Positions 1 through 64,000 of a stretch of DNA of 64,000 nucleotides are shown piece by piece. Within the stretch, counting starts at the first letter, position 1, and every line of letters begins with the position of its first letter. The translations under genes were made by a program, and so were the position numbers. Below the pieces are notes generated by a model that was given only the letters and a program-made list of their open reading frames with translations, was not told the origin of the DNA and made no database searches. Source of the stretch: Chitinophaga pinensis (GTDB taxonomy: Bacteria > Bacteroidota > Bacteroidia > Flavobacteriales_D > Crocinitomicaceae). The stretch spans positions 248,001 to 312,000 of the forward strand of contig CAMDNE010000001.1 in the NCBI GenBank assembly GCA_945902745.1. Direction: 5' to 3'.

Positions 1-122
1 TTTTCTAAGGCTTCCATTTTTCCCAAACTTGCCTGAAGTTGGAATTCCTCTAAGTCATTTGCAGCACTTCTCATTTTATCAACCAATTGATCTATAAAAT
101 GGATATTTTCTTTAATTTCCAT
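1..122 (-). CDS. Hypothetical protein, N-terminal fragment
   Basis: An open frame starts at an ATG on the minus strand (complement of 120-122) and runs off the left edge, so only about 40 N-terminal residues are visible. They are charged and look helical (MEIKENIHFIDQL, then a stretch rich in E, K and Q), with no signal peptide or membrane segment. This could be a small coiled-coil cytoplasmic protein, but no family can be named from so little. Confidence 0.5.
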   Translation of the reverse strand, partial: MEIKENIHFIDQLVDKMRSAANDLEEFQLQASLGKMEALE

Positions 123-197
123 AAGTTCACTTTTTACAATAAAATTAAGTTAAACTAGAAATCAGGTAATGATTTAAATCAGTATAAAATATGACAA

Positions 198-2660
198 TTA
201 CTGTTTGTTGGGAATTTTCTTTTTGCGTTTCAAACTTTGGTAATCTAACCAGTATAATACTTTTATTGACAAACTATTTAAAGGTGCGTAATCAAACATA
301 GAAGAGAGGTTAATAAAATAGGATTGATTGATATTTGAATCGTCAGAAAATATGGAATTCTTCCAAACAATGTTTATTTCACTCCCCGGTTGGAAAACCC
401 AACGATAAACCATATCAATTGTAAAAGCATTAAAATTTGTATTGTAAACAGACACTCCATTTGCATCAAGTCCATCCAACGAATTTGGAATCAAAGTTCC
501 ATCTTGATTTAAATCAAAGAAGGAATCATAGGAAATTACTGATCTATAATGTCTCAATCGGAAGGTTATTCCCATTCTATTAGTGAGTGTATAACGAAAA
601 TTAATTGCATTTGTAGTATTTATTCTGTCTCTAGATCCAAAAACAACAGCACTAGAAGAAATTAAAGGTTCTCCAAATGCAACTGCGTAACCTTGGCTAT
701 TCATGGAGAAATTTTGTTCAAATTCATACACAAAAAACATTTTGTCACTTAAACGAAACCTAGGGCTTACGTTATAACCGTATTCTTGCCAATTCCCACG
801 GTCAATTATTGAATAATTAATTCCTAAATCAAGGGCAAATTTCTTTTGGTAATTGGATGAAAACCAACCTCCAAAATCAATCCATTTTGGTCCAATAAAA
901 AACATTCCTGCCGTACGTGGTTCAAAATAGTCGTAATTTTCAGTTATTCCACTATTCACTCTAATTCCTGCAGCATGGAATTTTTTCAATAGTATAAAGG
1001 CACTCCAATTTAAATAAGTTGCAGTATAAACGTTGGGCTTGTATAAACGATTGTAGGATAGACCCAAGTTAGTTGAAAATTGATTTAATTTCCAAAAAGG
1101 TTTGAAAATTCTATAAGACACAGATGCTTCAATAATCCGTTTATTATTATTTGAATTATAACCAAGATCATTTGGGTCATATGTATTTGATTCTTCAAAA
1201 TAAGAACCTTGAAACACAAAATTCCCAGTTTGTTTTCCTGATGTTAAACCATAATTATAGCCTGTCTTCGTATTGGTTGAAAAGAATTTATTAGACAAAG
1301 TTGTTCTGCCTGAAACGAAGTATTTATTATCTGAGGTGTTAAGCTTTGTGTTTAAGCCTGTTACATTGGCGTCGTAAAAAACACCTTCTCTCATCACGTT
1401 CGTATTTGTTAAAGTAATGGAACTGTTGTTTTTTAAATTTTGGTCTAAAACAACGACATTGTAATTTGTTAAAGGTGAAGAGATAATTTGCCTTTCAGCA
1501 CCAGTTATTGAATTCACAGCTGTTGCATTTTGTTCTGCTGTTAATCCATTAAAAACACCAATACCTAATCCTTTTTTTGTTCTTCCGGAAATTTTTGTTG
1601 CATTATATAATTTCGAGGAAGAAGGTGTATTTGTTAAATATTCACCTTCCGTCAAATTCGTACTTAAAACACTATAGGGTGATTGAATTCCGATTCGTCT
1701 TGAATAAAAAAGCCCAGACTTATTGAACAATTCAGTTCCTTCAGTGAAAAATTGCCTGTTCTCATTAAATTGAATTTCAAAAGGGCTTATATTCAATACT
1801 TTATTATCAAACACTACTTGCCCAAAATCAGGAACCAAAGTCATGTCTAAGGTGAAAGCCTCATTTAATCCAAGTTTTATATCCATTCCGCCGTTGAACG
1901 ATCCAGACCAATTACTTTGTCCTGATACGTCGGAAGGGTAATGATCAGCATAAGCAGATAAATAGGGCATGAATGCGAGTCTTAAGGGCGGTTCAATATC
2001 TTTAATATCTGTAACAACACCACATTGAACAAGCCAATTATCTAAGTCAGGTTTTATGGGACTCCAAGTTGTCTCTTCCCTGTTTCGACTAATTTGTCTG
2101 TAAAAATTAATGCCCCAGTTTTGAACATCAACTTTAGGAAAACGGAAAGCAGAGTAGGGAATACGCATTTCTACTTCCCAACCATTTTCAGTTCGTTTAA
2201 CAGCGCTGCTCCAAACCATATTCAGTTCAACACTTTCACCATAAGCAGACACTTTCGAGTCAAACTGAACCCCCATACTACTCACGCCGAAGGAAAAGCC
2301 ATTCTGATCATCATTGTAGGTATCAAGGATTATTTGGAAATTATCAATATTGGCATTAAAATCATCTCTTTCAGATAATACATTTGAAATATGTTCAGCT
2401 TTGTCGTGGCAAATTGCAGCTACATAAATTGCACTTTTATCGTACATGATTTTAACCTCAGTTTGCTGTGTTGATGCTAAACCAGGCTGAGGTTTAAACT
2501 GTGTGAAATCCCGAATGGTTTGAGCATTTGCCCAATCAGTTTCAATAATTTGCCCATCAATGGTTATTTTTTCCACAGTAGAAAATGCGGCAATAGATTT
2601 CTGTCCAAACGAAGAGATAGAACAAAACAATAAACAAAATAAAAAGACTTTTTTTAACAT
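198..2660 (-). CDS. DUF5916 outer-membrane protein with N-terminal CBM9-like domain
   Basis: An 820-residue exported protein. A signal peptide (MLKKVFLFCLLFCSISSFGQ) is followed by a carbohydrate-binding family 9-like beta-sandwich (about residues 25-210) with the usual IDGQIIETDWANA opening. The remaining ~600 residues alternate hydrophobic and polar residues, as expected for a large outer-membrane beta-barrel, and match the DUF5916 family of Bacteroidota. The exact role is unknown; related proteins are often annotated as hydrolases or surface proteins without proof. I chose the ATG at 2660. A longer frame begins at TTG 2669, but that codon lies inside a perfect TATATTTG promoter element (2667-2674 on the minus strand). 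The gene stands alone, with no co-oriented partner closer than about 150 nt. Confidence 0.85.
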   Translation of the reverse strand: MLKKVFLFCLLFCSISSFGQKSIAAFSTVEKITIDGQIIETDWANAQTIRDFTQFKPQPGLASTQQTEVKIMYDKSAIYVAAICHDKAEHISNVLSERDDFNANIDNFQIILDTYNDDQNGFSFGVSSMGVQFDSKVSAYGESVELNMVWSSAVKRTENGWEVEMRIPYSAFRFPKVDVQNWGINFYRQISRNREETTWSPIKPDLDNWLVQCGVVTDIKDIEPPLRLAFMPYLSAYADHYPSDVSGQSNWSGSFNGGMDIKLGLNEAFTLDMTLVPDFGQVVFDNKVLNISPFEIQFNENRQFFTEGTELFNKSGLFYSRRIGIQSPYSVLSTNLTEGEYLTNTPSSSKLYNATKISGRTKKGLGIGVFNGLTAEQNATAVNSITGAERQIISSPLTNYNVVVLDQNLKNNSSITLTNTNVMREGVFYDANVTGLNTKLNTSDNKYFVSGRTTLSNKFFSTNTKTGYNYGLTSGKQTGNFVFQGSYFEESNTYDPNDLGYNSNNNKRIIEASVSYRIFKPFWKLNQFSTNLGLSYNRLYKPNVYTATYLNWSAFILLKKFHAAGIRVNSGITENYDYFEPRTAGMFFIGPKWIDFGGWFSSNYQKKFALDLGINYSIIDRGNWQEYGYNVSPRFRLSDKMFFVYEFEQNFSMNSQGYAVAFGEPLISSSAVVFGSRDRINTTNAINFRYTLTNRMGITFRLRHYRSVISYDSFFDLNQDGTLIPNSLDGLDANGVSVYNTNFNAFTIDMVYRWVFQPGSEINIVWKNSIFSDDSNINQSYFINLSSMFDYAPLNSLSIKVLYWLDYQSLKRKKKIPNKQ

Positions 2661-2666
2661 TAAGAA

Positions 2667-2674
2667 CAAATATA
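2667..2674 (-). promoter_or_regulatory. -7 promoter element of the DUF5916 gene
   Basis: TATATTTG on the minus strand matches the Bacteroidota -7 consensus TAnnTTTG and ends 6 nt before the ATG at 2660. I see no convincing TTTG element about 20 nt upstream. Confidence 0.5.
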
Positions 2675-2808
2675 ACGCTTTGAGAATTTTTAAAACTGAA
2701 AATTATATGAATGGTTATACGCGTATACCAATTACACAAACATCGTCTAATTGGTTAAGTTTTCCTTTCCAATTCTCAAAGAAAATTAGTGCTTGCTTCA
2801 TCTTTAAC

Positions 2809-4065
2809 TTAGTAATTTAAAAATGATTTTGTCAACCATTCTCTATGAATTGGGTGTGCAATACTGATTAATAATTTAGCTCTCTCTTGAATTGTTTTTC
2901 CATACAAATTGACTGCGCCATATTCGGTCACAACCCAATGAACATGAGCTCGAGTTGTCACTACTCCAGCACCATTTTTTAACGTAGGGACAATTTTTGA
3001 TTCACCTTTATTTGTAATTGACGAAAGCGCTATTATTGGTTTCCCTCCTTCAGATAAAGATGCTCCGCGAATGAAATCCATCTGTCCTCCAACACCTGAA
3101 AATATTTTTGTACCAATCGAATCGGCGCATACTTGACCGCTTAAATCTATCTCAATTGCACTGTTAATTGCTGTTACTTTTGGGTTTTTCCGTATGATTT
3201 CAACGCTATTTACGTATGCGAAATCAAGCATCTTAACCATAGGATTATCATCAATGAAATCATATAACGCTTTAGAACCAATAGCAAAAGAACCAACAAT
3301 AAAGTTTCTATATTTTGTTTTTTGAGAACCATTTATAACACCTGATTTTATAAGTGGCAAAATTCCATCGGAAAACATTTCTGAATGAATACCCAAATCT
3401 TTATGACCACCTAAACAAGATAATACTGCGTTTGGGATGGCTCCAATGCCCATTTGTAAAGTGGCACCATCTTCAACTAATTCAGAAATGTTTTTACCTA
3501 TTAATAATTCATTATCCGTTAATGAATGGCAAACAATTTCAGGAAGTGGAACATCTTGTTCTGTTTTAAAATGAATTTTTGAAATATGGATAAATCCATC
3601 ACCGTGTGTTCTCGGTACAAATTTATTTATTTGTGCGATGATGATTTTTGCAGTTTGAACAGCAGCTAGCGATATGTCTACTGAAGTTCCAAGAGAACAA
3701 TAACCGTGTATATCAGGGGTTGAAACAGATATTATAGCAACATCTAATTGAATGCCACCAGATCGAAATAATGATGGTACCTCACTTAAAAAGACGGGAA
3801 TATAACTTCCTCTGCCAGCTTGAATATTTTCACGCGTATTTTGTCCAACGAAAAATGGTTTAACAACGAACGATTCTGCCATTTCTTTTGCAGCATAAGG
3901 AGCATCGCCTTCCGTATGTATAGAATAAATACTTACGTTTTTTAATTCGGTATGTCTTTTTGAAAGTGCTTCAACAAGTTTTAATGGCGTTGCAGCAGCA
4001 GAATGTATGAAAACATGGTCATTCGATTTAACACATTTTACAGCATCATCTGGACTAAATGTCAT
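2809..4065 (-). CDS. Acetyl-CoA hydrolase/CoA-transferase family (4-hydroxybutyrate CoA-transferase-like)
   Basis: A 418-residue cytoplasmic enzyme of the family I CoA-transferases. The N-terminal half has the HSAAATPLKLVEAL segment. The C-terminal acetyl-CoA hydrolase/transferase domain carries the glycine-rich MGIGAIPNAVL segment (about 205-215) and IHSEMFSDG, whose glutamate near residue 229 fits the position of the catalytic Glu that forms the enzyme-CoA thioester in 4-hydroxybutyrate CoA-transferases. The likely reaction is CoA transfer between short-chain acyl-CoA and a carboxylate such as acetate; substrate choice cannot be read here. The length suits the family (about 420-440). It starts at ATG 4065, with no obvious pathway partners on either side. 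Confidence 0.9.
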   Translation of the reverse strand: MTFSPDDAVKCVKSNDHVFIHSAAATPLKLVEALSKRHTELKNVSIYSIHTEGDAPYAAKEMAESFVVKPFFVGQNTRENIQAGRGSYIPVFLSEVPSLFRSGGIQLDVAIISVSTPDIHGYCSLGTSVDISLAAVQTAKIIIAQINKFVPRTHGDGFIHISKIHFKTEQDVPLPEIVCHSLTDNELLIGKNISELVEDGATLQMGIGAIPNAVLSCLGGHKDLGIHSEMFSDGILPLIKSGVINGSQKTKYRNFIVGSFAIGSKALYDFIDDNPMVKMLDFAYVNSVEIIRKNPKVTAINSAIEIDLSGQVCADSIGTKIFSGVGGQMDFIRGASLSEGGKPIIALSSITNKGESKIVPTLKNGAGVVTTRAHVHWVVTEYGAVNLYGKTIQERAKLLISIAHPIHREWLTKSFLNY

Positions 4066-4118
4066 TGGTTTTTTGTTTTAAATTTAGAAAAATAATTCCA
4101 AATTTAGAAAGAAAAATA

Positions 4119-4886
4119 TTAAATATAACCTATCAAATCATACGTTTGATAACCAATAACTTCTTTCATCAAGTGGTTCCAATTTTCAAAATTACTGACG
4201 GAAGGAATGAAATACTGATCCCAGAAATAGTTTCTAGTTGGTCCTGTATATAAATCAGTAGAATACGTATCACATTTGAGTCCAGCTTTGTCAAAACAAC
4301 CCTTTGCACGTTTCATGTGAGAACCTGAAGTAATTAATATAAATTTCGTGAAATGGGGATATGAACGGTTTAATAATTTCTTCGTTTCAACTGCATTTTC
4401 ATATGTGTTGCGTGATTTTTCTTCAGTAATGATATCTATTTCAGGAATTCCCCATCCGATTAAAACTTCCTTCATCTGTTTTGCTTCATGCAATCCTCTA
4501 TCTGTTATATATCCACTATCTCCACTGATGAGTATTTTTTTTATTTTCCCTTTGTGATAGAGTGTTATCGCTTGCCAGATTCTATCGCCTCCTCTTCGAA
4601 TACTGATGACATTCAAATCCGTATTGTATTCTGCCATCCCGGTTAAAACAATCCCAACTTCAGCCTTTTTGACATCTGCTATTTTTTTACCAGGAACCTC
4701 CCAAAGCCTACAAAATTCAGAAAATATAAAGGTGTTGGTGAAAAACAAAAAAAGAATTAAAGCTGTCCATTTAAATCGTTTTCGACCTTTTTCTTTTTTC
4801 CATAGAAAGGCTCCAAAGACGGCAACAACCAACCAAGTAAAAGGAGATAATAAGAATAGTAAAGCTTTTGACAGAATAAAAAACAT
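4119..4886 (-). CDS. YdcF/SanA/ElyC-like DUF218 membrane protein
   Basis: A 255-residue protein. Two hydrophobic segments (about residues 5-28 and 38-58) anchor it in the inner membrane. The DUF218 domain follows, with the characteristic blocks VGIVLTGM, GGDRIWQAITLY, ILISGDSG, EEKSRNTYENAV and LITSGSHMKRA. ElyC and SanA of enterobacteria, in the same family, act in envelope or cell-wall integrity; that role is carried over by family only. The start is ATG at 4886. It lies downstream of the divergent MscS gene and shares the 4887-4979 intergenic stretch with it. Confidence 0.85.
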   Translation of the reverse strand: MFFILSKALLFLLSPFTWLVVAVFGAFLWKKEKGRKRFKWTALILFLFFTNTFIFSEFCRLWEVPGKKIADVKKAEVGIVLTGMAEYNTDLNVISIRRGGDRIWQAITLYHKGKIKKILISGDSGYITDRGLHEAKQMKEVLIGWGIPEIDIITEEKSRNTYENAVETKKLLNRSYPHFTKFILITSGSHMKRAKGCFDKAGLKCDTYSTDLYTGPTRNYFWDQYFIPSVSNFENWNHLMKEVIGYQTYDLIGYI

Positions 4887-4951
4887 GGTACAAAAATAAC
4901 TTCTTTGTTTGCATTTAATTGAATTTTATGATTGGATTACTTAAGAAGGGT

Positions 4952-4959
4952 TAATTTTG
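4952..4959 (+). promoter_or_regulatory. -7 promoter element of the MscS gene
   Basis: TAATTTTG matches TAnnTTTG and lies 20 nt upstream of the ATG at 4980. A TTGG at 4932-4935 is a possible -33 half-site at short spacing. Confidence 0.5.
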
Positions 4960-4979
4960 TGCTTAAAAAAAGAAAATAA

Positions 4980-5816
4980 ATGGCGTGGCTTGAAGAGGTT
5001 TTTGGTATTAAGTATACGGATGTGAATCAGTTTCTAGTAAAAATTGGAACTAATTTATTGATGTGCATCGTCATCCTAATAGTAGGTTTTTGGTTGGCAA
5101 AAGTTATCTCAAGAGCATTAAGAAAAATATTAAGAAAAAGCAATACTGATGAAGGGTTAGTAACGTTTGCAACAAGCTTTATATCTATGGTTCTCAAGAT
5201 TTTAGTTGTTGTTACTGCAATTAGTCAATTAGGCATAGAGATGACCTCTTTTGTCGCATTATTAGGAGCGGCGGGCTTGGCAATTGGTATGGCCTTTTCT
5301 GGGACACTCTCAAATTTTGCCGGAGGAATTATGATCCTGGTTTTGAAGCCTTTTAGAGTCGGTGATATAATCTTTACTCAAGGTGAAAAGGGTATTGTAA
5401 AAGAAATTCAAATCTTTAACACTTATTTATATACAACAGATAATAAAGTAATCATATTACCAAATGGACCTGTTGCAAATGGGAATATTATAAATTTCAC
5501 TAAAGCCGATACGAGAAGAGTTGATTGGTTATTTAGTATTGCATATGGAGATGAATTTGAAAAAGCCAAAACATTACTTGAACAATTCATTAAAGAAGAT
5601 GCTAGAATACTGTCTGATCCTGAATCATTTATCGGGATTCAATTACTTGCGAATTCATCAGTAAATATTACTGTTCAAGTGTGGGTTCAAACAGATGATG
5701 TAAATCCTGTGTTTTTTGAGATGAATGAAAGAGTTTACAATGAATTCGAAAAAGCTGGATTACACTTTCCTTACCCACAAATGGATGTGCATATAAAACC
5801 GAATGGAAATGTCTGA
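4980..5816 (+). CDS. Small-conductance mechanosensitive ion channel (MscS family)
   Basis: A 278-residue inner-membrane channel that opens under membrane tension to release solutes in hypo-osmotic shock. Three N-terminal membrane segments are visible (about 20-43, 65-85 and 90-125). The last is the pore helix with the typical small-residue pattern LLGAAGLAIGMAFSGTLSNF, followed by FAGGIMILVLKPFRVGD, which leads into the cytoplasmic beta domain (TTDNKVIILPNG) and the alpha/beta cage. Length and architecture match E. coli MscS (286 aa). The 3' end overlaps the thioesterase gene by 14 nt, so the two are probably translationally coupled. Confidence 0.95.
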   Translation: MAWLEEVFGIKYTDVNQFLVKIGTNLLMCIVILIVGFWLAKVISRALRKILRKSNTDEGLVTFATSFISMVLKILVVVTAISQLGIEMTSFVALLGAAGLAIGMAFSGTLSNFAGGIMILVLKPFRVGDIIFTQGEKGIVKEIQIFNTYLYTTDNKVIILPNGPVANGNIINFTKADTRRVDWLFSIAYGDEFEKAKTLLEQFIKEDARILSDPESFIGIQLLANSSVNITVQVWVQTDDVNPVFFEMNERVYNEFEKAGLHFPYPQMDVHIKPNGNV

Positions 5817-6243
5817 TTTGAACGAGCATCCATTAATTATTGATTACATCTCACAAAATAATTTTGGTAGATTGTTGGGAATGAATTTCACTATTTTATC
5901 TCCGGGACATGTAGCATATTCAATAAGTATCAATCAATCACACTTGGCCACTCCCGTTGCTGTTCATGGTGGAGTTGTTGCTTCTTTATTGGATGCTACA
6001 GTTGGTGTTGGAGCTTTATCAGCAGTTTGCGAAGAAGGAAAGGTTGTTTCAACAGTAGAATTATCTATCTCTTATTTGTCCCCAGCTTTTTTATATGATG
6101 AGCTAATTGCAACATCTGAACTCGTGAAAATCGGTAAAAGATTGATTTTTATGGAGGCTAAAGTTGTCAACCAAAATGGTTTACTTTTAGCCAAAGCAAC
6201 CGCAATTTTAAATTCATACCCTAAAGAAAAAGCTGGTTATTAA
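5803..6243 (+). CDS. PaaI-like hotdog-fold acyl-CoA thioesterase
   Basis: A 146-residue hotdog-fold protein of the PaaI/YbgC-like thioesterase group, predicted to hydrolyse acyl- or phenylacetyl-type CoA thioesters in the cytoplasm. The central block HGGVVASLLDATVGVGAL (about residues 55-72) is the family signature: the long helix with the active-site acidic residue after the HGG loop. The start at 5803 overlaps the upstream channel gene by 14 nt; a second ATG at 5809 gives an 8-nt overlap and is equally possible. No substrate-specific context is present. Confidence 0.9.
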   Translation: MEMSDLNEHPLIIDYISQNNFGRLLGMNFTILSPGHVAYSISINQSHLATPVAVHGGVVASLLDATVGVGALSAVCEEGKVVSTVELSISYLSPAFLYDELIATSELVKIGKRLIFMEAKVVNQNGLLLAKATAILNSYPKEKAGY

Positions 6244-6372
6244 TTCTCTTTTTCTAGAAGTCTAAAGTTTCGAAGTAAAATACATTACTTTTTTTTTCAT
6301 TTCCGATTAAAGAGTGAGCGCATGCAAATGGCTATGCTTTTGCTGAATTAATTATTTTTAAAATAAACAGAC

Positions 6373-6386
6373 CGACTAATCAGTCG
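6373..6386 (+). promoter_or_regulatory. Candidate TetR operator
   Basis: A perfect inverted repeat, CGACT-aatc-AGTCG, lies 36 nt upstream of the regulator's ATG and about 17-30 nt upstream of a TATTTTTG -7 element (6403-6410). Palindromes of this CGACT/AGTCG type are typical of TetR-family operators, so autoregulation of the regulator-SDR pair is likely. This is inference from position and symmetry. Confidence 0.6.
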
Positions 6387-6422
6387 ATGTTAATTTTTAT
6401 GTTATTTTTGACAAAAAAAGGA

Positions 6423-6983
6423 ATGTTAGATAAGCGAACCAAATTAATGAACGCTGCAAAAGTGCTTTTTTCTGAAAATGGGTTTTATGCAACTCCAACG
6501 GCTAAAATTGCGAAAGAAGCAGGAGTCAGTAATGGAATTTTGTTTCATTATTTTCCAACAAAAGCAGATCTAATTCATGCCATGTATTATGATATAAAAG
6601 ATCGAATTTTTAACTATTCAGTGAGTCAGATATACAAAGAAGCTACATTGAAAGAAAGTATTTATACACTTTGGCTAGCAGCTGTTGAGTGGAATCTAGA
6701 AAATTCTGAAGATTTTGAATTCATGTTACAATTTGAAAATTCACCCTATTTTTCAAATGAAATTGAGAAAAAACATAAATATGTCCAAATGAGTATAGAA
6801 TTGGCGGAACAAGGTCGACTCCAAAATATTTTTAAAGATGTTGATCCTTTGCTTTTGTTTCAAACGATGTCATGCCTGGTCGAAACGAATGTGAAATTTC
6901 TAAAGTACAATCCAATATTTCAAAATGATGTGGGATTTAAAAATACGTTATTCGAAATAGCGTGGGATGCAATTAAAAAATAA
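6423..6983 (+). CDS. TetR/AcrR family transcriptional regulator
   Basis: A 186-residue repressor. The N-terminal helix-turn-helix is clear: AAKVLFSENGFYATPTAKIA, then the recognition helix region VSNGILFHYFPTKADLI. The C-terminal ligand domain is divergent, as usual. I chose the ATG at 6423 because AAAAAAAGGA precedes it as a ribosome-binding site and because an alternative upstream start (6387) would directly follow the operator-like palindrome and lie upstream of the -7 element TATTTTTG (6403-6410). The SDR gene starts 26 nt downstream, so the regulator probably controls itself and that oxidoreductase. The inducer is unknown. Confidence 0.93.
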   Translation: MLDKRTKLMNAAKVLFSENGFYATPTAKIAKEAGVSNGILFHYFPTKADLIHAMYYDIKDRIFNYSVSQIYKEATLKESIYTLWLAAVEWNLENSEDFEFMLQFENSPYFSNEIEKKHKYVQMSIELAEQGRLQNIFKDVDPLLLFQTMSCLVETNVKFLKYNPIFQNDVGFKNTLFEIAWDAIKK

Positions 6984-7009
6984 CTAACAATCTAAAAAAA
7001 TAATAATAA

Positions 7010-7786
7010 ATGAAAAATGTAGGATTAATAACTGGCGCTTCAAGTGGAATTGGAATGGAATTGGCAAAAATTCATGCATCAAAAGGGCGAGATTTAATTC
7101 TTGTCGCTCGACGAGTTGACGAACTAATGAAATTGAAAATTGAATTAGAAGCTTCGTTTAAAATTCACGTAGAAGTAATTCCAATGGATTTGATGAAAGA
7201 AAATGCAGCAGATTCCTTATTTCAACTTGTCAAAGAAAAAAATATTCAAGTTGATTACTTATTTAATAATGCTGGTTTAGGTGGTTATGGTAAGTTTCAT
7301 GAGCGTGATTTGAAAAAAGAACGCGAAATGATTCAACTCAATGTTATAGCATTAACGGAACTAACTCATTTGTTTTTGCCTGAAATGATTCAAAGAAAAT
7401 CAGGGAAAATTCTAAACACAGCAAGCACAGCCGGTTTTATGCCTGGACCAATGCAAACTGTTTATTTTGCTACAAAAGCATTTGTTGTTTCTTTTACTCA
7501 AGGAGTCGCTCAAGAGGTTTGTAACGATGGTGTAACCTTGACAGCGCTTTGTCCAGGACCCGTTCAAACAGAGTTTGAAAAAGCAGCTGGCATGGAAGGT
7601 AGTGGTTTATTCAAGTCTGCCGTCTCAGCTGAATCAACAGCGCTAAAAGGTTATAATGCAATGGAAAAAGGAAAATTAATTGCCATTTCAGATAGTACTT
7701 TGAAATTTGCTTTGAATTGGATTTTACCGTTTGCTCCAAGGAAGATGGTTCTGAAAATGGTTCAAAATCTACAAACAATTAAATAA
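7010..7786 (+). CDS. Short-chain dehydrogenase/reductase (classical SDR)
   Basis: A 258-residue NAD(P)-dependent oxidoreductase. The cofactor-binding TGASSGIG motif is at residues 8-15, NNAG at about 89-92, and the catalytic serine and YxxxK in STAGFMPGPMQTVYFATKAF. An arginine pair near the end of the second strand (LVARRVDEL) suggests a preference for NADPH. The segment LCPGPVQTEF is also conserved in this subfamily of acyl/aldehyde-type SDRs. It forms an operon with the TetR gene just upstream. The substrate is not determinable from the sequence. Confidence 0.93.
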   Translation: MKNVGLITGASSGIGMELAKIHASKGRDLILVARRVDELMKLKIELEASFKIHVEVIPMDLMKENAADSLFQLVKEKNIQVDYLFNNAGLGGYGKFHERDLKKEREMIQLNVIALTELTHLFLPEMIQRKSGKILNTASTAGFMPGPMQTVYFATKAFVVSFTQGVAQEVCNDGVTLTALCPGPVQTEFEKAAGMEGSGLFKSAVSAESTALKGYNAMEKGKLIAISDSTLKFALNWILPFAPRKMVLKMVQNLQTIK

Positions 7787-7824
7787 TTTAAAAATGGTGT
7801 TTCTCGGAACACTTTTTTTATACT

Positions 7825-7832
7825 TACTTTTG
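7825..7832 (+). promoter_or_regulatory. -7 promoter element of the Tat subunit gene
   Basis: TACTTTTG matches TAnnTTTG and ends 21 nt before the ATG at 7854. Confidence 0.5.
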
Positions 7833-7853
7833 TAATCTTAAACGAAGAAAAAA

Positions 7854-8246
7854 ATGCTGTTATTTTTAAATGACATTGCAGGTTCAGAAGTACTTGTGAT
7901 TTTAGTTTTCATTCTCATGTTCTTTGGGTCAAAAAGTATCCCTGGTATTGCCCGTTCATTTGGTAAAACTATTCGTCAAATTAAAGAAGCGTCAAGCGAT
8001 TTGCAGCATGAGATAAAAAAATCCGGTTTGGATATCAAAAAAGACCTGAATCTAACTGGTTTAATTGCTGAAACAAAGAATGATATTCAACAACCATTGG
8101 ATCAATATGTTTCTGATTTGGACAATGCAATCGAATTTAAACCCAACCGAAACAGTCAAATTCCATCGACACCTGTTTTAGATATTGAGACACCTAGTGA
8201 GTCTGAACCGAAAATCGAAAATGACGAAATAAACTTAAAAGATTAA
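7854..8246 (+). CDS. tatA: Twin-arginine translocase TatA/TatB-type subunit
   Basis: A 130-residue inner-membrane protein. A short N-terminal membrane helix (about residues 10-24) leads through the FGSKSIPG hinge into an amphipathic helix (ARSFGKTIRQIKEASSDL) and an acidic, proline-rich, disordered tail. This is the TatA/B/E architecture, which forms the protein-conducting part of the Tat pathway for folded, often cofactor-containing proteins. The sequence cannot firmly separate TatA from TatB; the long tail is a little TatB-like. No tatC is adjacent. It has its own promoter element. Confidence 0.88.
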   Translation: MLLFLNDIAGSEVLVILVFILMFFGSKSIPGIARSFGKTIRQIKEASSDLQHEIKKSGLDIKKDLNLTGLIAETKNDIQQPLDQYVSDLDNAIEFKPNRNSQIPSTPVLDIETPSESEPKIENDEINLKD

Positions 8247-8407
8247 GTTATTTAAATTCAGTTAATTAAAAGAAGAATATCGTGTCAGATTTTGTTGTTT
8301 TTTCAAGATTTAAAATACGGCAATCTGTTTAATTGTGAGTTTCGTCTTGTCAATTACTTGTTTAGTCTTCAATAAAAAATAAATTTCGCCTTTCCTCTTT
8401 TTATACG

Positions 8408-8415
8408 TACCTTTG
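8408..8415 (+). promoter_or_regulatory. -7 promoter element of the DEAD-box helicase gene
   Basis: TACCTTTG matches TAnnTTTG and ends 22 nt before the ATG at 8438. Confidence 0.55.
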
Positions 8416-8437
8416 CACCCAATTTTAAAAATATATA

Positions 8438-10492
8438 ATGACATTTGAGGAACTCGGGTTAAAGAGTGAGGTGCTGAAGTCGATAAAAGAACTGGGGTTT
8501 GAAGCACCGACTCCCATCCAAGAACAAGCAATTCCACACCTATTAGGTAAGGATAGCGATTTCGTTGGATTAGCTCAAACAGGAACAGGTAAGACCGCAG
8601 CGTTTGGTCTACCACTAGTGAACAACATTGAAAATCACGCAAAAACACCGCAAGGTTTAATAATTTGCCCAACGCGTGAACTCTGCTTGCAAATTGCAAA
8701 AGATCTGGAATCATACTCTAAATACTTAAAAGTTAGTATTGTAGCAGTATATGGAGGAACAGATATTCGTAAACAAATGTCTGACATTAAAAGAGGGGCA
8801 TCTGTGATCGTTGCGACTCCAGGACGTTTGATGGATTTAATTAATAGAAAAGCTATTTCATTATCAGATGTAGAGTACGTTGTATTAGACGAAGCTGATG
8901 AAATGCTTAACATGGGATTCAAAGAAGATATCGATGCGATATTGGAAACGACTCCTGAAAAGAAAAATGTTTGGTTGTTTTCTGCAACAATGCCTGCTGA
9001 AGTAGCACGTATCGCAAAAACATACATGAACGACCCTCTAGAGGTTGCAATTGGACACAAAAACCAAAGTAACGAGAACATTGATCACATCTATTATGTT
9101 GTGAAAGAAAAAGATCGTTATGCTGCTGTTAAACGTCTAATTGACTTTAATCCTAATATATATGGTTTGATTTTTTGCCGTACACGTCAGGAGACTGGAA
9201 GTGTAGCAGATAAATTAGCGAAAGAAGGATATAATGCAGAACCGTTGCATGGAGATTTATCTCAAGTTCAACGTGACCGCGTTATGGATCGTTTCCGTAA
9301 AAAAGATTTACAAATATTAGTTGCAACGGATGTTGCAGCGCGTGGATTAGATATTGACAACATTACGCATGTTATCAATTATAATTTACCTGATGATATT
9401 GAAAATTATACGCACCGAAGCGGAAGAACAGCTCGTGCTGGACGTAAAGGTGAATCATTAGTTTTGGTTAACACCCGTGAAACAGGAAAAATTAGAGCTA
9501 TTGAAAAACAAATGCGTACTACTTTCACTTTAGGTACGGTTCCTAATGCTGAAGAAATTTGTGAAATTCAATTGTTAAAATTAATTCACAAAGTGATTTC
9601 TACTGATGTTCGTGAAAAAGATATTCAAAAGTTCATGCCTACAATTATGGCTGAATTTGAGGCTCTTTCTAAAGAAGAAGTTATCAAACATTTTGTTTCA
9701 ACTGAATTCAATCGTTTTATTGAATATTACGAAAGAGCAGGTGATTTGAATGCTTCAGCTTCGAAAGCAGATGATAGAAATGATGAGCGTCCAAATAGAC
9801 GTGAGCGCAAAACGAATGAAACTGAAAGTGGTAAAACACGTTTCTTTGTTAGTATTGGTCGCCGTGATGGATTAAATCCTGGTGGTTTGCTTCGTTTGAT
9901 TTGTGATGCAACTGGATTGAATTCTGGAAATGTTGGACGTATCGATATCATGACTTCTTATTCATTCTTTGAAGCTGACAATGAGTATTCTGACAATATC
10001 TTGAGTAAGGTAAATGGTGCAGAATATGAAGGGAATGCTGTGAGTATTGAAATCACAAAAGATAAACCTAGTGGCGGTGGAAATCGTGGCGGTGGTGAAC
10101 GCAGTGGTGGTGATCGAAGAGGAGGAAATTCTTTTGGAGGTAAATTCCAAGGTAATAGAGATGGTGGAGCACGTCGTGGCGAAAGTGGCGGACGAAGTGA
10201 AGGTGGATACCGTGGTGGAAGCAGTTCAAACAGAAGTGACGATAGACCAAGACGTGAAAGTTCTGGTGGAAGTAGCCGAAGTGAAGGTGGATACAGAAGT
10301 GAAGGTAGAAGTGAAGGCGGAAACCGAAGCGAGGGAAGATCTGAAGGTGGATACCGAGGAGGAAATAGTTCATCACGTAGTGAAGGTTCAGGCCGTCGTG
10401 AAGGAGGAAGTAGTCGAGAAGGTGGAAGTAGCAGCTCTGGCGCTGGAAGTCGACCAAGAACTTTCGGAAAACCATTTAATAAAAAAGATTAA
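8438..10492 (+). CDS. DEAD-box ATP-dependent RNA helicase with DbpA-type RNA-binding domain and RG-rich tail
   Basis: A 684-residue helicase of DeaD/CsdA-like layout. The Q motif (PTPIQEQAI) is at about 24-32, motif I AQTGTGKT at about 46-53, PTRELCLQI, TPGR, motif II DEAD near 151, motif III SAT, and motif VI HRSGRTARAGR. A DbpA-type RNA-recognition domain (about 467-541, FFVSIGRRDGLNPGGLLRLI) follows, then roughly 140 residues of low-complexity G, R and S repeats such as RSEGGYR. The protein likely remodels RNA in ribosome assembly or decay; the RG-rich tail should bind RNA non-specifically and may favour condensates. typA starts 23 nt after the stop, so co-transcription is likely. Confidence 0.96.
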   Translation: MTFEELGLKSEVLKSIKELGFEAPTPIQEQAIPHLLGKDSDFVGLAQTGTGKTAAFGLPLVNNIENHAKTPQGLIICPTRELCLQIAKDLESYSKYLKVSIVAVYGGTDIRKQMSDIKRGASVIVATPGRLMDLINRKAISLSDVEYVVLDEADEMLNMGFKEDIDAILETTPEKKNVWLFSATMPAEVARIAKTYMNDPLEVAIGHKNQSNENIDHIYYVVKEKDRYAAVKRLIDFNPNIYGLIFCRTRQETGSVADKLAKEGYNAEPLHGDLSQVQRDRVMDRFRKKDLQILVATDVAARGLDIDNITHVINYNLPDDIENYTHRSGRTARAGRKGESLVLVNTRETGKIRAIEKQMRTTFTLGTVPNAEEICEIQLLKLIHKVISTDVREKDIQKFMPTIMAEFEALSKEEVIKHFVSTEFNRFIEYYERAGDLNASASKADDRNDERPNRRERKTNETESGKTRFFVSIGRRDGLNPGGLLRLICDATGLNSGNVGRIDIMTSYSFFEADNEYSDNILSKVNGAEYEGNAVSIEITKDKPSGGGNRGGGERSGGDRRGGNSFGGKFQGNRDGGARRGESGGRSEGGYRGGSSSNRSDDRPRRESSGGSSRSEGGYRSEGRSEGGNRSEGRSEGGYRGGNSSSRSEGSGRREGGSSREGGSSSSGAGSRPRTFGKPFNKKD

Positions 10493-10515
10493 TTAACTAG
10501 AATTCCTTAATTTAT

Positions 10516-12312
10516 ATGGAAATTAGAAATATCGCAATTATTGCACACGTTGACCACGGTAAGACTACCTTGGTAGATAAAATGATTGAAGCTGGAATGG
10601 TTTTGAATGAACGTGATCGTCCAACAGGAGATTTGATCATGGATAGTAACGATTTAGAGAGAGAACGTGGGATAACCATCGTTTCTAAAAACGTTTCTGT
10701 ATCGTACAAAGGAACAAAAATCAACATTATTGATACTCCAGGTCACGCCGATTTCGGTGGTGAAGTTGAAAGAGTATTGAACATGGCTGATGGAGTATGT
10801 ATACTAGTTGATGCTTTTGAAGGTCCAATGCCACAAACACGCTTCGTGCTTGGAAAAGCATTGTCTTTAGGATTAAAGCCTTTGTTAGTAATCAACAAAG
10901 TTGATAAGGACAACTGTACTCCTGAAGAAGTTCATGAAAAGGTATTTGATTTAATGTTTGAATTAGATGCAAGCGAAGAACAATTGGATTTCGCTACAAT
11001 CTATGGTTCAGCAAAAAATGGTTGGATGTCAACAGATTGGAAACAACCAACAACTTCGATTATACCTTTATTAGATCAAATTTTAGAAACGTTCCCTCCT
11101 CGTATTATTGAGGAAGGAAATACACAAATGTTGATTACTTCGTTGGATTTTTCAACGTATGTTGGAAGAATTGCTATCGGTCGTTTAACCCGTGGCGAGG
11201 TAAAGGAAAATCAACAAGTGATTTTAGCTAAACGAGATGGAACGCAGGAAAAACATAGAATTAAAGAGATTTTTGTCTATGAAGGAACTGAACGTCTTAA
11301 AGTTACTGCTGTTCAAGCTGGAGATATTTGTGCAATAACAGGAATTGAAGGTTTTGAAATTGGAGATTGTATTTGTGATTTCGAAAATCCGGAACCACTT
11401 CCAACAATTCAATTGGATGAGCCAACAATGTCAATGCTTTTCTCAATCAATGATTCACCTTTCTTTGGTAAAGAAGGAAAATTTGTAACTTCTCGTCATA
11501 TTCAAGAACGTTTACAAAAAGAATTAGAGAAAAACTTGGCAATGCGCGTTTCTGATACTGATAAAGCTGATAAATGGGTTGTTTTTGGTAGAGGTGTTCT
11601 TCACTTATCTGTTCTAATTGAAACAATGAGAAGAGAAGGATATGAATTGCAAGTTGGACAACCACAAGTTATCTTGAAAGAAATTGATGGTAAAAAATGT
11701 GAGCCAGTTGAAGAATTGACGATCGATTTACCAGAAGAATTTTCAGGAACGGCTGTTGAAGCTGTTACAAAGAGAAAAGGTGAAATGACCAACATGACTC
11801 CAAAAGGAGCTCGAATGATTATTTCATTCCAAATTCCATCAAGAGGAATTATTGGTTTAAGAAATTACTTATTGACTCAAACAGGTGGTGAAGCAATTAT
11901 GACTCACCGTTTCTTAGAGTATCAGCCGTATAAAGGTGATATTCCTGGACGTCAAAATGGATCTTTGATCTCTTTAGAATTAGGTACTTCTATTCCTTTC
12001 TCAATGAATAATTTGCAAGATAGAGGTAAATTCTTTATCAACTCAAACGAAAGCATCTATGAAGGTCAAGTTATTGGTGAAAATTCACGTGCTGGAGATT
12101 TGTGTGTGAATGTTACTAAAACGAAAAAAATGAGTAACATGCGTTCTTCTGGAGCAGATGATAAAGTTCGTTTGGTTCCACCAAAAATCTTTAGTCTTGA
12201 AGAATGTTTAGAATACATTCAAGGAGACGAGTATGTAGAGGTTACTCCAGCAAGTTTGCGTATACGTAAAGTTTATTTGAAAGAAGCAGATCGCAAAAGA
12301 TCAGGGAAATAA
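10516..12312 (+). CDS. typA: Translational GTPase TypA/BipA
   Basis: A 598-residue ribosome-associated GTPase of the EF-G class. G1 AHVDHGKT is at residues 10-17, G3 DTPGH at about 73-77 and G4 NKVDK at about 127-131. Domain II, the EF-G-like domain ([11 protein letters not shown] onward) and the BipA-specific C-terminal domain ([19 protein letters not shown]) are all present at the usual family length of about 600. It aids ribosome biogenesis and translation under stress or cold. The gene follows a DEAD-box helicase, also a ribosome-assembly type protein, in a probable operon that ends at a strong terminator. Confidence 0.97.
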
Positions 12313-12337
12313 TTTCCTATTAAAATAAAACAAAAGG

Positions 12338-12376
12338 CACCTTGTATCCGTTTTGGATGCAAGGTGTTTGTTTTTT
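12338..12376 (+). terminator. Rho-independent terminator after typA
   Basis: A 12-bp stem (CACCTTGTATCC at 12338-12349, GGATGCAAGGTG at 12355-12366, with one G-U pair), a 5-nt loop and a T-rich tail (TTTGTTTTTTG). It closes the helicase-typA unit. Confidence 0.85.
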
Positions 12377-12448
12377 GTTCAAAAAAAAAATACACGCTTA
12401 TTAAAAGCAACATTAATTGTTGTAATTTAGAGTTATAAAGCAACCTTT

Positions 12449-13852
12449 ATGTTTGACGACGAAGACGAAGATTATTTCGAAGGAAACCTAAGTGAAGATA
12501 TTGAGCGTTTCGAAGCACATTTAAAAGGCGATACGATCGGTTTTTTAGACAGTGATCGGTTAGAGGCAATCATTGATCATTATTTAATAAATAGTCAATA
12601 CGCTAAAGCCAAGACGTGCGCGGATCATGCAATTGCTCAATTTTCTTTCAATCCAGTATTCCATTTAAGAAAAGCGCAAGCAATTTCAGCAATGGGACAA
12701 TTAAAAGAAGCATTAGGATTATTAGCTCAAATTGAAAAATGGGAAACTCCTTCTTGTGAGTTTTTGTTGACAAAAGCATCAATTTTTAGTCAATTACGAG
12801 ATAGTAAAAATTCAATTAAATATTTCAAAGAAGCATTAATTCTATCTGAACCTGAGGATCGTGATGAAATCTATTTGGATCTTGCAATGGAATATGAAAA
12901 CGCTAACGAATACAAAAAAGCCGTAGCCGTTTTAAGAGAAGCAATAATCTATAATCCACATAACGAAGGTGCCATTTATGAAATCGCATTTTGCTATGAT
13001 CAGCTAGGTGAATATGAGATTTCAATTAAATGTTATTCAGATTTCATCGATGAAAACCCTTATTCATTTACAGCATGGTATAATTTGGGTAATGCATACT
13101 CTAAACTAGAAAATTTCGAGAAAGCCATTTGGGCTTATGAATATTGCGTTTTAATTAACGAAGATTTTGGACCAGTATATTTTAATTTAGGAAATGCTTT
13201 CTTGTCTCAAGAGAAGTATAATGAAGCAATTGAACATTTTAATAAATGCATAGAACTGGATGGTGAAGATGCAATGGCGCTTTGTTATATTGGTGAAGCT
13301 CATGAACAACTGAATGATTTGGAAGTTGCAAAGAAATTTTACCGAAGAAGTATTGAATTGGCCCCGCTTTTACCTGATGCCTGGTTAGGCCTTGGTATTA
13401 TTGAAGATTTAGAAGGTCGAACAAAAGAAGGCTTAGTTTTATTGCATAAAGCTGCTGAATTAGACCCTGAAAACGCTGGTATATATCATGTTTTAGCTGG
13501 CGCTTATGAAAAATTGGATGATCTTAAACAAGCAGAAGAATATTACCTTTTATCACTCGCACTAGATTCTTCAGATGAAGAATGTTTGACTAATTATATC
13601 GAGCTTCTTTCTGAAACATCACTGATTAATACCTATAATTATCTTGTTGATTTCAACGAGATAATTGGGACAAATGATATTGGACCAGTATTAGAAGTGA
13701 ATTTATTATGGTTGCTAGGAAGAAAGGAAGAAGCAATCACCAAATTTGCAGTATGTATAGCCAAAGACAGAAAAAAGGCAAAAGAAATTTTTGAAATAAA
13801 TCCAAGCCTTATAAGTGTTCAAGAATTTGTACATTTGTCGGAAGAAACTTAA
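12449..13852 (+). CDS. Tetratricopeptide repeat protein
   Basis: A 467-residue soluble protein without a signal peptide. The N-terminus is strongly acidic (MFDDEDEDYFEGN). It then consists of tandem TPR units with the W-LG-Y-A-P pattern, for example AWYNLGNAYSKLENFEKAIW, VYFNLGNAFLSQEKYNEAI and AWLGLGIIEDLEGRTKEGL. At least ten repeats are likely between about residues 60 and 420. TPR arrays are scaffolds for protein contacts. The phosphosulfolactate-synthase homologue starts only 4 nt after its stop and a WD40 gene overlaps that one, so the three genes form a tight operon. A partner role for the next enzyme is possible but unproven. Confidence 0.9.
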   Translation: MFDDEDEDYFEGNLSEDIERFEAHLKGDTIGFLDSDRLEAIIDHYLINSQYAKAKTCADHAIAQFSFNPVFHLRKAQAISAMGQLKEALGLLAQIEKWETPSCEFLLTKASIFSQLRDSKNSIKYFKEALILSEPEDRDEIYLDLAMEYENANEYKKAVAVLREAIIYNPHNEGAIYEIAFCYDQLGEYEISIKCYSDFIDENPYSFTAWYNLGNAYSKLENFEKAIWAYEYCVLINEDFGPVYFNLGNAFLSQEKYNEAIEHFNKCIELDGEDAMALCYIGEAHEQLNDLEVAKKFYRRSIELAPLLPDAWLGLGIIEDLEGRTKEGLVLLHKAAELDPENAGIYHVLAGAYEKLDDLKQAEEYYLLSLALDSSDEECLTNYIELLSETSLINTYNYLVDFNEIIGTNDIGPVLEVNLLWLLGRKEEAITKFAVCIAKDRKKAKEIFEINPSLISVQEFVHLSEET

Positions 13853-13856
13853 CAAT

Positions 13857-14684
13857 ATGAATTTCGAATTACCTTATATACCTGAAAGAAGCGTTAAACC
13901 GCGAGAAAAGGGAGTGACAATGATGATGGATAAAGGCTTGAGTCTTAATGAGACAGCCGATTTTATCGCAGCTTCTGGTCATTTAACGGATCTAATCAAA
14001 TTTGGATTTGGTACTGCTTATGTCACAAATGATTTACAAGCAAAAATTGATTTATACAAGGCTGCTGGAATAAATCCATATTTCGGAGGGACTTTGTTTG
14101 AAGCATTCTATGCACGCGGTAAATTTGAAGATTATCTTAGATTGTTAGATAAATATAAAGTTGGTACAGCTGAAATTTCTGATGGATCAATTATTATTGA
14201 TCACGACGAAAAATGTGAGTTAATTCAAAGAATGGCTAAGAATTTTGTTGTTCTTTCTGAAGTAGGATCTAAAGACGCAGGAATCATGATTTCTCCAGCA
14301 AAATGGATTAAAATGATGAGTACTGAATTAGAAGCTGGAAGTTGGAAAGTTATAGCCGAAGGCAGAGAAGCAGGTAATGTTGGTGTGTTTAGACCAAATG
14401 GTACTGCACATACAATGCTAATCAATAGAATTATTGCTAAAGTTGCACCTGAAAAAATTCTTTGGGAAGCACCTCAAAAAAATCAACAAGTTTGGTTTAT
14501 TAAACTTTTTGGCGCCGAAGTGAATCTAGGTAATATTGGTCCAAATGAAATGATTCCTTTAGAATGTTTGAGATTAGGATTGAGAGGCGATACTTTTTTC
14601 GATTTTTTACCGAAAGATTATGCTGAAAGATTAAAGCAGGTCAACGACGAAGAAGTAGAAGTTGAGGAAGAAGAAAACGAATGA
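13857..14684 (+). CDS. Phosphosulfolactate synthase (ComA) family protein
   Basis: A 275-residue TIM-barrel protein of the (2R)-phospho-3-sulfolactate synthase family, which in methanogens adds sulfite to phosphoenolpyruvate in coenzyme M synthesis. Family blocks visible are KPREKGVTMMMDKG, DLIKFGFGTAYV, NPYFGGTLFEAF, GTAEISDGS, and, near the end, LGNIGPNEMIPLECLRLGLR. Bacteroidota do not make coenzyme M, so the product may feed sulfolactate or sulfonate metabolism (inference). I chose ATG 13857, 4 nt after the TPR gene's stop; an upstream GTG (13815) lies inside that gene. The C-terminus has an unusual acidic tail (EEVEVEEEENE). Confidence 0.9.
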   Translation: MNFELPYIPERSVKPREKGVTMMMDKGLSLNETADFIAASGHLTDLIKFGFGTAYVTNDLQAKIDLYKAAGINPYFGGTLFEAFYARGKFEDYLRLLDKYKVGTAEISDGSIIIDHDEKCELIQRMAKNFVVLSEVGSKDAGIMISPAKWIKMMSTELEAGSWKVIAEGREAGNVGVFRPNGTAHTMLINRIIAKVAPEKILWEAPQKNQQVWFIKLFGAEVNLGNIGPNEMIPLECLRLGLRGDTFFDFLPKDYAERLKQVNDEEVEVEEEENE

Positions 14685-15571
14685 TTTTTAAAAAGCTAAA
14701 AGAATTAACTGGTCATTCTGCTGGTATTTATTCTTTGGCATTTGATGGTGATTTTCTTTATTCTGGAAGCGCAGATGGCTTTGTTACTAGGTGGGATATA
14801 ACTCTAGGTATTCAAGATAAATTTGCAATTCGTTTCGATAATCCGGTTTATTCAATTTGTCTAATCAATGATAACCAACAATTAGTTGCAGGTCTGTCGA
14901 ATGGTGATATGCATGTTTTTGATTTGGAAAGTCGTTTAGAAATAAAATATTTCACCCAACATACAAAGGCAATTTTTGCACTCTCCGAAAACCCATTTAA
15001 AAAACAATTTTACAGTGCAGATGCCGATGGGAATTTAGCAATTTGGAATGCAGAGACGTTGGATTTGCTGATTTATTTACCATTAGATTGTGGGAAAATA
15101 AGACGAATAAAATCTTCTTCGGATGGTACTTATTTCTCCCTTGTCGGACAAGATGGCTTTGTTAGAGTTTTTGACACTACTTTTTTTAACGAAATATCGA
15201 GTTTCATTGCGCATAAAAACGGTGCAACATCATTACTTTTTCATCCAAAAAATGACAGTCAAATTATTACAGGTGGAAAAGATGCACTTCTCAAAATTTG
15301 GGATTGGAAGACTGCTCAATTAATTCAAGAAATTCCAGCTCATAATTTTGTGATATACGATATTCTTTCAGTTGATAATGGAGATTCTATTGCTACTTGC
15401 AGCAGGGATAAATCAATTAAAATATGGAAATCAGAAGATTTTACATTTCAACAAAAGATTGATTTTAAATTTGCAGGACATCGCCATTCTGTCAATTGCC
15501 TTTTTGAATTAAATAGGAATATGTTTTGCTCAGGATCGGACGATAAGCGTATTCTTTTGTGGAAAAACTAA
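14681..15571 (+). CDS. WD40 repeat beta-propeller protein
   Basis: A 296-residue cytoplasmic protein made almost entirely of WD40 repeats, enough for one seven-bladed propeller. Repeat ends are recognisable as GFVTRWD, GNLAIWN, GFVRVFD, ALLKIWDWK, KSIKIWK and KRILLWK, with GH dipeptides at TGHSAGIYSLAF and AGHRHSVNCLF. No signal peptide or enzymatic domain is attached. The start ATG overlaps the stop of the preceding phosphosulfolactate-synthase homologue by 4 nt (ATGA), which implies translational coupling. It is likely a scaffold; the partner is unknown. Confidence 0.93.
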   Translation: MIFKKLKELTGHSAGIYSLAFDGDFLYSGSADGFVTRWDITLGIQDKFAIRFDNPVYSICLINDNQQLVAGLSNGDMHVFDLESRLEIKYFTQHTKAIFALSENPFKKQFYSADADGNLAIWNAETLDLLIYLPLDCGKIRRIKSSSDGTYFSLVGQDGFVRVFDTTFFNEISSFIAHKNGATSLLFHPKNDSQIITGGKDALLKIWDWKTAQLIQEIPAHNFVIYDILSVDNGDSIATCSRDKSIKIWKSEDFTFQQKIDFKFAGHRHSVNCLFELNRNMFCSGSDDKRILLWKN

Positions 15572-15717
15572 TTATTACATTAGAATCCTTATTAAATTAT
15601 CCAGCAATTAAGCAGCATAGGCTTCCAATTCTTTCTTTTTTTCAGGTTGGAATTTTTAAAATTATTTTATTTTTTCACGTTTAATTTCCGTATTTTGCTT
15701 GTCATAAACTACGCTAT

Positions 15718-18700
15718 ATGAAATTATTTTACTTTGCTATTTTATTTTTCCCATCAATATTATTATCACAAGTTGTTATAAATGAAGCTTCTAACGCTAA
15801 CGGAACAACACTTATTCAGCCAGATGGCAGTCTTCCAGATTGGTTGGAATTGTACAATACAACAAGTTCTCCTATTAATATAAGTGGGTATGGTTTAAGT
15901 GATGATATAACGCAACCTTTGAAATGGATATTCCCTAGTTTTTCTCTTCCTGGTAATTCATATTTAACGGTATTAGCTTCTAAAAAATTACAAACTGCAT
16001 ATGTTAATCATTATGAAACGGCAGTAAATGCTAGTGATTCATGGAAATATATTATTCCAACAGCTAATTTAGCAAGCAATTGGAATACAATTCCTTTCTC
16101 TGATTTATCTTGGACAACAGCACCATTAGGAATAGGATACGCTGATGGCGATGATGCAACGACAATCGCAAATCCAACATCTTCCGTTTATGTAAGGAAA
16201 ACATTTACTATTTCGGATATAAATGCTATTAGCTCTGCAATTCTAGACGTTGATTATGATGATGGTTTTGTAGCTTATTTAAATGGGATTGAAATTGCAA
16301 GAACGGGATTAGTTGGAACACCACCAAATTGGGATGAATATGCACCTGGACATGAAGCGCAATTGTACACAGGGGGTTTAATATCTTCATTCGCAATTGA
16401 CAATATTGCTTTAATGGCAGCAATTCAAAACGGAACAAATGTTTTAGCGATTGAGGTGCACAATAATGCTGTAAATGGGTCTGATTTATCATTGATTCCA
16501 TTTTTGACTTTTGGATTTAATCAAGGTACAACCTATTATACTGGAACAACGCATCCTTATTTTACCAACCCTGGTTCGGGAGGAATATTTGAAACGAATT
16601 TTACAATCAAATCTTCAGGAGAAACACTTTATTTAAGTAATCCAACTGGAGTTTTTATAGATTCTTTAGTTGTTCCTGATTTAAATCCAGACATGTCTGT
16701 AGGTAAATTAGTGGACGGTACACCAAATGCTATGCTATTTAATATACCAACGCCTGGAGCAACAAATAATGGCTCTGTAGGTTATGTTGGATTTGAAAAT
16801 ACACCAATTATTAATTTACCTGGTGGTTTTTACGCTACCGCAATGAATGTAAGTATAACGAATACTGCAGTTTCAGGAGGTCAATTAAGGTATACATTGG
16901 ATGGAACAAATCCAATTTCGACATCCACTTTATATACTGGTCCTTTAAGTTTGAATACAAATACAGTTTTAAAAGTTAGATGTTTCTCAAGTACATTTAA
17001 TCTTCTTCCAAGTGAAATGGCTGTTGAAACATTCTTTTTTCTCGAAGATTTCACATTGCCTGTTATCTCAATTTCAACAGATCCTGTTAATTTATATGGT
17101 GCTGCTGGAATTTTTGATAATTATAATACCGACTGGAGAAAACCATGTGTGATTGAATATTTTGATGAAGATGGACAGAAACAATTCGAATCTCGCGCAT
17201 CCATTAAACCAGACGGCGGAGCAGGAGGAAGTCGCTCTAATCCGCAGCACAGTGTCACTATTGAACCAGCCCATAATCTTTATGGTGAAGGGAAAGCAAT
17301 TCATTATCCATTGATTGATGAAAAAAGTTTTATTCATGATTTCGATGCTTTCTATTTAAGAAACGGAAGTAATTATTGGAATCAATATCCTCAAAAAGAT
17401 GCAACCCTTATGCGAATTATGAGAGAATCTAATGCTAATTCGCAAGCTTATTCTCCTGTAATTGCTTTTGTTAATGGACAATATTTTGGAGTATATGAAT
17501 TAAGAGAAAAAGCAAATGAAGGATATTTTGAGCAAAATTATGGGAATAACCCAGACAGTTTAGATTTACTTTCTGTTAGTTATTTCTATGGAGCAGGAAT
17601 TCTTAGAACTGTTAAAGGTTCAGATACAGGTTTTTACAACATGAAAAATTTCATTACTTCATATAGTCCTGCAGCTCCGGATTACTTTGCGAAAACGAAT
17701 GAGAAATTAGATTTATATAATTTTACAGATTATTTGTCGGCAGAAAATTGGTTTGCCAACTTTGATTGGGTTTACAATAACATGAAAATTGCAAGGTGTC
17801 AAACGGCGGGTAATAAATGGCGTTTTTTCTTACAAGATATGGAATTAGGTCTTGGCGGATGGAGTGATTTTAATTCAAATATTTTCGACTATTTCAGAAA
17901 TAATAATCAACCGAATCCTTACTGGGAAATTTATAATGGATTAGTTCAAAATACCGAATTCAAGAATTATTTTGTGAATAGATATGCCGATTTGATGAAC
18001 ATGACATTTCAACCGGATTATTATACGCCTATCGTCGACTCAATGTATAACCAATTGCTGCCTGAGTTACCAAGACATTTTCAAACTTGGACTGGAAATG
18101 TTGCTGGTGGGATGGCAAACTATGCAAACATTCATACAGATTTGTTAAACCAATTTGCTAATAGAAATGCAGTTGTTCGCAGTCAAATTGTGACTGAATA
18201 TGGATTAGCAGAATCAGTTGATGTCACATTGAATGTTTCACCTGCTGGCGCTGGATATATAAAAATATCTACAATTGTTCCAAATTCTCTGCCTTGGACA
18301 GGTGTTTATTTCGATGGTGTTCCTGTTCGAATTACTGCAGTTGCAAATCCAGGTTATACGTTCATGAATTGGCAAAATAACACGTGTATTCCTGCTGGAG
18401 ATTTATTGAGTAGCAGTATACTTTTGAATATTCCAAATGATGACACATTTACCGCTCTATTCACTGGAACAGCAGAGCCATTAGCTGTTACAATTTCTGA
18501 AATTCATTACAATCCAGACATGACAATTGATGGAGGGAATTGGATTGAATTACATAATTATGGATCAACAGATTTAGATTTAACAAATTGGTCAGTGAAG
18601 TCAAAGAATTTTTGGGATAAATATAAATTTGGTGACCAACAAGTTATCCCAGCAGGCGGTTATTTAGTTGTTTGCCAAGATACAGCATCTTTTTCTGCAA

Positions 18701-19713
18701 TTTATCCAACTGTGACTAATTTTGTTGGTGCAACTGGCTTTCCTTGGAGTAATAGTTATGACTCAATTCAAGTTTATAATGCTTTTAATCAAATTGTGTT
18801 AAATGCGATTTACCATGATAAGGCACCTTTCCCTGAATGCGCAGATGGTTGGGGTAGAACCTTGGAAAATAAATATACTCAAAGTATGCAACTTGATTCG
18901 AGCAGTTGGTATTGTGGTTGTATTGGTGGCTCTCCCGGTAAAGCTTATTCGCCATGTCAAGAGTCAATATCATTTTCTGAAGTCAACTATAATAGTATAG
19001 AGACGAATTACAGTACTGGTGATTGGGCTGAAATTAGAAATAATACAAATCAAGCTATAAATCTGAGTTTGTATACTTTCAAAGATTCTAAAAACGATCA
19101 TATATACGAATTACCGAATGTGACAATCGAACCAGGAGGTTTCTGGGTAATGGGTAATGATCTTAATCGTTTTTCAGCGCGTCATGATATGGTAGAAAAT
19201 GTTTCCGGGATCTTTGATTTTGGTTTAGCGAATAAAGATGTTTTAAGACTATTTGATGATCAAGGAATCCTCATTGCAAGTGTATTGTATAATTCTATAG
19301 AACCATGGCCAATAGCGCCTTCAAACAGCGATTATACGTTGGAATACAATTATATGAATGGATATATGGATCCAACTAGTTCAACTTCGTGGTTTGTTGG
19401 TTGTGAAGGAGGCTCACCGGGAAGAGCATATTCTCCTTGTCCAGTTTTACCGGATGATTTAAATGGATTCCTTTATCCAAATCCGACGAATGATTTTATT
19501 AATGTTGTGTTTAACAATGCAGACAATTCATCGAATAGCACTGACTTGCAAATTGTCGATTTAAATGGAAGGTTGGTTTATAAAGAGACAGTTTATGCAA
19601 TTGAAGATACTGTTGGAAAAGAATTAGATGTGAATGCCTTTAGAAATGGGATGTATTTTATCCAAATAATTCAGGAAGGTAGAACCGTTCAATTGCCGTT
19701 TGTGAAGATATAA
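15718..19713 (+). CDS. CotH-kinase/lamin-tail-domain protein secreted by the type IX system
   Basis: A 1331-residue cell-surface or secreted protein. After a signal peptide (MKLFYFAILFFPSILLSQ) come a lamin-tail domain (about 20-90), a beta-sandwich region, a chitobiase/FN3-like segment (about 365-440, LRYTLDGTNPISTSTLYTG), a CotH-like kinase domain (about 446-800, with GVYELREKANEGYF and QDMELGLGGW), a bacterial repeat domain (about 830-905), two further lamin-tail domains (from about 924 and 1081), and a T9SS type A sorting domain at the C-terminus (LYPNPTNDFINV to FRNGMYFIQI). CotH of Bacillus is an atypical protein kinase; activity here is only inferred. It is monocistronic. Confidence 0.93.
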   Translation: MKLFYFAILFFPSILLSQVVINEASNANGTTLIQPDGSLPDWLELYNTTSSPINISGYGLSDDITQPLKWIFPSFSLPGNSYLTVLASKKLQTAYVNHYETAVNASDSWKYIIPTANLASNWNTIPFSDLSWTTAPLGIGYADGDDATTIANPTSSVYVRKTFTISDINAISSAILDVDYDDGFVAYLNGIEIARTGLVGTPPNWDEYAPGHEAQLYTGGLISSFAIDNIALMAAIQNGTNVLAIEVHNNAVNGSDLSLIPFLTFGFNQGTTYYTGTTHPYFTNPGSGGIFETNFTIKSSGETLYLSNPTGVFIDSLVVPDLNPDMSVGKLVDGTPNAMLFNIPTPGATNNGSVGYVGFENTPIINLPGGFYATAMNVSITNTAVSGGQLRYTLDGTNPISTSTLYTGPLSLNTNTVLKVRCFSSTFNLLPSEMAVETFFFLEDFTLPVISISTDPVNLYGAAGIFDNYNTDWRKPCVIEYFDEDGQKQFESRASIKPDGGAGGSRSNPQHSVTIEPAHNLYGEGKAIHYPLIDEKSFIHDFDAFYLRNGSNYWNQYPQKDATLMRIMRESNANSQAYSPVIAFVNGQYFGVYELREKANEGYFEQNYGNNPDSLDLLSVSYFYGAGILRTVKGSDTGFYNMKNFITSYSPAAPDYFAKTNEKLDLYNFTDYLSAENWFANFDWVYNNMKIARCQTAGNKWRFFLQDMELGLGGWSDFNSNIFDYFRNNNQPNPYWEIYNGLVQNTEFKNYFVNRYADLMNMTFQPDYYTPIVDSMYNQLLPELPRHFQTWTGNVAGGMANYANIHTDLLNQFANRNAVVRSQIVTEYGLAESVDVTLNVSPAGAGYIKISTIVPNSLPWTGVYFDGVPVRITAVANPGYTFMNWQNNTCIPAGDLLSSSILLNIPNDDTFTALFTGTAEPLAVTISEIHYNPDMTIDGGNWIELHNYGSTDLDLTNWSVKSKNFWDKYKFGDQQVIPAGGYLVVCQDTASFSAIYPTVTNFVGATGFPWSNSYDSIQVYNAFNQIVLNAIYHDKAPFPECADGWGRTLENKYTQSMQLDSSSWYCGCIGGSPGKAYSPCQESISFSEVNYNSIETNYSTGDWAEIRNNTNQAINLSLYTFKDSKNDHIYELPNVTIEPGGFWVMGNDLNRFSARHDMVENVSGIFDFGLANKDVLRLFDDQGILIASVLYNSIEPWPIAPSNSDYTLEYNYMNGYMDPTSSTSWFVGCEGGSPGRAYSPCPVLPDDLNGFLYPNPTNDFINVVFNNADNSSNSTDLQIVDLNGRLVYKETVYAIEDTVGKELDVNAFRNGMYFIQIIQEGRTVQLPFVKI

Positions 19714-19730
19714 TTATGTGATTATATTTT

Positions 19731-19784
19731 TTTGGTTTTTAAATAAATGTATTTTATATTTGTATATTATAAATATAAAATACA
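19731..19784 (+). promoter_or_regulatory. Promoter and autoregulatory operator of the RHH-MazF operon
   Basis: A textbook Bacteroidota promoter: TTTG at 19731-19734, 20-nt spacer, TATATTTG at 19755-19762. The -7 element lies inside a perfect 14-bp inverted repeat (19748-19761 and 19771-19784, 9-nt spacer). A dyad over the core promoter is where a ribbon-helix-helix antitoxin would bind to repress its own operon. Confidence 0.8.
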
Positions 19785-19787
19785 AAT

Positions 19788-20021
19788 ATGGCTACTTTCA
19801 CGAGCACTCTTCCTGATGATTTATTGCATGTTCTTGCCGAAAAAGCAAAAGCACTGTCCATTCCAAAGAATAAATTAATCGAAAAAGCATTACGAATCTA
19901 TTTAGATCAGTTGAATCGTGCGGCTTATGTAAAGTCATATAAACGATTAGCCGAAGATGCTGATATTCTTCAAATTGCTGAAGAAGGAATGGAAGATTAC
20001 TTGAAGGATTTAGATATATGA
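19788..20021 (+). CDS. Ribbon-helix-helix antitoxin
   Basis: A 77-residue protein. The N-terminal half is a ribbon-helix-helix DNA-binding fold: a short beta strand (MATFTSTLP) followed by two helices, DDLLHVLAEKAKALSI and KNKLIEKALRIYLDQL. The acidic C-terminal half (AEDADILQIAEEGMEDYL) would wrap and block the toxin. The stop overlaps the toxin start by 4 nt (ATGA), the standard arrangement of a type II toxin-antitoxin operon. A large palindrome covers its promoter, consistent with autoregulation. Confidence 0.88.
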   Translation: MATFTSTLPDDLLHVLAEKAKALSIPKNKLIEKALRIYLDQLNRAAYVKSYKRLAEDADILQIAEEGMEDYLKDLDI

Positions 20022-20350
20022 AACAAGGTGAAATCTGGAATGCGAATCTGAATCCAATTCAAGGAAGTGAGCAAGCGGGATTTAGACCTGTTGTAATTAT
20101 CAGTGGGAATTTAATGAATGATTTAACGAATTTGGTTGTTTGCTGCCCTCTGACTACAAAAATCAAAAATTATCATGGGAATGTTATTTTAGATCCAACT
20201 AAATTGAATGGTTTGGTTGTAAATTCAGAAATTCTAACATTTCATATTCGTTCAATTTCAAAGGATAGGTTGAAACAAAAAATAGGTAAAATATCGGCTT
20301 TAGAGTTGAAAGGAATTCAGAATTGTTTACTTGACATCTGGAAATATTAA
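20018..20350 (+). CDS. MazF/PemK-family mRNA interferase toxin
   Basis: A 110-residue toxin of the MazF/PemK/CcdB-fold endoribonuclease family, which cleaves mRNA at short sequence motifs. The family N-terminus KQGEIWNANLNPIQGSEQAG is followed by FRPVVIIS, which carries the conserved arginine, then the VVCCPLTTKIK strand and ILTFHIRSISKDRL with the conserved serine/threonine region. It is intact and of normal length. Translation is coupled to the upstream antitoxin by a 4-nt overlap. Cleavage specificity is not readable. Confidence 0.93.
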   Translation: MKQGEIWNANLNPIQGSEQAGFRPVVIISGNLMNDLTNLVVCCPLTTKIKNYHGNVILDPTKLNGLVVNSEILTFHIRSISKDRLKQKIGKISALELKGIQNCLLDIWKY

Positions 20351-20394
20351 CGACAAGTTTATTCATTAATTTAATAATTGTCGGGAAGATGTGG

Positions 20395-20437
20395 GGAAAG
20401 AAAAAAGTCAAATCGTTTATTTACAACGATTTGACTT
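20395..20437 (-). terminator. Rho-independent terminator of tRNA-Leu
   Basis: A perfect 13-bp stem (20405-20417 with 20425-20437, 7-nt loop). Read on the minus strand, the stem is followed by a run of T (complement of the A run at 20401-20406). It lies 9 nt past the tRNA 3' end, so it terminates the tRNA transcript. Confidence 0.85.
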
Positions 20438-20446
20438 CTGAAAAAG

Positions 20447-20530
20447 TGCCCACGACTGGATTCGAACCAGCACACCACTGAAGGCACCAGCCCCTCAAGC
20501 TGGCATGTCTACCAATTTCACCACGTGGGC
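20447..20530 (-). tRNA. tRNA-Leu (anticodon GAG)
   Basis: An 84-nt class II tRNA on the minus strand. The acceptor stem GCCCACG/CGTGGGC is perfect with discriminator A. The anticodon stem CCAGC/GCTGG encloses the loop TTGAGGG, giving anticodon GAG. The T arm contains GGTTCGAATCC, and the variable arm is long as expected for leucine tRNA. CCA is not encoded. It reads CUC/CUU codons and stands alone, with its own downstream terminator. Confidence 0.97.
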
Positions 20531-20660
20531 ATTGCCGATTTTGTTGAATTGGGTTTGCAAATATAACCCATTTTGGAAGTTTTTGATTGAAAATTCTTTT
20601 ACTTATCTAAAATTGTTCAGACTCTTGTTACTAAAAAAAATCAACTATCTTCGCAGTGAT

Positions 20661-22790
20661 ATGAAAGTAGTTTTCACATGCTGTTTTGTTTTAATTGTTC
20701 AATTGTGTTTTTCACAAGGAATATATCCTGAATTGACATCTAGAGTAGGTGATTATGAAACACCAATATTAGAGAAAAGAGTTGAAAACATATACCGTAA
20801 TAAACTTAAAAGCAATCCAAAAGAAGAACTGAATCTTAAATTATGGAAACTATATATTTATGATTCACTTGGGATTACAGGCAAAGCGGATACGCTATCA
20901 ATGGAATTGGTTAAGAGTGAGATTGCATATAAATACTTAGAATCCTCAAAAATTTTCGCACGACTTGGGAATATTGAAGTTGAAAATAATGAGTTCAAAA
21001 AAGCAATTTCTTATTATCATTTTGGGTTAAAAATTGGACGGAAATTCAAGGATGTTAAAACGATTGCCTCATTTCAAAGAATGATTGGTACCTCTTATTT
21101 GAAATTAGTCCAAAACAAAACGGCTGAACAATATTTAAGGGAATCACTCTCATCCTATAAATCAATAAATGATTCTTTGGGAATGGCAAATGCTTCTATT
21201 AGTCTTGGAAATGCAATGAAAACTCAAGAGAATCTAAAAGAAGGTATTAAATATTACCAAATGAGTCTTGATTTAGCAAAAAAGTTAAATAACCAACGAT
21301 TAATAGCAGGTAATTATAATAATTTAGGAAGTATAGAACGCAGGCAAAAGAATTATAAAAAAGCATTGGATTATTTTTTCAAGGCTTTAGATATGAATTT
21401 AAAAAGCAATAATCAGCAATGGCAATCTTTCAATCTTCATAACATTGCAATGACATATGAAGATATGAAGCAATACAATCAAGCCATTGAGTTTTTTAAA
21501 AAATCAAATGATATAAAAATTGAGATCGGAGATTCTCTATCGCTTGTTTCTGGTTACGAAAGCTTAAGCTCAGCTTATGAGAAGGTGAATGATTTTGAAA
21601 ATGCATATGAATTTTTAAAAATGCACATTAAATTAAAAGACACCTTGAATTTAGTGGAACAAGCTAATTTGTTAAAAACATTAGAAGCAAAATATCAATC
21701 TGCACAAAAGGAATCTGAAATATCTCACTTGAAAATGACAAATGAGTTAGAAGAAGTAAAACATCAAGGATTAGAAATGAAAGCTGAAAAAAATGCTAAT
21801 CTTCTTTCACTTGCCATTTTTGCTGGATTGATATTGTTGGGAGGTGTAGGATTACTTTTAAAAGCTAATAAGTCTCGTCGTAAAGCTAATGATTTGTTGA
21901 ATTCAAAAAATGAAATTATTGGTAGTGCAAACTCTGCATTGCAAAATGCTTTAAATGAACTTTCAGAGAAGAACAGGGAGATTATTGATAGTATTAATTA
22001 TGCTACCTATATTCAACGGGCAACTTTACCGAATATCACACAACACACCTCTGATAAGTTGCAGTTTGAATTGTTTTTTGCTCCAAAAGACATTGTTAGT
22101 GGTGATTTTTATTTTTCGTATCAATTGTATAATCGATCTATTTTTGGCGTTGCTGATTGCACTGGACATGGCGTGCCTGGAGCGATGGTGTCATTAGTTG
22201 GGATGAATTCTTTGGAGAAAGTTATACGAGACGAAAAAAACATTGATACTGGAGAAATGGTTGAATCTTTAAATCAATATGTTTTGGAGAGTTTAGGTCA
22301 TGGAAGTGAAGAAATTAATGATGGTATGGATTTGAGTTTCTGCCATTTAGATCATGAAAACAATTTATTACATTTCACAGGTGCAAATCACACAGCTTAT
22401 ATTATTCGTGAGAACACGATTGTTGATGAAAATATTTTTAATGAATATGTTCAACAAAAAGTTAGAACTGATTTATTGACTTTAATATCTTTGAATGGAA
22501 CACGAAGACCTATTGGAAAATCTCATTCAATAATACCATTTAATGAAGTAATTTTCAAATTGCACAAAGGAGATCGCATTGTTTTGTTTTCTGATGGTTA
22601 TGCTGATCAAATTGGTGGAGATTTCTCCAAAAAGTTAAAAAAAGGAGCCTTACTTGATTTTATTTTGAACTCTGGTAATTTGTCAGTTTCCAATCAATTA
22701 GATTTTATGAAATCCAATTTCAATTCTTGGAAAGGTAATCATGATCAAGTTGATGATGTGTGTATGTTGTTCGTCGATATTAAAAGTTGA
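20661..22790 (+). CDS. TPR sensor with C-terminal SpoIIE-type PP2C serine phosphatase
   Basis: A 709-residue signalling protein. A signal peptide (MKVVFTCCFVLIVQLCFSQ) is followed by periplasmic TPR repeats (about 100-340, e.g. RLIAGNYNNLGSIERRQKNY), one membrane helix near 381-401 and a coiled coil. The cytoplasmic SpoIIE/PP2C domain (about 468-709) keeps its metal-binding blocks: VSGDFYF, VADCTGHGVPGAM, DGMDLSF, VLFSDGYAD and DQVDDVCML. It probably reads an envelope signal and dephosphorylates a protein such as an anti-sigma-factor antagonist. I start at ATG 20661; a longer frame would run through the tRNA gene. The 3' end overlaps the convergent dnaE2-like gene by 11 nt. Confidence 0.92.
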   Translation: MKVVFTCCFVLIVQLCFSQGIYPELTSRVGDYETPILEKRVENIYRNKLKSNPKEELNLKLWKLYIYDSLGITGKADTLSMELVKSEIAYKYLESSKIFARLGNIEVENNEFKKAISYYHFGLKIGRKFKDVKTIASFQRMIGTSYLKLVQNKTAEQYLRESLSSYKSINDSLGMANASISLGNAMKTQENLKEGIKYYQMSLDLAKKLNNQRLIAGNYNNLGSIERRQKNYKKALDYFFKALDMNLKSNNQQWQSFNLHNIAMTYEDMKQYNQAIEFFKKSNDIKIEIGDSLSLVSGYESLSSAYEKVNDFENAYEFLKMHIKLKDTLNLVEQANLLKTLEAKYQSAQKESEISHLKMTNELEEVKHQGLEMKAEKNANLLSLAIFAGLILLGGVGLLLKANKSRRKANDLLNSKNEIIGSANSALQNALNELSEKNREIIDSINYATYIQRATLPNITQHTSDKLQFELFFAPKDIVSGDFYFSYQLYNRSIFGVADCTGHGVPGAMVSLVGMNSLEKVIRDEKNIDTGEMVESLNQYVLESLGHGSEEINDGMDLSFCHLDHENNLLHFTGANHTAYIIRENTIVDENIFNEYVQQKVRTDLLTLISLNGTRRPIGKSHSIIPFNEVIFKLHKGDRIVLFSDGYADQIGGDFSKKLKKGALLDFILNSGNLSVSNQLDFMKSNFNSWKGNHDQVDDVCMLFVDIKS

Positions 22791-25737
22791 TTTCCTCTTC
22801 ACTGAACCTCACATCTTCCATAAAAGCAAGTTTGACCATTTGACCTATTTCAATCGTGTAATACCCAAATTCTTCAGAAATCACACCAATCAATTGATAA
22901 ATACCTTTTCCATAAAAAGGATATTTCCGTGCTGTTTCTGGGAAATGAACAGTGTCCAAAATATCGCCATTTCGATCGATAAATGTTCCGAAATACATCG
23001 GTTCACCTTTTCCAGTGCGTGATTGTTTTAACGCTACCAAATACCCATAAGTTGTAATTCGCAATCCTAGAAATTGATGAACTTCTTTTGATAACGTATG
23101 AATTGGAATTTCTTCTGCTAATAATTCAAAAGGATTACACAATGGAAATCCCAATAACTCCATCTGCTCAAAAGCTAACTCCAATGATGATTCTGTCAAT
23201 GTGGGTAAATTGAATTCTTTTTGCTCTTGTTCAAATAAAAGAGGAACGATATTCTTTTCCTTTACTTTGTTATGATATAAATGCGCTTTCCACAACAACT
23301 CTTTCCTGTTTTCAGGGAAATCTCTTAAACCACCAATTCTGATAATCAGAACCAATTGTTCCAATGGAATAAATACACGTTTCACAAGGTCTTCAAAGTT
23401 CTTGAATTCCCCATAATTAATGCGCTCTTCCAGAACTGAGACAATGAGTTTGCTTTCAATTCCACTGACTAAAATAAAACCTAAAACGAGTTCTTTTCCA
23501 TTCATTACACATTCATACGAGCCATTGTTTATGGATGGTGCAGTAATTATCGCTCCCCATGTCCTTGCTTCGTGGACATAGATTTCTGTGCGGTAATAAC
23601 CTCCAAAATTATTAATTGTAGCCGTCATATACTCAAGTGGATAATACGCTTTTAAATATAAGCTCTGGTAACTTTCTACTGCGTAAGATGCAGAGTGTCC
23701 CTTGGAAAAAGCATATCCCGCAAAACTTTCAATTTGTCTCCAAATATCTGTTGTGAGTGCTTCTGTAAATCCTTTTACTTTGCAATTCCCAAAGAATGTT
23801 TGCCTTACTTTATCGAACTCTGCACGGGATCTAAATTTTCCTGACATTCCTCTGCGTAAGACATCTGCTTCAGCCAAGGATAAACCAGCAAAATGGTGCG
23901 CTACTTTTATGACATCTTCTTGATACACCATTACACCATACGTATCAGCCATAATCTCTTGCAAAATTGGATGTGCCTCTTTTCGTTTTTCAGGAAACCG
24001 GTGTCGCAAGATGTATTCCCGCATCATTCCTGATTGTGCAACGCCAGGGCGAATAATGGAACTCGCAGCAACTAACCCAAGATAGGTGTCTACTTGTAAT
24101 TTCGTCATCAACATGCGCATGGCAGGAGATTCCACATAAAAACAACCAATTGCCTTTGCTGAACGTAGGATTTGTTTGATTTTTTCATCGTGTTTGAAAT
24201 GGGCAACATCGTGAATGTCATGCGGTGGATTATCAGGTTGATTGTAAGCAATTATTTCGAGTGCATCATGGATTTTTCCCAAGCCGCGTTGACTTAGAAT
24301 ATCGAATTTAAACAAACCTACATCTTCCGCTTCTAACATTGAAAATTGCGTAGTTGCATAACCTTTTGGGGGAAGAAATGTTCCCGAATACCAAGAGATA
24401 GGTTTTTCACTAATTACAATTCCTCCTGCATGAACACTTAAATGGGAGGGAAGCCCGTTGATGTATTGACTGTATTTTAAGACTAATTGCGACAGTTGAT
24501 CGAGTTGTGAAAAGTCGAATTTCCGTCTGCTTAACACATCAATTTCAGATTTTGGCAAACCGAAAACCTTCCCTAATTCCCTTACTGTTGCACGATATTG
24601 AAAAGTGTTGTACGTACAAAGTAACGCTGAATTTGGATAACGGTGGAAGATATAACGAGTCACATCATCTCGATCTCGCCACGAAAAATCGATATCAAAA
24701 TCTGGTGGATTTTTACGGTATAAATTGATGAATCGTTCGAAATATAAATCTAATTCAAGTGGATCAACATCCGTGATACGTAACAAATAAGCGACAATAC
24801 TGTTTGCACCACTTCCTCGTCCTACATAAAAATAACCTCTTGATCGGGCGTAAGAAGTAAAATCCCATGTGATTAGAAAATAGGACAGGTAATCTTTTTG
24901 AGCAATGATCTCAATCTCTTTTGCAATTCGGGATGTGATTTCTTCTGTCAAAACGGAATATCGATATGCGATTCCTTCTTGTGCTAATTGCTTGAGTAAC
25001 GCTAAATCTTCAGTTTTACTTCCAGTGTATGTCGCAACATTTTGAGGAGTTGCTTCCTCTCCAAATTCAAAATGAACAGAGCAGGAGCGAAGTAGTTTCT
25101 TCGTGTTATCCAGTAATTGAGGAAAATCTTCAAATCGTTGTTCTACTTCTTTTGGTGAAATCAATTTTTCACTCTCAGCTGCTTGTTCTTCTTTTGGAAG
25201 TTTTGATAACAAGACATTCTGATCAATTGCACGAAGTAAACGGTGGGTGTTAAAATCCCTTTTGTTTCTGAAAAGCATCGTTTCAAAAGCAAGCATTTTT
25301 TCGAATGGAATTTTTCCTTTTTGCATTTTCAAGCGATTCAATTCAGCGAATTGAATTCCAATCCATTCATTTTCTGCTAGTTTCTTTGGTTGTTTGTTTT
25401 GTGGGTAGATTACAAAACAATTCCCCAAATGAGGAGGACGTTCTGGGAATTCTTTATGGCCGTGTAAATGGTAAGATAGAAATTGATTGGCTTCATGAAA
25501 TCCACGATTGTTTTTCGCTATTAGGGTATAACAATGGTCCATCCCGTTTCGAATTTCTATTCCAACAACCGCAGGAATATTTAGTTGTTGTGCTTTGCGA
25601 ACATAACTCAATGCGGCTGTTGTTGAGTTAATATCTGTCAGCGCAATATATTCGTAACCTATTTCTTTCGCCCATTGAATGAGTTCTTCCGGAGACAGGA
25701 TTCCGTATTTGATGCTATAGTGTGATTTGTAAAACAT
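22780..25737 (-). CDS. Second DNA polymerase III alpha subunit (DnaE2-like, error-prone type)
   Basis: A 985-residue C-family polymerase, shorter than replicative DnaE (about 1160). The PHP domain is degenerate: the usual HxH is KSH at residues 4-6 and the usual TDHN is TDIN. The polymerase motifs are intact: FYVGRGSGANSI, catalytic aspartates in PDFDIDF (residues 345-351), FKFDILSQRGL, and a C-terminal OB-fold region (YGYLVALKQSRTGKGEPM). Its neighbour, with one small gene between, is dinB on the same strand, the association seen for SOS mutagenesis polymerases. It is therefore likely a translesion polymerase rather than the main replicase. A heptamer repeat array ends 3 nt upstream of its ATG. 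Confidence 0.9.
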   Translation of the reverse strand: MFYKSHYSIKYGILSPEELIQWAKEIGYEYIALTDINSTTAALSYVRKAQQLNIPAVVGIEIRNGMDHCYTLIAKNNRGFHEANQFLSYHLHGHKEFPERPPHLGNCFVIYPQNKQPKKLAENEWIGIQFAELNRLKMQKGKIPFEKMLAFETMLFRNKRDFNTHRLLRAIDQNVLLSKLPKEEQAAESEKLISPKEVEQRFEDFPQLLDNTKKLLRSCSVHFEFGEEATPQNVATYTGSKTEDLALLKQLAQEGIAYRYSVLTEEITSRIAKEIEIIAQKDYLSYFLITWDFTSYARSRGYFYVGRGSGANSIVAYLLRITDVDPLELDLYFERFINLYRKNPPDFDIDFSWRDRDDVTRYIFHRYPNSALLCTYNTFQYRATVRELGKVFGLPKSEIDVLSRRKFDFSQLDQLSQLVLKYSQYINGLPSHLSVHAGGIVISEKPISWYSGTFLPPKGYATTQFSMLEAEDVGLFKFDILSQRGLGKIHDALEIIAYNQPDNPPHDIHDVAHFKHDEKIKQILRSAKAIGCFYVESPAMRMLMTKLQVDTYLGLVAASSIIRPGVAQSGMMREYILRHRFPEKRKEAHPILQEIMADTYGVMVYQEDVIKVAHHFAGLSLAEADVLRRGMSGKFRSRAEFDKVRQTFFGNCKVKGFTEALTTDIWRQIESFAGYAFSKGHSASYAVESYQSLYLKAYYPLEYMTATINNFGGYYRTEIYVHEARTWGAIITAPSINNGSYECVMNGKELVLGFILVSGIESKLIVSVLEERINYGEFKNFEDLVKRVFIPLEQLVLIIRIGGLRDFPENRKELLWKAHLYHNKVKEKNIVPLLFEQEQKEFNLPTLTESSLELAFEQMELLGFPLCNPFELLAEEIPIHTLSKEVHQFLGLRITTYGYLVALKQSRTGKGEPMYFGTFIDRNGDILDTVHFPETARKYPFYGKGIYQLIGVISEEFGYYTIEIGQMVKLAFMEDVRFSEEEINF

Positions 25738-25740
25738 TAG

Positions 25741-25784
25741 ATTGAGAACTGAGAATTGAGAACGCTTCGCTGTGAGAATTGAGA
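25741..25784. repeat. Heptamer array with mini-hairpin core, copy 1
   Basis: ATTGAGA, ACTGAGA and ATTGAGA (25741-25761) are followed by the core ACGCTTCGCT (25762-25771) and another GTGAGAATTGAGA-type stretch. On the minus strand it reads TCTC-type heptamers, AGCGAAGCGT, then TCTC-type heptamers, and it abuts the dnaE2 start codon. Confidence 0.75.
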
Positions 25785-25846
25785 CTTGTTCAATTGAACT
25801 ATTACCAATCTCAATTCTAAATAATAGATTGTTTCAAAAAACCAAA

Positions 25847-25890
25847 TCGATGTTCTCTGTTCTATCAGCGAAGCGGTCGATGTTCTTTTT
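25847..25890. repeat. Heptamer array with mini-hairpin core, copy 2
   Basis: TCGATGT and TCTCTGT plus TCTATC (25847-25866), core AGCGAAGCGG (25867-25876), then TCGATGT and TCTTTTT (25877-25890). The layout is identical to copy 3 on the other side of the four-helix-bundle gene. Confidence 0.75.
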
Positions 25891-25922
25891 TAAGTTGTTT
25901 CAGCTCTTTTAAGTATAGAAAT

Positions 25923-26276
25923 TCATATGTGGAGTGATTTCATAAATCCAATAATCATTTTTTCCACTTGATCTAATTCAGTAAGTATTTCTTCTGCTTT
26001 TTGCTGATCTATAATAGAAAATCTTTTTGCTAATTCAATTTGTGTACCTACCTCATAAGAAGAACCTAAGGATATTGAAAGGAAATACTTGAACTCTTTT
26101 TGACTTGCTCTGCTTGTCCCTTCTGCAATATTCGAAGGAATACTTACAGCCGCTCTTTGAAGTTGGCTTGTTAGGCCATATTTTTCCTCTTGTGGAAATT
26201 TTGCAGTTTCTCTGTACACCAATTCTACCAAATCCATTGATCGTTGCCAAATTTTTAAATTTTTGTGGTTATGCAT
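25923..26276 (-). CDS. Four-helix-bundle protein (S23 / 23S rRNA intervening-sequence family)
   Basis: A 117-residue protein of the S23 four-helix-bundle family, first known from intervening sequences of 23S rRNA genes and common as stand-alone genes in Bacteroidota. Signature parts are LKIWQRSMDLVELVY near the N-terminus, YGLTSQLQRAAVSIPSNIAEG (split here as YGLTSQLQRAAV and SIPSNIAEG), and the central FLSISLGSSYEVGTQIELA helix. The molecular function is unknown. It sits between the dnaE2-like gene and dinB and is flanked on both sides by the same heptamer/core repeat, so it looks like a later insertion into a polymerase cassette. Confidence 0.9.
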   Translation of the reverse strand: MHNHKNLKIWQRSMDLVELVYRETAKFPQEEKYGLTSQLQRAAVSIPSNIAEGTSRASQKEFKYFLSISLGSSYEVGTQIELAKRFSIIDQQKAEEILTELDQVEKMIIGFMKSLHI

Positions 26277-26333
26277 ATAATTTATTGTTTAATTAATTTC
26301 TACTACAATTTCGAGATATTTCCCAAAATCAAA

Positions 26334-26384
26334 TCTCGGTTCTCGGTTCTCCCAGCGGAGCGGTCTCGAATCTCTCTTCTAAAG
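26334..26384. repeat. Heptamer array with mini-hairpin core, copy 3
   Basis: TCTCGGT twice plus TCTCCC (26334-26353), core AGCGGAGCGG, then TCTCGAA, TCTCTCT and TCT. It runs into the dinB 3' end and is oriented like copy 2, so the pair brackets the four-helix-bundle gene as direct repeats. Confidence 0.75.
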
Positions 26385-27596
26385 CCTTCGATTAGCCAAC
26401 AACGGTGGCGGTTCTCCACTAAATGGATTATATCTTCCAATTGTTCGTGCATCTAAGCCAATAGCACGCATCACAGCACGATCGCCAAAGCGTTTACGAA
26501 TGGTATCCATTGCGCCATAGAGTTCTGAATAACGTGTGCCGTCATCGAAAAGATTGAGTTGATGATTCCCTGAAACAAGTGAGCTGTAACGAATTCCAAT
26601 CAATCGAACAAGTAGTCGACGATTGTATAAACGGTCAAATAATTCTGAAATAATCGGCATCAATTCATGATCGGCAGCGGTGTAAGGAACATGCTTTTGA
26701 AGTGTTTGAGTTTGAAAATCAGAATAGCGAATTTTAACTGTAAGACAAGCTGTTAATTTATCTCCTCGACGCAATTGGTACGCTAGATTTTCTGCCATTG
26801 CAGCCATGATTCCTTTGAGTTTAAAGACATCAATGGTGTCAATATCGAAAGTGCGTTCCGTTGAAATTGATTTTCGTTCGTTGTATTGTTCTACTGCTGA
26901 ATTGTCAATTCCTTGGGCTTTTTTCCAAATTCCCACACCATTCTGACCCAATGCGCTTTCCATCATTTCGATAGGCATTTCTTGAATTGTTTCAATTTTT
27001 CTAACTCCTAAATTGCAAAGTGTTTGGTATGTTTTGAGTCCAACCATCGGAATCTTCCGAACAGATAATGGTCCTAAAAAACCTTTTTCCATTCCATAGT
27101 TAATCAGTAACTCATTGTTCGGTTTTGCTTCGCCTGTTGCAATTTTAGAAACAGTTTTGTTTTGCGATAAACCAAAGGAAATAGGTAATCCTGTTTCTCT
27201 AATTATTTTTTGACGCAACTCAGAGGCATATTTCATTGTCCCAAAAAACTTATCCATTCCAGAGAAATCCATGTAAAATTCATCAATGGAAGATTTCTCA
27301 TAAACTGGCGCAGCCTCCCTTACAATATCCGTTACCATTTTGGAGTAATTGGTATAGGTATTCGTATTTCCTTTTATAATTATTGCTTCGGGACAACGCT
27401 CTCTCGCCATTTTCATCGGCATGGCAGAGTGAATACCAAACTTTCTGGCTTCGTAACTGCAAGAAGCAACTACACCACGATCACTGGTTCCACCAATAAG
27501 TATCGGTTTTCCATTCAATCGACTATCTAATAAGCGTTCACACGACACAAAAAATGTATCGAGATCCATGTGTACAATTGAGCGTAAATCAGCCAT
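26379..27596 (-). CDS. dinB: DNA polymerase IV (Y-family)
   Basis: A 405-residue translesion polymerase. The catalytic acidic residues are in HMDLDTFF (D11) and SSIDEFYMD (D105, E106); the steric region YEARKFGI and the little-finger domain are present. QLNLFDD (about residue 358) looks like a beta-clamp-binding motif. Length fits DinB plus a short extension. It is co-oriented with the downstream DnaE2-like gene, which suggests a joint role in DNA damage tolerance. A perfect 22-bp tandem duplication lies about 120 nt upstream; I cannot identify an SOS box with confidence. Confidence 0.95.
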   Translation of the reverse strand: MADLRSIVHMDLDTFFVSCERLLDSRLNGKPILIGGTSDRGVVASCSYEARKFGIHSAMPMKMARERCPEAIIIKGNTNTYTNYSKMVTDIVREAAPVYEKSSIDEFYMDFSGMDKFFGTMKYASELRQKIIRETGLPISFGLSQNKTVSKIATGEAKPNNELLINYGMEKGFLGPLSVRKIPMVGLKTYQTLCNLGVRKIETIQEMPIEMMESALGQNGVGIWKKAQGIDNSAVEQYNERKSISTERTFDIDTIDVFKLKGIMAAMAENLAYQLRRGDKLTACLTVKIRYSDFQTQTLQKHVPYTAADHELMPIISELFDRLYNRRLLVRLIGIRYSSLVSGNHQLNLFDDGTRYSELYGAMDTIRKRFGDRAVMRAIGLDARTIGRYNPFSGEPPPLLANRRL

Positions 27597-27717
27597 TATT
27601 CAACGTGTTAGTTAAATTTTATTGGACTGCATATCGTAACTATGTAAAAGCTCAAACAGTGATAATACTGCTTTAATTGTTTCCAATTATTTCATAAAAA
27701 TACAGTTTAAAATCAAT

Positions 27718-27761
27718 AAAAGATTAAAAAGTAATCAACAAAAGATTAAAAAGTAATCAAC
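27718..27761. repeat. Perfect 22-bp tandem duplication upstream of dinB
   Basis: Two identical adjacent 22-nt units (27718-27739 and 27740-27761), each containing GATT-N7-AATC half-sites. They lie in the 251-nt gap between dinB and nth, which otherwise holds only an 8-bp hairpin (27786-27806). A regulatory role is possible because both genes read leftward and this is dinB's upstream region. Confidence 0.6.
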
Positions 27762-27847
27762 ATTTAGTGCAAATAAAATACGTGAGAACGTAAGTTTTTT
27801 ACGTTCAATGGAATGGATAGAAATAGCAAGAAAATAAATAGTTGTTT

Positions 27848-28492
27848 TTATTTCAATTCTGCCAAAGCAGTTTTGGTTCCAATTGTTCTAGTAATAAAAT
27901 CTATTTCTAATTTTGGACTTCTAGCTGGCGAATATTCCCGGCCGTAAAAGATGATTTGCAGGTGCAGTTTATTCCATAATTCCCTTGGAAACGCTTTTTT
28001 CGCATCATTTTCAGTAACAACAACATTTTTCCCAGAGGTAATTCCCCAACGAGTGAGTAATCGATGAATGTGCGTGTCAACTGGAAACGCTGGAACTCCA
28101 AATGATTGAGACATAACAACAGAAGCTGTTTTGTGACCAACACCTGGAAACTCTTCTAATAGTTCCATGTTGTCCGGAACAATTCCCTCATATCGATCGA
28201 TCAGAATCTGAGAAAGGTCATAAATTGCCTGAGATTTACGTGGAGAAAGTCCACAAGGTCGGATAATCATTCTAATCTCATCGACAGATAGCTTCACCAT
28301 ATCATACGGATTGTTCGCACGAGCAAATAGAATTGGCGTAATCTGATTCACACGAATGTCTGTGCACTGAGCAGATAACAATACCGAAATCAGCAAGGTG
28401 TATGAATCAGTATGATCCAAAGGAACTGGCGTTTCTGGATATAATTTTTCCAATTCATCAATAATATACTGCGCTTTTTCCTTCTTAGTCAT
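27848..28492 (-). CDS. nth: Endonuclease III without the Fe-S cluster ligands
   Basis: A 214-residue base-excision-repair glycosylase/AP lyase for oxidised pyrimidines. The helix-hairpin-helix EEFPGVGHKTASVV carries the catalytic lysine (K121) and FPVDTHIHRLL the catalytic aspartate (D139), matching K120 and D138 of E. coli Nth. The C-terminal four-cysteine loop that binds the 4Fe-4S cluster is absent: the corresponding segment reads YGREYSPARSPKLEIDFI with no cysteine. Catalysis should be preserved, since the cluster is structural or DNA-sensing. It is divergent from a small unknown gene starting at 28570. Confidence 0.92.
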   Translation of the reverse strand: MTKKEKAQYIIDELEKLYPETPVPLDHTDSYTLLISVLLSAQCTDIRVNQITPILFARANNPYDMVKLSVDEIRMIIRPCGLSPRKSQAIYDLSQILIDRYEGIVPDNMELLEEFPGVGHKTASVVMSQSFGVPAFPVDTHIHRLLTRWGITSGKNVVVTENDAKKAFPRELWNKLHLQIIFYGREYSPARSPKLEIDFITRTIGTKTALAELK

Positions 28493-28569
28493 GTCAAATT
28501 ATTTTTACGCCTAAAATTAAAGTGATTTCTACTATTTAATTTCAGAAACATCCTTATTTTCGTTAGACG

Positions 28570-28806
28570 ATGGATAAAAATACGGACTTTCCTCAATACC
28601 GAAAGCTTTCTAACGGCAAGACTTTTTATAAGATTCTCGATGATCGCAATTTCGAAGAAATTCAGCAAATGGGAAGCAAATTTATAAAGCACAAAATCGT
28701 TGCTGAACAATACCCAGAAATGCTTCGAATTAAAGATATGTTAGAATTACAAGAACCATTTATTTTATCAAGTGAAACAGAATACACAGAGAATTATGAA
28801 TTATGA
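28570..28806 (+). CDS. Small hypothetical protein
   Basis: A 78-residue soluble protein (MDKNTDFPQYRKLSNGKTFY onward), charged, with no signal peptide or membrane helix. It resembles small conserved flavobacterial proteins that I cannot name. A TATTTTCG element (28555-28562), one mismatch from the -7 consensus, precedes the ATG. The last residues (ENYEL) and the stop codon are encoded by two copies of the heptamer AATTATG, so the C-terminus seems to have been rewritten by a repeat. Divergent from nth. Confidence 0.65.
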   Translation: MDKNTDFPQYRKLSNGKTFYKILDDRNFEEIQQMGSKFIKHKIVAEQYPEMLRIKDMLELQEPFILSSETEYTENYEL

Positions 28807-28932
28807 CTGCCGCAGGCTGCACCGACCGAATGGGGAGGTAATTATGAATTATGAATGTAATGTGGTAAAGCCTATGTGTCCTATGTGCCTATGTGTTTCA
28901 AATTGAATTACGAATCACGAATCACGAATTCC
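28793..28932. repeat. Composite heptamer/octamer repeat region
   Basis: AATTATG twice (28793-28806, through a stop codon), a GC-rich core with GCC-GCA-GGC, AATTATG twice again (28840-28853), three copies of CCTATGTG (28871-28895), then GAATTAC, GAATCAC, GAATCAC, GAATTCC (28905-28932). It fills the gap before the lipoprotein gene. Confidence 0.8.
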
Positions 28933-28944
28933 AAATCTAACAGC

Positions 28945-29400
28945 ATGAAAAAATATTATTCTATACTCATCATACTTTTAGTTCTTGCTTCCTGCACTTT
29001 GTCTGGTGATCAAGAGAAAAAACTGAATGAATCTTTGTCCGCATATCTGTTCTCAAGAAATGAATGCCGACTAGTAAATTACGTTGCATTTTCCTATCCA
29101 GAAATGGTAATTGCTTATAAATCGCAAGGAGATAGTGCATTTCAACGGGCCTTTGATTGCAATTTGGATAGTTTATATTTAGAGAATCCAACGCTGCGCC
29201 AAACAATCAAAGAAAACAATGAAATTCACGTGGAATATGAATTAGACGCTTACCATAAAGCAACGAATGAAGAATTGGAGGAGAAACATAAATTAGTCGC
29301 AATCTCAAGTGACAATGGTAAATCGTGGTTTTTTATTGATAAAGAAAACTACTTCAACACCAAACTTTTACCTAATTTGAAAAGATTATTGAAAAAATAA
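28945..29400 (+). CDS. Hypothetical lipoprotein
   Basis: A 151-residue protein with a lipoprotein signal ending in the lipobox LASC (MKKYYSILIILLVLASC), so it should be lipid-anchored in the envelope. The mature part is acidic and soluble (AYHKATNEELEEKHKLVAIS; SSDNGKSWFFIDKENYF). The segment SSDNGKSWFF looks like a short beta-turn motif, but I recognise no family. I chose ATG 28945, which gives a proper signal; earlier frames read through the upstream repeat array. The next gene starts 23 nt downstream. Confidence 0.75.
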   Translation: MKKYYSILIILLVLASCTLSGDQEKKLNESLSAYLFSRNECRLVNYVAFSYPEMVIAYKSQGDSAFQRAFDCNLDSLYLENPTLRQTIKENNEIHVEYELDAYHKATNEELEEKHKLVAISSDNGKSWFFIDKENYFNTKLLPNLKRLLKK

Positions 29401-29423
29401 CTTCAATTGATTATTTTTAACTC

Positions 29424-30233
29424 ATGATAAAAATTATTGTCGGACTACTATTACTATTTCCATTAGTAAGCTTTTCTCAAGGATGGCTTCCAATGGGCGG
29501 AAGGTCAAATTCTATGGCCAACGCAACAGTAGCATTATCTGATCCTTGGTCGTATCACCATAATCCAGGAGCGCTAGCTGAAGTAGAAAAAATGTCAATA
29601 GGGGCTTGTTATGAAAACAGATTTTTATTGAAGGAATTGCAATCACAAGGCTTAGTTTATGTACAGCCACTAAAAACAGGTGTTTTATCTTTTGGTGCCC
29701 AATCATATGGGTATAATTTATACAGAACCTATCGAATCGGTGCTGGTTATAGTTTGAAATTGAGTGAGAAATTTTCGGCTGGTGTACAACTAAATTACCA
29801 AGGAATTCGCTTGTCGGAAAATTATGGATCTAAAAATACGGTAACAGCAGAATGTGGGATATTAGCAAAACTGACAGAAAATTGGAAAATTGGAGTAAGT
29901 GTTTTTAATCTAGGAAGAGCAAAACTTTCCGCTTATGAAGATGATCGATTTACAACGCTCATGCGCTTAGGGACAAGTTACTCGTTCTCCAAAAAAATTG
30001 TTGTAGCTGCAGAAATTGATAAAAATGTGGATTACAAAATGCGTTTTAAAGCAGGATTGGATTATCAAGTCGTGGAAAATTTCTTTTTTAGAGCTGGATT
30101 TGCAACACAACCTGTTGAAGTCACTTTTGGCTTTGGGTATAAATTTAAAGCTTTTCAATTGGATCTAGGAAGTGCTTATCACCAGCAATTGGGTTGGTCA
30201 CCGCATTTTTCATTGACATATCAAGGGAAATAA
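29424..30233 (+). CDS. Outer-membrane beta-barrel protein, PorV/FadL-like
   Basis: A 269-residue exported protein. A signal peptide (MIKIIVGLLLLFPLVSFSQ) is followed by MGGRSNSMANATVALSDPWS and NPGALAE, the N-terminal hatch-type sequence shared by PorV/PorQ-like and FadL-like barrels of Bacteroidota. The rest is amphipathic beta strands ending at an aromatic-rich C-terminus. It probably sits in the outer membrane; its substrate or partner is unknown. The helix-hairpin-helix outer-membrane gene starts 3 nt after its stop, so the two are co-translated. Confidence 0.8.
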   Translation: MIKIIVGLLLLFPLVSFSQGWLPMGGRSNSMANATVALSDPWSYHHNPGALAEVEKMSIGACYENRFLLKELQSQGLVYVQPLKTGVLSFGAQSYGYNLYRTYRIGAGYSLKLSEKFSAGVQLNYQGIRLSENYGSKNTVTAECGILAKLTENWKIGVSVFNLGRAKLSAYEDDRFTTLMRLGTSYSFSKKIVVAAEIDKNVDYKMRFKAGLDYQVVENFFFRAGFATQPVEVTFGFGYKFKAFQLDLGSAYHQQLGWSPHFSLTYQGK

Positions 30234-30236
30234 GAT

Positions 30237-32312
30237 TTGATCTATTTTCGACATATCATCATATTAAGTTGCTTATTTATAAGTTTTCAAGTCTTTTCTC
30301 AGGAGAAGAGTGAAGTAGTACAGCAACGTATCGAATTCATAGCAGAGCAATTGGAAACAGAAGAAATCGATTTAACCAACGTTGTTGAACAACTCAATTA
30401 TTACTTTGATCATCCTTTAAACTTAAATGGGGCAACAGCAGAGGAATTAGAAGAATTAAATTTATTGTCGTCAGTCCAAATCAATGATCTATTACTTCAT
30501 ATAAAATTGTTTGGGAAATTAATTTCTGTTTACGAGCTTCAAAGTTTAGAATATTGGGATTTACAAACAATTCAATTGGTTTTACCATTTATTCGAGTCG
30601 ACGATAAATTGGATAATCTACATGTTTCTTGGAAGGAAGCATTGAATCAAGGGAATTATGAAGCTTTTTTACGCTATCAGTCAACACCAGAAGCAAAAAA
30701 TGGTTATTCGAATGTTTCTGATTCAATTCAACAAACGAGTAATTCCTATTATTATGGAAACTCAGACCATTATTATACGCGATTAAGATATAGTTATCGA
30801 ACGAATATAAGTTTAGGAATTACGGGTGATAAAGATGCCGGTGAGCAATTTTTTAAAGGTGCTCAAAAAAATGGATTCGATTTTTATTCGGTTCATGCCT
30901 TTTTTAAAGGAGGGAAATACATACGAGCCATTGCTCTTGGAGATTATCAAATTCAAATTGGACAAGGGTTGAATTTATGGTCTGGATATGCTTTTGGTAA
31001 AACTGCTGATGTAACCAATATAAAAAAAACGGCTAATCCATTAAAACCATATACCTCAGTTGATGAAACACGATTTATGCGCGGTGCAGCGGTAGATGTT
31101 GGATACAAGTCGTTTTCTTTGACATCATTTGCATCTGTAAAAAAAGTCGATGCTTCAGTATTAGCCGATTCACTTTATGACGATTTGGAATTTGTAACAA
31201 GTATTAATTTAACTGGATTGCATCGAACGAATTCTGAAATTGCAAAGAAAAATGCATTAACAGAAAAAATCCTTGGTTCAAATTTACGCTATAGAAACAG
31301 AAATTTTCAATTCGGTGTCGCTGGAATTTTTCAAGGATATGATAAAGATTATAGCAAAGCAATACAACCATACAATCAGTTCGATTTTCGTGGCAAAAAC
31401 ATGTTCGCTTTAAGTGCTGATTATAGTTGGGTGATAAAAAACTTTAATTTCTTTGGGGAAACTTCTCGCTCTTCTTACAATGGTTCATGGGCAAATTTAC
31501 ACGGTGTTTTGTTTTCATTAGATTCTAGAGCATCGTTTAGTATTCTATACCGAAATTACCAAAGAGGATATCAAACATTGTATAATACAGGTTTCTCAGA
31601 AGGAAGTAATACGCAGAATGAAAGTGGTATTTATGCCGGTTTAAAATTGAAATTATCTTCTGCTTGGACTGTTAATAGTTATGTTGATTTATTCAAATTT
31701 CCTTGGATGAAATACCAAGTTGACGCACCATCAACTGGACATGAATTCATGATTCAACCATCTTATAAACCAAATAAGCAATTGGAAATATATGGACGTT
31801 ACCGTGAACAGTTGAGACAAAAAAATAGCCGTGATTCAGATGGAACTGTTACACAAATTGAAGATGTTATTCAACGCAATTATCGTTTGAATGTCTCCTA
31901 TGCAGTGAGTGAGTTTTTCACGATCAAAAGTAGAATTGAATACGTTACCATCAACCGAAAAAGTAATACGCCAGAAAAAGGCTTGATTATCAGTCAAGAT
32001 GTATTATTCAAACCGAAAAATTTACCGTTTGATCTTGCATTGAGATATGTTTTGTTCGATACGGATAGTTACGATACGCGAATTTACTCCTACGAAAATA
32101 ATGCGCTGTATGTATTTGCTGTTCCTTCCTATTATTATCAAGGAAGTAGAGCTTACGCAATGATTCGTTATTCATTCCTACGTCATTGTGATTTATGGGT
32201 ACGATATGGCGTATTTATTTACAACAATCGTTCTTCCATTGGTTCAGGTGCCGAAGAAATTAGTGGTTCGAAAAAATCAGATGTTACGGTGCAATTGAGG
32301 GTGAAGTTTTGA
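30237..32312 (+). CDS. Helix-hairpin-helix domain outer-membrane protein
   Basis: A 691-residue exported protein. The signal peptide ends near QVFSQ. Residues about 30-125 form ComEA-like helix-hairpin-helix motifs (HPLNLNGATAEELEELNLLS and LGKLISVYELQSLEYWD-type repeats). The remaining ~560 residues alternate polar and aromatic residues with GNSDHYYTRLRYSYR-type strands, as in a large outer-membrane barrel. The HhH part suggests DNA contact or a structural plug; nothing is proven. The start codon is TTG at 30237, 3 nt after the previous stop; no in-frame ATG would keep the signal peptide. Confidence 0.85.
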   Translation: MIYFRHIIILSCLFISFQVFSQEKSEVVQQRIEFIAEQLETEEIDLTNVVEQLNYYFDHPLNLNGATAEELEELNLLSSVQINDLLLHIKLFGKLISVYELQSLEYWDLQTIQLVLPFIRVDDKLDNLHVSWKEALNQGNYEAFLRYQSTPEAKNGYSNVSDSIQQTSNSYYYGNSDHYYTRLRYSYRTNISLGITGDKDAGEQFFKGAQKNGFDFYSVHAFFKGGKYIRAIALGDYQIQIGQGLNLWSGYAFGKTADVTNIKKTANPLKPYTSVDETRFMRGAAVDVGYKSFSLTSFASVKKVDASVLADSLYDDLEFVTSINLTGLHRTNSEIAKKNALTEKILGSNLRYRNRNFQFGVAGIFQGYDKDYSKAIQPYNQFDFRGKNMFALSADYSWVIKNFNFFGETSRSSYNGSWANLHGVLFSLDSRASFSILYRNYQRGYQTLYNTGFSEGSNTQNESGIYAGLKLKLSSAWTVNSYVDLFKFPWMKYQVDAPSTGHEFMIQPSYKPNKQLEIYGRYREQLRQKNSRDSDGTVTQIEDVIQRNYRLNVSYAVSEFFTIKSRIEYVTINRKSNTPEKGLIISQDVLFKPKNLPFDLALRYVLFDTDSYDTRIYSYENNALYVFAVPSYYYQGSRAYAMIRYSFLRHCDLWVRYGVFIYNNRSSIGSGAEEISGSKKSDVTVQLRVKF

Positions 32313-32467
32313 ATTAATTAAAATGTCATTTAGTATGTTAGGCCTTAATATAAGGCACAATTTTAATTGTCGAATTCGGGAATTTCGTAACTAAAATTTT
32401 TAAATTGTTAAATATTATATTTATTGTAAATATGACATCAATCATGAAAATTTAGTCTTATTCTGAT

Positions 32468-32475
32468 TACTTTTG
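32468..32475 (+). promoter_or_regulatory. -7 promoter element of the copper-locus small protein
   Basis: TACTTTTG matches TAnnTTTG and ends 5 nt before ATG 32481, leaving almost no leader. Confidence 0.5.
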
Positions 32476-32480
32476 GCTTA

Positions 32481-32858
32481 ATGTTAAGAAAGTTTATATC
32501 ATTGATGCTTTTAATTACCATGTTGATTCATGCAGGTAGTCAGATTGTAATTGTGATAGATTATTTGGTGAACACAGATTTCATTACTGAGACATTTTGT
32601 ATTAATAAGGAAAAACCTAAAATGAAATGTAACGGGAAGTGTCATCTTTCAAAACAACTTAAAAAAGACGAAGAGAAAAAATCAAAAGTTACATTTGAAA
32701 TATCAGATATAATTCTTTTTTGTCAAAGTGATTCACCTGTTATAACTGCTAAAGAATTAGAATTTGAAATTGTTAAAAAAGAAGGATTCATTTATATAAA
32801 AAACCTTCTTAAAGCAAAAACACTTGCTGTTTTTCATCCTCCTGCCAGTTTTACTTAA
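32481..32858 (+). CDS. Small membrane-anchored cysteine-motif protein, probable copper locus
   Basis: A 125-residue protein with an N-terminal hydrophobic anchor (MLRKFISLMLLITMLIH) and a second short hydrophobic stretch. The motif C40-x9-C50-x3-C54-H55 (KMKCNGKCHL) is followed by a lysine/glutamate-rich helix (SKQLKKDEEKKSK). Small proteins of this kind with CNGKCHL are common in Bacteroidota next to metal-related TonB receptors. A metal (copper) binding or sensing role is inference from the cysteines and from the neighbouring OprC-like receptor. Confidence 0.75.
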   Translation: MLRKFISLMLLITMLIHAGSQIVIVIDYLVNTDFITETFCINKEKPKMKCNGKCHLSKQLKKDEEKKSKVTFEISDIILFCQSDSPVITAKELEFEIVKKEGFIYIKNLLKAKTLAVFHPPASFT

Positions 32859-32970
32859 TTTATTGGTTTTCGAAATAATTAATTCGTCATTAATTATAAT
32901 GATTTACGAATGTAGTTCTGTGCAATATATTTTATTGTCATGGATTAAGTATTATATAAAAAAAATTAAA

Positions 32971-33768
32971 ATGAAAAATATTTTTTTAGCAATGTTTATT
33001 GCTTCAATTAGTTTAGTTTCTTGTAAAAAAGAAGAATTAAATCCAAATCCAACAGTTCCTATTGCTCCAGTAATTGTTAATTATACAACGTTAGGGACAG
33101 ATACAACTGCAAATAATGAAATTGTAACACTTTATTCGCTAACATCCGAAATTAAAACTGGATACAATAAAACTTTTATTACAGTAAAGGATTTGAGTGG
33201 AATTGCGATTACGAATGCAACAGTAGTTTTTGAACCTCTTATGGATATGGGAATGATGCAACATGCTTCACCAGTAGAAAACCCTATTTATAATTCTGAT
33301 ATAGAGAAATATGAAGGTGTCGTTATTTATACAATGTCATCATTATCAGGTGTGTGGACTTTAGGTGTAAATGTGAATGGTAGTTCTGTTTCGTTTGGGA
33401 TTACTGTTCTTGAGTCACCAACACAAGTAGTTAGATCTTTTACAGGAACTGATGGTGAAATATATATCATAACATTAGTTCCACCATCTACATGGAATGT
33501 TGGGATGAATGAATTGGAAATAATGATCAATAAAAAAACTTCAATGATGAGTTTTCCTGCGGATAATGATTTCACGGCTGTTCTAACACCTGAAATGGTT
33601 TCTATGGCGCATGGTTCTCCAAACAATATTAGTCCTGTTTTAGTAGGGAACGGACATTACAAAGGGACTGTAAATCTTACAATGACAGGTGATTGGAGAT
33701 TGCATCTTGAGCTTTCAAAAGCTGGTGTTATTATTAATACAGATGCATATTTAGATATTTTATTCTGA
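32971..33768 (+). CDS. Lipoprotein with two YtkA-like domains, probable copper locus
   Basis: A 265-residue lipoprotein (lipobox LVSC, Cys18). It contains two Ig-like YtkA-type domains, each holding methionine/histidine-rich patches: MDMGMMQH (about 91-98) and MVSMAHGSPNN (about 210-220), then GHYKGTVNLTMTGDWRLHLE. YtkA-like domains occur in periplasmic proteins linked to copper. I chose ATG 32971 because it gives a clean lipoprotein signal; a longer frame overlaps the preceding gene. It is followed by a terminator-like hairpin and the TonB receptor gene. Confidence 0.82.
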   Translation: MKNIFLAMFIASISLVSCKKEELNPNPTVPIAPVIVNYTTLGTDTTANNEIVTLYSLTSEIKTGYNKTFITVKDLSGIAITNATVVFEPLMDMGMMQHASPVENPIYNSDIEKYEGVVIYTMSSLSGVWTLGVNVNGSSVSFGITVLESPTQVVRSFTGTDGEIYIITLVPPSTWNVGMNELEIMINKKTSMMSFPADNDFTAVLTPEMVSMAHGSPNNISPVLVGNGHYKGTVNLTMTGDWRLHLELSKAGVIINTDAYLDILF

Positions 33769-33794
33769 TAGAAATCAATATTTTTTTATTTAAT

Positions 33795-33835
33795 AAAAAG
33801 TAAGTTGTCTCTATTATTTTGACAACTTACTTTTT
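33795..33835. terminator. Terminator-like hairpin between the lipoprotein and TonB receptor genes
   Basis: A perfect 15-bp stem (33795-33809 with 33821-33835, 11-nt loop) whose arms end in A5 and T5, so it could work in both directions. It lies only 21 nt before the receptor's GTG start, leaving little room for a separate promoter. Confidence 0.8.
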
Positions 33836-33856
33836 AATTCAGTTAAAAACTCAAAA

Positions 33857-35653
33857 GTGGATAATCAAAATATATTAATTGTAATATCATTTTTATTTTC
33901 TGGATTTTCTTTCGCACAAGAAGATTCAACCTCACAAAAAAAAGAAATTCTTATTCAAGAGGTGAGAATTATTGGCGTGAAATTTAATGAAATAAAAACA
34001 CCTGATTTACAGCAACAAACAGATAAAGTGCTTTCTGAGATTTCAGGAGTAACGCTTATTAAGAGGGGAAATTATGCACAAGAACCAACAATAAGAGGAC
34101 TCAATTCTGGACAGTTAAGCTCAACACTTGATGGTATGCATATTTTTGGTGCTTGCACGGATAGAATGGATCCAATTAGTTCATACGTTGAACCAAATAA
34201 TTTAAATAGTATTCAACTGAACTTAGGTCCAACCGAAGAGCAAAGTACAAATCAAGTTGGCGGTGGATTGAATTTTAAATTACTAAAAGCGATTCCTAAT
34301 GCAGAAAAACTATTCAGCGGGAGAATTGGTGCAGGATTTGAAACGAATGCTTTAGCAATACAATCGCTTGGTTCTTTGCAATATAGTCGAAAAAAATGGG
34401 CTTTGAGTGTAAATGGAATTTTTCGAAAAGCGAATAATTATTATGCAGGTAATCGCGAACAAATTTTATTTTCTCAATACGAAAAATATAATGTTGGAGG
34501 AAGTTTTACTGCTCTTTTAGATAGCTTTAATATTATACATGTTGATTACTTGCAAGATAATGGGAAAGATATTGGATATCCCGCCTTGACGATGGATGTC
34601 TCATTTGCAAATGCAAAAATAATATCAATAGGACACGAATACAAAAAAGATAGTAATAGAATTTATAAAATGGAGAGTAAAGTATATTTAAATTTTATTG
34701 ACCATGCAATGGATGATACAAAGCGTCCTCCAGAAACAGTTCCAATGCATATGGATATGCCAGGCACTTCAAGAACAGTTGGGTTTTATTCGGGAGGAAA
34801 ATTAAGAGTATCACACAAACAATTTATTCAGTTTAAAATAACAGGGTTTCAAAATGATTTACATGCCGAAATGACAATGTATCCACCAATTGGTAAAGAA
34901 ATGTTTATGCTGACAATTCCTGATGCAAGAAGAAGTGTAATCGGTCTAAGTGTTTCGGATAAACTCTATTTTGGTTCAAATATTAATTTATCGATAGGTG
35001 GTAGATTCGAATTTGTAAAATCAGAAATTACAACCTTATTAGGAAGACAAACACTGACAAGTTTTTATAATGGTAATCCTACAAAGACGAATTTACTGTA
35101 TAATATTTTTATCCAATTTGAAGAAAAACTTGGAAAGAAAACAATGTTATATTTTGGAATTGCGAAAGCCTTAAGAAATCCTACTTTACAAGAAATGTAT
35201 GGTTTTTATCTTTATAACAGAGTTGATGGACATGATTATTTGGGTAATCCTATGTTGAAGACAGAATCCTCTTGGAATGGCAATTTGGGAATGAAATATA
35301 AAACTTCTAAATGGAATCTGAATGGTCAAATATATTCATATTTCTTCAAAGATTACATAGCAGGAAGAGTATTAGCAGATTATAGTGTGATGACAATAGG
35401 TGGTAAGGGTGTAAAGGAGTATGTTAATTTACCTTCTGCAATTTTATACGGTTCTGAGTTTACTTTAGAATGGAAGCCAATTCATAAATTACTCATTCAA
35501 AGTATGAATTCTGTTTCTTATGCTAAAGATAATGATGGGGATGCATTACCATTTATTCCTCCCTTTAAAAGTATCAACGCAATAAGTTATGATTTAAAGG
35601 AAACAAATATAAAATTGGAATCAATCATTGGAGCTCAACAAAAACATGTTTAA
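33857..35653 (+). CDS. OprC/NosA-like TonB-dependent copper receptor, truncated by an in-frame stop
   Basis: An outer-membrane TonB-dependent receptor. After a signal peptide (ILIVISFLFSGFSFAQ) comes the plug (about 40-150) with TIRGLNSGQLSSTLDGMHIF and GACTDRMDP. The C100-x3-M104 pair matches the CxxxM copper ligand of OprC. The barrel continues to residue 598, where TAA (35651-35653) stops translation; the same frame then encodes the missing last strands (see 35654-35860). Start is GTG 33857. The receptor probably imports copper with the small Cys protein and YtkA lipoprotein upstream. Without its last strands and terminal phenylalanine it is unlikely to assemble, so this may be a recent pseudogene. 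Confidence 0.88.
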   Translation: MDNQNILIVISFLFSGFSFAQEDSTSQKKEILIQEVRIIGVKFNEIKTPDLQQQTDKVLSEISGVTLIKRGNYAQEPTIRGLNSGQLSSTLDGMHIFGACTDRMDPISSYVEPNNLNSIQLNLGPTEEQSTNQVGGGLNFKLLKAIPNAEKLFSGRIGAGFETNALAIQSLGSLQYSRKKWALSVNGIFRKANNYYAGNREQILFSQYEKYNVGGSFTALLDSFNIIHVDYLQDNGKDIGYPALTMDVSFANAKIISIGHEYKKDSNRIYKMESKVYLNFIDHAMDDTKRPPETVPMHMDMPGTSRTVGFYSGGKLRVSHKQFIQFKITGFQNDLHAEMTMYPPIGKEMFMLTIPDARRSVIGLSVSDKLYFGSNINLSIGGRFEFVKSEITTLLGRQTLTSFYNGNPTKTNLLYNIFIQFEEKLGKKTMLYFGIAKALRNPTLQEMYGFYLYNRVDGHDYLGNPMLKTESSWNGNLGMKYKTSKWNLNGQIYSYFFKDYIAGRVLADYSVMTIGGKGVKEYVNLPSAILYGSEFTLEWKPIHKLLIQSMNSVSYAKDNDGDALPFIPPFKSINAISYDLKETNIKLESIIGAQQKHV

Positions 35654-35860
35654 ACTGAAAAATATGTTGAAAAATTCACTCCATCTTTTTATGTGTTTAA
35701 CATACGTGCGGCACGAAAATTTAAACTTGGAAAAACTAATTTAAATTGCAGTTTAAGTATTGAAAACATTCTAGATGCTGTATATTTTGAACATTTGGAT
35801 GTAATGAAAATTAATAGACAAGGAAGGAATATAATTGCCCACTTAACATATAATTTTTGA
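35654..35860 (+). pseudogene. C-terminal remnant of the TonB receptor, in frame after a TAA
   Basis: Directly after the TAA at 35651-35653, the same reading frame stays open for 68 codons to TGA 35858-35860. It encodes typical last barrel strands: PSFYVFNIRAARKFKL, then LNCSLSIENILDAVYFEHL and NIIAHLTYNF, ending in the terminal phenylalanine that outer-membrane barrels need for BAM-dependent insertion. A single substitution therefore explains the split. No start codon or promoter is suitably placed for it to be its own gene. Confidence 0.85.
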
Positions 35861-35889
35861 ATGAAGAAATCTATGTTAAATAATTATTC

Positions 35890-36540
35890 CTAAAACTCAA
35901 TATCCAAATTAAACGTATTTTTCAGCGTGTGTAAATTCGGATTTTTTCTTGCCATGGCAGCAAATTTATCTTTTCCAGTCAGAAATTTTACTTCGTGTTC
36001 TGGGTTGTCATTGAGCTTAAAACTAATGTCGATTGAATAGTTTTTTAATTCCTTTCTAAAATATCCAACAAGTTCCAAAAGGTGAGGGGTAATCATATCG
36101 ACTTGTGTTTGGTTGTCAACATCCATCACAAAGTGCGTTTCTTCCTTCTGAATTGGTTCACGCTTAATCATTGCGTTGTAGAAGGTTTCTAAACCACGTT
36201 CCTTCATTTCAAAAGCAAATCGACGCCAAAGCATTTTAATTTGATCGAATGTAAATGGATTTCTTGGAAGGTTTTCTTGCAGTTGTTCTGAACCAGATTT
36301 GTCATCTTCTTTTTTCTCCATCATTTTTTTGATAGAAAGAGAGGTAGTATGAAGATCAGCCGATGAAACAACAGTCAATTTTTTTTCTGGTTCAATTGGA
36401 ATTGGTGCTTGTCGAACTGGAGGAGCAATCGGTTTAGGAACAGACGAAATTTTGTCTCTTAAATTTTGATTTGGAAAAGGAATTAAATCAACGGGATCCG
36501 TCAGGCATTTTTTTTTTCTTGCTCTTGTAATAAAGAACAC
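35890..36540 (-). CDS. dnaX: DNA polymerase III subunit tau, C-terminal part in the -1 frame of dnaX
   Basis: An open frame in the -1 frame relative to the dnaX gamma part, joined through the A10 run at 36508-36517. It encodes about 200 residues: a proline-rich linker (PKPIAPPVRQAPIPIEP), a charged segment, and a C-terminal domain (FTFDQIKMLWRRFAFEMKE onward) typical of Bacteroidota DnaX. Full tau would be about 575 residues. Its only upstream start is a GTG inside the gamma coding region, so it is most likely made by slippage. The alternative is a homopolymer length error. Confidence 0.85.
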   Translation of the reverse strand: MFFITRARKKKCLTDPVDLIPFPNQNLRDKISSVPKPIAPPVRQAPIPIEPEKKLTVVSSADLHTTSLSIKKMMEKKEDDKSGSEQLQENLPRNPFTFDQIKMLWRRFAFEMKERGLETFYNAMIKREPIQKEETHFVMDVDNQTQVDMITPHLLELVGYFRKELKNYSIDISFKLNDNPEHEVKFLTGKDKFAAMARKNPNLHTLKNTFNLDIEF

Positions 36541-37616
36541 AGTTGCATCAACGCCATTTCAACCAGTAAACGTTGGTTTTTTGATGACTTATAATCGACA
36601 TCCGATTTACTCAACACGGCCAATGCACGTAAGATTAAATTACCGTCAACTTCTTTCGATTGATCGATGTATCGTTGTTCAATTGCATCACCAACTTCCA
36701 ACAAGACAGCTGTTCGAATATCTTTACAAACCAATAAGTTTCTATAATGATCAGCCAAGCCAACAATGAAATTGTGACCGTCAAAACCTTTTTCGTAAAT
36801 ATCATTTAAAAGCAACAAAGATGATGGGATATCTTCTTTTTGCGCACTATCAACTATTCTAAAGTAATAATCGTAATCAAGAATGTTAAGGTTTTCAATA
36901 ACACTTTTGTATGTTAAATTATTTCCAGTAAACGTAACGATTTGATCAAAAATAGACAATGCGTCACGCAATGCGCCATCTGCTTTTTGGGCAATCAAAT
37001 GCAATGATTCAGGATCAGCAGTTATTGCTTCTTGCGTGGCAATGTACGCTAAATGATCAGCAATATCTTTTACTTTGATTCTGTTGAAATCAAAAATTTG
37101 ACAACGAGAAAGAATCGTAGGAATTATTTTATATTTTTCAGTCGTTGCAAGAATAAAAATCGCATGTTTTGGTGGCTCTTCTAATGTTTTCAAGAAACCA
37201 TTGAAGGCAGCATTTGAAAGCATGTGAACCTCATCAATGATGTAGATTTTATATTCTCCTAATTGTGGAGCGATACGAACTTGGTCAATTAGATTTCTAA
37301 TATCCTCAATTCCATTATTCGAAGCAGCATCTAATTCATAAACATTAAGTGAAGCACCTTCATTAAAAGAAAGGCAAGAATCACATTGGTCGCATGCTTC
37401 AATCGATTCAGATCTGTTGAAGCAATTGATTGTTTTCGCTAGAATTCTAGCTGTCGTTGTTTTACCAACACCTCTTGATCCACAAAACAAAAATGATTGA
37501 GCTAAATGACCTGTTTTAATAGCGTTTTTTAAAGTAGACGTAATAGACTTTTGTCCCACAACCGTATCAAAGGTCTGGGGTCTATATTTTCTAGCTGAAA
37601 CGACAAAATCACTCAT
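36501..37616 (-). CDS. dnaX: DNA polymerase III subunit gamma/tau, N-terminal (gamma) part
   Basis: A 371-residue clamp-loader ATPase. Walker A GSRGVGKTTTA starts near residue 46, zinc ligands are C65, C75, C78 and C81, Walker B is IYIIDEVHML and the sensor FILATTEKYKI. The frame ends a few codons after an A10 run (…EQEKKNA), which would give a gamma-like short form lacking the tau C-terminus, while a -1 shift gives tau. The ATG is 37616; a TTG at 37625 is in frame but lies within the -7 element TAACTTTG (37623-37630, minus strand), which ends 6 nt before the ATG. Confidence 0.93.
   Translation of the reverse strand: MSDFVVSARKYRPQTFDTVVGQKSITSTLKNAIKTGHLAQSFLFCGSRGVGKTTTARILAKTINCFNRSESIEACDQCDSCLSFNEGASLNVYELDAASNNGIEDIRNLIDQVRIAPQLGEYKIYIIDEVHMLSNAAFNGFLKTLEEPPKHAIFILATTEKYKIIPTILSRCQIFDFNRIKVKDIADHLAYIATQEAITADPESLHLIAQKADGALRDALSIFDQIVTFTGNNLTYKSVIENLNILDYDYYFRIVDSAQKEDIPSSLLLLNDIYEKGFDGHNFIVGLADHYRNLLVCKDIRTAVLLEVGDAIEQRYIDQSKEVDGNLILRALAVLSKSDVDYKSSKNQRLLVEMALMQLCSLLQEQEKKNA
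36508..36517 (-). other. dnaX: A10 slippery run in dnaX
   Basis: Ten consecutive A residues on the coding (minus) strand. In the zero frame they are read GAA-AAA-AAA-AAT and a TGA follows after one more codon. Slipping by -1 gives AGA-AAA-AAA-AAA-TGC and an open frame of about 200 codons. Thermus dnaX uses an A9 run and E. coli dnaX an A-AAA-AAG site to make two products. Confidence 0.8.
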
Positions 37617-37622
37617 GAATAA

Positions 37623-37630
37623 CAAAGTTA
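37623..37630 (-). promoter_or_regulatory. -7 promoter element of dnaX
   Basis: TAACTTTG on the minus strand ends 6 nt before the dnaX ATG at 37616. Confidence 0.5.
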
Positions 37631-37763
37631 AGGTATAGAAATCATTTTTCCATGTAAAATATCACATTGTTAAAAACTAAATTTTTTGATGAAAAATAAA
37701 GTGTTTTTATTAGAAGTGGATAAACATTTTTCTCTATTTTTAGGTAACTTATAATTATTCAAT

Positions 37764-38069
37764 ATGAAAAGAAAAATATTAGGATTTGCTGCAGTTGCAC
37801 TTATTGTTGCTTCTTGTGGTGGTCCAGGAAAAGAAGAGTTTGATAAATCAGCTCAAACTATTTGTGATTGTATGAGTAAGAAAACTGCTGAAAGCGAAGC
37901 AGATACATCAAGTTTTAAAATTGACATGAGAGATTTAGATTTCTCTTTATGCGCTTTGGGTGTTGTGGGAGATGTTGATCCATTCGATGCTCAAATGGGA
38001 AAAGCACTTGAGGAAAAGTGTCCTGATTTGAAGCCTTTACATGATACATATGTAAAAAACTCAAAATAA
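37764..38069 (+). CDS. Small cysteine-containing lipoprotein
   Basis: A 101-residue lipoprotein (signal MKRKILGFAAVALIVASCGG, lipobox VASC). The mature chain has four further cysteines (TICDCMSKK, LCALG, EKCPDL), possibly two disulfides in the periplasm, within a mostly helical acidic sequence. I do not recognise the family. It is followed by a strong bidirectional terminator shared with the convergent cyclophilin gene. Confidence 0.75.
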   Translation: MKRKILGFAAVALIVASCGGPGKEEFDKSAQTICDCMSKKTAESEADTSSFKIDMRDLDFSLCALGVVGDVDPFDAQMGKALEEKCPDLKPLHDTYVKNSK

Positions 38070-38198
38070 GACTGTTGTAAAACCCATTACTCTTCGTTGC
38101 TTCTAAAAATTTAAAAGCCTCATTTACAAAGGTAAATTCCGGTATTAAATTTTAATTGCGCCTCAATTAATGAATTTTTCAATTGTCTTAAAAATAAA

Positions 38199-38234
38199 AA
38201 AAGCCGACCCATGATAAGTTCTGGGTCGGCTTTT
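38199..38234. terminator. Bidirectional terminator between the lipoprotein and cyclophilin genes
   Basis: A perfect 13-bp stem (38199-38211 with 38222-38234, 10-nt loop) with GC-rich centre GCCGACCC/GGGTCGGC and A4/T4 at the ends, located between convergent genes. Confidence 0.9.
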
Positions 38235-38242
38235 GAATTAAA

Positions 38243-38695
38243 TTAGTCTATTATCTCAATTGATTCAATAGAATCTCCTTCACGAATTTCGTCAACATTA
38301 TCAATTCCCTCGATAACTTTTCCAAAACACGTATGGTTTCCATCTAAATGAGCTGTATTTTCTCTTGAATGACAAACGAAAAATTGAGAACCACCTGTAT
38401 TTCTTCCAGAATGTGCCATTGAAAGTACGCCACGGTCATGGTATTGATTTCCGCCTTTCAATTCACAATCAATTTTGTAACCTGGTCCACCAGTTCCAGC
38501 CATACCTTTTTCACCATCACGTGAGTTAGGACAACCACCTTGAATAACAAAATTTGGAATTACACGGTGCCATTTCAACCCATTGTAAAATCCTTGTTTT
38601 GCTAATTTAGCAAAGTTTGCAGCTGCAATCGGTGCATCTTCTGTATATAAAGAAACCTTCATCGTTCCTTTATTCGTTTTAATTATTGCTTCCAT
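38243..38695 (-). CDS. Cyclophilin-type peptidyl-prolyl cis-trans isomerase
   Basis: A 150-residue cytoplasmic isomerase that speeds proline isomerisation during folding. Catalytic blocks are WHRVIPNFVIQGG (with the active-site arginine), GVLSMAHSGRNTGGSQFFV and HLDGNHTCFGKVIEG. There is no signal peptide, so it is the PpiB-like cytoplasmic type, and the length is slightly short (PpiB is 164). A TATCTTTG -7 element lies at 38713-38720 on the minus strand. Confidence 0.95.
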   Translation of the reverse strand: MEAIIKTNKGTMKVSLYTEDAPIAAANFAKLAKQGFYNGLKWHRVIPNFVIQGGCPNSRDGEKGMAGTGGPGYKIDCELKGGNQYHDRGVLSMAHSGRNTGGSQFFVCHSRENTAHLDGNHTCFGKVIEGIDNVDEIREGDSIESIEIID

Positions 38696-38712
38696 TTTTC
38701 GATAATTTTTGA

Positions 38713-38720
38713 CAAAGATA
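38713..38720 (-). promoter_or_regulatory. -7 promoter element of the cyclophilin gene
   Basis: TATCTTTG on the minus strand matches TAnnTTTG, 17 nt upstream of the ATG at 38695. Confidence 0.5.
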
Positions 38721-38796
38721 CATTCTCTCTTTTAATTTGGTCAATTTTAAGAATTCTTGGAGTTAACATATTTAGATTAATTGAATGTTCGCTTGA

Positions 38797-38935
38797 TTAC
38801 CACAAAATATTTATGTCATGATTTTAAACAAAAATACATGCCATAAAGCTGTTTCCCCTTCGTTTTTAGCGCTGGATGTAATCCAGCGCTAAAAACATTT
38901 CACCCCTACAGGGTTTAAAATATTTGTTGTGGTAA
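38797..38935. repeat. Palindromic dispersed repeat with terminal inverted repeats, copy A
   Basis: Imperfect terminal inverted repeats (TTACCACAAAATATTT at 38797-38812; its complement with small changes at 38918-38935) enclose a perfect 15-bp hairpin (38863-38877 with 38881-38895, loop GTA) and a CCCT-ac-AGGG hairpin (38904-38913). It fills most of the 444-nt gap before bshC and contains no gene. Confidence 0.8.
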
Positions 38936-38969
38936 CATATAGCGAATTACTCAATGTTTAATTAGAAAA

Positions 38970-39014
38970 CTCCGTAGGAGTGAAATGCTTGTAACGACGG
39001 ATATAATCCGTCGT
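38970..39014. repeat. Palindromic dispersed repeat, copy A2 (variant stems)
   Basis: It has the same order of parts as copy A read on the minus strand: a short hairpin (CTCC-gta-GGAG, 38970-38980), the linker TGAAATG, then a 9-bp hairpin ACGACGGAT-ata-ATCCGTCGT (38994-39014). The stem sequences differ from copy A but pairing is kept. Confidence 0.7.
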
Positions 39015-39128
39015 GTAAAATGTAGCTAAAAATCGTTTCTGGCGTGAGTTTTTGAATAAAAACCATGACAGAAACAATAATTATTAAAAAAATTATTTCA
39101 AATGCATGTGCCCTGAAGAATCCTTCCT

Positions 39129-39136
39129 TAAATTTG
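39129..39136 (+). promoter_or_regulatory. -7 promoter element of bshC
   Basis: TAAATTTG matches TAnnTTTG and ends 3 nt before ATG 39140. Confidence 0.45.
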
Positions 39137-39139
39137 TAC

Positions 39140-40726
39140 ATGCAAAAATTCAATTTTCATAGACAACTTACTGAACTTTTTACCGATCAAGAGAATCAGT
39201 TGGCATATAACCAAGAACAATTATTGTCCTTTATCAATTTACCTTTTTCTATTAAGAACTTTGAAAAGCAAATTAAGCAAAAGAATGCATCTTTTACTGC
39301 TGAAAACCGTGGTGTTTTACACACTGAATTATTGAATAAATACAAGCAATATCCGCATTCGTCAAAAGTGAAAAACAATATTCAACTAATTCAAAACGAT
39401 CATACTTTTACAATTACAACGGGTCATCAGCTTTCAATTGCAGCCGGACCAATGTATTTAATTTACAAAATCATTCATGTTATTCGATTAGCTGAAGAAT
39501 TAAAGAAAGAATATCTTGAAAACAATTTTGTTCCAGTTTTTTGGATGGCATCTGAAGACCATGATTTTGAAGAAATTCAATCTGTTGAAATTTTCTCAAA
39601 GAATTTAAAATGGGATTCAGATCAAAAAGGTGCTGTTGGACGATTTGACTTAGAAGGTTTGGACTTAGTAAAAGCTGAAATTAGTTCTTTCTTTGATAAT
39701 CAGCCCGAAAGTGAAGTTAAAGCAATATTGGATGAATATGACGGCAAGAATTTAAGTGAAGCGAATTTTAAATTGATTCACCGCTTATTTAATTCATTCG
39801 GTTTAATAATTATTGATGGTGATAATTCGAACTTAAAAAGAGCGTTCATTCCGGCAATTGAAAAGGAATTAACGACTCAGTTTTCTTTCAAAGCGCTTCA
39901 CAAAACAAATGAGCAAATTCAAAAAGAAGGATTTAAATTACAAGTCAATGGTCGAGAAATCAATCTATTTTACTTGGCTAATCAATCACGCGAGCGAATT
40001 TTACATGTTGATAACGGGTTTTTTATTGAAGGAAAAGGAACGGTTTCACTTGAAGAATTGTTAAAAGAAGCAAATGAATATCCAGAACGGTTTTCTCCAA
40101 ATGTTATATTGAGACCAGTTTATCAAGAAACAATTTTACCCAATTTATGCTATGTTGGTGGGATTGGTGAGATTTCCTATTGGTTGCAGCTTAAAGGTGT
40201 ATTTGATGCGCTTGAATTGCCTTACCCAATGATTCAGGTTCGAACTTCAATTTTGTGGATTGATCCAATTCTATCAAAGAAAATTGAGAAAGTATCACTC
40301 GTTTTGGAGGATTTATTCAAAGATATTTCAAAAGTGAAAAAGTGGTATTTACAAGAATTTGCAGCAGATGAGGTAGATTTCACATCGCTTGATGTCAAGA
40401 TTGATGTGTTAAAGGATTCTATTATTGATAAAATAATACAAATTGATGTGAATCTTGAACAATATGCTCAAGCAGAAGTAGTGAGATTAACGAAACAATT
40501 GGATGCTATCAAAGAAAAGCTGGTCAAAACAGTGAAACAGCGACATGACAGTGCAATGAAGACAATTGATCAAATTTATGATAAACTTTTTCCAAATGGT
40601 GGAATGCAAGAGCGGAATTTGAATTTGTTTTCACTTTGTTCAGATGGCAAAGTTGCTTCTAAATTAGAATATCTTTATAGCGCGATTGACCCGTTTGACC
40701 CAGATTTTATTATTATTCGAGAATAA
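39140..40726 (+). CDS. bshC: Bacillithiol biosynthesis cysteine-adding enzyme BshC
   Basis: A 528-residue enzyme that ligates cysteine to glucosaminyl-malate, the last step of bacillithiol synthesis. Recognisable blocks are TTGHQLSIAAGPMYLIYKI, VFWMASEDHDFEEI and RPVYQETILPNLCYVGGIGE, with a long C-terminal coiled coil (about 420-500). I place the start at ATG 39140, because the sequence from there aligns with typical BshC N-termini and the frame upstream is a poor protein. bshA and bshB are not in this window, so the pathway genes are scattered. Bacillithiol replaces glutathione as the thiol buffer in Bacteroidota that carry it. Confidence 0.95.
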   Translation: MQKFNFHRQLTELFTDQENQLAYNQEQLLSFINLPFSIKNFEKQIKQKNASFTAENRGVLHTELLNKYKQYPHSSKVKNNIQLIQNDHTFTITTGHQLSIAAGPMYLIYKIIHVIRLAEELKKEYLENNFVPVFWMASEDHDFEEIQSVEIFSKNLKWDSDQKGAVGRFDLEGLDLVKAEISSFFDNQPESEVKAILDEYDGKNLSEANFKLIHRLFNSFGLIIIDGDNSNLKRAFIPAIEKELTTQFSFKALHKTNEQIQKEGFKLQVNGREINLFYLANQSRERILHVDNGFFIEGKGTVSLEELLKEANEYPERFSPNVILRPVYQETILPNLCYVGGIGEISYWLQLKGVFDALELPYPMIQVRTSILWIDPILSKKIEKVSLVLEDLFKDISKVKKWYLQEFAADEVDFTSLDVKIDVLKDSIIDKIIQIDVNLEQYAQAEVVRLTKQLDAIKEKLVKTVKQRHDSAMKTIDQIYDKLFPNGGMQERNLNLFSLCSDGKVASKLEYLYSAIDPFDPDFIIIRE

Positions 40727-40759
40727 GAAATAATTTCAATCACATTGCGTTTCTAGTAC

Positions 40760-40767
40760 TACATTTG
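40760..40767 (+). promoter_or_regulatory. -7 promoter element of the TonB receptor at 40772
   Basis: TACATTTG matches TAnnTTTG and ends 4 nt before ATG 40772. Confidence 0.45.
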
Positions 40768-40771
40768 TTTT

Positions 40772-43399
40772 ATGCGTTTAATTTTCTTTTTTCTTTTCAT
40801 TAATCTAGTTTGCTTTTCTCAAGAAGTGAAAGTTATTGGACGCTGTATCGATAAAAGAAGCAATGGATTAGATCAAGTAAAGGTTATTGTAAATCACGAT
40901 TCATTCAATCCTGTTTACACGAATAATAAAGGAATTTTTGAACTTTTTTTAAAGCCATTTGACACCTTGCAATTGACATTTGAAATTGCAGAATTTTCTG
41001 AATCAATTAGTTATAATGTAACAGAAAAACAAGTTCAATTTATTAATGATGTCAAATTCCCATTTATTCTTGAAAATACTGTTATTATTCGAGCGGAGAG
41101 AATAGATCCTTTTGAAATCCAAAAGCTTCCACTTGTTGATGTTCAAGCAATTCCTATGGGAGGAGTTGAAAGATATTTGGTTTATACGACGGCCGCAACT
41201 TCGAATAATGAATTAACATCCAATTACAATGTTCGTGGCGGAAATTATGATGAAAACCTTGTTTATGTGAATGGATTCCTTGTGTATAGGCCATTTTTAA
41301 CGCGCAGTGGTCAACAAGAAGGTATGAGTTTTATTAATTCAGCGCTTGTTCAATCTATTCGCTTTTCGGGCGGTGGATTCAATGCCCAATACGGGGACAA
41401 ATTGAGTTCTGTTTTAGATATTGATTACAAAACTCCTACAAAATTTAAGGCTTCAGCAATGGCTTCTTTATTGGGCGTGGAAACACATGTTGAACATAAT
41501 CCTACAACTCGTTTCAATTATTTAATTGGTGCAAGATACCGCTCAAATGGCTATTTATTGAATTCATTGCCTACTAAAGGTGCTTATAATCCAGTTTTTT
41601 GGGACGCACAGTTCTTAACAAATTTTGCCATTACTGAAAAAATAACATGGTCGGTATTAGGCCATGTCTCTAGCAATAATTACCGTTTTACACCTCAGAC
41701 ATCTGAAACAGATTTTGGAACAGCCAACGAAGCATATTCGTTTAAAATATATTTTGACGGACAAGAGCAAACGAAGTTTCAAACAATGATGGGAGGAACA
41801 TCGATTAAGGTTAAAGCGAATAAAAAAACGAATTTAGATTTTTATGCAACGGTTTTTAATACAGTAGAACGCGAATATTTTGATATTCAAGGGCAATATT
41901 ACATCAATGAATTAGAAACGGATCCATCTAAAGAAACTTACGGCGATTCAATTGCTGTTCTTGGAATTGGAACATTTTTAAATCACGCGAGAAATAAATT
42001 GAATGCTACAATTTTTAATGCATACCATAATGGTCAGTTTACCATTAAAAGCAAATTTGTAAATGATGATAGAACCAAATTCCAAAGCGAAGTATTAAAT
42101 TGGGGAGTAAGCTTTCAACATGACCAATTTCACGATGTCTTAAGTGAATGGCGAATGATCGATTCTGCTGGATATAGTTTACCGCAGAGTAATGATCATG
42201 TTGTTGAACTTTACGAAACAATAAAAAGTAAATTGAATTTACAATCCAATCGATTTACAGGTTTTATTCAGTTGAATTCTGTTTGGTCGAAAACAAAAAG
42301 AGATTTTATTGTAACATTAGAAGACAAATATAAAATCAATAAAAAGAAAGAAATAAGAATTGTAAGTGATACTATTTTTGAATCAAATTCGCGTTGGGCA
42401 TTAAATGTTGGTACACGTGCAGGGTATACGACTGTAAATAATGAACTTTTTATAACGCCTAGAGCATCAGTTATATATTACCCAAGAGTTTATATGTTAA
42501 ACAAAGGAAAAGTAACACGTCGTGACATGACCGTCCGACTAGCTTCAGGTATGTATTATCAACCGCCTTTTTACCGTGAATTCAGAACTTTTGATGGCCA
42601 ATTAAATTTGAATGTTAAGTCACAGAAATCATTTCATGTGGTAGCTGGAACGGATGTTTATTTCAATTTATGGAATAGAGAAGTGCCTTTCAAATTTACG
42701 GCCGAAGCGTATTATAAATATTTGTGGGATGTAAATCCTTATGAAGTTGAAAATGTACGAACGCGTTATTATGCTGAAAATAATGCAATAGCCTATGCGT
42801 ATGGTCTTGATTTAAACGTTCATGGTGAATTTGTTGAAGGAATTGAATCGTTTTTTAAAGTTGGGCTACTTTCTACTAAAGAAGATATTCTAAATGATTC
42901 GTACAAAGAATTTTATAACGCTGCAGGCGAAAAAATAATCTTTGGTTATAGTGAAGACCAAACGGTCGTTGATAGCGCAACTATTTTTCCAGGGTATGTT
43001 CCTCGTCCAACAGATCAAATGATCAATTTTGGCGCATTAGTGCAAGATAGAATGCCCGGATTTGAAAGCTTTAGTGTGCAAATGGGAATGCAATATGGTT
43101 CTTCTTTGCCGTATGGTCCGCCAGACAAAAATCGCTATAAAGATACACTTAGAATGAAATCGTATTTTAGAGTCGATATTGGAATGTCATATGATTTTCT
43201 TTATAAGAAGAAAAAGGAAAAAACGTTTTGGAATAAGAATTTCACAACTGCAATGTTATCTTTTGAAGTTTTTAATTTGCTGGGAATTAATAATGTTTTG
43301 TCCAAACAATGGATTCAAGATGTAGAAGGTAAATATTATGCAATTCCAAATTACTTAACCCAACGCAGGTTCAATTTAAAGATGATATTGAGGTTTTAG
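40772..43399 (+). CDS. TonB-dependent receptor with carboxypeptidase-like regulatory domain
   Basis: An 875-residue outer-membrane receptor. The signal peptide (MRLIFFFLFINLVCFSQ) is followed by a carboxypeptidase-D-regulatory-like beta-sandwich (about 20-100), then a plug with YNVRGGNYDENLVYVNGFLV and SGGGFNAQYGDKLSSVLDI, then a barrel of about 650 residues ending in the aromatic C-terminus LKMILRF. It resembles the SusC-distant TonB receptors of Bacteroidota without a SusD partner. The cargo is unknown. Its stop codon overlaps the stop of the convergent ATPase gene by 4 nt. Confidence 0.92.
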   Translation: MRLIFFFLFINLVCFSQEVKVIGRCIDKRSNGLDQVKVIVNHDSFNPVYTNNKGIFELFLKPFDTLQLTFEIAEFSESISYNVTEKQVQFINDVKFPFILENTVIIRAERIDPFEIQKLPLVDVQAIPMGGVERYLVYTTAATSNNELTSNYNVRGGNYDENLVYVNGFLVYRPFLTRSGQQEGMSFINSALVQSIRFSGGGFNAQYGDKLSSVLDIDYKTPTKFKASAMASLLGVETHVEHNPTTRFNYLIGARYRSNGYLLNSLPTKGAYNPVFWDAQFLTNFAITEKITWSVLGHVSSNNYRFTPQTSETDFGTANEAYSFKIYFDGQEQTKFQTMMGGTSIKVKANKKTNLDFYATVFNTVEREYFDIQGQYYINELETDPSKETYGDSIAVLGIGTFLNHARNKLNATIFNAYHNGQFTIKSKFVNDDRTKFQSEVLNWGVSFQHDQFHDVLSEWRMIDSAGYSLPQSNDHVVELYETIKSKLNLQSNRFTGFIQLNSVWSKTKRDFIVTLEDKYKINKKKEIRIVSDTIFESNSRWALNVGTRAGYTTVNNELFITPRASVIYYPRVYMLNKGKVTRRDMTVRLASGMYYQPPFYREFRTFDGQLNLNVKSQKSFHVVAGTDVYFNLWNREVPFKFTAEAYYKYLWDVNPYEVENVRTRYYAENNAIAYAYGLDLNVHGEFVEGIESFFKVGLLSTKEDILNDSYKEFYNAAGEKIIFGYSEDQTVVDSATIFPGYVPRPTDQMINFGALVQDRMPGFESFSVQMGMQYGSSLPYGPPDKNRYKDTLRMKSYFRVDIGMSYDFLYKKKKEKTFWNKNFTTAMLSFEVFNLLGINNVLSKQWIQDVEGKYYAIPNYLTQRRFNLKMILRF

Positions 43400-44529
43400 T
43401 GCTGTTGAAGCCAACGCATTAAAAATTTGTCATATACTTCATAATAAGGTTTTTCAACAGAGCTATTGTGAAAAATCATTTCTTTCGTTAAAAGTGCATC
43501 CATTCCTCTTGTAACTAATGAAGGTGTGCCAAGTGAATGGTTTTGAATAAAATCTTTTGCGTTTGGTTGGTGTAATTTTTCAACTTTTGCAATAGCTCTT
43601 AATAAACGCCATTGAGCTTCTGATAATAAATTTCGATATTGATAAAAAATGGATTCATTTATTTTTAAAATGTGAATAGCAACTTCGTGCGCATCTTTTA
43701 TATCGTTATGTTTGAGATTTTTAGAAAATAATACATTGCAAAAAAATTGTGTGTAAAAAGTATGACATTTGGTCCATTCACAAATGAAATCAATACTTTC
43801 AGGAGTAATAGCTTTTTTTCGTTCCGTGAATTTGCTGTTTATGAATTCTGAATAAACAGTAGTTGGAATAAAATCTAGCTGCATATTAGAGCAACTTGCA
43901 AAAAACGGTCGTTTGCTCGAATTGAAAATCTCATGCATCATTTTCTGATTACTACCGCAGAAAATAAAAGAAGTATTTTTTAATTGCTGAATGTGCGTCC
44001 TTAATAGCGCTTCAGTATTTTTTTCAGGATACTCTAAAATTTGTTGAAATTCATCGATTGCAAATACAACCTTCAAATTCTGAGAGTCTAAAAAATTAAA
44101 TAAGTAATTAATTGTTTTATTTTGCTGAATAGGGGATGCCTTAGCTAAACTGAGTGTTGGATTGCTTGAAAGTTCATCAAAGCTAATTGTTGGACGGAAT
44201 TGTTGTATAAACGCTAGTAATTTCTTTCCTAATCTTTTGTTTGGCGGAAATATATTATAAATAGCTGTGGCTAATTGATTAGTAAAATCTTCTAATTTTT
44301 GAGTTGGAAGTATGTCAATATAGATACATATTGTATCTTTTTCTTCTGTTAATTGATTGAAAACATGTTGAATTAATCCAGTTTTACCGAGTCTTCGGAT
44401 AGAAAATAGCGTTACATTTGTGCCATTTTCAACATAATCGATCAATTGTTGTGTTTCGCTTTTCCTGTCGCAAAAATGCTCCGGACCTTCATATAATGAA
44501 GTTATGAATGGATTAAACTCTTTTTTCAT
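43396..44529 (-). CDS. Archaeal-type AAA ATPase (STAND-like) with C-terminal winged helix
   Basis: A 377-residue P-loop ATPase of the 'archaeal ATPase' group. Walker A is in SIRRLGKTGLI (about 43-53) and Walker B in VVFAIDEFQQIL (about 150-161), followed by the sensor FIFCGSNQKMM. The C-terminal third is a winged-helix domain (LSEAQWRLLRAIAKVEKL to DKFLMRWLQQH). Such proteins occur as lone genes of unknown role in many bacteria and archaea. I start at ATG 44529; a TTG at 44544 falls in the promoter. Three tandem 14-bp palindromic repeats lie over its promoter, so expression is probably regulated. Confidence 0.88.
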   Translation of the reverse strand: MKKEFNPFITSLYEGPEHFCDRKSETQQLIDYVENGTNVTLFSIRRLGKTGLIQHVFNQLTEEKDTICIYIDILPTQKLEDFTNQLATAIYNIFPPNKRLGKKLLAFIQQFRPTISFDELSSNPTLSLAKASPIQQNKTINYLFNFLDSQNLKVVFAIDEFQQILEYPEKNTEALLRTHIQQLKNTSFIFCGSNQKMMHEIFNSSKRPFFASCSNMQLDFIPTTVYSEFINSKFTERKKAITPESIDFICEWTKCHTFYTQFFCNVLFSKNLKHNDIKDAHEVAIHILKINESIFYQYRNLLSEAQWRLLRAIAKVEKLHQPNAKDFIQNHSLGTPSLVTRGMDALLTKEMIFHNSSVEKPYYEVYDKFLMRWLQQH

Positions 44530-44533
44530 AGTC

Positions 44534-44598
44534 CAAATATACAATTTTTTCTTAAATTACACAAAATGTATTACACAAAATGTATTACACAAAATGTA
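44534..44598 (-). promoter_or_regulatory. Promoter with triple tandem operator-like repeat upstream of the ATPase gene
   Basis: Three perfect tandem copies of a 14-nt unit (44557-44570, 44571-44584, 44585-44598), each containing TACA-CAAAA-TGTA. On the minus strand, TATATTTG (44541-44534) is the -7 element, 4 nt before the ATG, and TTTG (44565-44562) is a -33 element at 20-nt spacing that falls inside the first unit. Repeated dyads over and upstream of a core promoter suggest cooperative binding of a regulator. Confidence 0.72.
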
Positions 44599-44781
44599 TA
44601 ATTTATTTGTGTTTGAAAATTGTACTATTTATAATTTTAGCTTGACTGCAGCTTTATTTTAAAATTTGATATATTATTTGACTAGTCACATGATTACATC
44701 AAATTGAATTCAAATAATTAATAGTAATAAATCCGTTTTGATTCTTTTTGTTACTTTTCATTTAGAAGTGATTATAGCAAT

Positions 44782-45897
44782 ATGAAAACTTCTCTCTCCA
44801 TTTTGACATTGATTCTTTTGATAAAAGGGTCTGTCGCAGCTCAAGTAAATATTAAAGTCAATATTCGTTTCAAGGATACCATTGTTGTCGATAAATATGT
44901 TCCCGATAATAATGGTTTTTCAAATTTAAAAATCAAAATGGACCCCGGTGAGTTTGAAATTAACAACCCAGAAATCATTCAAAAATTAAGCAATCAAACA
45001 ATTGTTGGAGTTGATTTGGTTTATTCGGATTATCCTGTTGGGGATGACTTTTCAGAATTGAACCGCAATCGCATTTTAGAATTACACATGAATTTACCTG
45101 AAGCTTTTAATAGTACTATTATTAAATGGCAACTCGTGAAACAAACGGGAGTGGAACAAACAGGTAATATTCAAAATTATTTCCATGGCTTTGTTGTTTA
45201 TTACAGACCAATGCTGACGTATCAATCTGAAAATGCTAGTATTACAGAGATAATTGAAGGAAAAAAACCACCACAAGATTCTACTGTATTAAAAGTTGTG
45301 AGTCGCAATAGTACTTGGAAAGATATGCTAGTTGTTTGCGATGTAACAGGAAGTATGTCGCCTTATACAGCGCAAATTTTACTTTGGATAAAAAGCAATC
45401 AAACGTTAAAAACTTTCAAACAAATTGTCTTTTTTAACGACAATGATGAAAAAAGCACCAACCAATTAATAACATCAGATCAATCTGGGATGTGGAGCAT
45501 AGAATCCGGGAATTCGAAAAAAGTAATAGAAACCGCTTTCGAAGCAATGGAAAAGGGTGAGCATATTGAAAATGACCTGGAAGCGATTTGTTATGCGATA
45601 AAGAAATATCCTGAAAACAAACAGAATGTTGTTCTTATTGCGGATAATTGGGAAGACCCATGTGACATGGCACTTTTGAGTTTTCTTAAAAGTCAGAAAA
45701 TCCCGATTAAAATAATTGTTTGCGGTGTGACAGATCGTATGAATACCTTGTATTTAGATATTGCCTACGCAACCGGAGGATCAATCCATACGATGGAACA
45801 AGATCTAATCGATGTTGCAAAAATAGGGGAGGGAAAAACGGTGAAATTGAATGGGATGAAGTTCAAAATGACAGGTGGAAAATTTGTTCAAATGTGA
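44782..45897 (+). CDS. Exported von Willebrand factor A-like domain protein
   Basis: A 371-residue exported protein (signal MKTSLSILTLILLIKGSVAA). The C-terminal half (about 180-350) is a vWA-type domain: the MIDAS-like loop is DMLVVCDVTGSMSPYT (D187, T189, S191), followed by FKQIVFFNDND and NVVLIADNWEDPCDM, which would place further metal ligands. The N-terminal half (about 20-175) is beta-rich and unassigned. It likely binds a protein partner in the periplasm or on the surface via a divalent metal. It is monocistronic, with a terminator behind it. Confidence 0.82.
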   Translation: MKTSLSILTLILLIKGSVAAQVNIKVNIRFKDTIVVDKYVPDNNGFSNLKIKMDPGEFEINNPEIIQKLSNQTIVGVDLVYSDYPVGDDFSELNRNRILELHMNLPEAFNSTIIKWQLVKQTGVEQTGNIQNYFHGFVVYYRPMLTYQSENASITEIIEGKKPPQDSTVLKVVSRNSTWKDMLVVCDVTGSMSPYTAQILLWIKSNQTLKTFKQIVFFNDNDEKSTNQLITSDQSGMWSIESGNSKKVIETAFEAMEKGEHIENDLEAICYAIKKYPENKQNVVLIADNWEDPCDMALLSFLKSQKIPIKIIVCGVTDRMNTLYLDIAYATGGSIHTMEQDLIDVAKIGEGKTVKLNGMKFKMTGGKFVQM

Positions 45898-45903
45898 TTT
45901 AAA

Positions 45904-45948
45904 TTGAGCGATGGTTGAACTTTAGCTCAACTGTCGCTCGATTTTTTT
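45904..45948 (+). terminator. Rho-independent terminator after the vWA gene
   Basis: A 13-bp stem (45906-45918 with 45927-45939; two G-U pairs), 8-nt loop, followed by a run of seven T. Confidence 0.85.
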
Positions 45949-45961
45949 ACTTGAAAATAAA

Positions 45962-46039
45962 CTATAAACCATTCGGCAAATGCTCAGGACATCGCTATAA
46001 GTTATAATCTATAAACTCCTCAATTCTCAATCCTCAGTT
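45962..46039. repeat. Heptamer arrays running into the uvrB stop codon
   Basis: CTATAAA (45962-45968), a core containing CGGCAAATGCTCAGG, then CTATAAG, TTATAAT, CTATAAA (45995-46015), then CTCAATT, CTCAATC, CTCAGTT (46019-46039). The last array covers the final codons and stop of uvrB (gene end 46027) and belongs to the same heptamer family as the array at 25741. Confidence 0.78.
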
Positions 46040-48069
46040 AACTTCATCTTCTCTTTCCTTCTAGTTTCCAGCGCATACAATTCGTCTCTCAATCTTGCAG
46101 CTTCAATGAAATCTAACTCTTTTGCCGCTTTTTCCATTTCTTTTCTAGTGAAAGTTGCTGCTTTTTCTAATTGTTCTATTGACATGAATTCTACAACTGG
46201 ATCGGCTGCTAATGGAAGTGCTTCTGGATATTCGTAATTGACTTGACGCTTGTTCGGATTTCCATCTGCAACCGAAGTTGAATCCATTATTTTTTCTTTG
46301 GATTTATTCAGTGCAGTTGGAACCATCCCGTGATCTTCATTATACTTGATTTGCAAATTTCTTCTTCGAGCAGTTTCATCAATTGTTCGCTGCATCGATT
46401 TAGTCATCTTATCAGCATACATGATAACCATTCCGTTTACATTTCGCGCGGCTCTTCCTGTTGTTTGAACAAGGGAACGCTCATTTCTCAAAAAACCTTC
46501 TTTATCTGCATCTAAGATAGCAACGAGAGAAACTTCAGGCAAGTCAAGTCCTTCTCGCAATAAATTCACACCTATCAAAACGTGAAAAGTACCTAATCGC
46601 AATTGTCGCAGGATTTCAACACGTTCAATAGTATCTACTTCACTGTGAATGTAACGGCATAAAATCCCTAATTTATCAAGGTATTTCTGCAGTTCTTCCG
46701 CCATTCGCTTCGTTAAAGTAGTAACCAATGTTCGCTCATCTCGATCTATTCGAATGTGAATTTCTTCAATTAAATTGTCAATCTGATTCAAACTTGGTCG
46801 AACATCAATAATTGGATCTAAAAGTCCTGTTGGACGAATAACTTGCTCAACAATTATTCCTTCTGACTTTTCCATTTCGTAATCAGCTGGAGTGGCAGAA
46901 ACATAAATGATTTGCTCTACCATTGATTCAAATTCATCAAACTTCAATGGACGATTATCTACTGCAGCTTGCAAGCGAAAACCATAATCTACTAGATTTA
47001 TTTTCCGTGCTCTGTCACCGCCATACATCGCTCTAATTTGAGGAATCGTAACATGACTTTCATCAATGACCATTAAAAAGTCATCAGGGAAATAATCCAA
47101 TAAACAGAAAGGACGTTCGCCCGGTTGACGTTGATCAAAATACCGTGAATAGTTTTCAATTCCCGAACAATAACCCAATTCTCGGATCATTTCTAAGTCA
47201 TAATTCACCCTTTCTTCCAAGCGTTTTGCTTCCTCAATTTTTCCTTCTTTTCTGAAGTTTTCAACTTGAATTAACATATCTTCACCGATCATGTCAACAG
47301 CTTTACGTGTTGTCTCAGGACTAGACACAAAGATATTTGCAGGGTAAATATTGATGTCGTTGAAGGTTTCTATTTTGGCATTCGAAATTGGATCAATCGA
47401 AGAAATGGCTTCAATATCATCACCCCAAAATTCAATTCTAATTGCATAATCGGCATACGCCAAATGAATATCAACGGTGTCTCCTTTCACACGAAACATT
47501 CCACGTTTGAATTCAGCATTGGCACGTGAATATAAATTCTCAACTAACTTGAAAAGGAATTTGTTTCGCGATACTTTTTCACCAACTTTTAAGCTAATTA
47601 TGCTGTTTGCAAATTCATTTGGATTACCAATTCCATAGATACAAGAAACAGACGCAATCACAATAACATCTCTTCTGCCAGATAAAAGCGCGGAGGATGC
47701 TGAAAGTCTTAATTTTTCGATTTCGTCATTAATCTGTAAGTCTTTTTCAATATATGTTCCCGTAACAGGCATGTACGCTTCGGGCTGATAATAATCATAA
47801 TAGGACACAAAATATTCTACTGAATTTTCTGGAAAAAATTGCTTGAATTCACCATACAATTGAGCCGCTAAAGTTTTATTGTGTGATAAAATTAACGTTG
47901 GTCGGTTTACTTGTTGGATGACGTTCGCAATAGTAAATGTCTTACCACTGCCTGTCACACCAAGTAGCGTTTGATAAGGTTGTTCGGCATTTAAACCTTC
48001 AACTAATTGTCGAATTGCTTCTGGCTGATCACCGGTGGGCTGAAAGTCTGAAACAAGATGAAAATCCAT
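46027..48069 (-). CDS. uvrB: Excinuclease ABC subunit UvrB
   Basis: A 680-residue DNA helicase-like damage verification subunit of nucleotide excision repair. Walker A is GVTGSGKTFT (about 37-46), the beta-hairpin YYDYYQPEAYMP, motif II DESHVTI, helicase motifs ATPADYEM, GVNLLREGLDLP and QTTGRAARN, and the C-terminal UVR domain that contacts UvrC (LEKAATFTRKEMEKAA region). Length matches the family (about 670). A perfect -7 element lies 16 nt upstream of the ATG. The last codons and stop are embedded in a heptamer repeat array. Confidence 0.98.
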   Translation of the reverse strand: MDFHLVSDFQPTGDQPEAIRQLVEGLNAEQPYQTLLGVTGSGKTFTIANVIQQVNRPTLILSHNKTLAAQLYGEFKQFFPENSVEYFVSYYDYYQPEAYMPVTGTYIEKDLQINDEIEKLRLSASSALLSGRRDVIVIASVSCIYGIGNPNEFANSIISLKVGEKVSRNKFLFKLVENLYSRANAEFKRGMFRVKGDTVDIHLAYADYAIRIEFWGDDIEAISSIDPISNAKIETFNDINIYPANIFVSSPETTRKAVDMIGEDMLIQVENFRKEGKIEEAKRLEERVNYDLEMIRELGYCSGIENYSRYFDQRQPGERPFCLLDYFPDDFLMVIDESHVTIPQIRAMYGGDRARKINLVDYGFRLQAAVDNRPLKFDEFESMVEQIIYVSATPADYEMEKSEGIIVEQVIRPTGLLDPIIDVRPSLNQIDNLIEEIHIRIDRDERTLVTTLTKRMAEELQKYLDKLGILCRYIHSEVDTIERVEILRQLRLGTFHVLIGVNLLREGLDLPEVSLVAILDADKEGFLRNERSLVQTTGRAARNVNGMVIMYADKMTKSMQRTIDETARRRNLQIKYNEDHGMVPTALNKSKEKIMDSTSVADGNPNKRQVNYEYPEALPLAADPVVEFMSIEQLEKAATFTRKEMEKAAKELDFIEAARLRDELYALETRRKEKMKLTED

Positions 48070-48085
48070 GGATTTGTATTTCTAA

Positions 48086-48093
48086 CAAAACTA
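48086..48093 (-). promoter_or_regulatory. -7 promoter element of uvrB
   Basis: TAGTTTTG on the minus strand matches TAnnTTTG, 16 nt before the ATG at 48069. No recognisable SOS box overlaps it. Confidence 0.5.
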
Positions 48094-48136
48094 CTGAATT
48101 TATAGATGAAATGGTCTTTATAAAGAACAGAAAAAC

Positions 48137-48144
48137 TATCTTTG
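48137..48144 (+). promoter_or_regulatory. -7 promoter element of the TerC-family gene
   Basis: TATCTTTG matches TAnnTTTG and ends 24 nt before ATG 48169. Confidence 0.5.
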
Positions 48145-48168
48145 TAATCCAAAAAAAAGTTAAATAAG

Positions 48169-48924
48169 ATGATAGAACAATGGAATGAATTACTCTCTAT
48201 GCTTTCTGAGAAACCATTGAATGCTATTTTTTTAATTTTAAGTATCCTTTTATTGGAAGTAATTTTATCCTTCGACAATGCGGCTGTTTTAGCAACAATG
48301 GTGAAGGATTTACCGAAAGAACAACAATCAAAAGCCTTGCGATATGGAATTGTAGGAGCTTATGTTTTTCGAGGAATCGCACTTGTTTTAGTAGAATCAA
48401 TTTTAGAAATCTGGTGGTTAAAACCTCTTGGTGGTTTGTATTTAATTTGGATGGCATTCAGTTTCTTTAGCAAAAGTTCTGCGGCAGAAGCGAAAGAAAC
48501 GGTTTCTGACACGAAGAAGAGTGTAATTTATCGATCAACAGTAGGTTTAGTCGGAGTATTTTGGTCAACTGTTTTGGCTGTTGAATTCATGGATATTGTA
48601 TTTTCCATCGATAATATTTTTGCAGTAGTTTCCATGTCGAAAAACTATTTTATTATTTGTATTGGCGTTTTTATTGGAATTCTAGCAATGCGATATGTCG
48701 CGAAATCATTTGTTGTGCTAATGGAAAAATATGCGTTTCTCGAAAAGTCAGCATTTATTGTAATTGGAATTTTAGGATTGAAATTGTGCTTTTCAATGTT
48801 GGTTCATTTCAACCCAAATTACAAATGGATAGAATCTGAAGAGTTTGATTTATTTATTTCAGTACTTACCTTGATGATTTTTGTTCTGCCGATTGTGTCG
48901 GTTAAATTTTTCAAGAAGAAATAA
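48169..48924 (+). CDS. TerC/DUF475-family integral membrane protein
   Basis: A 251-residue inner-membrane protein with about seven hydrophobic segments. The two TerC-type signature helices carrying acidic residues are present: LSFDNAAVLATMV (about 34-46) and EFMDIVFSIDNIFAVV (about 140-155). Members of this family are linked to metal (manganese) export or tellurite resistance; DUF475-like members are less studied. The gene is monocistronic, divergent from uvrB. Confidence 0.9.
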   Translation: MIEQWNELLSMLSEKPLNAIFLILSILLLEVILSFDNAAVLATMVKDLPKEQQSKALRYGIVGAYVFRGIALVLVESILEIWWLKPLGGLYLIWMAFSFFSKSSAAEAKETVSDTKKSVIYRSTVGLVGVFWSTVLAVEFMDIVFSIDNIFAVVSMSKNYFIICIGVFIGILAMRYVAKSFVVLMEKYAFLEKSAFIVIGILGLKLCFSMLVHFNPNYKWIESEEFDLFISVLTLMIFVLPIVSVKFFKKK

Positions 48925-49006
48925 TATTCTCTTCTTCCCCAATATACTCTTTTCGTTTCGCTTGTTCCCTAAATCGATAATTTATTATTATGAGTAATCG
49001 TTATTA

Positions 49007-49078
49007 TACCACAAAAAGTATTTACACCCCTTTAGGGGTTATATGTTTTTAGCGCTGGATGTAATCCAACGAAAAAAA
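49007..49078. repeat. Palindromic dispersed repeat, copy B
   Basis: Same family as 38797-38935: the TACCACAAAA end, a CCCC-ttta-GGGG hairpin (49027-49038), then TTTTTAGCGCTGGAT-gta-ATCCAACG (49046-49071), where the second arm has decayed. It occupies the 250-nt gap before the cystathionine beta-synthase-like gene; nothing else is visible there. Confidence 0.75.
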
Positions 49079-49174
49079 CATGAAATAATTCCCTTCATAA
49101 ATTAAATATTATTTCCGAAAACTTAATTCGGAATTAGAATTTTGGTTATATATCTTTACGCAAAATAAAACACA

Positions 49175-50536
49175 ATGAAATTTTATAATAATATCCTTGA
49201 AACAATTGGAAATACACCTCTTGTAAAATTAAATGTTGTAACCAAAGATGTAAAAGCAACTGTTTTAGCAAAGGTAGAAACAACCAACCCAGGAAATTCT
49301 GTGAAGGACCGAATGGCGATTAAAATGATTGAAGATGCTGAGAAAGCAGGATTTTTAAAACCGGGTGGAACAATCATTGAAGGTACTTCTGGTAATACAG
49401 GAATGGGCTTGGCATTGGGTTGTATCATAAAAGGATATAAATTAATTTGTGTTTTAAACGACAAACAATCCAAAGAAAAAATGGATATATTGAGAGCCGT
49501 AGGAGCAGAGGTAGTTGTTTGTCCAACGGCTGTTGAGCCAACTGATCCTCGTTCATATTATTCAGTTTCAAGAAGATTGGCAGAAGAAACGCCGAATTCT
49601 TGGTATGCGAATCAATACGATAATTTATCGAATAGAACAGCACATTATGAATCGACTGGACCTGAAATTTGGGAACAAACGGGCGGTAAGATTACTCATT
49701 TTGTTGTTGGTGTTGGAACTGGTGGGACTATATCTGGTGTTGGGAAGTATTTGAAAGAGAAAAATCCAAATATTAAGATTTGGGGAATTGATACCTATGG
49801 TTCAGTTTTTAAAAAATACAAGGAAACAGGAATTTTTGATGAAAATGAGATTTACCCATATATCACTGAAGGAATTGGTGAAGATATTCTTCCTGAAAAT
49901 GTAGATTTTGATGTGATTGATTTATTCGAAAAAGTAACAGATAAAGATGCTGCTGTTTATACGAGAAAAATTGCACGTGAAGAAGGAATTTTCGTTGGAA
50001 ATTCAGCTGGTTCTGCAATTAAAGGATTGCTTCAATTAAAGGATCAATTAACAGAAGATGATGTTGTTGTCGTATTGTTTCACGATCATGGTAGTCGCTA
50101 TGTTGGAAAGATGTTCAACGATGATTGGATGCGTGAAAGAGGGTTTTTAGATGAAGAATTTAAAACTGCAGGAGAATTAGTTGCTCAGCATAGAAATACA
50201 CCTTTAGTTACAGTTTATGCGGAAGAACTTGTTTCACATGCAATTGCTGCGATGCGCAAATTTTCTATCTCACAAATTCCAGTTATGAAAGATGGGAAAT
50301 TTGTTGGATCTATTGATGAAAGCGATGTTTACCAAGTATTAGTAGAAAATCCTGAATTAAGAAATGCGGCAATTTCCACAATAATGAAAGCTCCTTTCCC
50401 AACCGTTAAGGCAGCAACTCATTTGGATGAATTGTGTAAATTAATAAACAAAAATACGCCAGCGGTATTGGTTGAAATGCCAGAAGGTGGACATCATATT
50501 GTGACACGTTATGATATAATTTCTGCAATGTCTTAA
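49175..50536 (+). CDS. Cystathionine beta-synthase-like PLP enzyme with CBS-domain pair
   Basis: A 453-residue enzyme. The N-terminal PLP fold (about 1-320) belongs to the cysteine synthase/cystathionine beta-synthase family: ETIGNTPLVKL, NPGNSVKDRMA with the PLP lysine (about K44), GTSGNTGMGLAL, and the phosphate-binding loop GVGTGGTISG. The C-terminal ~125 residues form two CBS domains (ISQIPVMKDGKFVGSIDESDVY, split across a longer stretch), usually a regulatory adenosyl-ligand site. The architecture fits cystathionine beta-synthase in transsulfuration rather than plain cysteine synthase, but the sequence alone does not prove the substrate. The next gene overlaps by 1 nt (TAATG). Confidence 0.92.
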   Translation: MKFYNNILETIGNTPLVKLNVVTKDVKATVLAKVETTNPGNSVKDRMAIKMIEDAEKAGFLKPGGTIIEGTSGNTGMGLALGCIIKGYKLICVLNDKQSKEKMDILRAVGAEVVVCPTAVEPTDPRSYYSVSRRLAEETPNSWYANQYDNLSNRTAHYESTGPEIWEQTGGKITHFVVGVGTGGTISGVGKYLKEKNPNIKIWGIDTYGSVFKKYKETGIFDENEIYPYITEGIGEDILPENVDFDVIDLFEKVTDKDAAVYTRKIAREEGIFVGNSAGSAIKGLLQLKDQLTEDDVVVVLFHDHGSRYVGKMFNDDWMRERGFLDEEFKTAGELVAQHRNTPLVTVYAEELVSHAIAAMRKFSISQIPVMKDGKFVGSIDESDVYQVLVENPELRNAAISTIMKAPFPTVKAATHLDELCKLINKNTPAVLVEMPEGGHHIVTRYDIISAMS

Positions 50537-51321
50537 TGGCAAAACAGTTCACAGATCAAATGAATAATACAATCCGACTGGAAGAAATTCCAAGTCGGAT
50601 TGTTTCTTTAGTGCCTTCTCAAACAGAATTGTTGTATGATTTGGGATTGGGAGACAAAGTTGTTGGAATAACAAAATTTTGCATTCATCCAGAAAGTTGG
50701 TTCAAAAATAGAACACGAGTAGGAGGAACCAAACAACTCAATATTGATGTGATTCATTCTTTGAAACCAGACCTAATTATCGGAAACAAAGAAGAAAACA
50801 CGAAAGAAGATATTGAATTATTGCAAAAGATTGCACCTGTTTGGATGAGTGATATTTCAACCTTGGATGAAGCGTATGAAATGATAAATCAGATTGGTGA
50901 TTTGACAAACGCTAGTAGTATTTCGGATCAAATTGTTACAGAAATTAAACGAGAATTCTCAAAAATACCAACTTCTAGTTCTAATAAAAGTGTACTTTAT
51001 TTTATTTGGAAAAACCCTTATTTTGTAGCTGGAACAAATACATTTATTAATTCAATAATAAGCGAGTTAGGATTCGAAAACTTTTGTCGAGAAGAACGTT
51101 ATCCGGAAGTGAAAAATGAGGGTGATAATTCTCCAGACTATATTTTCTTGAGTTCAGAGCCATATCCTTTTAAAAAAGAAGATGTCGTTGAAATTGAAGA
51201 GCAATATCCTCAGTCAAAAGTTGTGATTATTGATGGTGAGATGTTTTCTTGGTACGGCTCAAGATTGAAATATGCGCCTAACTATTTTATCAAATTAATT
51301 CAACAATTGACCAACAAGTAA
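50536..51321 (+). CDS. Helical-backbone metal receptor (BtuF/FhuD-like), no signal peptide
   Basis: A 261-residue protein of the cluster A-III substrate-binding family: IPSRIVSLVPSQTELLYDLG, VGGTKQLNIDVIHSLKPDLI, then a long helical backbone and a second lobe (VLYFIWKNPYFVAGTNTF). These normally bind vitamin B12 or ferric siderophores outside the inner membrane, yet this one has no signal peptide (MAKQFTDQMNNT), so it appears cytoplasmic. It is translationally coupled to the PLP enzyme upstream (TAATG overlap). Its 3' end overlaps the convergent gene at 51295 by 27 nt. Confidence 0.85.
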   Translation: MAKQFTDQMNNTIRLEEIPSRIVSLVPSQTELLYDLGLGDKVVGITKFCIHPESWFKNRTRVGGTKQLNIDVIHSLKPDLIIGNKEENTKEDIELLQKIAPVWMSDISTLDEAYEMINQIGDLTNASSISDQIVTEIKREFSKIPTSSSNKSVLYFIWKNPYFVAGTNTFINSIISELGFENFCREERYPEVKNEGDNSPDYIFLSSEPYPFKKEDVVEIEEQYPQSKVVIIDGEMFSWYGSRLKYAPNYFIKLIQQLTNK

Positions 51322-52662
51322 AAATTTAATTAGCTCATTCATTGGATAATGATCTTTTGTGAATTTTAATTTTCCTTTTATATCAACATTGTTTTTAGTT
51401 TTCTTAACAAAACTCAAATTTAATGATTCGGTGTGCTTTGCTAAATTTTTACTTGCACTATAAATTGGCATCATTTCCAGAAATGCAGTCATCATTCCTC
51501 CTCCTTTGATGGTCGTTAGCGCTTTTAAATTTCCTTCAATCTTAACTACTTCATTCGAATTCACTGTTTTGAAAGTGGGGTTTTCAGTTATTCCAATGTA
51601 AATTGATTTTGAATTAATTTGTTTAAAAAATAATTTTTCTTCTTGAAAAGAGATGTGATTTTTTTGAAGTGAATAATCTAAATACGTAATTAATTCTGGC
51701 GAAGAAAGAAGTTCTTGAATAGAGAAATCTTTGTTAAACTGGATCACTAATTCGATTTGAGGAATTACAAAAAATCCGGAAGAATGATTAATTATCTTTG
51801 TTTCAATGAGGTTCAATGAAATGGTATTAATTGAAGGAAGTGTAAGCGAAAATTGTTTCAACCATCCATTGAGTGAATCAACAAGAACGGTCGGGATAAT
51901 TGTACTTGAAAAATGAATTCCTTTAGGTTCAATTATTTTCGTTAATGGGTTAATTGCAGTTGTATTTTTTGAATTGAGATCAAGTTTGCCAGAAAGAAAT
52001 AAACTATTTTCTTGTAATTCAAACAAAACCGTGGATTTTCCAAAATAGGTAGATTCTCCAAAGTTGCTGCTTTTTGAATACGTTTCAATAAATTTCCCAG
52101 GCCCATGATGAGCAATGAATTTTACTGACGCATTATTAGAACTTGTTTTTACAATGTTATCTGCAATTTTTTTTAATTCTGAAATTGGAATTTGATCTTT
52201 GAAGCTGGAATAATTAAAAATCACACCTACATCATTGTGACAGGAAAAAACACTTTTTGAACCATTCAAATTTTTGTTAAAAAGACGCTCGTTATTAACA
52301 TTGACAAGAATTCCTTGTATAAATGTATTTTTAAATGGTAGTTCAAACACAACAATATCTGATAAATAATCAATACCATAGTTCTTGAATTGACCTTCAT
52401 TTTTCAGATTTTTTGAGATCGATTGCTGTAACAAGGAAATAACAACTTCATCTTTTGATTCTAAGAAAATGGAAAAAAGTGTTTTTTCGGCTAATTCTCG
52501 CCCATCAATTCGTAATGCAAAACTTGCATTATCAGGGATGTGTAGCGTGTTGTTGTTTGCGTTTTTTGCTAAAATTGCTTGATTGAAAAAGAGAAAAAGC
52601 CAAGCGAAAACTAGTAGAACAATAATTGATAAGAATTGGAAAAAGCTTTTTCTAAAATACAT
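51295..52662 (-). CDS. Hypothetical membrane-anchored protein
   Basis: A 455-residue protein with one N-terminal membrane helix (about residues 10-32, FLSIIVLLVFAWLFLFFNQA), after which the chain is probably periplasmic. The body is a mix of beta strands and helices with repeated SIYIGITENP- and IPDNASFALRID-like stretches; I recognise no family. Lysine- and asparagine-rich composition is normal for the region. It is divergent from the acyltransferase gene 42 nt away and overlaps the convergent metal-receptor gene by 27 nt. Confidence 0.75.
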   Translation of the reverse strand: MYFRKSFFQFLSIIVLLVFAWLFLFFNQAILAKNANNNTLHIPDNASFALRIDGRELAEKTLFSIFLESKDEVVISLLQQSISKNLKNEGQFKNYGIDYLSDIVVFELPFKNTFIQGILVNVNNERLFNKNLNGSKSVFSCHNDVGVIFNYSSFKDQIPISELKKIADNIVKTSSNNASVKFIAHHGPGKFIETYSKSSNFGESTYFGKSTVLFELQENSLFLSGKLDLNSKNTTAINPLTKIIEPKGIHFSSTIIPTVLVDSLNGWLKQFSLTLPSINTISLNLIETKIINHSSGFFVIPQIELVIQFNKDFSIQELLSSPELITYLDYSLQKNHISFQEEKLFFKQINSKSIYIGITENPTFKTVNSNEVVKIEGNLKALTTIKGGGMMTAFLEMMPIYSASKNLAKHTESLNLSFVKKTKNNVDIKGKLKFTKDHYPMNELIKFLLVGQLLN

Positions 52663-52693
52663 GAGGTAAAAGTAAAAGTATTTGTTTAATACT

Positions 52694-52701
52694 TAACTTT
52701 G
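52694..52701 (+). promoter_or_regulatory. -7 promoter element of the acyltransferase gene
   Basis: TAACTTTG matches TAnnTTTG and ends 3 nt before ATG 52705. Confidence 0.45.
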
Positions 52702-52704
52702 CGT

Positions 52705-53247
52705 ATGAAATATTTAGTGCGCTTTCTTTTAAAATTATTCGGTTGGAAAATAGACCAACATTCTCCTGAAGGAATTGATAAATGTGTAATAGTTGTTGGT
52801 CCGCATACCTCAAACTGGGATTTTATTATTGGTAGAATGGCTTTTGTGATGTATGGCTTAAAACCAAAAATATTAATTAAAAAAGAATTGTTTTTTCCAC
52901 CATTAGGTTGGTTGATGAGAGCAATTGGTGGTATTCCAGTTGATAGAAAGAAAAATAACAACATTACAGATTTGGCTGTAAAGCTCTTCAATGAAAATGA
53001 GAAATTATATATGGTTTTTACTCCTGAAGGAACGAGAAGCTATAATCCAAATTGGAAAAAAGGATTTTATTATATTGCTATAAAAGCTAAAGTGCCTGTT
53101 TATATCTGTTACATGGATTATCAAAAGAAAATTGGTGGATTTCACAGTATTTTCCATCCGACAGGGAATGTTGATGCAGATATTGCATACATAAAAAGTG
53201 TAATGGGACAATTTAAAGGAAGATTTCCTGAAAATGGAGTTTACTGA
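52705..53247 (+). CDS. 1-acyl-sn-glycerol-3-phosphate acyltransferase family protein
   Basis: A 180-residue acyltransferase of the PlsC superfamily. The catalytic HX4D motif is GPHTSNWDF (about 32-40) and the substrate motif FTPEGTRS is at about 112-119; GGIPVDR between them is motif II. It probably transfers acyl chains to a lipid at the inner membrane. It is shorter than classic PlsC (about 240) but typical of this Bacteroidota subfamily. I start at ATG 52705; an in-frame TTG (52699) lies in the promoter element. The 3' end overlaps the convergent DUF5522 gene by 7 nt. Confidence 0.92.
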   Translation: MKYLVRFLLKLFGWKIDQHSPEGIDKCVIVVGPHTSNWDFIIGRMAFVMYGLKPKILIKKELFFPPLGWLMRAIGGIPVDRKKNNNITDLAVKLFNENEKLYMVFTPEGTRSYNPNWKKGFYYIAIKAKVPVYICYMDYQKKIGGFHSIFHPTGNVDADIAYIKSVMGQFKGRFPENGVY

Positions 53248-53432
53248 TTTTTTTTAATTTCACCCGTCTTTTTATCGTAACCATAAGGGCAATGTTTACA
53301 GCCACTTTTGCAACAATAACCTCTTTTTAAATGATATTTTTCAGTAAAAACAACATATCCTTCAGGACTCAAGTAATAATCTTCTTCAGTTAATTGTGAT
53401 TTTTTTGAAAAGCCTGACATATCATTTTCCAT
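53241..53432 (-). CDS. DUF5522 small cysteine-rich protein
   Basis: A 63-residue protein of the DUF5522 family. The C-terminal half carries YHLKRGYCCKSGCKHCPYGY, a four-cysteine cluster (CC-x3-C-x2-C) that probably binds zinc or another metal; the rest is short and charged. Its function is unknown; related domains occur fused to or beside oxidoreductases. It overlaps the acyltransferase gene's 3' end by 7 nt and has a TAACTTTG element (53437-53444, minus strand) 4 nt before its ATG. Confidence 0.93.
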   Translation of the reverse strand: MENDMSGFSKKSQLTEEDYYLSPEGYVVFTEKYHLKRGYCCKSGCKHCPYGYDKKTGEIKKNQ

Positions 53433-53436
53433 ATAA

Positions 53437-53444
53437 CAAAGTTA
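53437..53444 (-). promoter_or_regulatory. -7 promoter element of the DUF5522 gene
   Basis: TAACTTTG on the minus strand ends 4 nt before ATG 53432; a TTG (complement of 53463-53465) lies 18 nt further upstream as a possible -33 element. Confidence 0.5.
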
Positions 53445-53471
53445 CCAATTTTATAAACGACTCAATTCAGA

Positions 53472-54401
53472 ATGTTTGACTTAGAAAATTCGATTACACA
53501 AAAAGTGGAGTTAGAAACCTTAAACAAGCGTTCAATTGACTTATTTATAAAAAGAGATGATCTTATTGATCAACATGTATCTGGAAATAAATGGAGAAAA
53601 TTGAAATACAATGTGGATTATGCCATTCAAATGAAAAACAAAGGAATACTGACCTTTGGAGGAGCATTTTCAAATCATCTTTTGGCTACAGCCGCTGCTT
53701 GTCATAAAATAGGAATAAAATCAATTGGAATTGTACGAGGTGAGGAGTTATCTATTGATTCAAACGATACATTAAAGAATTGTTCATTAATGGGAATGCA
53801 ATTGGTTTTTGTTTCTAGAGAAAATTATTCTTTGAGAAATGAAAAAGCGTTTCAAGAAGAATTATCGTTTAAATATTCCAATTTTCATATTGTTCCTGAA
53901 GGTGGAAGTAATTATTATGGGTTAATCGGCTGTCAACAAATACTTCTAGAAACACCAAACGATTATGATTATATCTTCGTTGCACAAGGAACGACAACTA
54001 CAAGTGCTGGGATTTTAATGGCTATTCCTGAAAAAACAAAAATGAATGTTGTGCCAGTCTTAAAAGGATTTGATGCTATGGCAGAAATGAAAAACCTATT
54101 TAATCATTCGGGAATAGAAACGTCTTTTGCTATAGAGTTGTTGAATAGAGTAGAGGTATTAACAGATTATCACTTTGGAGGATATGGGAAGTACACGCTA
54201 GAACTCCTCGACTTCATGGAAACGTTTTATGAACAAACAACGATTCCACTGGATCCTGTTTATACTGGAAAAACCATGTATGCGTTGTTTGACTGGATCG
54301 AGAAATTCAATATTTCAAATTGCTCCATTCTTTTTATTCATACTGGAGGAATTCAAGGCGGTAAAATGATCGCAAAAAAAGAGGGCAGAACATTTAGTTA
54401 A
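53472..54401 (+). CDS. PLP-dependent ACC deaminase/D-cysteine desulfhydrase family enzyme
   Basis: A 309-residue fold-type II PLP enzyme. IKRDDLIDQHVSGNKWRKLKY (split in family alignments around the PLP lysine in SGNKWRKL) and TFGGAFSNHLLATAAACH are the family signatures; the glycine-rich phosphate loop is AQGTTTTSAGIL and IHTGGIQGG lies near the C-terminus. The likely reaction is a deamination or desulfhydration, such as D-cysteine breakdown to pyruvate, ammonia and sulfide; the family also includes ACC deaminases. It is monocistronic, starting 39 nt after the divergent DUF5522 gene. Confidence 0.9.
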   Translation: MFDLENSITQKVELETLNKRSIDLFIKRDDLIDQHVSGNKWRKLKYNVDYAIQMKNKGILTFGGAFSNHLLATAAACHKIGIKSIGIVRGEELSIDSNDTLKNCSLMGMQLVFVSRENYSLRNEKAFQEELSFKYSNFHIVPEGGSNYYGLIGCQQILLETPNDYDYIFVAQGTTTTSAGILMAIPEKTKMNVVPVLKGFDAMAEMKNLFNHSGIETSFAIELLNRVEVLTDYHFGGYGKYTLELLDFMETFYEQTTIPLDPVYTGKTMYALFDWIEKFNISNCSILFIHTGGIQGGKMIAKKEGRTFS

Positions 54402-54444
54402 TGCCTGCCCAATTTTATAATGAAACGCTGGTTAAAAGATGAAT

Positions 54445-55494
54445 TTACAATCCTCCACCTCCGCCTTTCCAACGGAATAACTTTTTGTCACCTATTTTTG
54501 AATTTGGATCATTAATAATTGAATACTTCAAGAATAATTCAACTCCTCCAGAAGATCTAGTTGCTGTGCTCAACTTAGATAAATTGACATCATAACTTAC
54601 ACCGAATTTAAAACCATTTGTTTTAAAAGCTGCTGAAATAATAAAGGCATCTTTCCAACGCATGAAAAATCCATATGAAATAAAGGAACGTTGAACATAA
54701 TTAGTCCGCTGTGAACTTTCAAATAATTCATGGTCAAAATAAGTCCCAACTAAAATATTATAATTAGGTCCCATTAAAGTAACTAATGCTTGAGGTGAAA
54801 TTCCGAAACGTCTTTGGGAATCAAATTTTGTCGCACTAACGTGAAAGTTGAACTGTCTGAACATTCCATTTCCGTTCGAAGAGTAATTTATAGCCGATGG
54901 ATTTAGGTGATTCACAGAAAATCCTGCTGATATATATGAGGTTGCATCAAATTTGTGTTTAAAAAGCATACCTGAACCTAAATCGAATGAAGAAGCTTTT
55001 TGTAAAGATGTTTCGCCATTAAGTAATGTTTGATCGAATGTTGTACCATTCCATTGGTTGTCCCATGTTTGATTCCCTCCAATTGTTTGAGAATAAAATC
55101 CTGGGGAAATACCTATTGATAAAGAGCTTTTTCTATCGAGTTGAATATTATAAGCTATTGGAACTGAAAAACTATTTGTTGTTAATTTAGAATCCCCTGT
55201 TTGGTCATTATAAAAATTAACACCAATCCCCAAATGACTTTCAGTAACTTGACTAGTTGTAATTCTAGTGTCAAAGGAAAAAGTATTTGTACGCATAGCA
55301 CTTCCGTTCAAGGGTAGCCATTGCATTCTGAAATTTGTCAATAAACGTGCATTTTCATCCATTACACCAACGGCACCGGGATTAAATTGAGCAGCATTTT
55401 CATTCCACATGCTTAAATGTTTGTCTTGTTGCGCAAGAGTATTCAATGACAAAATGAATGTCAAAATACTTATATATATTATTCTTGTTCCCAT
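54445..55494 (-). CDS. Type IX secretion system PorP/SprF family outer-membrane protein
   Basis: A 349-residue exported beta-barrel. The signal peptide (IIYISILTFILSLNTLAQQ) is followed by HLSMWNENAAQFNPGAVG, the PorP/SprF N-terminal signature, and strands typical of the family up to the aromatic end. In Flavobacterium johnsoniae SprF is needed for secretion and surface attachment of the adhesin SprB. Here the gene starts 5 nt after the stop of a T9SS type B cargo gene, the same arrangement, so it is probably the dedicated partner of that protein. Confidence 0.92.
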   Translation of the reverse strand: MGTRIIYISILTFILSLNTLAQQDKHLSMWNENAAQFNPGAVGVMDENARLLTNFRMQWLPLNGSAMRTNTFSFDTRITTSQVTESHLGIGVNFYNDQTGDSKLTTNSFSVPIAYNIQLDRKSSLSIGISPGFYSQTIGGNQTWDNQWNGTTFDQTLLNGETSLQKASSFDLGSGMLFKHKFDATSYISAGFSVNHLNPSAINYSSNGNGMFRQFNFHVSATKFDSQRRFGISPQALVTLMGPNYNILVGTYFDHELFESSQRTNYVQRSFISYGFFMRWKDAFIISAAFKTNGFKFGVSYDVNLSKLSTATRSSGGVELFLKYSIINDPNSKIGDKKLFRWKGGGGGL

Positions 55495-55499
55495 AATTC

Positions 55500-56627
55500 T
55501 TATCTTACTAATGTTACATTACCGTTTGTTGAACCTGTTGTTCCATCAAAAAGTTCATAGTCCAAAGTATAAACAAACACCCCAGCGTTTTCATCTTTAC
55601 CATTAAAACTGCCATCCCAACCTATGTTAGGGTCAATGGATTCAAAAACTAATTGCCCATAGCGGTTAAAAATTCTAAATGTCATAGATGTTATCAGTTT
55701 GTCTTGGAAACTTCTGACGTATAAAACATCATTCTCAGAATTTCCATCAGGTGAAAACATATTTGGTACACCAACTTTGAAACCACCAACAGGAGTATTA
55801 ATCGTAATTTTAAGGGTGTCAGTAACAATACAATTTTCACTTGTTGTAAAGGTAGCGGTGTAAATTGTTGTTAAAACTGCTGTTATATCTGCCGTTGAAC
55901 AATCCGAAGATGTGCAGCTTAAATTTGCAATTTGACTTACAGGATTGGAAGACCAAGTTAAATTACCTATAGATAAAGGAACAACTGCCGCTGTAACTGA
56001 AACCAATGTGCCTGGATCAACGGGTATAACATTTGTGCCACTTGCCGTAATAGTAGGTGGTACGACAACAGTTATGTTTTGAGAATAAGTATTGTTTCCA
56101 AATGCATTTGTAACCAAAAGCGATGTGTTATGAGTTCCAGGATTACTATAACAAATATTACCTGGAGTTTGAGCTGTGGAGCTAGAAGGGGTTCCACCAT
56201 TAAATGTCCATAAATACGTTGTTACTCCAACCGAAGTGGAGTTGTTAGTATAGGTAATACAGTCTGTTGGACATATTGTATTGTCTGAAATGGAAAACGC
56301 TGCAGTTGGGGTGCTGCACATTGTTACCGTAATTTGAATGGTAGTATCATCTATTCCAAAATCATCAGCTACTTGTAACCAAACATTAAACGTTCCAACA
56401 AAAGGGAAAGAAATACTGTGTGGACCAGCAGTATTTGCTGTTCCTGGTAGACCACTTCCAAATGACCAAGTCCAAGTATCAACATTGGTTCCCGTACTTG
56501 CATCATTGAAAATTATAGATTGTCCAGCGCAAACAGTTGTTGATGAAGGAGCAATAATTGCAACCGGTTGAGCAAATACAACATTGCAAATTGCAACTAT
56601 AAAGAGTAGTGTAAAAATATGCCTCAT
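55500..56627 (-). CDS. PKD-domain T9SS cargo with gliding-motility-associated C-terminal (type B) domain
   Basis: A 375-residue secreted protein. A signal peptide (MRHIFTLLFIVAICNVVFA) precedes two PKD-like beta-sandwich domains (about 20-105, WTWSFGSGLPGTANTAG, and 108-195, YLWTFNGGTPSSSTA), a third Ig-like region, and the type B sorting domain (about 285-375): VGVPNMFSPDGNSENDVLYV, FRIFNRYGQLVFES and GWDGSFNGKDENAGVFVYTL. It is likely anchored at or released from the cell surface as a small adhesin or matrix protein, helped by the SprF-like gene immediately downstream. Confidence 0.93.
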   Translation of the reverse strand: MRHIFTLLFIVAICNVVFAQPVAIIAPSSTTVCAGQSIIFNDASTGTNVDTWTWSFGSGLPGTANTAGPHSISFPFVGTFNVWLQVADDFGIDDTTIQITVTMCSTPTAAFSISDNTICPTDCITYTNNSTSVGVTTYLWTFNGGTPSSSTAQTPGNICYSNPGTHNTSLLVTNAFGNNTYSQNITVVVPPTITASGTNVIPVDPGTLVSVTAAVVPLSIGNLTWSSNPVSQIANLSCTSSDCSTADITAVLTTIYTATFTTSENCIVTDTLKITINTPVGGFKVGVPNMFSPDGNSENDVLYVRSFQDKLITSMTFRIFNRYGQLVFESIDPNIGWDGSFNGKDENAGVFVYTLDYELFDGTTGSTNGNVTLVR

Positions 56628-56704
56628 ACAAGTAGTGTTTGGTTAATGAATTCTGAATATAAAAAAATCTTTTCAATTAGCAATACGCACTAAAAGGAAA
56701 AAGG

Positions 56705-57559
56705 TTAAGAAATAAGTTGAATTATTTGTTTTGCCTCCTTAACATCATGAACTCTAAGTATCGAAGCACCTTTTAAAATTGCTTGAGTATTAAGAATTGT
56801 TGTGCCATTTAAAGAGTCATTAATGGATGAATTTAATTTTTTATGAATCATCGATTTTCTGGATAAACCAACTAAAATAGGCCGTTCAAGTATGTGAAAC
56901 AATTCTAAATTCTTAAGGATTGAGTAATTTTGTTCAAGTGTTTTTCCAAATCCAAATCCAGGATCAATAATTACGTCAACAATTCCTCTGTTCTTTAATT
57001 GTATTAATTTATTAGAGAAATAATAAATCATATCGCGGTAAATATTTTCATTGATATTAGGAACATGCATTTGATCAAATTCAGGATTTACATGCATTAA
57101 AATATAAGGCGTCGTTGTTTCAGAAATAACATCTAACAAATCTGGATCGTAATGAAAACCACTAATGTCATTTATTATATCGACTCCTAAATCAATACCT
57201 CTTCTTGCAACTTTTCCTCGAAAGGTATCAAGTGTCAAAAGTACCGTTGGGAATTCCTTTTTTATTAAAGAAATTGGTTCCGAAATTCTATTTAGTTCTT
57301 CTTCCAACGAAACTATTTCCGCACCAGGTTTTGTAGAATAACCGCCAATGTCAACAAAGTCAGCACCATCATTAATCATTTGACTAACAGTAGAAAGCAA
57401 TGTGCTTTCATTCGTTTTTCTACTGTTTGAATAAAATGAATCGGGAGTAACATTGACTATCCCCATAACTTTAGGTTGACTTAAGTCAATTAATTTATCC
57501 TTCACCCGAAGGTAATTGTTTTTTGGAAAATGTGTATCTTCAACCTTTGAAAAGCCCAT
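56705..57559 (-). CDS. folP: Dihydropteroate synthase
   Basis: A 284-residue TIM-barrel enzyme of folate synthesis that joins 6-hydroxymethyl-dihydropterin pyrophosphate and p-aminobenzoate; it is the sulfonamide target. Motifs are KVMGIVNVTPDSFY (about 35-48), DGADFVDIGGYSTKPGA, VIDPGFGFGKT and LVGLSRKSMI. I choose ATG 57559, because the upstream in-frame part overlaps the divergent DUF1599 gene. The two genes start only 11 nt apart on opposite strands, so each promoter must lie inside the other's coding region. Confidence 0.96.
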   Translation of the reverse strand: MGFSKVEDTHFPKNNYLRVKDKLIDLSQPKVMGIVNVTPDSFYSNSRKTNESTLLSTVSQMINDGADFVDIGGYSTKPGAEIVSLEEELNRISEPISLIKKEFPTVLLTLDTFRGKVARRGIDLGVDIINDISGFHYDPDLLDVISETTTPYILMHVNPEFDQMHVPNINENIYRDMIYYFSNKLIQLKNRGIVDVIIDPGFGFGKTLEQNYSILKNLELFHILERPILVGLSRKSMIHKKLNSSINDSLNGTTILNTQAILKGASILRVHDVKEAKQIIQLIS

Positions 57560-57570
57560 TGATAAATATA

Positions 57571-58116
57571 ATGAATCAAACCAATTTAGAATATACAAAT
57601 GTAATCAATGTTTGCAGAGATATTTTCTCTAAGAAAACAAAAGATTATGGAACTGCTTGGCGCATTTTAAGACCAAGTTCTTTGACGGATCAAATTTTTA
57701 TTAAAGCGCAACGAATTCGCACAATACAGGAGACTGGCGAAAATAAAGTTGGTGAAGATATTGAAGGTGAATTTGTGGCAATTGTTAATTATTGTATCAT
57801 GGCAATAATCCAAATTAAAGAAGCTGATTTAAAAGATCTTGAATTATCTGAAGATATGGCAAATTCATTATACACTAAATATGTGGATGAAGCTCACGAA
57901 TTAATGATGAAAAAAAACCATGATTATGGCGAAGCTTGGAGAGATATGAGAGTAAGTTCTTTAACGGATTTAATTCTAATGAAAATCCTAAGAGTTAAAC
58001 AAATTGAAGATAATAAAGGTGCAACATTAATTAGTGAAGGGATTGATGCTAATTTTTTCGATATGCTCAATTATGCTGTTTTTGCCTTGATACATCTGAA
58101 TAATCAAAAAAAATAA
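57571..58116 (+). CDS. DUF1599 domain protein (tandem duplicated domain)
   Basis: A 181-residue soluble protein made of two copies of the DUF1599 domain (also listed as a nucleotide-modification-associated domain, from memory). The repeats share KKTKDYGTAWRILRPSSLTD (about 17-36) and KKNHDYGEAWRDMRVSSLTD (about 110-129), each followed by a helix and a DF(F/V)xxxNYxxxA(I/L)I-like segment. Its function is unknown. It heads the conserved Bacteroidota run DUF1599, DoxX-like, tpiA. The start is ATG 57571; the DoxX-like gene begins 1 nt after its stop. Confidence 0.9.
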   Translation: MNQTNLEYTNVINVCRDIFSKKTKDYGTAWRILRPSSLTDQIFIKAQRIRTIQETGENKVGEDIEGEFVAIVNYCIMAIIQIKEADLKDLELSEDMANSLYTKYVDEAHELMMKKNHDYGEAWRDMRVSSLTDLILMKILRVKQIEDNKGATLISEGIDANFFDMLNYAVFALIHLNNQKK

Positions 58117-58117
58117 A

Positions 58118-59881
58118 ATGATCAAGAAACAAAAAGCAACTGTACAAGGAAGATCAATGGTGTTTAATATCTTATTTGTGATATTGAATATCTTCGGGCT
58201 TGCATTAGTTGTTATTGGCTCTCATGCAGCATTTCAAGATTACTTTTTATTGTTTAACTTTTTAGGTTATATCATAATAGCATTAAGTGCTGCGGGAATT
58301 TTTGTTTTTCAAGGGCGTTTAATGATGGCGAATGTTGCGCGTGGTTTGGTCGGAAGTTTATTCATCGTTTCTGGTTTAGTTAAGGCAAACGACCCAATCG
58401 GTTTTGCATATAAATTGGAAGAGTATTTTGAAGATGGCGCATTGGCATACCGAATCAAGGAATTGTTTGGAATGCCCAGTTTCTCCTTTAATTTTTTAAT
58501 TGATTCAGCGTTAACAATAGCGATACTCATTTGTGTAATTGAGATTATACTTGGTGTATTAGTAATCATAGGTGGAAAAATTAAATTGGTGTCATATTTA
58601 TTAGCACTAATGATGTTGTTTTTCACATTTTTGACTTGGCATACAGCTAGTTGCAATCCAAAAACAACTTTTTTAGATAGGGATACGTATTCGATTACCA
58701 GTTCAATAGCTCAACTGAAAATTCAAGAAGCTAAAACAAATAATGAAATCAAAATAGTTTCGAAATCTGCAGATGAAGTGGTTGTTGATGAAAGAAAACA
58801 TCCGCAATGTGTTTCTGATTGTGGGTGCTTTGGTGATGCACTTAAAGGTTCAGTCGGAAGATCATTGACACCTTCTGAATCATTATGGAAAGATATTATT
58901 TTAGTTTATTTAGTTTTTTGGATTTTCCTTGCTCAATGGATTATCAAACCAAACACGAAAAAGCAAAATATTAAATTTATTACACTATCATTGCTTTTGA
59001 TTACTGCTTTATCTTTTGTTTTTGGATGGTATTTCCCAATTGGATTTAGTTTTATTGCATTAATGGGAGCCTTATGGATGTATAATCGAGGTGGTTATTT
59101 CCTCGGTAATCATTGGGGAAGTGTTTTGTTCATAATTATTCTTTGTTCCATCTTTATAGGCTATGTATTGAGATACGAGCCAATAAAAGATTTTAGTCCT
59201 TTTGCTGAAGGAAAAAATTTAATGTGGGAAATGAATGATGGAAAGGAAGGCAAAAAAGATATTTTTTATGTTGTTCGGAACAATAAAACAGGTGTAAAAA
59301 AAACGTATTCTAAAGAACAATACACCTCAAATTCAAACGCAAGATTGTGGGATGATAAAAAATATTCAATTGTTGATCAAACCGAAAAAATAATAATTGC
59401 ATCTACTGACCCAACAATTTCTGACCAATTTGATCCCTTTATAAATGTGAAAGACTTGAGAAAAGTTGAGCTCAATCTTTCTTTTGTTTCAGACAAGTTA
59501 AGAAAGAATCCAGAAGAAACTCAACTCTCTTTCAAGAAAGAAATTGTGCGAGAAAAACAAGTGGTTATTTTAAGTATTCAAAATTTAGAAACTGCAAATT
59601 TGAAAAATATTGCTCGTGTTAAATCGCTCTTTAACTATTGTAAATCAAATGAAATTCCTTTTGTTGTGATCACAAATGCAAGTAGAAATGAGATCAATGA
59701 TTTTCGCGCAAAAAACAGTTTCAATGTTCCAATTCTCTTAAATGATGGAACAGGATTGAAATCAATTGCTCGTTCAAATCCGTCCCTCTTAATTATTCAA
59801 AAAGGAATAGTAAAAGCAAAATATCCTCATCGATCAATACCATCTGTTGATTGGATAAAAATTAATGTTTTAAACAAATGA
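58118..59881 (+). CDS. BT_3928-family DoxX/MauE-like membrane protein with thioredoxin-like tail
   Basis: A 587-residue inner-membrane protein. It has about nine predicted membrane helices in two groups: around residues 15-200 and 265-350. A DoxX-type core is visible (FIVSGLVKANDPIGFAYKLE), with cysteines in TASCNPKT and HPQCVSDCGCFGDAL (about 225-240) that may be redox-active. The last ~200 residues form a soluble domain with a thioredoxin-like strand pattern but no CxxC. Its role is unknown; electron-transfer or quinone-related functions are suggested for relatives. Its stop overlaps the tpiA start by 4 nt. Confidence 0.88.
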   Translation: MIKKQKATVQGRSMVFNILFVILNIFGLALVVIGSHAAFQDYFLLFNFLGYIIIALSAAGIFVFQGRLMMANVARGLVGSLFIVSGLVKANDPIGFAYKLEEYFEDGALAYRIKELFGMPSFSFNFLIDSALTIAILICVIEIILGVLVIIGGKIKLVSYLLALMMLFFTFLTWHTASCNPKTTFLDRDTYSITSSIAQLKIQEAKTNNEIKIVSKSADEVVVDERKHPQCVSDCGCFGDALKGSVGRSLTPSESLWKDIILVYLVFWIFLAQWIIKPNTKKQNIKFITLSLLLITALSFVFGWYFPIGFSFIALMGALWMYNRGGYFLGNHWGSVLFIIILCSIFIGYVLRYEPIKDFSPFAEGKNLMWEMNDGKEGKKDIFYVVRNNKTGVKKTYSKEQYTSNSNARLWDDKKYSIVDQTEKIIIASTDPTISDQFDPFINVKDLRKVELNLSFVSDKLRKNPEETQLSFKKEIVREKQVVILSIQNLETANLKNIARVKSLFNYCKSNEIPFVVITNASRNEINDFRAKNSFNVPILLNDGTGLKSIARSNPSLLIIQKGIVKAKYPHRSIPSVDWIKINVLNK

Positions 59882-60627
59882 CAAGAAAAAAAATAGTTGC
59901 GGGTAACTGGAAAATGAATTTGCAATTGAATGATGCTATTCAGCTTATAGATGATATAGTAAGTAATTCCAAAGATTTATCGGGTGTTGAGCTAATGGTT
60001 TTTCCACCTGCTTTATTTTTATTGGAAATAGCAAAAATCAAAAATGAGTTAACTGTTGGCGTTCAAAATTTTTATCCAAAAGAAAGTGGCGCGTTTACAG
60101 GTGAAATCTCAATTACACAAATAAAGAATTGTGGCGCAAGTCATGTTTTAATAGGACATAGCGAACGTCGAGAAATCTTTCATGAATCAGAAGAGCTTAT
60201 AAAACAAAAGGTTGACGCAGCAATTTTACATGAAATTGGAGTTGTATTTTGTTGTGGTGAGCCCTTGCACATTAGAGAGAATGAATCTCAATCAAGTTAT
60301 GTCAAACAACAATTAATTGATAGTTTATTCCACCTTTCAGATGCAGAAATTCAAACGTGTGTAATTGCTTACGAACCAATTTGGGCAATTGGCACAGGTA
60401 GAACTGCAACTGTTGATCAAGCGGAGGAAATGCATTCTGCTATTCGTTCTTGGATAACTGAATTTTATGGTATAGAAATAGCAAATTCAATTTCAATTTT
60501 ATACGGAGGAAGTTGTAACGCATCGAATGCAAAAGAGTTATTTACTTGTCAAAATGTTGATGGTGGATTAATTGGAGGAGCATCATTACAAGCAGAATCA
60601 TTCATCACAATTGCAAGATCTTTTTAA
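59878..60627 (+). CDS. tpiA: Triosephosphate isomerase
   Basis: A 249-residue TIM-barrel enzyme that interconverts dihydroxyacetone phosphate and glyceraldehyde 3-phosphate in glycolysis. Catalytic residues are visible as NWKMN (Lys12), IGHSERR (His, about 95) and AYEPIWAIGTG (Glu, about 165). The phosphate-binding loop LYGGSCNASNA and GGLIGGASL near the C-terminus complete the active site. The length is normal (about 250). It overlaps the DoxX-like gene by 4 nt at its start and shares its last base with the prmA start, so the genes are translationally coupled. Confidence 0.98.
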   Translation: MTRKKIVAGNWKMNLQLNDAIQLIDDIVSNSKDLSGVELMVFPPALFLLEIAKIKNELTVGVQNFYPKESGAFTGEISITQIKNCGASHVLIGHSERREIFHESEELIKQKVDAAILHEIGVVFCCGEPLHIRENESQSSYVKQQLIDSLFHLSDAEIQTCVIAYEPIWAIGTGRTATVDQAEEMHSAIRSWITEFYGIEIANSISILYGGSCNASNAKELFTCQNVDGGLIGGASLQAESFITIARSF

Positions 60628-61463
60628 TGGATTATTTAGAATTAACCGTAAACATCGTACCGAAGGATCCATGGTCGGAAATCCTAATAACTGAATTGGC
60701 CGAAAGTGGTTATGAAAGTTTTGTAGAAACAGAAACTGGTATTCAGGCTTTTGGACAAGTTACATTGGTCAATCGTGAGGATCCAATTTTCAATACTTTT
60801 TTAAAAATCCCATCATCAGATTTTGTCGCTCAATGGGAATCTAAAATAATTCCTCAACAAAATTGGAATGCTATATGGGAAGCTGATTTTCAGGTAGTAG
60901 AAGTTGAAGATTATTTGACAATTCATGCTCCTTTTCATGAGAAGGAGAAGTTAAAAGGTATGTTAATTGAAATTCAGCCAAAAATGTCTTTTGGTACAGG
61001 TCATCACCAAACTACTTGGATGATGTCGAAAGCGTTGTTTGAATTGGATTCCATGCCGTTAGATGTATTAGATATGGGCACTGGAACTGGCGTTTTAGCA
61101 TTTGTGGCTGAAAAACTAGGTGCTCAAAAAATTGTAGCGGTCGACATCGAAGATTGGTCAGTAGAAAATACAATAGAAAATGCCGAAAGAAATAGTTGCA
61201 CCAAAATTGAAGCAATTTGTGGAAATATAGATGTTTTAGAAGGTCAGCATTTTGGATTGATTCTTGCCAACATCAACAAAAATGTTTTGAAAGATCATTT
61301 ACCTTCTTATGTTAAAATGTTAAATCAAAATGGTACGTTATTGTTAAGTGGATTTTTTGATACTGACGTAGATGAATTAGTTGTAATTTCTGAGAAATTG
61401 GGACTAAAAAAACATCGGATACTGAATAAAGATAATTGGGCGGCAATTGAATTGAAAAAATAA
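60627..61463 (+). CDS. prmA: Ribosomal protein L11 methyltransferase
   Basis: A 278-residue S-adenosylmethionine-dependent methyltransferase that trimethylates ribosomal protein L11. The N-terminal substrate domain is followed by the Rossmann core: SFGTGHHQTTWMM, VLDMGTGTGVLAFVAEKLG (SAM-binding motif I, about 150-165), VAVDIEDWSVENT, and the NxxxN-type motif ILANINKNVL. Length fits PrmA (about 290). It follows tpiA with the stop/start overlap TAATG. Confidence 0.95.
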   Translation: MDYLELTVNIVPKDPWSEILITELAESGYESFVETETGIQAFGQVTLVNREDPIFNTFLKIPSSDFVAQWESKIIPQQNWNAIWEADFQVVEVEDYLTIHAPFHEKEKLKGMLIEIQPKMSFGTGHHQTTWMMSKALFELDSMPLDVLDMGTGTGVLAFVAEKLGAQKIVAVDIEDWSVENTIENAERNSCTKIEAICGNIDVLEGQHFGLILANINKNVLKDHLPSYVKMLNQNGTLLLSGFFDTDVDELVVISEKLGLKKHRILNKDNWAAIELKK

Positions 61464-61473
61464 ATTTGATAAT

Positions 61474-64000
61474 ATGGTAGTAAAAAGACTTGTTTTGGTG
61501 TTTGGATTAATTTGCTCATTCGTCACATTTTCTCAAACATTTTCTAATAACCGTGAAAAATTCACCAAGGAATTTCAAAAATCATTGATAGATTATGGCA
61601 AGGGTGAATTTCATGACTTTGCAAAGAAAACATTACCTGTAATCCTTTTAGAAACAACTCTTTTTCCAGATGCATATTTCACCAAAATGGTTGAAACGTG
61701 CAATTTGATGGAAACAAAAAAAATGAGTCCATATCCGGAAATTTATCAATATGTCTTTTCTGTTTATTCTTTAGTAAATGCAAAACAATCAAATGCCAGT
61801 TTTCAAGCATGGCAAAGTTCAGTAGATAAATTATTAGACAAAACAAATGTCAAGAAATTCGAGGATTTCATCGATTTATCAGCTGGGTTTTTCTCTGAAC
61901 GGAAAATAGCGGAATCTTCAAATTTTAAATGGTTTTATGAGGGAGGTGAATATTCTTTTGAATTTACCGATAAGCCTTTCATTAAGTGTTCGAATGGAAA
62001 TTTGGTTTGTAGAATAGAAAATCGTGATTCCAAAACGAAAAAAGATCAGCCGTTTATTGATAGTTTGGTTGTGTTTAAAACAAGTGGAACATACGATCCA
62101 GTTTTAAAAAAATGGGATGGATTAGGAGGAAACATAACCTGGGAAAAAGTTGGTTTATCAAAGAATGAAACTTTTGCAACACTAAAAAAATATGATGTTT
62201 CCTGCAAGACGCCTAATCTTTCAGCTGATTCAGTTGCTTTAACCACAAAATATTTCTCTAAACCAATTTTAGGTCAATTAACAGATCGTGCATTTACAAT
62301 AAACCGCGAAGAAGATAAAGTTTTTCCGCAATTTCTATCTTATGAAAAAAGATTAAGAATTAAAAGCATAAAAGAAAATGTTGATTATGATGGAGGCTTC
62401 ACAATGCAAGGAGCAAGTTTTGTTGGAATGGGAACACCCTTGGATCCAGCCAAAATTTTAATCTATCGAAACAATGTTGTTTTTATTAAAGTGAGTGCAC
62501 AATTTATTTACATCTCTCCTACCAAAATTTCCAGTAATAATGCTGCCACGTCTCTTTATTTTAATACGGGAGATTCAATCACACACGGAGGGTTGCAATT
62601 TGGTTATGATTTAGATAAAAAAATGATCGAATTGAGTCGTACCTTAACTGGAAATGGAATGTCGCCTTTTCATGATTCATACCATATGGTTGATATTTTT
62701 GTTCCTAAAATCACCTGGAAGGTTGATGAACAAGATATCTATTACACGTATGATTTTGGGACTTCGCAAGAACAAAGAATTGCAAATTTCGAATCAAAAA
62801 GTTATTTTGACGAGCGTCTTTATGATAAATTACAAGGGTTGGAACCTGTTCACCCATTGGCAGCAATCTCAAAATATTGTTATAAATATGATGAATATAT
62901 CATAAACGAAGGAAAGGCTGCGACGGCTTTAGGGAAGACAATAGAACAAGTGAAGCCATTGTTAATTGAATTATCAAGTTTGGGTTTCATTAATTATGAT
63001 TTAGAAACAAAAATGATTACAGTTAATCCAAAGCTCGATAATTTTGTTTTGGGTAAGGCAGGTAAAAAAGATTATGACAATATCGTTTTTACTTCAGATT
63101 TGAGACCGAAAGAGTTAAAAGGGTTTTCAGAAGAACAAATTAAAGGAGATCCAAATTTACAAGCATTAAAGGAACTATTTAGAAAACAGACAGAAGATCG
63201 AAGATTAATGACCTATTTTGGAAAAATGAATTTAGGAACGTTGGAGATTGATATGAATGCAGTTGATAAAGTGAAAATTTCAGATATTCAAAATACAACA
63301 GTTTTTCCTGAAGCTAGTCGTGTCATTTTGAAAGAGAATAGAAATTTTGATTTTAGTGGTTGGATCAATGCGGGTAAAATGGAAATTAACACCTATTCTG
63401 CAAATTTTAATTATAGAGATTATAAATTTAACATCTTGAAATCAGGAGAATCAATCTTTAGGGTTAGACCCTTACAACCAACGGATGGAACAAAGCCAAT
63501 TCCTATGGTGAGTAACATAAATGGAATTAAAGGTGAACTTTTTGTTGACAGTCCTACAAATCGCTCTGGTAATGATAAAATCATTAAAGATTTCCCGAAA
63601 TTAAAATCTTCAAAACCGTCATTTGTATATTATAATGCAAAGTCTATTTTCAGAGGCGTTTATGATAGTACTCGTTTTTATTATACGGTAGCACCTTTTG
63701 ATATGGATAGTTTAGATGATTTTAGTGAAAAAACATTGCGTTTTAAAGGTGAGCTTACTTCAGCAGGTATTTTTCCTAAAATCACGGAAGATATTAAAAT
63801 TATGGCTGATTATTCTTTTGGCTTTGCTACTCAAGCACCAGCTGGTGGGTATGAATTTTATGGCGTTGGTGCAAAATATGAAAATAAAATTGTCCTTTCA
63901 AACAATGGACTGCAGGGTGCAGGGGTTATAAATTTTGTTGAATCAACTTCTACTTCTAAAGCATTGAATTTCTTACCTGATTCAACAATTGGATTGGCAC
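61474..64000 (+). CDS. Large exported protein of unknown function, 3' end outside the window
   Basis: An open frame from ATG 61474 (10 nt after prmA) runs uninterrupted to the right edge: at least 842 codons. It begins with a signal peptide (MVVKRLVLVFGLICSFVTFSQ). Helical residues follow to about 150, then beta-rich segments and a winged-helix-like stretch (about 465-520, YIINEGKAATALGKTIEQVK and LLIELSSLGFINYDLETKMI). The rest has repeated strand patterns (e.g. FRGVYDSTRFYYTVAPF) and looks like a large beta-rich envelope protein. No family is recognised. It is almost certainly in the tpiA-prmA operon. Confidence 0.88.
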   Translation, partial: MVVKRLVLVFGLICSFVTFSQTFSNNREKFTKEFQKSLIDYGKGEFHDFAKKTLPVILLETTLFPDAYFTKMVETCNLMETKKMSPYPEIYQYVFSVYSLVNAKQSNASFQAWQSSVDKLLDKTNVKKFEDFIDLSAGFFSERKIAESSNFKWFYEGGEYSFEFTDKPFIKCSNGNLVCRIENRDSKTKKDQPFIDSLVVFKTSGTYDPVLKKWDGLGGNITWEKVGLSKNETFATLKKYDVSCKTPNLSADSVALTTKYFSKPILGQLTDRAFTINREEDKVFPQFLSYEKRLRIKSIKENVDYDGGFTMQGASFVGMGTPLDPAKILIYRNNVVFIKVSAQFIYISPTKISSNNAATSLYFNTGDSITHGGLQFGYDLDKKMIELSRTLTGNGMSPFHDSYHMVDIFVPKITWKVDEQDIYYTYDFGTSQEQRIANFESKSYFDERLYDKLQGLEPVHPLAAISKYCYKYDEYIINEGKAATALGKTIEQVKPLLIELSSLGFINYDLETKMITVNPKLDNFVLGKAGKKDYDNIVFTSDLRPKELKGFSEEQIKGDPNLQALKELFRKQTEDRRLMTYFGKMNLGTLEIDMNAVDKVKISDIQNTTVFPEASRVILKENRNFDFSGWINAGKMEINTYSANFNYRDYKFNILKSGESIFRVRPLQPTDGTKPIPMVSNINGIKGELFVDSPTNRSGNDKIIKDFPKLKSSKPSFVYYNAKSIFRGVYDSTRFYYTVAPFDMDSLDDFSEKTLRFKGELTSAGIFPKITEDIKIMADYSFGFATQAPAGGYEFYGVGAKYENKIVLSNNGLQGAGVINFVESTSTSKALNFLPDSTIGLA

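Follow-up and report, generated by a model that had tools for sequence, protein, structure and literature searches.

Two forms of DnaX, gamma and tau, are known from a few model bacteria, which make them by unrelated means. As described in the accessible passages of the cited papers, the dnaX gene of Thermus thermophilus relies on transcriptional slippage at a run of nine A residues (A9) (PMC3711429, PMC5009743, PMC1088944, PMC6260861), while that of E. coli uses a ribosomal frameshift at A_AAA_AAG, with an SD sequence and a 3' stem-loop (PMC3711429, PMC5009743). Nascent stem-loop-mediated transcriptional slippage is described for IS630 of Roseiflexus, at the RNA sequence U5C4 (PMC5009743). 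The passages of Antonov et al. 2013 (GeneTack, PMC3711429) report 17 two-ORF dnaX genes from 12 genera, nine of them with ten A residues, and propose transcriptional realignment for these genes; a dnaX type with a longer product is given for 17 genomes in a passage of PMC4066793. The Thermus, E. coli and reversed dnaX types are reviewed in Atkins et al. 2016 (PMC5009743, in the passages available). The two-ORF dnaX with ten A residues was thus already described in 2013.

The dnaX gene analyzed here lies on the minus strand of a stretch of 64,000 nucleotides (the window), with its ATG start at 37616. The zero frame ends in CAA GAG CAA GAA AAA AAA AAT GCC TGA, the stop (36503-36501) being two codons past a run of ten A residues (A10), which appears on the plus strand as T10 at 36508-36517. 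The product has 371 residues (374 in the program-made ORF list, which puts the start at an upstream TTG). Past the run, the -1 frame has 205 open codons, and its stop ends at 35890. The features of the locus are as follows.

36501 to 37616, minus strand: dnaX zero frame, gamma-like product of 371 aa plus TGA (ATPase, lid, domain III), from Pfam and NCBIfam
36508 to 36517, minus strand: A10 run, putative slippage site, zero-frame phase GAA AAA AAA AAT, from the sequence and conserved in relatives
36520 to 36539, minus strand: putative nascent-RNA hairpin 5' of the run, from folding, family pair counts, consensus and positional enrichment
36501 to 36503, minus strand: TGA closing the zero frame (gamma stop), from the sequence
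36488 to 36490, minus strand: TGA closing the +1 frame, six codons past the run, from the sequence
35890 to 36507, minus strand: tau tail in the -1 frame, 205 codons plus stop, from the ORF, dN/dS and fused relatives

The gamma product matches the Pfam families DNA_pol3_delta2, DNAX_ATPase_lid and DNA_pol3_gamma3, all over the cut-off, and NCBIfam TIGR02397 (dnaX_nterm) with 431.8 bits (cut-off 250). No Pfam family matches the tau tail, which is conserved and in fused relatives forms one frame with gamma. The anatomy given in the original prediction, namely ten A residues, a gamma-like zero frame of 371 residues stopping two codons on, and a -1 frame open for about 200 codons, is borne out by the sequence. 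So is the claim that one more A joins the frames: the sum, 370 + 205 = 575 aa, equals the continuous frame of an A11 relative. Elsewhere in the window, a TonB-dependent-receptor-like ORF (named by appearance; 33857-35860, plus strand) contains an in-frame TAA at 35651-35653, past which the same frame runs for 68 codons more and ends in F.

The A10 run is best read as a programmed slippage site, acting at transcription and making both gamma and tau, with the aid of a hairpin in some genes; we put the probability of this reading at roughly 0.8. RNA polymerase would realign on the run, where the RNA:DNA hybrid consists of A:T pairs only, and would produce dnaX mRNAs with 10, 11, 9 or other numbers of A residues. 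Unslipped messages, together with those carrying 10 + 3n A residues, would terminate at the TGA two codons past the run, with gamma (371 aa) as the product, those with one A extra would give tau (575 aa), and the third frame would lead to the stop six codons on and to another gamma-like protein. A short hairpin of the nascent RNA beside the run may promote the realignment.

The gene fits the type of Antonov et al., with a -1 break at the DNA level at a poly-A run and both ORFs conserved. It shares with that type the gamma zero frame, the tau tail in -1, the ten A residues at the junction and the proposal of transcriptional realignment; it differs in that the available passages of PMC3711429 are silent on a hairpin, on closure of the third frame and on fused relatives that have the same run. 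With Thermus it has in common that a run of A residues marks the boundary of gamma and tau and that both other frames stop nearby, a likeness of sequence to a system in which the two products come from mRNAs of mixed run length. The zero frame encodes tau in Thermus, whereas in the window it encodes gamma; among the 61 named relatives whose run was classified, 46 have a zero-frame tau, 14 have tau in -1 and one has it in +1. For IS630 of Roseiflexus a nascent RNA hairpin is proposed next to the RNA:DNA hybrid of its run, the position at which the predicted dnaX hairpin, being 5' of the A residues, would meet the hybrid in the polymerase; the gene and the run (RNA U5C4) are different, and in dnaX the hairpin is a matter of prediction and comparison, and for some of the genes only. 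The E. coli gene makes the two products proposed here, gamma and tau, but its tau is in the zero frame and its A_AAA_AAG site is accompanied by an SD sequence and a 3' stem-loop, whereas in the surveyed dnaX genes 3' structure is unenriched and SD-like pentamers are at most weakly enriched.

A break in the frame at a homopolymer could also be a sequencing or assembly error, the true run having 11 (or 8) residues and dnaX one frame, and the original prediction held this to be the main alternative. Within the genus, 26 genomes were sampled; a true dnaX match was obtained from 23 (from the other three, weak matches only), and 22 loci reached the junction; 21 of these stop at the same place, and the remaining one (L012, genome G013) has A11 and a single frame of 575 codons. 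For a wider comparison the family was taken to be Crocinitomicaceae, judging from the labels of the nearest named relatives, which are mixed (Flavobacteriales, Crocinitomicaceae, Lishizhenia and two apparently misnamed). Among 101 distinct family junctions, 71 have A10 and 12 have A11-A13, in both cases with tau in -1, two are fused by A11 (L012 of G013 and L215 of G168), and 16 have the split but no run. The comparison of run lengths in relatives, a check proposed in the original prediction, thus shows the break kept at A10-A13 in 83 of 101 junctions, and the stop at that place is TAA in 52 of the 83 genes and TGA in 31. The two A11 relatives with a continuous frame speak for an error; because independent genomes conserve the frame break, 12 of them with a longer run in the same frame, and because both stop codons occur at the place, an error is excluded as the main alternative and its probability is negligible. 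The change from A10 to A11 in L012 and L215, which puts tau in the zero frame, may be a natural flip of the default frame or an assembly error. In another locus (L324, G028) an in-frame TAA at gamma codon 261 is found, with A10 at the usual place, which may likewise be an assembly error or a mutation.

The same junctions bear on phase variation at the DNA level, in which replication slippage in the run would toggle tau between cells. Contingency loci typically contain homopolymer runs, and two family members have A11 with a fused frame; but 83 of the 85 run-bearing family junctions are split in the same frame, longer runs included, and only two are fused. The dnaX gene is, moreover, expected to be essential, and we regard phase variation as very improbable.

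The run was also followed across the phylum in 276 loci, which were best matches or had been picked, mostly one to a few for each family; close relatives are therefore over-represented among the 225 junctions defined below. No run of A≥6 lies near the junction in 31 loci (one of which, L030, stops short of the junction), and the longest run has 6-8 residues in 11; 239 distinct junctions have a run of at least six and 228 a run of at least nine. In these 228, tau is in the -1 frame in 118, in the zero frame in 102 and in +1 in eight. A second set of 225 junctions was defined with a longer duplicate key and a required tau frame of 120 codons; five loci of the 228 (L117, L141, L188, L212, L232) were lost from it, as their retrieved sequence ends too early. 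A run of A≥9 lies near the junction in 66 of 80 named relatives, which were not picked for the run (67 with L098, where A10 is at codon 453): A10 in 52, A9 in eight, A11 in four, A12 and A13 in one each, and a shorter run or none in 14. Other runs of A≥9 in the 225 dnaX genes number just six in about 360 kb (two in 228,448 nt of gamma and four in 131,237 nt of tau tail), so that A≥9 at the junction appears more often than chance would give.

Both non-tau frames stop within six codons in 192 of the 225 junctions (A9 or longer), against about 14% of control positions in the same genes (0.150 for tau controls, 0.135 for gamma controls). In genes above 50% G+C, closure of both frames is found in 23 of 25, against about 0.037 at controls, and in the family it is found in all 85 run-bearing junctions. 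A dereplicated set of 77 genes (below 70% gamma identity, picked among the A≥9 genes and holding one of the listed family loci, L009) has A10 in 55, A9 in 17, A11 in four and A12 in one, with both frames closed within six codons in 58. Judged from these comparisons, the arrangement of A run and frame closure in dnaX is widespread in the sampled Bacteroidota. In L257 (A10) and L274 (A12), tau follows in +1, and both other frames are closed. In the genome of the window itself, eight of the first 30 of 222 runs of A≥9 lie within sense ORFs of at least 100 codons that stay open past the run, a point against the proposed reading; among the same 30 only the dnaX run has a sense ORF of at least 100 codons that closes there while another frame is open beyond.

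Immediately 5' of the run, the window has a predicted hairpin of 7 bp (TGTTCTT - tattac - AAGAGCA), 2 nt from the run. Its stability is modest (-5.6 kcal/mol, fold rank 0.07 in the gene, synonymous-shuffle p 0.28). In the dereplicated set, 24-nt windows were ranked by stability within their gene. Those ending 0, 1 and 2 nt ahead of the run fall in the top 5% in 22, 22 and 19 of 77 genes; the number falls to 13, 10 and 6 at offsets 3, 4 and 5, and is 2-4 from offset 6 on. Windows past the run reach the same level in only 1-6 of 77, thus without enrichment of 3' structure. The 5' fold is more stable than synonymous shuffles (p≤0.05) at 68 of 225 junctions and in 19 of the 77 dereplicated genes. 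Outside the family (n=144), a stable window is found in 49 genes at offset 0, 24 at offset 3, 12 at offset 6 and 4-9 after that, with 16 at offset 36 and 6-11 for downstream windows. A predicted hairpin directly 5' of the run is thus enriched in the dereplicated set, though unremarkable in 55 of the 77. A small 3' hairpin seen by eye past the run (ACGGATCCCGT) was dropped, downstream folding being at background in the set.

Within the family, the 7-bp helix was counted in 85 sequences, with L083 and L224 (odd rows among 87) excluded, and the counts are inflated by relatedness. The helix cells are paired in 78.2% (71.4 ± 0.8 in shuffles) and the covariation score is 0.253 (0.168 ± 0.011), each higher than in any of the 500 shuffles or of the slid registers. 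No excess is seen in pairs changed on both sides (3, with 2.9 in shuffles) or in further pair types (12, with 12.0). The pair at columns 23-32 is U-A in 24 sequences, C-G in 18, G-U in 12, A-U in five, U-G in two and G-C in one, and unpaired in 23. At the two outermost positions, 50 and 46 of the 85 sequences lack a pair, and the predicted consensus keeps five pairs, a 5-bp core. A conserved codon ahead of the run is GAG in 77 of the 85 family genes, GAA in six and another codon in two, against 410 GAG among the 1640 codons for Glu in the gamma parts of these genes; an SD-like role of this codon was considered and dropped in favor of pairing inside the 5' hairpin. The run with its 5' hairpin may be likened to an intrinsic terminator with an A-tract in place of the U-tract.

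The original prediction did not choose between a ribosomal and a transcriptional slip. The slip could instead be made by the ribosome, by -1 frameshifting on A_AAA_AAA or A_AAA_AAN with the roles of E. coli reversed, unshifted reading giving gamma and shifted reading tau. The heptamer is correctly phased in the window, A_AAA_AAG occurs in three run-less family genes (L337, L340, L343), and Chlorobium phaeobacteroides is named as a candidate of the reversed kind in a passage of Atkins et al. 2016 (PMC5009743). Several properties of the surveyed genes argue for transcription. The closure of both other frames favors a transcriptional slip, in which all run lengths arise, whereas a ribosomal -1 shift needs only one frame closed. 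Structure is enriched 5' and not 3' of the run, the run is used in all three phases (4, 50 and 23 of 77), and SD-like pentamers occur upstream in 7 of 77 (3.3 expected). Next to the run on its 3' side comes G in 35, C in 25 and T in 17 of 77, the run is also present where the zero frame is tau, and the at least nine A residues found in most named relatives go beyond the need of a heptamer. A purely ribosomal shift is for these reasons rather unlikely. Whatever its phase, A10 includes A_AAA_AAA heptamers, and in the split genes the ribosome may nevertheless contribute slippage of its own to that of the polymerase.

A further alternative is that the split gene gives gamma only, the tail being either a relic or a protein of its own. 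In comparisons inside the genus, the tau tail has a dN/dS of 0.08-0.26 (computable in 6 of 12 pairs) and that of gamma 0.008-0.052 (7 of 12 pairs, dS not being computable in the rest), values which indicate purifying selection on the tau frame; a relic tail was ruled out on this ground. A separate tail could start at a GTG of the -1 frame at 36540, 23 nt ahead of the run, but downstream of it the frame has no Met before residue 73. In the genus of the window the tail joins gamma at the run, and production of gamma only would leave the conserved run without a reason to persist.

In favor of gamma as the only product is the group of 16 distinct family junctions without a run of A≥9, which stay split without an evident general slippery site. 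They belong to genera g5, g9, g12, g20 and g23 (loci L206, L210, L213, L214, L220, L225, L333-L343 and L345-L349, several of which repeat one genome; g12 and g5 were taken whole, with no genomes beyond the sample). The stop region reads GTATCTTAAG in six of the 16; an ATC codon of the -1 frame is at the stop in 13 of the 16, and in the other three a start overlaps the stop (ATGA in L333, GTGA in L345, TAATG in L349). Consensus folding of 15 of these junctions gave no structure. Some lineages of the family thus appear to do without the A run, and their junctions possibly reflect gene fission with reinitiation or an unrecognized shift site. For the gene of the window, gamma as the only product is highly doubtful, and programmed slippage giving gamma and tau, as originally predicted, is the best-supported reading, with the family's conservation of the frame break at A10-A13 behind it.

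The default frame is nearly constant inside the family of the window. On a quick LG+G4 tree of the 77 dereplicated genes and three family members, the zero-frame product changes 22 times, compared with 24.5 ± 2.0 in shuffles (17.5% of which are as low), and the three-state count is 24. Whether the zero frame gives gamma or tau thus carries little phylogenetic signal at that depth. We consider it fairly probable that the Bacteroidota dnaX carries an old A10 cassette for transcriptional slippage, with a 5' hairpin in part of the lineages, in which slippage would be efficient enough that the default frame hardly matters; the DNA frame would alternate between gamma and tau over long times, selection keeping the run and the two off-frame stops. 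Neither a dnaX hairpin nor an exchange of the default frame was found in the passages of the openly readable literature, those of PMC3971599, PMC3017870, PMC1088944, PMC6260861 and PMC4066793 included, subscription papers being mostly outside this scope.

In annotation, such dnaX genes can seem truncated and tau can be overlooked. If the proposed reading is true, these genes would offer many natural replicates for studying polymerase slippage with and without a hairpin, and a run recurring in one phylum whatever the default frame would mean that a mixture of gamma and tau is generally needed there.
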